Position numbers and translations under genes: made by a program. Positions 1 through 21,400 of a stretch of 21,400 nt of DNA are shown in pieces (position 1 is the first letter of the stretch; every line of letters begins with the position of its first letter). The stretch is from a virus: the IMG/VR virus record IMGVR_UViG_3300020392_000096, positions 1 to 21,400 of that record, one strand, 5' to 3'. The notes under the pieces were generated by a model. It searched no databases, was not told the origin of the DNA, and worked only from the letters and a program-made list of their open reading frames with translations.

Positions 1-39
1 GTGTCCCCACATCGAAATGACAAGGACAAACTCTTTCAT
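1..39 (-). CDS. Partial small hypothetical protein, runs off left edge
   Basis: Only the first 13 codons are present, reading MKEFVLVISMWGH, and the frame is open to the window edge. The start codon overlaps the stop of the upstream holin-like gene as ATGA, the same junction used repeatedly in this operon, which is the main reason to believe it. The start resembles small conserved proteins found near lysis genes in marine phages, but this is a recollection and the fragment is too short to identify. Confidence 0.55.
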   Translation of the reverse strand, partial: MKEFVLVISMWGH

Positions 40-242
40 TTTTCTGAGTTCAGCCACACAGCCAAACTGCCTGTCATGGCCCCCGTGACCACCGATATCA
101 GCGAAGCCTGCTGTGTTGTAAGATCGGGCTGTGATAACGCCCACTCAATGCACCTGATGTACACGCCTGTCATGCACAGCATCATAAAACGTGGCAGTAT
201 TTTTAGCTCTAATAACTTTCTAGCAACTTCTTCTGCACTCAT
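36..242 (-). CDS. Small two-helix membrane protein, holin candidate
   Basis: A 68-residue protein with two hydrophobic segments, roughly residues 13-35 (rich in Phe, Met, Leu and Tyr) and 45-64 (ISVVTGAMTGSLAVWL), separated by a short polar turn (SQPDLTTQQ). It has a charged N-terminus and ends in SEK. This size and topology fit small phage holins, which form membrane lesions that let a muralytic enzyme reach the cell wall at lysis. Its ATG overlaps the stop of the 148-residue membrane protein gene as ATGA, so the two are probably translated together as a lysis cassette. Similar sequences occur in marine phages as far as I recall. No endolysin gene is visible next to it, but the operon continues off the left edge. 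It could instead be another small phage membrane protein. Confidence 0.6.
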   Translation of the reverse strand: MSAEEVARKLLELKILPRFMMLCMTGVYIRCIEWALSQPDLTTQQASLISVVTGAMTGSLAVWLNSEK

Positions 243-685
243 CTAAAGCCCCCCTTTAACCAAACTACCCAAGCCACTAAACCAGATACCATACTGGCTA
301 TCAGTAAAACAACAAAGCCAATACCAAGCATGTCCATAATTTCTTGTCGTTTACGTTTGGCAAGCTCTTCTTGTACTCTACGCTCCTTACGAGCCTTTGC
401 TTGAAACTCTTGCCAATCTCTGTAAAGACCAGCACGCCCATAAAGCTGCATCCAGCTACGCAAATCATTCTCTTGCTGTCTTAGTTTCTCAAGGGCAATA
501 AACTCTTCTAAGTCTCCCTTACGAATATTTCCTTTTCTTTTTTTGTTGCCTTTGCGTTTAAGTTCTTCTTTTGCGATAATCAGGTCAGATATTGCTTTAC
601 CGCATCTAGTTAAATCGCCTGTATTCTGAATAGTTTTTTTTATTATTGCAAACGCAGCATTAGCAGCCGCTAACTCTGCTAACAT
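239..685 (-). CDS. C-terminally anchored coiled-coil membrane protein (lysis-region)
   Basis: 148 residues. The N-terminus (MLAELAAANAAFAIIKKTI) is an amphipathic or mildly hydrophobic helix. The middle (about residues 38-115) is strongly charged, rich in Lys, Arg and Glu, and predicted by eye to be helical or coiled coil. Residues about 118-143 form one clear transmembrane segment, followed by KGGFR. The protein would therefore sit in the inner membrane by its C-terminal anchor. I recall relatives in many marine T7-like phages at this position, of unknown function. Being between fibre genes and a holin-like gene suggests a role in lysis, for example spanin-like, but the anchor is at the opposite end from a typical inner-membrane spanin. 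A good ribosome site (AGGA six bases before ATG) precedes it. Confidence 0.7.
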   Translation of the reverse strand: MLAELAAANAAFAIIKKTIQNTGDLTRCGKAISDLIIAKEELKRKGNKKRKGNIRKGDLEEFIALEKLRQQENDLRSWMQLYGRAGLYRDWQEFQAKARKERRVQEELAKRKRQEIMDMLGIGFVVLLIASMVSGLVAWVVWLKGGFR

Positions 686-699
686 TTTTTATCCTATAG

Positions 700-885
700 T
701 TATGGTTTAGTAGGCCAATCATCAGCTGTAAGATTAGGCCAGTTAGAATGTTTGGTAATGTCACGAAGAGCTTGGCGATAATCCTTTTGTGCCTGTGTAA
801 TTGTGAGGTCAGTGCTTGCCCACCAATCTGTGTTGAGCAAAAGCCTATCTCTTTCATGTCTAAGCATAGTTTCTTTTGTTGTCAT
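700..885 (-). CDS. Tail fibre assembly chaperone-like small protein
   Basis: About 61 residues. The pattern of an N-terminal RHERDRLLLNTDWW stretch, a central YRQALRDIT motif and a C-terminal DDWPTKP motif matches the small phage tail assembly chaperone family that usually follows fibre genes and helps fibre folding or attachment. It lies directly after the third fibre-like gene, as expected. The ATG at 885 overlaps the upstream TGA as TGATG. A GTG one codon earlier (888) is also possible, but the overlap type used across this operon favours the ATG. The short length is normal for the family. Function is inferred from motifs and position. Confidence 0.7.
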   Translation of the reverse strand: MTTKETMLRHERDRLLLNTDWWASTDLTITQAQKDYRQALRDITKHSNWPNLTADDWPTKP

Positions 886-1541
886 CACGCATCATCCGTA
901 CAATAAGTGATATTAAAACCCATTTCAGATGTAGTGCCATTTTTTATATGATTAGTCACTATACCTGTATTCATACCATTAGTAACTCCATACAATATTG
1001 CCATTGATTTTTTAGCACTTTGCATCATCATTCCTGTCCAAGTGTATCCAATCCAACCATCATTATTATTTGTAAAAGAGTAAATACCAGAACTCATTGG
1101 GAAATAATTACTATTTGTTTTTATATTAAATGGAAATCCCGCAACTGCTAATGCTTGATTATCTGCACCACCATTTTGGTAAGTAACAGAAGCCGCAAGT
1201 TCAAGTTTACAATACACGTTAACAACATCACCTATTCTTTCGTACTGTCCATATTGAGTAGTGTAACTAGAGCCAGTAAAAATATCGCTTACATTTGCAC
1301 TTGTCGCACCACCGCTAGAAAAAATAGGTGTCCATGTACCAGTGCGATAGAAAGAATTACTAGTCAAATCAGTCATTTTAAAATCACTAGACTGTACTGA
1401 TAATTTAGCACCCGTTACAGAGCCATCAGCAAGTTTAGCAGTCGTAATATCACCATCACCAACAACAGCGTTATCTAGTGAACCAGCAGGTATATCAAAC
1501 TGCCCACTAATTACATTTGCAAAGTCTCTTGCTCGTGTCAT
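885..1541 (-). CDS. Third tail fibre-like / receptor-binding candidate protein
   Basis: 218 residues in two parts. Residues about 5-50 carry the FANVISGQFDIPAG and LADGSVTGAKL type motifs common at the N-terminus of small phage fibre proteins and probably serve as attachment or trimerisation. Residues about 66-218 begin with TGTWTPIF, include YERIGDVVNVYCKLEL and AVAGFPF, and look like the beta-sandwich found at the tips of many phage fibres. The C-terminal half is rich in Asn, Tyr and Met and is probably the fast-evolving host-contact surface. Start overlaps the preceding stop as TAATG. A chaperone-like gene follows immediately, supporting a fibre role. The bound receptor cannot be read from the sequence. 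Confidence 0.75.
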   Translation of the reverse strand: MTRARDFANVISGQFDIPAGSLDNAVVGDGDITTAKLADGSVTGAKLSVQSSDFKMTDLTSNSFYRTGTWTPIFSSGGATSANVSDIFTGSSYTTQYGQYERIGDVVNVYCKLELAASVTYQNGGADNQALAVAGFPFNIKTNSNYFPMSSGIYSFTNNNDGWIGYTWTGMMMQSAKKSMAILYGVTNGMNTGIVTNHIKNGTTSEMGFNITYCTDDA

Positions 1542-1780
1542 TATTCACCACCTTCTTCTGCTTCTTCTATTGGTTTTGCTGCTGCTGTTCTGGACTGCCC
1601 AGAAGATAGAAATGATGGAGTGCCAGTGCCAGTTTTAAGATGTGGTGGTGCTATAGCATACACCATGTCATCTAGGTCGGCCTCAGTAAGGTCGGCATTA
1701 AGTTCTAAGAATGTCCATGTGCCATCGCTAAATTGAATCTTGGCAACATTGTTATTGATTTCTTCTACTTTGTACTGCAC
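1541..1780 (-). CDS. Small hypothetical protein in the fibre block
   Basis: 79 residues. The N-terminal half alternates hydrophobic and polar residues (VEEINNNVAKIQFSDGTWTF) as in a short beta-sheet domain. An acidic helix-like stretch follows (LTEADLDDMVYAIAPP), and the tail is low-complexity (TGTGTPSF to EEAEEGGE). Start is GTG, not ATG: the GTG shares bases with the upstream TAG as TAGTG, so it is probably translated by termination-reinitiation after the glycine-rich protein. I do not recognise a named family, although similar small proteins accompany fibre genes in marine phages. Sitting between two fibre genes, it could be a fibre-associated chaperone or a minor tail protein; this is inference only. 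Confidence 0.65.
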   Translation of the reverse strand: MQYKVEEINNNVAKIQFSDGTWTFLELNADLTEADLDDMVYAIAPPHLKTGTGTPSFLSSGQSRTAAAKPIEEAEEGGE

Positions 1781-2784
1781 TAGACCGTACCTCCTTGAAC
1801 CGTTCCTGATTGTGTAAGTGTTACAAAGCTAAGGCCACGAATGTAATTACCAGCCGCACCACCAGCTACGCCATTAGTGCGATTTCCGTTTACACCTGTA
1901 GAACCAGCAGATCCAAAACTTGCACCAGAACCACCTGTGCCAGCATTAGTTCCACCACCAGAACCTGAAGCTGCTGATTGATTATAGCCTTGACCTACGC
2001 CACCAGCACCACCGTTTGTATTTGTGGTGCTTGAAACCGTTCTTGTTACTGCATACATACGTGCTTCATAAGTGTTGTCATAATCTCGCTGGCTTCCTGA
2101 TTTAGCAAAACTTTGATTGCCTGAGCTTGTTCCATAAAAAGTATTAGCCCAAACAACAAACCTAAAAGCACCATACCAATGGTCGGCCCAAGCATACCTA
2201 GTCCCATAAGGCCAGTTATAAGAAGTAGAGGAAGATGAACTGCTATATTGACCACCCCCACCAGTGCCACCACCACCACCACCAGCACGAATAGTACCAT
2301 TGTTTATTAAGGTACAAGCCACAGCAGTTTCAAAAGCATCACCGCCAGCCGCACCAGCAGCACCACCAGCACCGCTTAGAATACCATTGTTTGTAACAAC
2401 GATAGTTCCAGAACTACCAGACGGTATTTCTAATGCTTCTTCAGTAGTGCTTGTTGCACCAAGTTCCACGCCAGAATCAATAACAATTTCTTTGCGATAG
2501 TTAACAGCATAATCATCACCAAATAAAGTTGCTGCGCTTTGATTGGTTGCTCCAGATGTGAATGTAAACCGAAAACCTTTTGCTGTGCTTCTAAAGTTTG
2601 CAATGTTTATTGTGCCGCTGGTAGGCACAGATGCAGCAAGATTAACGCCATTATTATTTGCAGCTTTGGTTCTAATGTTTGAACCACCACGATATAAATC
2701 TGAATAAGAAATAGCGGCAGAGCCACCTACAAACTCAGTTCGTAGATCAGAAAAACTAACTGCGCCTGACGATGCTATAGCCAT
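1780..2784 (-). CDS. Glycine-rich adhesin-like tail protein
   Basis: 334 residues. Residues 1-65 (ASSGAVSFSDLRTEF, then DLYRGGS, then SGTINIANFR) form a module I recognise from many phage tail tip proteins. Residues about 70-135 look like a beta domain. From about 138 the protein has glycine-rich runs (138-148, 168-178, 258-311) broken by a Tyr/Trp/Phe-rich stretch at 180-220. The end carries GNYIRGLSFVTLTQSGTVQGG, also typical of this class. Glycine-rich motifs with variable loops between them are the hallmark of gp38-type adhesins of T4-like phages, which fold into packed polyglycine-II helices and display host-determining loops. By analogy this protein probably caps the fibre and determines host range. 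It follows the long fibre gene with a TAATG overlap. Similarity to gp38 is structural in style, not proven homology. Confidence 0.75.
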   Translation of the reverse strand: MAIASSGAVSFSDLRTEFVGGSAAISYSDLYRGGSNIRTKAANNNGVNLAASVPTSGTINIANFRSTAKGFRFTFTSGATNQSAATLFGDDYAVNYRKEIVIDSGVELGATSTTEEALEIPSGSSGTIVVTNNGILSGAGGAAGAAGGDAFETAVACTLINNGTIRAGGGGGGTGGGGQYSSSSSSTSYNWPYGTRYAWADHWYGAFRFVVWANTFYGTSSGNQSFAKSGSQRDYDNTYEARMYAVTRTVSSTTNTNGGAGGVGQGYNQSAASGSGGGTNAGTGGSGASFGSAGSTGVNGNRTNGVAGGAAGNYIRGLSFVTLTQSGTVQGGTV

Positions 2785-5039
2785 TAAATTGATCCAAATG
2801 CAGTTACATCATCAACGGTTACAATCTCACCATCATCCGCAAACTTAATCTTTGCAGTGCCATTGTATTTAAATAAAAGATTGTTTCCGCTTAACTCTAT
2901 TGTCCATTTGCTTGAGCCAAATTGAATAGCCTGATTATTGGTGTCCAATGTGCCGCCCAACTGGGGAGAAGTGTCGTTTACAAGGTCTGATGCAGGCACT
3001 GTTATTGTTGTCGGCTCAAAATCACCGCTAGTACTGTTATAGGCGAGAACCTGACCGTTTGTTACGCCAGTGGAGGAAACATCTGATAAATTATTTGTCG
3101 AAAGAGTCTGAATAACAAATGTTCCATAACCAACAATAGACACTGTATCATTTGTTTGTGCAGCACTCTGCAGCTCTACAGTTGTTCCATTTGAAGCTGT
3201 AAAATCTGCTGGTTGTAGTTTAATACCATTAAGATATACATCAACAAAGCCACCATCATATGTTGCAGGAAAAATTGTGGTCGAGCCATTGTAACTTCCC
3301 TGTGAAGTTCCTACAACATAATCTTTACGCTCTGATGTTCCATTTACAGAAGAGCCAGCATTTTGAAAAGCACCTCCAGTACCATAAACCTTCATTAAAT
3401 TATTTGTTGTATCAAACCATAAATCACCAACATCTTTACTCGTGTTTGGCTCATTAGCTGATACACGGTAGCGTTCACCAAAGTTGTTAACGCTGCTAAT
3501 ATTAGAAGCTACATTATTTACATTTGCTATAGAACCGCCAACAAGATTTACGTTGGATATAGAGCCGCCAACATTATTTACATTAGTCTGATTGTTTACG
3601 ACGGCTGCTATTTCAGTATCTATACCAGCTACGGTTGTCACATTAGCCTGTATTCCGGCTACAGTAGTTACATTAGCTTGAATGCCAGCAACTGTATTAA
3701 TGTTAGCAATACCGCCAGCAACAAGGGATATATTGCTATCTTTAACCGTAATCGTATTGCCCATACCATTACCATGAACATAACAATAGTATCTTAATCC
3801 AGTTGACGGTGCTGTTGTAGCAACTTCTATTTGCACCTTTCTATCACCGGAACTACGGCCAGCATTGAATGTTGTAACATTTACATAGTTTGACTGTGTA
3901 GTGGCAGATCCGTTAAGAAAATAAGTAACACCAACCTCATAAGCAGAACTGTTGTTTTTGAACACAAGAGGATGTCCATCGTTACTTGAGTCTGTTTGAT
4001 TAAATATGTAAGTGTTGCCCCTAAACATCTCGATGGCTGGATAAGCAGCACCATCAAGATAAAAGAAATTGCCGCTTCCTGGATTTACAACAGTAACTGT
4101 ATAAGTTTTTTCAAGAGAATCAGCCAAAGAAGTAATATCTGTAGATATAGCAGCAAGTGTATTCATGTCTGCTACAGCATCTGTTGTTCCCAATAAACCT
4201 ACATTGCTTGCAACACCAGATACATTTGAAAGATGGGTAGTATTAATTCCAGCTACTGTAGTTACATTAGCATGTATTCCAGCAACCGTTGTTACATTTG
4301 CTTGTATGCCTGCAACAGTTGTGACATTGCCATGTATTCCAGCCACAGTAGTTATATTAGAAGCAACACCAGCTACTGTTGGTAAACTAGAAGCTACACC
4401 AGCCACTGTTGGCACACTTGAAACCACACCAGCAACATCTGTAACGTTTGCAGCTATCCCAGCTACTGTATTAATATTTGCTACATTTGCTCCAACAGTA
4501 CCAACACTAGCTATAGAAGGGCCAGCTTCTGGCAATCCACTTGTAGCATTGAAAGCCAAAGTAGTACCTTTTCTTGTATCAAGATTAGGCAATGTAAGTG
4601 AAGCTGCTGTATCAGAATCAGCCAGCTTCATAGTACGTCCAATTTTTGTTTCAAGCTCTTGCTCAATAGCAAAAATCTTATCTAGCTCAGTGTTTAAAGC
4701 AGATACATTGAAAGGACCAGACGTAGGAAAGTCTGTTGTTCTCTCTACTGTAATATCACGAAAGATAGTGTACTTAGTGCCAGAGTCACTATAAGTATCA
4801 CCAAGAGTGACATGACCGCCAGAGAAACCATCATCAACAGAAACTCCTGTAACAGCAAAAGTTCCCGTCCCAGTTCCTCTAGTAAGCGTAGTATCCACAC
4901 CTGATGTATTGGTAACAATAACATTTATGTCATCTAAGCTAAAAAAGGGGAAGTCTATAGTAAGCTGTGTGCTATTCGCAGTAACAGCTTGCGTATATTG
5001 CTTTCTCGCATCATTGTCTGCTATCGATATAGTAGCCAT
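2784..5039 (-). CDS. T7-type tail fibre with decapeptide repeats and cupredoxin-like insert
   Basis: 751 residues. Residues 1-150 resemble the N-terminal, tail-binding domain of the T7 gp17 fibre (YTQAVTANSTQLTIDFPF, then a helical segment from NTELDKIFAIEQELETKIGR). Residues 181-280 are ten decapeptides of the TVAGIQANVT type, and 439-518 hold eight more, probably forming a fibrous shaft. Between them, residues about 312-434 form a separate domain resembling a cupredoxin, with His356 (GHPL) and Cys419, His422 and Met426 (YYCYVHGNGMGN). Residues 520-640 contain WFDTTNNLMKVYG and a domain with FVDVYLNGIKL, both common in marine phage fibres. The C-terminus (LVNDTSPQLGGTLDT, DGEIVTVDDVTAFGSI) is also a widespread marine fibre ending. 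A ribosome site, AAAGGA about ten bases before ATG, lies in a 42-base gap after the internal virion gene. Confidence 0.88.
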   Translation of the reverse strand: MATISIADNDARKQYTQAVTANSTQLTIDFPFFSLDDINVIVTNTSGVDTTLTRGTGTGTFAVTGVSVDDGFSGGHVTLGDTYSDSGTKYTIFRDITVERTTDFPTSGPFNVSALNTELDKIFAIEQELETKIGRTMKLADSDTAASLTLPNLDTRKGTTLAFNATSGLPEAGPSIASVGTVGANVANINTVAGIAANVTDVAGVVSSVPTVAGVASSLPTVAGVASNITTVAGIHGNVTTVAGIQANVTTVAGIHANVTTVAGINTTHLSNVSGVASNVGLLGTTDAVADMNTLAAISTDITSLADSLEKTYTVTVVNPGSGNFFYLDGAAYPAIEMFRGNTYIFNQTDSSNDGHPLVFKNNSSAYEVGVTYFLNGSATTQSNYVNVTTFNAGRSSGDRKVQIEVATTAPSTGLRYYCYVHGNGMGNTITVKDSNISLVAGGIANINTVAGIQANVTTVAGIQANVTTVAGIDTEIAAVVNNQTNVNNVGGSISNVNLVGGSIANVNNVASNISSVNNFGERYRVSANEPNTSKDVGDLWFDTTNNLMKVYGTGGAFQNAGSSVNGTSERKDYVVGTSQGSYNGSTTIFPATYDGGFVDVYLNGIKLQPADFTASNGTTVELQSAAQTNDTVSIVGYGTFVIQTLSTNNLSDVSSTGVTNGQVLAYNSTSGDFEPTTITVPASDLVNDTSPQLGGTLDTNNQAIQFGSSKWTIELSGNNLLFKYNGTAKIKFADDGEIVTVDDVTAFGSI
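3486..3725 (-). repeat. Second decapeptide repeat block of the fibre (8 units)
   Basis: In-frame 30-base periodicity encoding decapeptides at residues 439-518: LVAGGIANIN, then TVAGIQANVT twice, then degenerating forms such as NVGGSISNVN and LVGGSIANVN. The units become Asn-rich towards the C-terminal side. Probably a beta-helical or triple-stranded shaft segment. Confidence 0.8.
3741..4106 (-). other. Cupredoxin-like domain inserted in the fibre shaft
   Basis: This stretch encodes fibre residues about 312-433, flanked on both sides by decapeptide repeat blocks. The order His356 ... Cys419-X2-His422-X3-Met426, with YYC just before the second histidine and GMGNTITV after it, matches the His/Cys/His/Met arrangement of type-1 copper sites. 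In plastocyanin the spacing after Cys is X2-His-X4-Met and in amicyanin X2-His-X2-Met, so the spacing here is intermediate. An N-terminal strand (YTVTVVNPGSGNFFYLDG) and FRGNTYIFNQ also fit a cupredoxin barrel. Related CxxHxGMG endings are common in marine phage structural proteins as I recall. Whether copper is bound is unknown. Confidence 0.65.
4200..4499 (-). repeat. First decapeptide repeat block of the fibre (10 units)
   Basis: In-frame 30-base periodicity encoding ten decapeptides at residues 181-280, from TVGANVANIN through TVAGIHGNVT, TVAGIQANVT and TVAGIHANVT to SNVSGVASNV. Codon third positions differ among units that have the same amino acids, so the repeat is maintained at protein level rather than being a recent DNA expansion. 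Confidence 0.85.
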
Positions 5040-5081
5040 GCTATATTGTATCCTTTCTAAGCCTAGATATGTCTATTCACA

Positions 5082-8000
5082 TTACTTATCAAATATCATA
5101 TTAGAAACTGGTTGAGTATAAGGTAAATTAGAATAGGGAACTAAAAAGCTTACACTTTTAAGAGTATCTGCGTCAGCTCTAAAGCCGACCAAATCACCCA
5201 AAATGCCAGCAAGGTTAGTAACATTTCCTGCTGTCGGGCCAGCAACTGCCGATGCTTTTGCTCCCATAGGCATAGGATAAGACCTTTGATCAGTTATAGC
5301 TGGTCTTAATCCAATCTCTCTATTACTAATCTTTTCGATAGCATTATTAACGTCCATAAAATAACCAAGTATTCCAGACCTATCTATAGCATTGATAAGT
5401 TTTTCATCAAAAGTTTCTTCTCTATCAATACCATACTGCAATCTTTTAATTTCATTTACTAAGGCTGCAAGTCCCACAATCAAAAATGCACCTTGCCAAA
5501 ATGCTCCATCACGTTCTTGTAAACCTGATGTAAGCATTCTTACAGTTGCACCCTGACCAAAAGATTTAAATTGCGTAAGTAATGAGCCAAGCTCACGAGA
5601 TGTCCATAAAGCCCTGTCACCAGCCCCAGGTGTTATAATAACTCTGTCTACAGATTTATTCAGAGCTTGTCTAAATACTAATCTTGCTGTTTGATCACCC
5701 CACAAAGAGGTATTAGGCATCCATTCACCATCTACTTGCTCACCATGAGTTCTTATAAGACTTTGCATTCTAGTATGCATATTCCCATCTATGCCTACTT
5801 TCAGAAATTTTTCTTTTTGCGCTTTTGCTAAATTATTCCAAGGATTCATAATATCTTCAGTCATGCGAAGCATGGTAACAGTACCAGCAAACTCTTTAAG
5901 AGTCTGATTCCATATATTCAGGCCATTCATAAAAAACATTACGCCAACACTTTGGTTCATAAATCTTTCAATAGCAAATCTATTGCCAAATATATCTCCA
6001 AGGTCTGCCATTGCACTTGAACGCAAACCCAAGATTGCATCAGCAGCAACCCCAGATGACCTAAGCTCTTTTTTAGTCATTTTTCTTAATTGTGCAGACT
6101 GTTGACTAAATGCTTTAGCAAGCCCCTTATCGTAACTAGCTTTAAAACCTTCAACCATTGCTGTTCTAGCAATATCAGGTATAGAAGATATTGTAGCACC
6201 ACCCATACCAACAATGACATTGAATGACTTCATTGTTCTAACAAATCTACTAGATACAGCATGAGGGTCTTTTGATGCTCCATAAGTACCACGAACTCTA
6301 TCACGCAACCCTCTTATATCTCGCAAGTCTGCAAGCAAGTTTTTATTTAACTCTGCTTTTTTGGCTACATCTGATGTTTCTGATATGAGTCTACTATATT
6401 CTGATTTAACTTGGTCAATGACATTTTTCATATCAACAGAACCAAAGGCTTTTGAAAGCTCGATGTCCATACCCATTCTGGTTGTGTGATGACGCAATAA
6501 AACTTCTATATCATTTTCAAGAAAGTCTTCTATAAGAATATCATCTATATCAATCTCTCTTGATCTCAAACCAGCAGCGGTTACAACATCTTCAAGGTCA
6601 TCAGCTTCATCTATAGCATGATAAGGCTTTTGTTTGGTTACACCGTCAAAAACATCATCAACATATTTTTCTAAATCGTTACCAGCTAAGCCAAGTTTTG
6701 TAGAACCATAGTTTCTAATAATATCTCGAAACCTAATCTCATCTGCCATAATCTTATCTACACGATATATTCTTGGCACATAAGAAGCAGCAGAGTTAAG
6801 AAATACTCCTTCTGCCCTTACACGTTCTAATCTTTGTTCTAACTCAGCTATTCTTGCTGGTGGGGCATCGGATGCTCTAGCTGAACGCAAAGACCGAACA
6901 ATCTGCTCCTCAAATAATTTTACTTCTTGTGCTTGATTTTTAATAAAGTTGAATTGCATACGACTCTTTTGAGCAGCTTGATTAACGTAGGGGGTTGCAG
7001 CATCAATAACACTGTCCTCATCTCCTCTACGCATAGCTTTAGCAACACGAACCCTAAACTCATATTCTGTTAAAGAATTAAGTCCTCTTTTAAATTTATC
7101 CTTGGCTTGTATACCCATTATTTGAAATGACCTAGCAACGTCTCCATCTTTTGCAACAACACCTCTATAAGCAAGATACTGTTCATCTAATGCACGAATA
7201 GATTCTAAAAGTCTTCCAGTATATAAAGCAGAAAAGTTTTTCTCAACGCTAGTGGACATAGCTACACCATCGTCAACTTTTTTCTGCATCATACCACCAA
7301 GATCAACAAGCTCCGCCACAACACCTCTTACAATAGGATTAGGGCTTTGCAACAGACGTATGACTGGATTCCAGCCTAACTTTTCTATACCAACACCAGT
7401 TTCCTTGAGTGAGTCTTGTTCAATAGTTTCATAAGCTTGTCTACGTAAAATATCTGGATTTACACTTGCACCAGCAGCCTTATACATTGGGTCTTTTGTT
7501 CTTCTTTTTTCTCTATTTCTTTGTTGTTGCTTTGTTATTTTGCCTTTAGCTATTGTTCTCCCAAAAGCAGAAGTGACACTACTTCCAATAGCAGCAGATA
7601 TTCCAATCGCTTTTATAACGTCTGAAGGAGAACGTAATTCTCTTTGTGAAGATAATATGGCCTGTTCTGCGCCTACAGCACCTCCTGTAAACAAACCACC
7701 ATACAAGGCTCTATCAAGCATACTTTTTGATTTTAAAACTCTCAAAGGAGCAATAGGAAGTAACGTAGAGGGAGTCAGTACCGCAGCACCAAAAGTTATT
7801 TCTGAACCACTGCTAGATGACAATATAGACTGATCTTCTTGTTCTTGTTTAAGTCGTTTAATTCTTTTTGCCGTTTCTTCTGAGCTTTTACTATCGTAAA
7901 ATCTCCACAGTGAGTTTTGGTATGGTTTAAGTTGCTCGTCTTTTATAAAATCGTATTCTGGGTCATCATCAATCATAAAAAGCTTATCGTTATACCAGTC

Positions 8001-9110
8001 CATCCCAGCTTTTATTGGGTTTACCTGATTAAACGCAGCTCTTGCTATTGTGCTAAAATCATCTGTAAATAAAAATGGTGCGGCTAAACCATTTTCTTCT
8101 CTTTTGATAAACTGAGCAAACTGCCCATTGTTTTGATAATCTTCTTCAATAGTTTGCTGTAATCTTTTTCTAAGGTCTGGCTCTTTTTGTAAATTTAAAT
8201 TTAACGGTTTTGGCTCTGGAACAGATGCCATCCGTTGAACATACATATTGTCAAATTCAAATTCTGGTAGCGTAACTGGTTGAACAGGCTTTACAGAAAC
8301 AGGATCATCAACTTCTGCTTCTTGTTCTGGTTCATCTGGTTCAATTTTTGTAGCTGTAATGGTTTGAGGGGGGTCTTCTTTTAAATTTCTTGATTCAGTA
8401 ATTTTTTGTTGAGCCAATTCAACAAGCTCTTGATTACTTAAATCTTTTGTAAGAGGCCCCTCTTCAACTACAGGTTTAATCTTTTTTTTTAAGGGTGGAT
8501 CATAAGAACCCGAAGCAGAGTGGATAGGTGAGCCAATAGCTTTATCTATTGTAGCCCCATCAGCGGTTGTATAGGAAAACAGACTTCCTGTACCTCGCTC
8601 CAATACTTTCAAGTCAGTTATTTCTGGAAACTCTAACTCATTTGCAACATAGTTATATATATCGAAACGCCTGTTTCCAAGACCACGCAAAGCACCACTT
8701 TTACTTGTTTCTGGATCATTGGCAGTAACAATATCTAATGTTTCTTTCATAGCATCTTGATACTTGCCCTCTTTAAGAAAGCGACTAAAGTTAGCATATC
8801 TGGTTACTCTACCGCCATTATATGCAAGGTCTACAGCAGCCATCTTTACGCTGTCAGGCCACTCATCATAGTTATCAAACTGTTTACTTATTTGTTCTGC
8901 ATTCCAAATAACATATTCTCTAGCAAGTTCTTTATCTTCCATTTCACTTGCATTAAGACCTTTATTTCTCAAAAGAGTGCTTACAAAATTATCAGCAAGA
9001 CTGGTTATTCCATAACCTCTTGTATAACCACCACCCTCTGTTGCCTTAGCTGGACGAGTTCCCTCGTGCTTGGCAAGTATCTTCATATAGTCATCAATCC
9101 ATTCACTCAT
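5082..9110 (-). CDS. Internal virion/ejection protein (T7 gp16-like) with lysozyme-like N-terminus
   Basis: 1342 residues, close to the size of T7 gp16 (about 1318), and last of the three core genes, as in T7. Residues about 8-155 resemble glycoside hydrolase 24 (T4 lysozyme type): HEG with Glu16, then TEGGGYTRGYGIT at 24-36, a WPDSVKMAAVDLAYNGG helix at 84-100, and ALRGLGNRRFDIY at 140-152. Residues about 200-310 are a Pro/Glu-rich linker. About 437-515 includes hydrophobic, Gly/Ala-rich helices that could enter a membrane. The rest is long and mostly helical, ending with hydrophobic stretches such as GVMFFMNGLNIWNQ and GAFLIVGLAALVNEI. In T7 this protein opens the cell wall and forms part of the DNA ejection channel. 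The start overlaps the previous stop by eight bases (ATGAGTGA). The core function is inferred from position and size; the lysozyme motif is read directly. Confidence 0.82.
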   Translation of the reverse strand: MSEWIDDYMKILAKHEGTRPAKATEGGGYTRGYGITSLADNFVSTLLRNKGLNASEMEDKELAREYVIWNAEQISKQFDNYDEWPDSVKMAAVDLAYNGGRVTRYANFSRFLKEGKYQDAMKETLDIVTANDPETSKSGALRGLGNRRFDIYNYVANELEFPEITDLKVLERGTGSLFSYTTADGATIDKAIGSPIHSASGSYDPPLKKKIKPVVEEGPLTKDLSNQELVELAQQKITESRNLKEDPPQTITATKIEPDEPEQEAEVDDPVSVKPVQPVTLPEFEFDNMYVQRMASVPEPKPLNLNLQKEPDLRKRLQQTIEEDYQNNGQFAQFIKREENGLAAPFLFTDDFSTIARAAFNQVNPIKAGMDWYNDKLFMIDDDPEYDFIKDEQLKPYQNSLWRFYDSKSSEETAKRIKRLKQEQEDQSILSSSSGSEITFGAAVLTPSTLLPIAPLRVLKSKSMLDRALYGGLFTGGAVGAEQAILSSQRELRSPSDVIKAIGISAAIGSSVTSAFGRTIAKGKITKQQQRNREKRRTKDPMYKAAGASVNPDILRRQAYETIEQDSLKETGVGIEKLGWNPVIRLLQSPNPIVRGVVAELVDLGGMMQKKVDDGVAMSTSVEKNFSALYTGRLLESIRALDEQYLAYRGVVAKDGDVARSFQIMGIQAKDKFKRGLNSLTEYEFRVRVAKAMRRGDEDSVIDAATPYVNQAAQKSRMQFNFIKNQAQEVKLFEEQIVRSLRSARASDAPPARIAELEQRLERVRAEGVFLNSAASYVPRIYRVDKIMADEIRFRDIIRNYGSTKLGLAGNDLEKYVDDVFDGVTKQKPYHAIDEADDLEDVVTAAGLRSREIDIDDILIEDFLENDIEVLLRHHTTRMGMDIELSKAFGSVDMKNVIDQVKSEYSRLISETSDVAKKAELNKNLLADLRDIRGLRDRVRGTYGASKDPHAVSSRFVRTMKSFNVIVGMGGATISSIPDIARTAMVEGFKASYDKGLAKAFSQQSAQLRKMTKKELRSSGVAADAILGLRSSAMADLGDIFGNRFAIERFMNQSVGVMFFMNGLNIWNQTLKEFAGTVTMLRMTEDIMNPWNNLAKAQKEKFLKVGIDGNMHTRMQSLIRTHGEQVDGEWMPNTSLWGDQTARLVFRQALNKSVDRVIITPGAGDRALWTSRELGSLLTQFKSFGQGATVRMLTSGLQERDGAFWQGAFLIVGLAALVNEIKRLQYGIDREETFDEKLINAIDRSGILGYFMDVNNAIEKISNREIGLRPAITDQRSYPMPMGAKASAVAGPTAGNVTNLAGILGDLVGFRADADTLKSVSFLVPYSNLPYTQPVSNMIFDK

Positions 9111-12100
9111 AAAGCTTTTCCAACCTCTCTAAATATTCCTCATTGTTAAAATTACCTTCAAGAAAATCTCTTAAAACCTCAACATCAGCTGCGTCTATTT
9201 TAAGTTGGTTAATTTCAATTAAATCCTGAACAGTTAAGTCCTCAACATCTTCATCAAATGTTTGAGCAATCTCTAAAACAAAACCAGCAAACTTTTCAGT
9301 AAATGACTTGCTATTTAAGTCTTCTGTAAGGTCAAGAAGTTCTGACCTTATAAACTTTGCATTAAAGTAATTTCCTATAATTGGAAAGTTACTAATGATG
9401 TTTCTAATAGATGCATTTTTTACTCTTTGATTTGCTGCAAGAAATGCAGGACTCTGTAAACTGCTATGATACTCATACCTGTAACTAGGAAATAATGTTT
9501 CTACAATATAAGGGTCATCTGGATCACGAACCAATACCCTATATGTCTGTGCTTTTCCAACAGTAGGATTAGGAGCTAAGTAAATAACACCGTCATCATC
9601 TAAAAGTTCTCTTGCTTTATCATTTTGAATATTACTAGCCATAAACTTGGCTTTAATATCTGAGAACACCGCACCAGCAACAGGGCCAACATCATCACTA
9701 TATAAATCTGCTGGGATAATATCTTTAGCATCACCAATGCTTTTTGAAGCTTCTGTATACCAAGAATTTACAGTCCAATTAGGAGTGCCTTGAGAATCAA
9801 CGGTAATACCGACTGTATCTGCAATATTATACAAAGCACCCCTTATTGCTATTTTTAAACCTTCATCATTTACTGGAATTGCTTTGCTAGCAAACTGTTG
9901 TTGAACACCAAGTGTAATTGCACGAAGTAAACGCTCATCACCAATATATGCATCACCTACATCACCATTAATAAAAAGCTCATCAGGAACATTTGATTTA
10001 ATGTCATCTATCATTTTCAATACTTCAACATCGGATGTATCGTAAAATGGTACATAAGAATTAAGTATAAAAGCTCCCCAACCACTTCCTTGAGTTGAAT
10101 CAGACCAGTTAGCTTTAACAGCTGATTCTAAATCCCGATACTGAGATGACAAACCAGTGAGTATTCTGTCTGGATTTACCGTAACAGAGGTTGACTGTGC
10201 TTCATTCCACTTTCTAAAACCAAACATTCTTGCCACTTCAAAAGAAGTAACATCAATGCCTTGATTTTTCATAATCTTCATTGCGTTCATATAGCCAATA
10301 CCTAATTCATCATTTTGTGCTATAGAATCTACAATTAAATTAAAAGTCTGCATTTTGTTGTTAAATGTTTCTTCATCCTGTATTCCGTTTAAACCTTTAA
10401 GTTGATCCGCAACTTCAGGATGCAAAGCATTATAACTAAGAGTAAACTCAACAGCTTGTTGAATATTACTTTCTCTTATTGAAGGGTCTTGATGATTAAG
10501 TGTTTGACCAAGTTCATCTGCTTGTAACTGAGGAGCAAGTTTAGCTACAACTTCAAAATCCGACTGACTAGGATTATCTGAATTTTTAACACGACTTACC
10601 GCAGAAGCTTCTTTTTTTATTTTTTCATGATGAGTTTTGTAAGATTTTTTGTAAGTGTCTATCTTCTTTTGCCAAGAAGATATGCTTATCTGACCTTCTA
10701 AATCACCTACAATTCCTTTTTCTATAAGGTCAGCAGTAGCATCAACAAATGCCTGTGGACGAATAGCATAACCAGAACTAGCAGACATTTGAGATTCTAT
10801 TTCTGCTCTACCAATCTGAGCTGCTGCTTTAACTTGTCTTTTAAATATAGTATTACGCTCAGCAATATAACTACTATACTGAGTAGGCTCTATTTTCCCA
10901 TCAATATACATCTGCTCTATTAAAGAACCATTTCTTTGACGAGCTGCTGCATCTCCAAATTCATCCTTGAATGGAATCATAAGCCTATTAAAGTTTTGTT
11001 TATAAAGACTTTTACTTTCTTTAGCCAATGCTTCTCTTGCATTTTGGTTTGTGTTTTGAATGCTATTTAATGAAGTCAAAAGATTGTATTTTTGACCATC
11101 ATCAATATCCATAGCTTGAATATCTTTAATAGTTATTGGCTTACGAAGAATTAAATCTAATAATCCTTGTTCATAAATTTTGGTTTGTCTCGCAGACTCT
11201 TCTCTATCTGCATTCTGCTGAATACTATGCAGTGTTTTTAGCCTGGACTCCATGCTTGCAGTTATAGTTTCTGCATCAACATTTCCTGCGGCTAATAGAT
11301 TTTTTCTGTATCTATCAACCTCTTCTAATGATTTTGAATAATCACCATTTATGGCATAGTGTCTTTCAATGTGTGAATTAGAAGCTTCTAAAAAAAGATA
11401 TGTATCTCTGCTATCTTGAAGTGATTCAAGCTCTTGTTCAGACATACCGTTAAGACCTAAGCGTTTAATAACTTGGTCTTGTTCTTGTAGAATTTCTTCT
11501 ATTCTTTCATTAACACCGTCTTCTGTTAAATCACCTTTATTAAGAAGAACGCTTAATTCTGCGTTTAAACTGTTAAATGACTTTTTATTAACATCTAAAG
11601 CGTAATCTTTTGCATTTTGCTGTTGTTGTGCAAAAGCTCTGTTTTCTGCCCTAGTAAAATAATTTTCAACAATAGGAGACAAGGCAACACGAATCTCATC
11701 GTCAAGACCATTTAAACTTTCAAATACACCAGTTTTTACACCTCTAATTGGGTCTGGGTCATTTGGAGAGTCTATGTATGCTTTTTCTGCTTGTGATTCA
11801 ATATCTAACTTTTTAGCAGTAACATAAGTTCCAACAGCGGCTTCTCTAAAAGCTGTAAGGACATCTTTACGCTCACTTTCAGAAAATAAATCTGCGGCCT
11901 TACTGTAGTCTAAGTTAGTAAGAGGAACTAAAACACGCTCACCTTTTTCATTAGTTTCATATTTAACACCAGCAGTTTTACCATCTATTTCTGCCTTCAA
12001 AATAGCGTCATTGTACTGACGTTTTCTGTCATCCAGTCCGATGTTAAAAGCTAGTTGACCCAACTGACTTATTTGATTTGCAGCTTGTTTAAAGCCAGAT

Positions 12101-12162
12101 AAATTAGCATTAGGACCAAGCTGTAAACGAACACCACGACCTTGAGTTGGCTTAAAAGACAT
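9103..12162 (-). CDS. Large internal virion/ejection protein (T7 gp15-like position)
   Basis: 1019 residues with no transmembrane segments by eye and few Cys. It is rich in Gln, Asn, Asp, Glu and Lys, and most of it looks helical, with coiled-coil-like stretches around residues 160-440. N-terminal residues include LSGFKQAANQISQLGQLAFNIG, an amphipathic helix. It sits between the 144-residue core protein and the gp16-like protein. In T7 the same slot holds gp15, a helical internal core protein that joins the ejection tube across the periplasm; T7 gp15 is shorter (about 750 residues). The start lies one base after the upstream stop, and the end overlaps the next gene by eight bases, so the core proteins are co-translated. 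Assignment rests on size, composition and position, since I see no diagnostic motif. Confidence 0.72.
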   Translation of the reverse strand: MSFKPTQGRGVRLQLGPNANLSGFKQAANQISQLGQLAFNIGLDDRKRQYNDAILKAEIDGKTAGVKYETNEKGERVLVPLTNLDYSKAADLFSESERKDVLTAFREAAVGTYVTAKKLDIESQAEKAYIDSPNDPDPIRGVKTGVFESLNGLDDEIRVALSPIVENYFTRAENRAFAQQQQNAKDYALDVNKKSFNSLNAELSVLLNKGDLTEDGVNERIEEILQEQDQVIKRLGLNGMSEQELESLQDSRDTYLFLEASNSHIERHYAINGDYSKSLEEVDRYRKNLLAAGNVDAETITASMESRLKTLHSIQQNADREESARQTKIYEQGLLDLILRKPITIKDIQAMDIDDGQKYNLLTSLNSIQNTNQNAREALAKESKSLYKQNFNRLMIPFKDEFGDAAARQRNGSLIEQMYIDGKIEPTQYSSYIAERNTIFKRQVKAAAQIGRAEIESQMSASSGYAIRPQAFVDATADLIEKGIVGDLEGQISISSWQKKIDTYKKSYKTHHEKIKKEASAVSRVKNSDNPSQSDFEVVAKLAPQLQADELGQTLNHQDPSIRESNIQQAVEFTLSYNALHPEVADQLKGLNGIQDEETFNNKMQTFNLIVDSIAQNDELGIGYMNAMKIMKNQGIDVTSFEVARMFGFRKWNEAQSTSVTVNPDRILTGLSSQYRDLESAVKANWSDSTQGSGWGAFILNSYVPFYDTSDVEVLKMIDDIKSNVPDELFINGDVGDAYIGDERLLRAITLGVQQQFASKAIPVNDEGLKIAIRGALYNIADTVGITVDSQGTPNWTVNSWYTEASKSIGDAKDIIPADLYSDDVGPVAGAVFSDIKAKFMASNIQNDKARELLDDDGVIYLAPNPTVGKAQTYRVLVRDPDDPYIVETLFPSYRYEYHSSLQSPAFLAANQRVKNASIRNIISNFPIIGNYFNAKFIRSELLDLTEDLNSKSFTEKFAGFVLEIAQTFDEDVEDLTVQDLIEINQLKIDAADVEVLRDFLEGNFNNEEYLERLEKLYE

Positions 12163-12163
12163 A

Positions 12164-12598
12164 CTATTGACCCTTACCTACACCTTGCCCTATGGAATAA
12201 GCCATACTACCAGCTCTTGCTAAACCGCCCAAGAAAGCGGCTTTACCAGCAGCTTTTGAGCCAGCAGCACTAATTTGATAAGATCTTCTTGTTGCCTGTC
12301 CCATAAGTTTAATATTAGCTATATCTCTTTTTGCTATGTCTTTTTCTCTCTCTGCTAAAGCAGATGTACTCGCACTTGTAGATCCACTTGCAATTCCTCG
12401 ACTAGCAGAAGAAGTGCCAAGTGCTGCAAGTTGGTATCTTAATTGGTTATTCCTAGATACCTCATCTTGGTCTGCTTGTAATTTTGCAAGATCAGCTTTT
12501 TCTTTGTAAGCTTCTTCTTCCATTTTATAAGCAGCTTTAGCCTGTTGCGCACCAGCTATCGTAAGCCCTACAGCTGCTACTTGCATTGCTACGCCCAT
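12164..12598 (-). CDS. Internal virion protein (T7 gp14-like)
   Basis: 144 residues. The N-terminus is a hydrophobic helix (MQVAAVGLTIAGAQQAKAAY), followed by a charged helix and SRNNQLRYQLAALGTSSASRGIASGSTSAS, then KRDIANIKLMGQATRRSYQISAAGSKAAG and a Gly/Ala-rich hydrophobic end. This pattern, an Ala/Gly-rich membrane-seeking helix followed by RG(I/V)xxGSxS, is typical of gp14-like internal virion proteins, which insert in the outer membrane when DNA ejection begins. It directly follows tail tubular B with a TAATG overlap and precedes the two large core proteins, the T7 order of gp12, then 14, 15, 16. Confidence 0.82.
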   Translation of the reverse strand: MGVAMQVAAVGLTIAGAQQAKAAYKMEEEAYKEKADLAKLQADQDEVSRNNQLRYQLAALGTSSASRGIASGSTSASTSALAEREKDIAKRDIANIKLMGQATRRSYQISAAGSKAAGKAAFLGGLARAGSMAYSIGQGVGKGQ

Positions 12599-14526
12599 TA
12601 GACTTCTACCTCTAGCAATAAGCCATTGATTGTTAATGGCAATGGCTGGTCTTGTGTTATTGTTACTGTACCTTCTTTACCCCAACCCAGTAAATACACT
12701 TCCTTACGTTCAGTAATTGGGGTTGGCTCAAGAGAGAAATCATCTGTAACTCGCCTTATAAGAATGCTTGTACCCTTTGTCTTAACATCAAGAGTTTCAT
12801 TTAGGTCAAGAACAGCACGAACAACTCTGCGCTTTTGACCTACAGATATACCGTCATTCAACTGAAACTCAGGAGGCAGTGTTGTAAGTTCTGGAGTATA
12901 GTTAAGGCCTATCTCAACGCTCGTAACAGCATCTGTGAGTGTAAGTTGACCGCTTCCATTTGTTGTATAAGTACCCATAGAATAGTTACCAGACTTAACA
13001 ACAACTTCAGTGTTGGGCAAATGAGCAACTGTCCAGTTCTTTGTCGCAGAGCCAGTTTGTTTGGATGCGGAATCAGTGTGATACGTATTATCTAAAAGTT
13101 CTAGGGTCGTAACTGTAGAGCTATTTATAGTTCTCTCAACAATAGAATAAACTTGTCGATTTACATTTACCAAGTTTTTAAAGTTGCCTTGTGTTGACCA
13201 CTCACACCAGCCCTGTAGCTGTTCTTTGCGAATCGACATAAACACAGGCATTTTGCCATCACTATTTAAAAGATAAAGATAAGCTTCTACTTGGTCCTGT
13301 GCTTCACGCTGAGAAACCATTTGAGATGGAATGCCTATGATGTGAGATGATAATAAAGTCAATGCGTCAGCATTGTATGCTTGGCTTACATCAGAATAAA
13401 CAAACTCTCTAACTGCTCCTTTAGACTTAGTAAGAAAAACCAAAGCACCGTCAAAGTCAGCAGCAACAACTTCTCCGCTACCATAAGAAGTTTGTTTTTT
13501 AACTGATATAGTAGAAGGAGTAAGCGGTCTGTTTTCTGAGGTAGGTACAAATAATTCTTGCTCCGATGTAAATATAACTAGATGTCTAAATGAAGCCAAA
13601 GACTTGATTTCTGATATTTGATTTTCAGCTATTTGCACTTGTATTGATTCGTCATCTAACCCAGTGCCAACATCAAAATTAAAAAATTCTCCTGCTTTAG
13701 ACATAAACAGATGATTAGGTAAATCTCTTGACCCACCGAATATTAATCTTTGATCATGAAAAGTGACAGAACGAGCAAACCCTTTTCTTGTAGAAAAAAC
13801 CTGTTCTTTAAATGTATCTCTTGCATTCGTATTGGCTATTGCAGCACTTAATGTTCCAGTAACATTTTGAGCGTCTGTAAAGGCAGTAATTGATATCTGA
13901 ACAATAGTCCCAGCAGAATCTGTAAACTCTATCTTTTCACCAACCATATTGCTGCTAAATAAATCTGCACTTGCTTGAAAGTTTTGTGAAGCAGTAGTTG
14001 TTGCAGCAGGGGTTATAGTAATCGATGGAGCAGAAAACCTAAAAAATGGCTGAAATGTTTTATTATCAGAAACATCAAAAGCATAATCAGTTCTATCAAA
14101 TGTATCTACTGCTGTACGAGTAAGCTTTTGCATAGCCATATCTTTATGAACAACAACCATTGTATCCCCAGACTGGGATACTCTTAACTCACCAATCATA
14201 GCGGTTGTCCAAGGGCATCCTGTTATTGTCTGAGTAATTACTGTTGGTGCAGTAACATCTATAACTTCCAGCTTCGTATTTGAAAAAAGCAGTATGTAAG
14301 CTTCATCTTCATCAAAGATATAAGCTTCAGATTGATAAGTTGTGTTAGTCAATGTTTGAAGAAAACGGAAACCACCTCTACGCCTTATACCGCCCTGAGA
14401 CAGCATACGAAAGTTACGAAGCTTCTTAGTTCCGTTTTTATAAGCGTTAGAGTCAACCCTTGAAGACAGTAAGGGCGTTAGCTCTCCTGACGTAAAGTTG
14501 GTGTAGAACTGCCGAAGTAGTGCCAT
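12598..14526 (-). CDS. Tail tubular protein B (T7 gp12-like)
   Basis: 642 residues. The N-terminus carries the signature of stubby tail nozzle proteins: NFTSGELTPLLSSRVD, then YKNGTKKLRNF, then QGGIRRRGGFRFL. The remainder is beta-rich, as expected for the propeller-like nozzle, with FSTRKGFARSVTFHDQRLIF and LFMSKAGEFFNFD in the middle. The protein forms the tip of the short tail below the gp11-like ring and is opened during DNA ejection. Its length is shorter than T7 gp12 (about 794) but common in marine relatives. The stop of the preceding 114-residue protein abuts its ATG (TGA ATG), and its stop overlaps the gp14-like start as TAATG. Confidence 0.9.
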   Translation of the reverse strand: MALLRQFYTNFTSGELTPLLSSRVDSNAYKNGTKKLRNFRMLSQGGIRRRGGFRFLQTLTNTTYQSEAYIFDEDEAYILLFSNTKLEVIDVTAPTVITQTITGCPWTTAMIGELRVSQSGDTMVVVHKDMAMQKLTRTAVDTFDRTDYAFDVSDNKTFQPFFRFSAPSITITPAATTTASQNFQASADLFSSNMVGEKIEFTDSAGTIVQISITAFTDAQNVTGTLSAAIANTNARDTFKEQVFSTRKGFARSVTFHDQRLIFGGSRDLPNHLFMSKAGEFFNFDVGTGLDDESIQVQIAENQISEIKSLASFRHLVIFTSEQELFVPTSENRPLTPSTISVKKQTSYGSGEVVAADFDGALVFLTKSKGAVREFVYSDVSQAYNADALTLLSSHIIGIPSQMVSQREAQDQVEAYLYLLNSDGKMPVFMSIRKEQLQGWCEWSTQGNFKNLVNVNRQVYSIVERTINSSTVTTLELLDNTYHTDSASKQTGSATKNWTVAHLPNTEVVVKSGNYSMGTYTTNGSGQLTLTDAVTSVEIGLNYTPELTTLPPEFQLNDGISVGQKRRVVRAVLDLNETLDVKTKGTSILIRRVTDDFSLEPTPITERKEVYLLGWGKEGTVTITQDQPLPLTINGLLLEVEV

Positions 14527-14871
14527 TCATTTTGACTTCTTCAAAGACTGTAAATATTTTTTTTGCTTAGCTAAATCTTGTTTTGTAGGCTTATCAGAAC
14601 CAGCACCAGCAGGCTTTGCATTCATCATGTCTGCAAAAATAGCTATTTGAGGAAGTGGGCTAATTGCTTTTGAACCTTGAACAAATCCCTTAACAAGTTG
14701 TCGTCCCATTGTTTTAAAAGAAGGTTTAGAAGGTTGTATTCTTTTGGAACTATTTCCCTCAGCAAACCTTAAAGCCCTATCAGCTTGAAGTAAATTTTGT
14801 CTAAGCTCTTTATTGCGTATTTGCTTAGATTTTTTTCTAAAATCATCAATGAGTTTTAAATCTGAGTCCAT
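14527..14871 (-). CDS. Unrecognised basic protein between tail tubular A and B
   Basis: 114 residues, strongly basic. The N-terminal half is helical with many Lys/Arg (DFRKKSKQIRNKELRQNLLQ). A central region reads MGRQLVKGFVQGSKAISPLPQIAIFADMMNA, moderately hydrophobic. The C-terminus is Lys-rich (KQDLAKQKKYLQSLKKSK). I know no family for it. In T7 the two tail tubular genes are adjacent, so this is an extra gene in the tail module. It might be a minor tail or DNA-contacting virion protein, but there is no evidence for a function beyond position. Its ATG begins three bases after the upstream stop, and its stop touches the next ATG. Confidence 0.75.
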   Translation of the reverse strand: MDSDLKLIDDFRKKSKQIRNKELRQNLLQADRALRFAEGNSSKRIQPSKPSFKTMGRQLVKGFVQGSKAISPLPQIAIFADMMNAKPAGAGSDKPTKQDLAKQKKYLQSLKKSK

Positions 14872-14873
14872 TT

Positions 14874-15494
14874 TTATGTGCCTTCTATGTTTTGATAAAT
14901 ACCGTTACCAAGTCTGGCACGATGGTATCTGCTTAATCTTAGATTCTGGTTAGTTACCTGTTGTGAATCCCTAGCCTTGGCTCTTCTGAACTGACCTTCT
15001 GCAAGCTGTGTATAAGACTGAGCAATATCTGCCTTGCGAGTAACAGACAAAGCAAAAACAGAAGCCAATCTAAATATAACCCACATAGTAAATGTAGGAG
15101 GCCAATGCTGAGTCTCAGGCCTAAACACATAGTTTAAAACAACAGTGTCATCAACTTCTGCATTTATAAAAACATTTCTCTCATAAATGTCATACTGTTG
15201 AGGGACATCTTCTATTGTAACAGTTTGTACCTGTATAACAGAAGGGCTAGTGGGCAATGCATAAGCAGCATCCCATCTGTCTACAGGAACATCTGAAAGC
15301 CTAGATAATGTTTTTTGACCTGTTGCAAAGTTCCATGTGTGCTGACCAAGACAATCACTAACAACATCTTCAAATATTGTATTAGCAACAAGTGCTTCAT
15401 CAGTATTATCTGTAAATGAAGTCAAAGGCTCTAGCCCGATCATGACCATAGCCTTTTGTGCAACTTCAATATCTGTAGATGGAGTTGTTGGCAT
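14874..15494 (-). CDS. Tail tubular protein A (T7 gp11-like)
   Basis: 206 residues, close to T7 gp11 (196). Visible family features are an N-terminal DIEVAQKAMVMIGLEPLTSF helix, VVSDCLGQHTWNFATGQKTL (the HxWNFA motif), a central WDAAYALP, and a C-terminal helical region with FRLASVFALSVTRKADIAQ and EGQFRRAKARDSQQ. The protein forms the adaptor ring below the portal to which the nozzle and fibres attach. Its start forms TAATG with the stop of a 14-codon mini-ORF at 15494-15538. It is followed by the 114-residue unknown and then tail tubular B. Confidence 0.9.
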   Translation of the reverse strand: MPTTPSTDIEVAQKAMVMIGLEPLTSFTDNTDEALVANTIFEDVVSDCLGQHTWNFATGQKTLSRLSDVPVDRWDAAYALPTSPSVIQVQTVTIEDVPQQYDIYERNVFINAEVDDTVVLNYVFRPETQHWPPTFTMWVIFRLASVFALSVTRKADIAQSYTQLAEGQFRRAKARDSQQVTNQNLRLSRYHRARLGNGIYQNIEGT

Positions 15495-15538
15495 TAGTAA
15501 CCTCTACCGCCCTTACGCCCTTTTTTCTTTGTCTTCAT
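15494..15538 (-). CDS. 14-residue mini-ORF or shifted tail of the preceding protein
   Basis: A very short frame reads MKTKKKGRKGGRGY and stops at TAA, sharing bases with the tail tubular A ATG as TAATG. It starts inside the end of the 60-residue basic protein, in the +1 frame relative to it, next to a run of six As. Its composition (Lys, Arg, Gly, ending GRGY) matches the neighbouring tiny basic proteins. It may be a real peptide, a C-terminal extension reached by frameshift or lost by an indel error, or chance. Confidence 0.3.
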   Translation of the reverse strand: MKTKKKGRKGGRGY

Positions 15539-15695
15539 TTTTCTTTCCTTTCTTAGCAGCTAGGATTTTCTTTTGAAGTGCTGGTGGAAGAGTCTTTTGT
15601 TTTTTAGTTAAACCATTACCACCTTCTTTGCCCATTGTCTTTGACTCAGGGGGTCTTCCTTTTTTTGAACCGTAAGTTCCTGGCCCCATAGGCAT
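15513..15695 (-). CDS. Tiny basic protein, 60 residues
   Basis: Starts MPMGPGTYGSKKGRPPESK, then NGLTKKQKTLPPALQKKILAAKKGKK, and ends NEDKEKRA. The GTYGSKKGRPP start and the LTxKQKxLPxxLQKKI segment recur, as far as I remember, in small proteins near capsid and tail genes of many marine phages. It is very basic, without hydrophobic core or Cys, so probably disordered or nucleic-acid binding. The ATG overlaps the upstream stop as TAATG. Function unknown. The end of the frame lies 18 bases before the tail tubular A start, the interval being occupied by the 14-codon frame. Confidence 0.7.
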   Translation of the reverse strand: MPMGPGTYGSKKGRPPESKTMGKEGGNGLTKKQKTLPPALQKKILAAKKGKKNEDKEKRA

Positions 15696-15823
15696 TATGT
15701 AACTCCCTTTCCAAGAGTAACACCCTTACCAAAAGTTACTTTATGGCCTTTGACCATTTTCGTTTTTAGCTTGGGTGAAGGGGCAGCTTTCACTGCCTCC
15801 TTCTTTGTGGGTTTCTTAGCCAT
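15695..15823 (-). CDS. Tiny lysine-rich protein, 42 residues
   Basis: The frame starts with ATG at 15823 and encodes MAKKPTKKEAVKAAPSPK, then LKTKMVKGHKVTFGKG and VTLGKGVT, with stop at 15695-15697. It has twelve Lys, one Glu and no Asp, so its net charge is near +11. Both ends use the TAATG overlap: with the stop of the 86-residue capsid-adjacent gene and with the start of the 60-residue gene. Those two overlaps, and the fact that it fills the gap exactly, are strong support for a real gene in spite of its length. Function unknown. Confidence 0.72.
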   Translation of the reverse strand: MAKKPTKKEAVKAAPSPKLKTKMVKGHKVTFGKGVTLGKGVT

Positions 15824-16083
15824 TATCGGTTGTCTGTTGCCAAGCTGGTAATATTACCTGTATCAACAGTTCCACTGGCATTTTCAATTACCATTGCTAT
15901 GCCAAAACCATTTGACGAATTTACGAAGATAACATCTCCTACGTTCATCTCTGATGCAGCATCATTGAAGTAACCAGCACCATCAATAGCGTCACTATTG
16001 TCTGCTGATGAGACATAGTGCCAGATATGAAAGCCGTTACCGCTGTAATTGACAAGAGAAAGATTTGCTTTTGCGAATGCCAT
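15823..16083 (-). CDS. Small capsid-adjacent protein, 86 residues
   Basis: Begins MAFAKANLSLVNYSGNGFHI, followed by WHYVSS, an acidic and Asn-rich middle with AGYFNDAASEMNVGDVIFV, and a beta-like end (GIAMVIENASGTVDTGNI). I recognise this pattern (GFHxWHYxS, then GYFN, then NVGDVI) from small proteins directly after the major capsid gene in many phages. Its single beta-rich domain could decorate or stabilise the head, but the family has no proven role known to me. A good ribosome site (AGGAGA, six bases before ATG) suggests high expression like the capsid protein just upstream. Confidence 0.75.
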   Translation of the reverse strand: MAFAKANLSLVNYSGNGFHIWHYVSSADNSDAIDGAGYFNDAASEMNVGDVIFVNSSNGFGIAMVIENASGTVDTGNITSLATDNR

Positions 16084-16092
16084 GATTCTCTC

Positions 16093-16932
16093 CTAATTTT
16101 TCAGCTCAAGTTCAAAACAACCTTCAGCATCGATTAAGGTCGCATTCATTTGCATTTTGTTCAATACAAAGTATGAGTCCTTATCGTTGTGATATTGCAT
16201 ATTAGAACTTACGTCTGCGCCAATAGCATGACCAACGGAACCAGAATGATAAGCAAAACACTTCTTGTGTGTTGTGCCAGCAGCACCTGATCCATTTGTG
16301 CCAGTTAATCCTGAGAACGGCATCCACATGAAGCCAAGCCAGTTCTTAGCTGTCATAGCATTCTTGAATGGCAGTTCAGCTTCTCCGACATAGTTTGTTC
16401 TTGAGAACTCATCAATGTCTAATAGCTGTGACCACTGTTCCCAGCCGACAACAACATAACGCTGACCATCATCAGGAACACTATTATTGCCAAAAAGCTC
16501 CATAAGACCGAAAGCCCAAGCCAATGTAATGCCATTAGATGTTTCATTATGTGTTGATGATGTTGCATCCATAGCCGCAAGAATCAGGTCATCTGTCTTA
16601 CGACCAAGTGCATAAGCACCTGACTGTTGAGCAACAAGCATTTCGTCATGGTTAATGCGTAGCTGATCTAAATCATCTATCCATTCACCTGCGAAAAAAT
16701 CCTCAACGGTTACGGAAACATTTGTGTGTGCAATGTTCATAGGAGCGACATTACCGTGTCTCGCCTTGGACGTTGCAAAACCTTTACCGATTTTTTGAAA
16801 CGTGGTTTTGTTCTTAACACCGTTCACTGTGCGAACAGTATTACGAAGCTTTGACCCCATGCGCTGATACGCCATGTGGACACCAGATTCAAACTCCTCG
16901 ATAAAGGAGGTAGAGATAGTTGGTGAAGCCAT
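16093..16932 (-). CDS. Major capsid protein
   Basis: 279 residues. It starts MASPTISTSFIEEFESGVH, then MAYQRMGSKLRNTVRTVNGV, and contains GKGFATSKARHGNVAPMNIAHTNV, VEDFFAGEWIDDLDQLRINHDEML, and an end region YFVLNKMQMNATLIDAEGCFELEL. This pattern fits the roughly 280-residue capsid family of many marine podoviruses rather than the longer T7 gp10 sequence. The fold is expected to be HK97-like. It lies directly after the scaffold gene and has the strongest ribosome binding site of the window, AGGAGG five bases before ATG, as expected for the most abundant virion protein. No N-terminal prohead protease gene or extra Ig-like domain is seen. Confidence 0.9.
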   Translation of the reverse strand: MASPTISTSFIEEFESGVHMAYQRMGSKLRNTVRTVNGVKNKTTFQKIGKGFATSKARHGNVAPMNIAHTNVSVTVEDFFAGEWIDDLDQLRINHDEMLVAQQSGAYALGRKTDDLILAAMDATSSTHNETSNGITLAWAFGLMELFGNNSVPDDGQRYVVVGWEQWSQLLDIDEFSRTNYVGEAELPFKNAMTAKNWLGFMWMPFSGLTGTNGSGAAGTTHKKCFAYHSGSVGHAIGADVSSNMQYHNDKDSYFVLNKMQMNATLIDAEGCFELELKN

Positions 16933-16943
16933 TTCACCCTCCT
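16933..16943 (-). promoter_or_regulatory. Strong ribosome binding site of the capsid gene
   Basis: On the minus strand the sequence AGGAGGGTGAA immediately precedes the capsid ATG. AGGAGG is a full anti-Shine-Dalgarno match with five-base spacing, the best in the window. Most other genes rely on overlaps with the upstream stop. Confidence 0.85.
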
Positions 16944-17067
16944 GTTAAGTTAAGTTTAGACTGTTCTATCTGGTTATCCATCAACGCAGGGTCCGAAGAT
17001 TATCCATTGCCTTTGGGCCTTCTAGTAACATTACATTTTCACAACTTACCGCTTTAGAAAATTCACA
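16944..17067 (-). other. Non-coding gap between scaffold and capsid genes
   Basis: The only sizeable intergenic stretch of the window. No ORF of useful length, no convincing sigma-70 promoter pair and no strong hairpin with T-run is visible. A weak GCC/GGC hairpin near 17009-17020 is too short to call a terminator. It does hold two short matches to the 3' end of the scaffold gene (16980-16993 and 16999-17010). A phage-type promoter of unknown consensus could lie here to boost capsid synthesis. Confidence 0.6.
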
Positions 17068-17823
17068 TTATCCATTGCGTCTGCTGTACTGAGCAAAACC
17101 CTGACGCACTCTTCCGATAAACGCAGGGTCTTTATCCTTCCAGTATTTCGGGTCGTTCTGCATTGCCCTTAAATCATCAAGGCTAAGAGCTTCCTGAAAT
17201 TCTGTGTCGGAAGTCATATTAAACTGAGGCTGACCATTCAGTTCCATCAGTTCTTCAAATAGTTGAACCATACCAGCAGAAGCTGGGATATTAGCAAATA
17301 CCTGATAAGCATCTTCACTAAGATTTTGATGCGCCCATGAGTCTGCCCTTTCTAAACGCTTGTCAGCATACTCACCAAGAGCTTCTGACTCTACGTTCCA
17401 ATCAGGGCCACGGGTAGCGTCTATCTGCATGTATTCATTCATAAGCCCATCAAATTCATCTTGAGACAAACCATATGAGTGTGCTGTAGAGCGAAACCAA
17501 TCTACCATAGGATCATCATCTGCCACAGAATACTCTATGCCTTCTGGGGCATTGAAGTTCAACTCATAGTCAGCAGGGCTAATAGGCGCACTGCTAACAG
17601 CTTCCTCATTTAGCTCACCTACAATTTGATTTCGTAATTCTTCTTTACGTGTGTAAAACTTACGCTCTAATTCCTGATAGCTATTCGCTAATTCTTCTGG
17701 ACGCTCAAACTTCTCTGGAAGCCAATCAGGTCTTTCTTGAGTAACTTCTTGAGGTTGCTCCGACTCTCCAGCCTGAACCTCTTCAGTTTGTACTTCTGCG
17801 TTTTCTTGTAGTTCTTCTGACAT
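17068..17823 (-). CDS. Capsid assembly scaffold protein
   Basis: 251 residues from the chosen start. It is highly acidic and mostly helical: the N-terminus is Glu/Gln-rich and disordered (MSEELQENAEVQTEEVQAGE), then RPDWLPEKFERPEELANSYQELERKF is the motif typical of podovirus scaffolds. A central helical region follows, and the C-terminus is basic (GFAQYSRRNG), as in scaffolds that dock on the capsid protein. It lies right before the capsid gene. The frame extends four codons upstream to 17835, but the ATG at 17823 forms TAATG with the upstream stop and gives MSEE, so it is preferred. The protein should guide procapsid assembly and leave the head before packaging. Confidence 0.88.
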   Translation of the reverse strand: MSEELQENAEVQTEEVQAGESEQPQEVTQERPDWLPEKFERPEELANSYQELERKFYTRKEELRNQIVGELNEEAVSSAPISPADYELNFNAPEGIEYSVADDDPMVDWFRSTAHSYGLSQDEFDGLMNEYMQIDATRGPDWNVESEALGEYADKRLERADSWAHQNLSEDAYQVFANIPASAGMVQLFEELMELNGQPQFNMTSDTEFQEALSLDDLRAMQNDPKYWKDKDPAFIGRVRQGFAQYSRRNG

Positions 17824-18092
17824 TAACAATCCCACTTTCTTAGTGCTTTGTTGATACGGCTGTTAGGGTCATTAGCCGTCTTTTTGGATGTAAGCTTCTT
17901 TTTCATACCCATCATACGCTTACAAAAACTCTTTCGTCTAGCTGCGGCTTTTGGCGAACGCTTTGCTTCTTTAGCAGATACAGGTCTTTTGATGTTCTTC
18001 CCCTGCCTACGAAGACTTGCTCGGCCTTTTGCATTAAGACCTCCTTTTGGGTCTTTGCCTTCTTTGCGTTGCCATGCTGGTGATTTAGCCAT
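17823..18092 (-). CDS. Basic conserved phage protein, 89 residues
   Basis: Begins MAKSPAWQRKEGKDPKGGLN, then AKGRASLRRQGKNIKRPVS, and contains ARRKSFCKRMMGMKKKL, with the end reading SRINKALRKWDC. This AWQRKEG...GGLNAKGRAS...RRKSFCxRMxGM...LRxW(D/N)C layout is a conserved family in marine phages, which I recall as a domain of unknown function but cannot tie to an accession. It has two Cys and a strong positive charge, suggesting nucleic acid or metal binding. Genes of the family often lie, as here, between portal and scaffold. Its stop overlaps the scaffold start as TAATG. Confidence 0.75.
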   Translation of the reverse strand: MAKSPAWQRKEGKDPKGGLNAKGRASLRRQGKNIKRPVSAKEAKRSPKAAARRKSFCKRMMGMKKKLTSKKTANDPNSRINKALRKWDC

Positions 18093-18326
18093 CTACGTCC
18101 TCGCATAAGTAGGTTTTTTGCCACCACCGCTAGGATTGGTAGCACGTTTACGTCTAACCGCTGCTGTTTTCTGTGATTTACTCATAGATGAAGCTTTGGA
18201 TGCTGGTACACATTTTGGGTATTTCCTACCATCACCCATTTTTCTACCGCACTTTGGATGACTTCCATCTTTGTTCTTGGTAGATATATCACGCCAATCT
18301 TCATTAAACCACTTGGTTAGACTCAT
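18093..18326 (-). CDS. Basic conserved phage protein with paired Cys, 77 residues
   Basis: Begins MSLTKWFNEDWRDISTKNK, then HPKCGRKMGDGRKYPKCVP at 23-41, then KSQKTAAVRRKRATN and GGGKKPTYART. The KWFxEDWxDI start and CGRK...YPKCVP pair recur in marine phages and, I believe, in some giant viruses, as an uncharacterised family. His23, Cys26 and Cys39 could bind metal, but no classical finger is formed. Its ATG overlaps the upstream stop as ATGA, and the gene ends right before the next one. It forms, with three neighbours, a run of small basic proteins. Confidence 0.75.
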   Translation of the reverse strand: MSLTKWFNEDWRDISTKNKDGSHPKCGRKMGDGRKYPKCVPASKASSMSKSQKTAAVRRKRATNPSGGGKKPTYART

Positions 18327-18463
18327 GCGTATCTGCCGCCCATTTTCTTGTACTGCTGAACAAGCTGGCCTGATGCGTATGCGCTAGGCCATTTCTTTAC
18401 TCTTGCTTTTACCATAGCTTTTGCTTTTGCATATAACTTTGGGTTAGTTGGTTTACCAGCCAT
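18323..18463 (-). CDS. Tiny basic protein, 46 residues
   Basis: Starts at ATG 18463 and reads MAGKPTNPKLYAKAKAMVK, then ARVKKWPSAYASG and QLVQQYKKMGGRYA. There are eleven Lys/Arg and no acidic residue. The xPTxPxLYxKxKA...WPSAYASGxLVxxYKxxGGxY layout is one I recognise from other marine phages and large viruses as an uncharacterised family, which supports the call beyond length. It overlaps the upstream 51-residue gene as TAATG and the downstream one as ATGA. Function unknown; DNA binding in the head is one possibility. Confidence 0.8.
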   Translation of the reverse strand: MAGKPTNPKLYAKAKAMVKARVKKWPSAYASGQLVQQYKKMGGRYA

Positions 18464-18618
18464 TACTTACCTACCTTCTTCATAGCCAACTTATGTGCTT
18501 GTGTGAATGTACTGCCATCCATCATTTTCTTTGTCATAAATTGCATATGCTTTTTAGTATGATGCTCAGAGTGACGCTTCATTGTATCTTTCTGTCTTTT
18601 TGTAAGTTCTTTAGTCAT
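18463..18618 (-). CDS. Tiny Lys/His/Met-rich protein, 51 residues
   Basis: Starts at ATG 18618: MTKELTKRQKDTMKRHSEHH, then TKKHMQFMTKKMMDG, then STFTQAHKLAMKKVGK. It is rich in Lys, His (five) and Met, predicted as two short helices with a DGSTF turn between. Similar TxKQxxTMKRHSxHHTxKHM sequences occur in marine phages, as I recall, with no known function. The start lies eight bases inside the end of the Bbp19-like gene, and the stop overlaps the next ATG as TAATG, so it is tightly built into the operon. Confidence 0.78.
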   Translation of the reverse strand: MTKELTKRQKDTMKRHSEHHTKKHMQFMTKKMMDGSTFTQAHKLAMKKVGK

Positions 18619-18868
18619 GTTGTTTTCTACCCTTTTCACATCTGGCCTTCATAACTGCAACTACCCATCTAGCACCTTCAGCGTGGGCTAGAGTTTCGAT
18701 TCCAGTTCCCGCAGGATATATGTTATTCGTTGTGATCGACTCCAAGTATTGTAAAAAATCTTTTCCGATACCGCTGCCGAACAGACCATAGGCTTTACTA
18801 TTAAGGTCTTCGTCAACTTCTTTGCGATACCCACGACCATCGATTGAGACATTTATTTTCTCCTTCAT
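18611..18868 (-). CDS. Bbp19-like small protein after the portal
   Basis: 85 residues. The segment GSGIGKDFLQYLESIT, followed by a short loop and TLAHAEGARWVVAVM, matches the general plan (terminal helix with xVLxxLxxxT, then a conserved EGxRxxV helix) of the Bbp19-like small proteins that follow portal genes in many podoviruses. The N-terminal 20 residues are charged (VSIDGRGYRKEVDEDLNS). The role of the family is not established to my knowledge. Start overlaps the portal stop as ATGA. Confidence 0.65.
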   Translation of the reverse strand: MKEKINVSIDGRGYRKEVDEDLNSKAYGLFGSGIGKDFLQYLESITTNNIYPAGTGIETLAHAEGARWVVAVMKARCEKGRKQHD

Positions 18869-20436
18869 TGCGGCATTTGTCCTTGCTGCATTAATTGCTG
18901 CAACATTTGTACATTGTCTTTTACTTGGCTTTGCTCCGCTAGAAGCTCTTCTTTAATACCAAACTTTTGCGCCAAGAAACGTATAACCATTTCCTGATTA
19001 TACAAAACAGGAGTAATCTCAGGCCCGAAAGTGGATGCAACAGTTTGTTGGAATCTTACAAAGTCAGAAACGTCCTGTTGGTCTTGCGCTCTGAGCAGGG
19101 GAGAGACTGGCACAATACGCAATTCACGACCATCCACCTTCGGGATGTCCAACAGTCCCTGCTTTGTGTAGATATAAATCAGACGTTCTACCAGAGGCTG
19201 AAGGAACTCTTTTTGCATTCGACCAGCAACAGCACCCATATCACGAGCAACATCAGCAAGCCTTTCAGAAACTTCGGTGGCCGATAGTGGGGTTCGAGCA
19301 TTCGGGCGAGTATCAAGTTCATCAATGAATAATGCTTTTCTTACATTACGTCTCATATCATCAATGACAAGTTGTGCTACGTCAAAACGACCAGCACTTT
19401 GCAAACTCTCTATGGAAGAGCCAGGGCTTCTAGGTATAAAAGTGCCGGGCTGTATCGTAATGTTATCAGGATTAAACACGCCATCATCATCGTAGACATA
19501 AGAACCAGCAATAGCCATTTCAGCATTTTCAAGAATCAACTGTACTGTTAAGTTTAATGTTTTAATCGCTGGCATTGCTTGTAATACAGGACCACGACCC
19601 CATACTTCAAAGCCAGATTTAGACCAGCGAGTTGTAATCCAAGGTTGAGAACCACGGCCCTTTAGCTTTTCCTTAATAAGAATACAGTTGTCTGTTTCTG
19701 AGATAAGGTAATAGGTATACTCATCCTTAAATCTGTCTTGTTCATCATAAACGGTAGCTTCAACAATTTTAGTTTTACGTTTAGGATTTCTTTTTTGCTC
19801 ACTGGACATTTTCTCAGTGTATTTAGCTTTTGGATAACGGTGCTTAACTTCCGTAATATCCATATAGTCATTCCAACGAAACCAGTCTGACACACCATCC
19901 ATGCGGCCCGGAAGCAAAGCCAAATTAGTAGGAGGCACAGATGAGAAGTGTAAATCACCTTGAAAGCGACCTTCTTCACACAATAAGTTCATTGTGCCTA
20001 TACCAAGGTCTTGTAAACCCTCGTGCATCTCAGCGTTAAAGTTTGAGTTACGTAAACCCTCGTGGAGTAAGTCTGTAATCTTATCTAACTCTTCTTGCAG
20101 ACCCGAACCCATCAATTCTTTAGGAAACTCGGGGCCGGGCTGTAATCTGAAAGCACGACCATTTGGAGGAAAGAAACCAAGTTGTAAGCGACTAGCAAAC
20201 TTAGGCAGGCCCACCACAGCAGTTTCGTCATAGATATTTTCTGTTCTACGAGACGCTTGAGATTCCTGATAGAAAGACTCACGATGAGGAAGAACGTAAT
20301 CATATATCTCTTCCCATAAATCTGACCAAGACATCCAGCGAGACTTTGCCTTCTTGTATCGATCCATAACCCTTTTTAATTCTTGCTCATCATTAGAACC
20401 AGATACTGCTGGGGCAAAGCTTGAATCAGTGTACAT
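18865..20436 (-). CDS. Portal / head-to-tail connector protein (T7 gp8-like)
   Basis: 523 residues, against 536 in T7 gp8. Diagnostic features are the N-terminal RYKKAKSRWMSWSDLWEEIY helix with DYVLPHR, then IYDETAVVGLPKFASRLQLG and LFPPNGRAFRLQPG-like residues, then TRWSKSGFEVWGRGPVLQAMP and IKTLNLTVQLILENAEMAIAGS. Later come the LDTRPNARTPLSATEVSERL region and a C-terminal helical, Gln-rich crown (MLQQLMQQGQ). The protein forms the dodecameric ring at the packaging vertex through which DNA enters and leaves. It starts one base after the upstream stop (TAA T ATG) and its stop is shared with the Bbp19-like start. Confidence 0.92.
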   Translation of the reverse strand: MYTDSSFAPAVSGSNDEQELKRVMDRYKKAKSRWMSWSDLWEEIYDYVLPHRESFYQESQASRRTENIYDETAVVGLPKFASRLQLGFFPPNGRAFRLQPGPEFPKELMGSGLQEELDKITDLLHEGLRNSNFNAEMHEGLQDLGIGTMNLLCEEGRFQGDLHFSSVPPTNLALLPGRMDGVSDWFRWNDYMDITEVKHRYPKAKYTEKMSSEQKRNPKRKTKIVEATVYDEQDRFKDEYTYYLISETDNCILIKEKLKGRGSQPWITTRWSKSGFEVWGRGPVLQAMPAIKTLNLTVQLILENAEMAIAGSYVYDDDGVFNPDNITIQPGTFIPRSPGSSIESLQSAGRFDVAQLVIDDMRRNVRKALFIDELDTRPNARTPLSATEVSERLADVARDMGAVAGRMQKEFLQPLVERLIYIYTKQGLLDIPKVDGRELRIVPVSPLLRAQDQQDVSDFVRFQQTVASTFGPEITPVLYNQEMVIRFLAQKFGIKEELLAEQSQVKDNVQMLQQLMQQGQMPQ

Positions 20437-20437
20437 A

Positions 20438-20689
20438 TTAATACCTTATTGATTTACCTTTAGAGGGAGTAGTTCCCATGTTTCTTCTGAATCCTGTAAA
20501 GCCCTCTAGGTTTTCATCTTGTAAAGACCTAGCTCCAAGGAGATTACTGCGTTTCTTTCTTTCTTGATCTTCAGTTCTACGTTCTGCTGCAATCTTGTCT
20601 TTCTCTGCTTGCTCTTTAGCAGCCTTTTCAGCAGCAATTTGCTCTTCAGATTTCTGAGGCATTTTAGGTTTTGAGAATACTGAACCCAT
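20438..20689 (-). CDS. Small charged coiled-coil protein before the portal
   Basis: 83 residues from ATG 20689, which has a clear AGGAG seven bases upstream. The reading frame could extend to 20746, but that would put 19 extra residues inside the upstream gene, so the internal start is preferred. Sequence: MGSVFSKPKMPQKSEEQI, then a long Ala/Lys/Glu-rich helix (AAEKAAKEQAEKDKIAAERR), then SNLLGARSLQDENLEGF and a basic end. Small proteins with this N-terminal MGSxFSKPKxP pattern and an EEQ..AE helix, positioned before the portal, are frequent in podoviruses. The function is unknown; the tail-end GARSL segment is reminiscent of minor structural proteins. Confidence 0.75.
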   Translation of the reverse strand: MGSVFSKPKMPQKSEEQIAAEKAAKEQAEKDKIAAERRTEDQERKKRSNLLGARSLQDENLEGFTGFRRNMGTTPSKGKSIRY

Positions 20690-21083
20690 CTGAGTCTCCT
20701 TGTTCTTTCTCGAAGATGTGCTGATGTCCTTGTCTACGCAATTCACAATAGAGCTGATAAGGTGTAATAATCCACCATTTATTTATTCCAAGAAAGTGTT
20801 TTACAAAAGAAACACAGTAAAGCCAACGTGGAAAATATATTGCAGTTTTAGTGCCTGTTGCATCAACACAAGTAGCGTATTCAATTAAAGAACCTACAAG
20901 AAGGTCTGAATCATCCTCTTTATAAACATTAAAAACCATACTTTTACTAGCACACTCAGCTTTTAACCAAACTTTTGCTTTGGGGTCATAATCTACTATA
21001 TAACAGTGGTTAAAGCCCTTACGCCAAAATGTAAACAATCTCCATGTGCCGTAGTTTTGGCTTTCGCAAAAACAAACAATCAT
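20664..21083 (-). CDS. Hypothetical protein with permuted papain-like motifs
   Basis: 139 residues. The N-terminal part has WRLFTFWRKGFNHCYIVDYD with His26 in the NHCYIVDYD strand, and a WLKAECA strand with Glu43. The C-terminal part has RWLYCVSFVKHFLGINKWW, a helix led by Cys90, then ITPYQLYCELRRQG. A His-containing strand followed later by a Cys at the start of a helix is the order of circularly permuted NlpC/P60 or LRAT-like papain-fold enzymes, so it may be an amidase, peptidase or transferase. I recall relatives at the same slot, between terminase and portal, in other marine podoviruses, without known function. Start overlaps the terminase stop as ATGA. The catalytic assignment is inference from motif order and needs a structure model. 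Confidence 0.7.
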   Translation of the reverse strand: MIVCFCESQNYGTWRLFTFWRKGFNHCYIVDYDPKAKVWLKAECASKSMVFNVYKEDDSDLLVGSLIEYATCVDATGTKTAIYFPRWLYCVSFVKHFLGINKWWIITPYQLYCELRRQGHQHIFEKEQGDSDGFSILKT

Positions 21084-21400
21084 AAACCAGCAACTCTTCT
21101 TCCTCTAGCTAATCTAGCTTTTCTCTGTCTGGACAAAGGTGAGCCAACCCTTTCAACGGTTGTATGGGAAGCGGACTTCCCTAAACCGTACACCACTCTC
21201 CGTCCTTCACCACCACCTAATAACGCATATTGTAAGGCGTCATGTATATGTGAGAACCGATTCTTGCTAGGCCGTTCATCATATCTCTCACTGCCCATAT
21301 TATAAGTACGCTTGTATTGATAGCCACCTTCAAAGCCAGCAACCAGAACTGTGCAGCTAGGACTAATTTTCATTGACGGATAGCCATCTGTCATTCGATT
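21080..21400 (-). CDS. Terminase large subunit, C-terminal end (partial)
   Basis: The frame is open to the right edge, so only about the last 106 residues are visible. The fragment contains a Gly-rich GFEGGYQYKR segment and RPSKNRFSHIHDALQYALLG. The KNxxSHxxDALQY motif is the last metal-binding block of the RNase H-like nuclease domain of phage terminases; Asp of HDALQY is the likely catalytic acid. The nuclease cuts the concatemer after the ATPase domain (not in the window) has filled the head. The C-terminus is basic (RQRKARLARGRR). It precedes portal-region genes, as in other podoviruses where packaging and head genes are adjacent. Confidence 0.85.
   Translation of the reverse strand, partial: NRMTDGYPSMKISPSCTVLVAGFEGGYQYKRTYNMGSERYDERPSKNRFSHIHDALQYALLGGGEGRRVVYGLGKSASHTTVERVGSPLSRQRKARLARGRRVAGL

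Follow-up and report, generated by a model that had tools for sequence, protein, structure and literature searches.

A candidate copper-binding cupredoxin-like domain in the tail fibre of a marine T7-like podovirus

The tail fibre of a T7-like marine podovirus carries, in the middle of its repetitive shaft, a cupredoxin-like domain with a complete set of candidate copper ligands, an observation made in a first-pass annotation of the DNA and confirmed here. Residues 312-433 are predicted to form a separate domain with a cupredoxin fold, and very probably contain a cupredoxin-type metal site; the ligand pattern and the fold suggest metal binding there, with copper as the likeliest metal. Taken as a whole, the evidence is best explained by a candidate copper-binding cupredoxin module that would clamp a head domain, exposed at the surface, on a trimeric stalk. 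We hold this reading with moderate confidence; the structural-clamp role in particular is proposed tentatively. We infer that copper is the metal, that it occupies the site and that its role is structural or adhesive. The domain is a mobile module, found in the virion proteins of many marine phages and in a surface protein of marine archaea.

The virus record and its tail fibre gene

The window (the whole stretch of DNA analysed; positions 1 to 21,400 of IMG/VR record IMGVR_UViG_3300020392_000096) is a virus record of 21.4 kb holding a minus-strand structural operon of T7-like podovirus type, in which the connector is followed by the major head protein, the tail proteins, the internal virion proteins and the fibre. 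The fibre gene is preceded by a large internal virion protein with an endolysin domain, and both its position in the structural operon and its homology to fibres identify it as the tail fibre gene of a T7-like podovirus. For the tail tubular B protein, the nearest relatives were from Methylophilales phage MEP301, Yersinia phages and Pelagibacter podoviruses (26-40% identity). The two genes of concern are:

2784-5039, minus strand: tail fibre gene of a T7-like marine podovirus, 751 aa (open reading frame, PHROG tail fibre matches, operon position)
1780-2784, minus strand: gene after the fibre, encoding a 334-aa glycine-rich tail-associated protein (translation; PHROG 10745, weak tail fibre match)

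Judging from its protein class, the fibre is presumably a homotrimer. It has six His (residues 76, 236, 256, 269, 356 and 422) and a single Cys, Cys419, among its 751 residues. The 334-aa glycine-rich protein may be a receptor-binding adhesin. The following features of the fibre bear on the metal site, and the extents first given for the open reading frame and the domain were borne out:

3741-4106, minus strand: cupredoxin-fold domain, fibre residues 312-433 (AlphaFold2 model, PDB fold matches)
3972-3974, minus strand: His356, candidate copper ligand 1, immediately ahead of a strand (sequence, conservation, model strand)
3783-3785, minus strand: Cys419, candidate copper ligand 2 (conservation; the single Cys of the fibre)
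3774-3776, minus strand: His422, candidate copper ligand 3 (conservation)
3762-3764, minus strand: Met426, candidate axial ligand (conservation)

Predicted fold of the domain

The domain was modelled with AlphaFold2 from an alignment of 93 non-redundant sequences, each of which came from the window or from a virus or genome contig. The resulting model had a pLDDT of 95.2 and a pTM of 0.89, and the five models agreed (pLDDT 94.6-95.2). With only 8 sequences the pLDDT was 65.6 and the fold search returned no useful match; the deeper alignment cured both. In the PDB fold search (best E 5.7e-4), blue-copper proteins and multicopper oxidases took all of the first eleven places, among them a cupredoxin-containing nitrite reductase of Hyphomicrobium, rusticyanins and the multicopper oxidase McoA, with Ig-fold proteins appearing from rank 12 on. 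This confident model with its cupredoxin matches is, as far as the fold goes, the outcome that the first-pass annotation had predicted for structure prediction and fold search. The TM-scores against solved cupredoxins are moderate (0.41-0.55), which counts against our best explanation.

In the model, His356 (domain residue 45) sits directly ahead of strand E47-51, Cys419 ends strand E104-108, and His422 and Met426 lie in and just past the next turn. The predicted order of the ligands along the strands is the cupredoxin arrangement, and it is this topology, i.e. the strand order together with the fold matches, that would place the four ligands together. As modelled, the domain shows the hallmarks of the cupredoxin superfamily: a Greek-key beta-sandwich with His ... 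Cys-x(2-4)-His-x(2-4)-Met at conserved topological positions. A search of predicted viral structures (BFVD) gave 51 fold matches at E 0.001, of which the named ones were mostly virion proteins of cyanophages or uncultured phages. Several pithovirus and marseillevirus 'beta-sandwich proteins' (A0A481Z6J5, A0A481YXP1 and others) also matched the fold in this database, with E-values of 1e-5 to 1e-3.

Sequence relation to known cupredoxins

No Pfam family, PF00127 included, was matched by the domain at E-values up to 1 or by five homologous copies at E-values up to 10. Profile-profile comparison was performed against plastocyanins, amicyanin, pseudoazurin and the PF00127 domains of Marine Group II, with four reference cupredoxin sequences that we take as given. 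The probability reached only 22-41% (scores 25.4 and 27.4), and the alignment paired His with His and Cys-x2-His with Cys-x2-His. In 200 column-shuffled controls the maximum score was 23.5, below the real scores. When sequence profiles were compared with the PDB, antibody V domains, with their YYC motif, scored better than cupredoxins. This likeness is local (a shared G..G..VT..I..P..YYC stretch), and the matches were set aside because they leave the first His and the His-x3-Met tail mostly uncovered and because the confident model ranks copper proteins first.

The domain profile also weakly finds (E 1.3e-4) an H..C-x2-H-x2-M domain in an archaeal protein. This protein, a 724-aa open reading frame (L377), further contains fasciclin-like repeats and one PF00127 domain, and could possibly represent an evolutionary bridge. 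Matches to long repeat proteins of Marine Group II were dropped, as they span only the middle of the domain, without the ligands. The sequence evidence thus points to homology with cupredoxins, for which the predicted fold is the main support.

The fibre domain shares its predicted fold with plastocyanin, amicyanin, rusticyanin and the cupredoxin domains of multicopper oxidases and nitrite reductase, along with a His before a strand and Cys-x2-His-xn-Met at the domain end; the first-ligand stretch is GHPLVF in the fibre and PHNIVF in plastocyanin. Unlike these known cupredoxins, it has no detectable Pfam match and no known redox partner, is set in fibre shafts or baseplate proteins, and has a His-x2/3-Met spacing. 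The spacing is C-x2-H-x4-M in plastocyanin and C-x2-H-x2-M in amicyanin. Among the homologous copies, C-x2-H-x3-M was found in 172 and C-x2-H-x2-M in 23, so that the His-Met spacing of the phage copies (3 or 2) lies between those of amicyanin (2) and plastocyanin (4). The likeness to the copper-binding end of plastocyanin that had been noted at first thus holds for Cys-x2-His followed by Met, and not for the spacing.

Conservation and loss of the ligands

Of 197 unique homologous domains, 195 had all four ligands (His, Cys, His, Met) and the other two lacked most or all of them; the free variation that would have spoken against a metal site was not seen. The earliest searches for homologues had relied on a pattern made of the ligand motif, so bias was checked with the ligand-free pattern Y[TI]F[DN]Q.., and each of the 27 new copies recovered in this way had all four ligands. 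When copies from cyanophages, pelagiphages, archaea and the window were aligned (identities of 29-41% to the first sequence), only nine columns were invariant, four of which are the ligands. Exactly one Cys lies within the domain in 128 of the 136 domain-bearing open reading frames of at least 400 aa. This, together with the single Cys of the window's fibre, argues against an intradomain disulphide; a disulphide role for Cys419 was rejected, there being no other Cys in the fibre.

In isolate phages the Cys-His-Met triad was whole in 24 copies (one of them split by an insertion), absent in 8 and partial in none. These counts come from 20 genome stretches whose printed sequences were read by eye, with chance residues nearby discounted; a ninth triad-less match is the second half of one ligand-less copy. 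In some of the triad-less copies a His is still found at the site of the first ligand or close to it. Second domain copies that have lost all of the triad occur in cyanophage gp7-like proteins (L200, L206, L207, L399, L405 and L407), and several of these are of the same long form as the window's domain, which has an insertion of ~18 residues; they offer a natural metal-free control.

Since the triad is lost all-or-none and is complete where kept, selection appears to act on the complete site, and the site is probably metal-binding. The existence of ligand-less copies also means that the scaffold can do without the triad and that the fold is not always metal-dependent, which weakens a purely stabilising role for the metal. 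They favour the view, already raised as an option in the first-pass annotation, that the domain is simply a reused beta-sandwich (Ig- or cupredoxin-like) whose His, Cys and Met are kept for packing without any metal, as do the Ig-like profile matches and the frequency of beta-sandwich modules in virions. We consider this unlikely for the window's copy, because a scaffold that does not need the triad nevertheless retains all of it in nearly every copy. Packing would also leave unaccounted for the all-or-none loss, the co-conservation of two separated sequence regions across 29-41% identity, a lone Cys with no disulphide partner, and the ranking of copper proteins rather than Ig domains at the top of the fold matches.

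A mobile module in marine phages and archaea

The domain interrupts the fibre shaft, which is built of a 10-residue repeat of VAGI-x-x-NVTT type on both sides:

4200-4484 (rounded), minus strand: shaft repeat N-terminal to the domain, approximately residues 186-280 (repeat starts at residues 192, 202, 212, 222, 232, 242, 252, 262 and 273)
3600-3737, minus strand: identical repeat type C-terminal to the domain, approximately residues 435-480 (repeat starts at residues 440, 450, 460 and 470)

Among 49 relatives of at least 550 aa that share the N-terminus, the domain is present in 31 and absent from 18, and in the four domain-free relatives examined the shaft repeat runs on uninterrupted. At five loci (L048, L052, L058, L059 and L086) the fibre lacks the domain and an adjoining protein of 224-228 aa has it mid-sequence; at L048:5297-5968 and L052:3954-4637 this protein lies directly downstream of the fibre. 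Two tandem copies occur in some open reading frames.

Isolate phages carry the domain in cyanomyovirus gp7-like baseplate proteins and gp9 connectors and in the fibres of Pelagibacter and Methylophilales phages. The isolate matches amount to 315-338 records, every listed host being marine, and more than 400 virome stretches with the domain were found among the matches listed. The domains of the cyanophage gp7-like baseplate wedge and gp9 tail-fibre-connector proteins, of pelagiphages and of Methylophilales phages are homologous to that of the window's fibre and have the four ligands in common with it; they differ in their carrier proteins and hosts, and the gp7-like proteins have ligand-less second copies, unlike the window's fibre.

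Each of the four Marine Group II archaeal genomes searched encodes a single copy of the domain, at the C-terminal end of a protein that has a lipobox and a collagen-like stalk. These lipoproteins resemble the fibre in having a homologous domain with all ligands, on a stalk that is Gly-x-x in the archaea, and differ from it in being cellular, in their lipobox and in the C-terminal position of the domain. Surface proteins of this build were noted on the Marine Group II (Poseidoniales) genome contigs L185-L199.

Proposed role and alternatives

The module is common to extracellular structures of marine phages and archaea. One chain would supply the full type-1-like set of ligands (His356, Cys419, His422 and Met426), and with the module inserted in the repetitive shaft of a presumably trimeric fibre there would accordingly be three sites per fibre. 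Copper could be taken up in the mature virion, where, after release of the particle from the reducing cytoplasm, the metal would clamp the surface-exposed head domain on the stalk; a domain made rigid in this way might act as a lateral contact domain. Of the original interpretation, the cupredoxin-like domain and its candidate ligand set are supported by the model, the fold matches and the invariant, co-lost ligands. Its suggestion that the fibre binds a copper site or transporter on the host is not favoured, as the module occurs in phages of cyanobacteria, SAR11 and Methylophilales as well as in a cellular surface protein, and so wide a host range argues against a single dedicated receptor.

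A redox or Trojan-horse role is possible in principle. A redox-active copper site could exchange electrons with a host surface protein, or sense redox state, during adsorption, in keeping with the electron-transfer type-1 ligand set, the axial Met in all intact copies and the conserved His-x2/3-Met spacing. We regard this as quite unlikely, given that no partner or enzyme gene was found, that the module is present in phages of unrelated hosts and that the window's domain lies mid-shaft, away from the tip.

Bound copper could alternatively let the fibre engage a metal-uptake receptor of the host. In HxH fibres, T4 gp37 among them, the metal is bound where the chains meet along the axis of the trimer; they resemble the present fibre in that metal (a candidate one here) is held by an extracellular tail fibre. 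By analogy with the iron Trojan horse proposed for HxH fibres (PMC11705849), such docking is conceivable for phages whose listed isolate hosts are all marine and live where metals are limiting or toxic. It is nonetheless very unlikely, since the domain is tied to no single host or receptor, recurs in archaeal surface lipoproteins that need no receptor docking, and has its ligand set within one chain in a fibre without the HxH motif. Iron binding of the HxH kind was itself rejected, as no His-x-His occurs among the six His of the fibre. Least probable is a Zn(II) or Cu(I) storage site, either metal being suited to a Cys/His/His/Met set, because the ligand order and fold match type-1 copper proteins.

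Novelty and significance

No description of the domain in phages was found in the open-access literature. The domain thus appears to represent a cupredoxin-fold family without a Pfam model, numerous in virions and undescribed as such in the open-access literature searched. If its candidate site holds copper, virions in the sea may carry the metal: a large share of ocean phages (more than 300 isolate records, and more than 400 virome stretches among the matches listed) would have blue-copper-type sites outside the cell, and copper would join the metals that phage tails are thought to hold. The broader proposal, that marine phages at large carry copper proteins in the form of a mobile, copper-loaded cupredoxin module, standard in fibres and baseplates, and that this module helps in adsorption by touching the cell surface in a metal- or redox-dependent manner, seems doubtful at present. 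The domain's recognition gives a name and testable chemistry to a part of virion proteins annotated as hypothetical or structural, and connects the fibres of phages with a lipoprotein on the surface of uncultured marine archaea.

Separately, cyanophage ACG-2014b was observed to have a distinct petE plastocyanin gene (L207:40512-40835) in a structural region that also holds domain-bearing baseplate genes.
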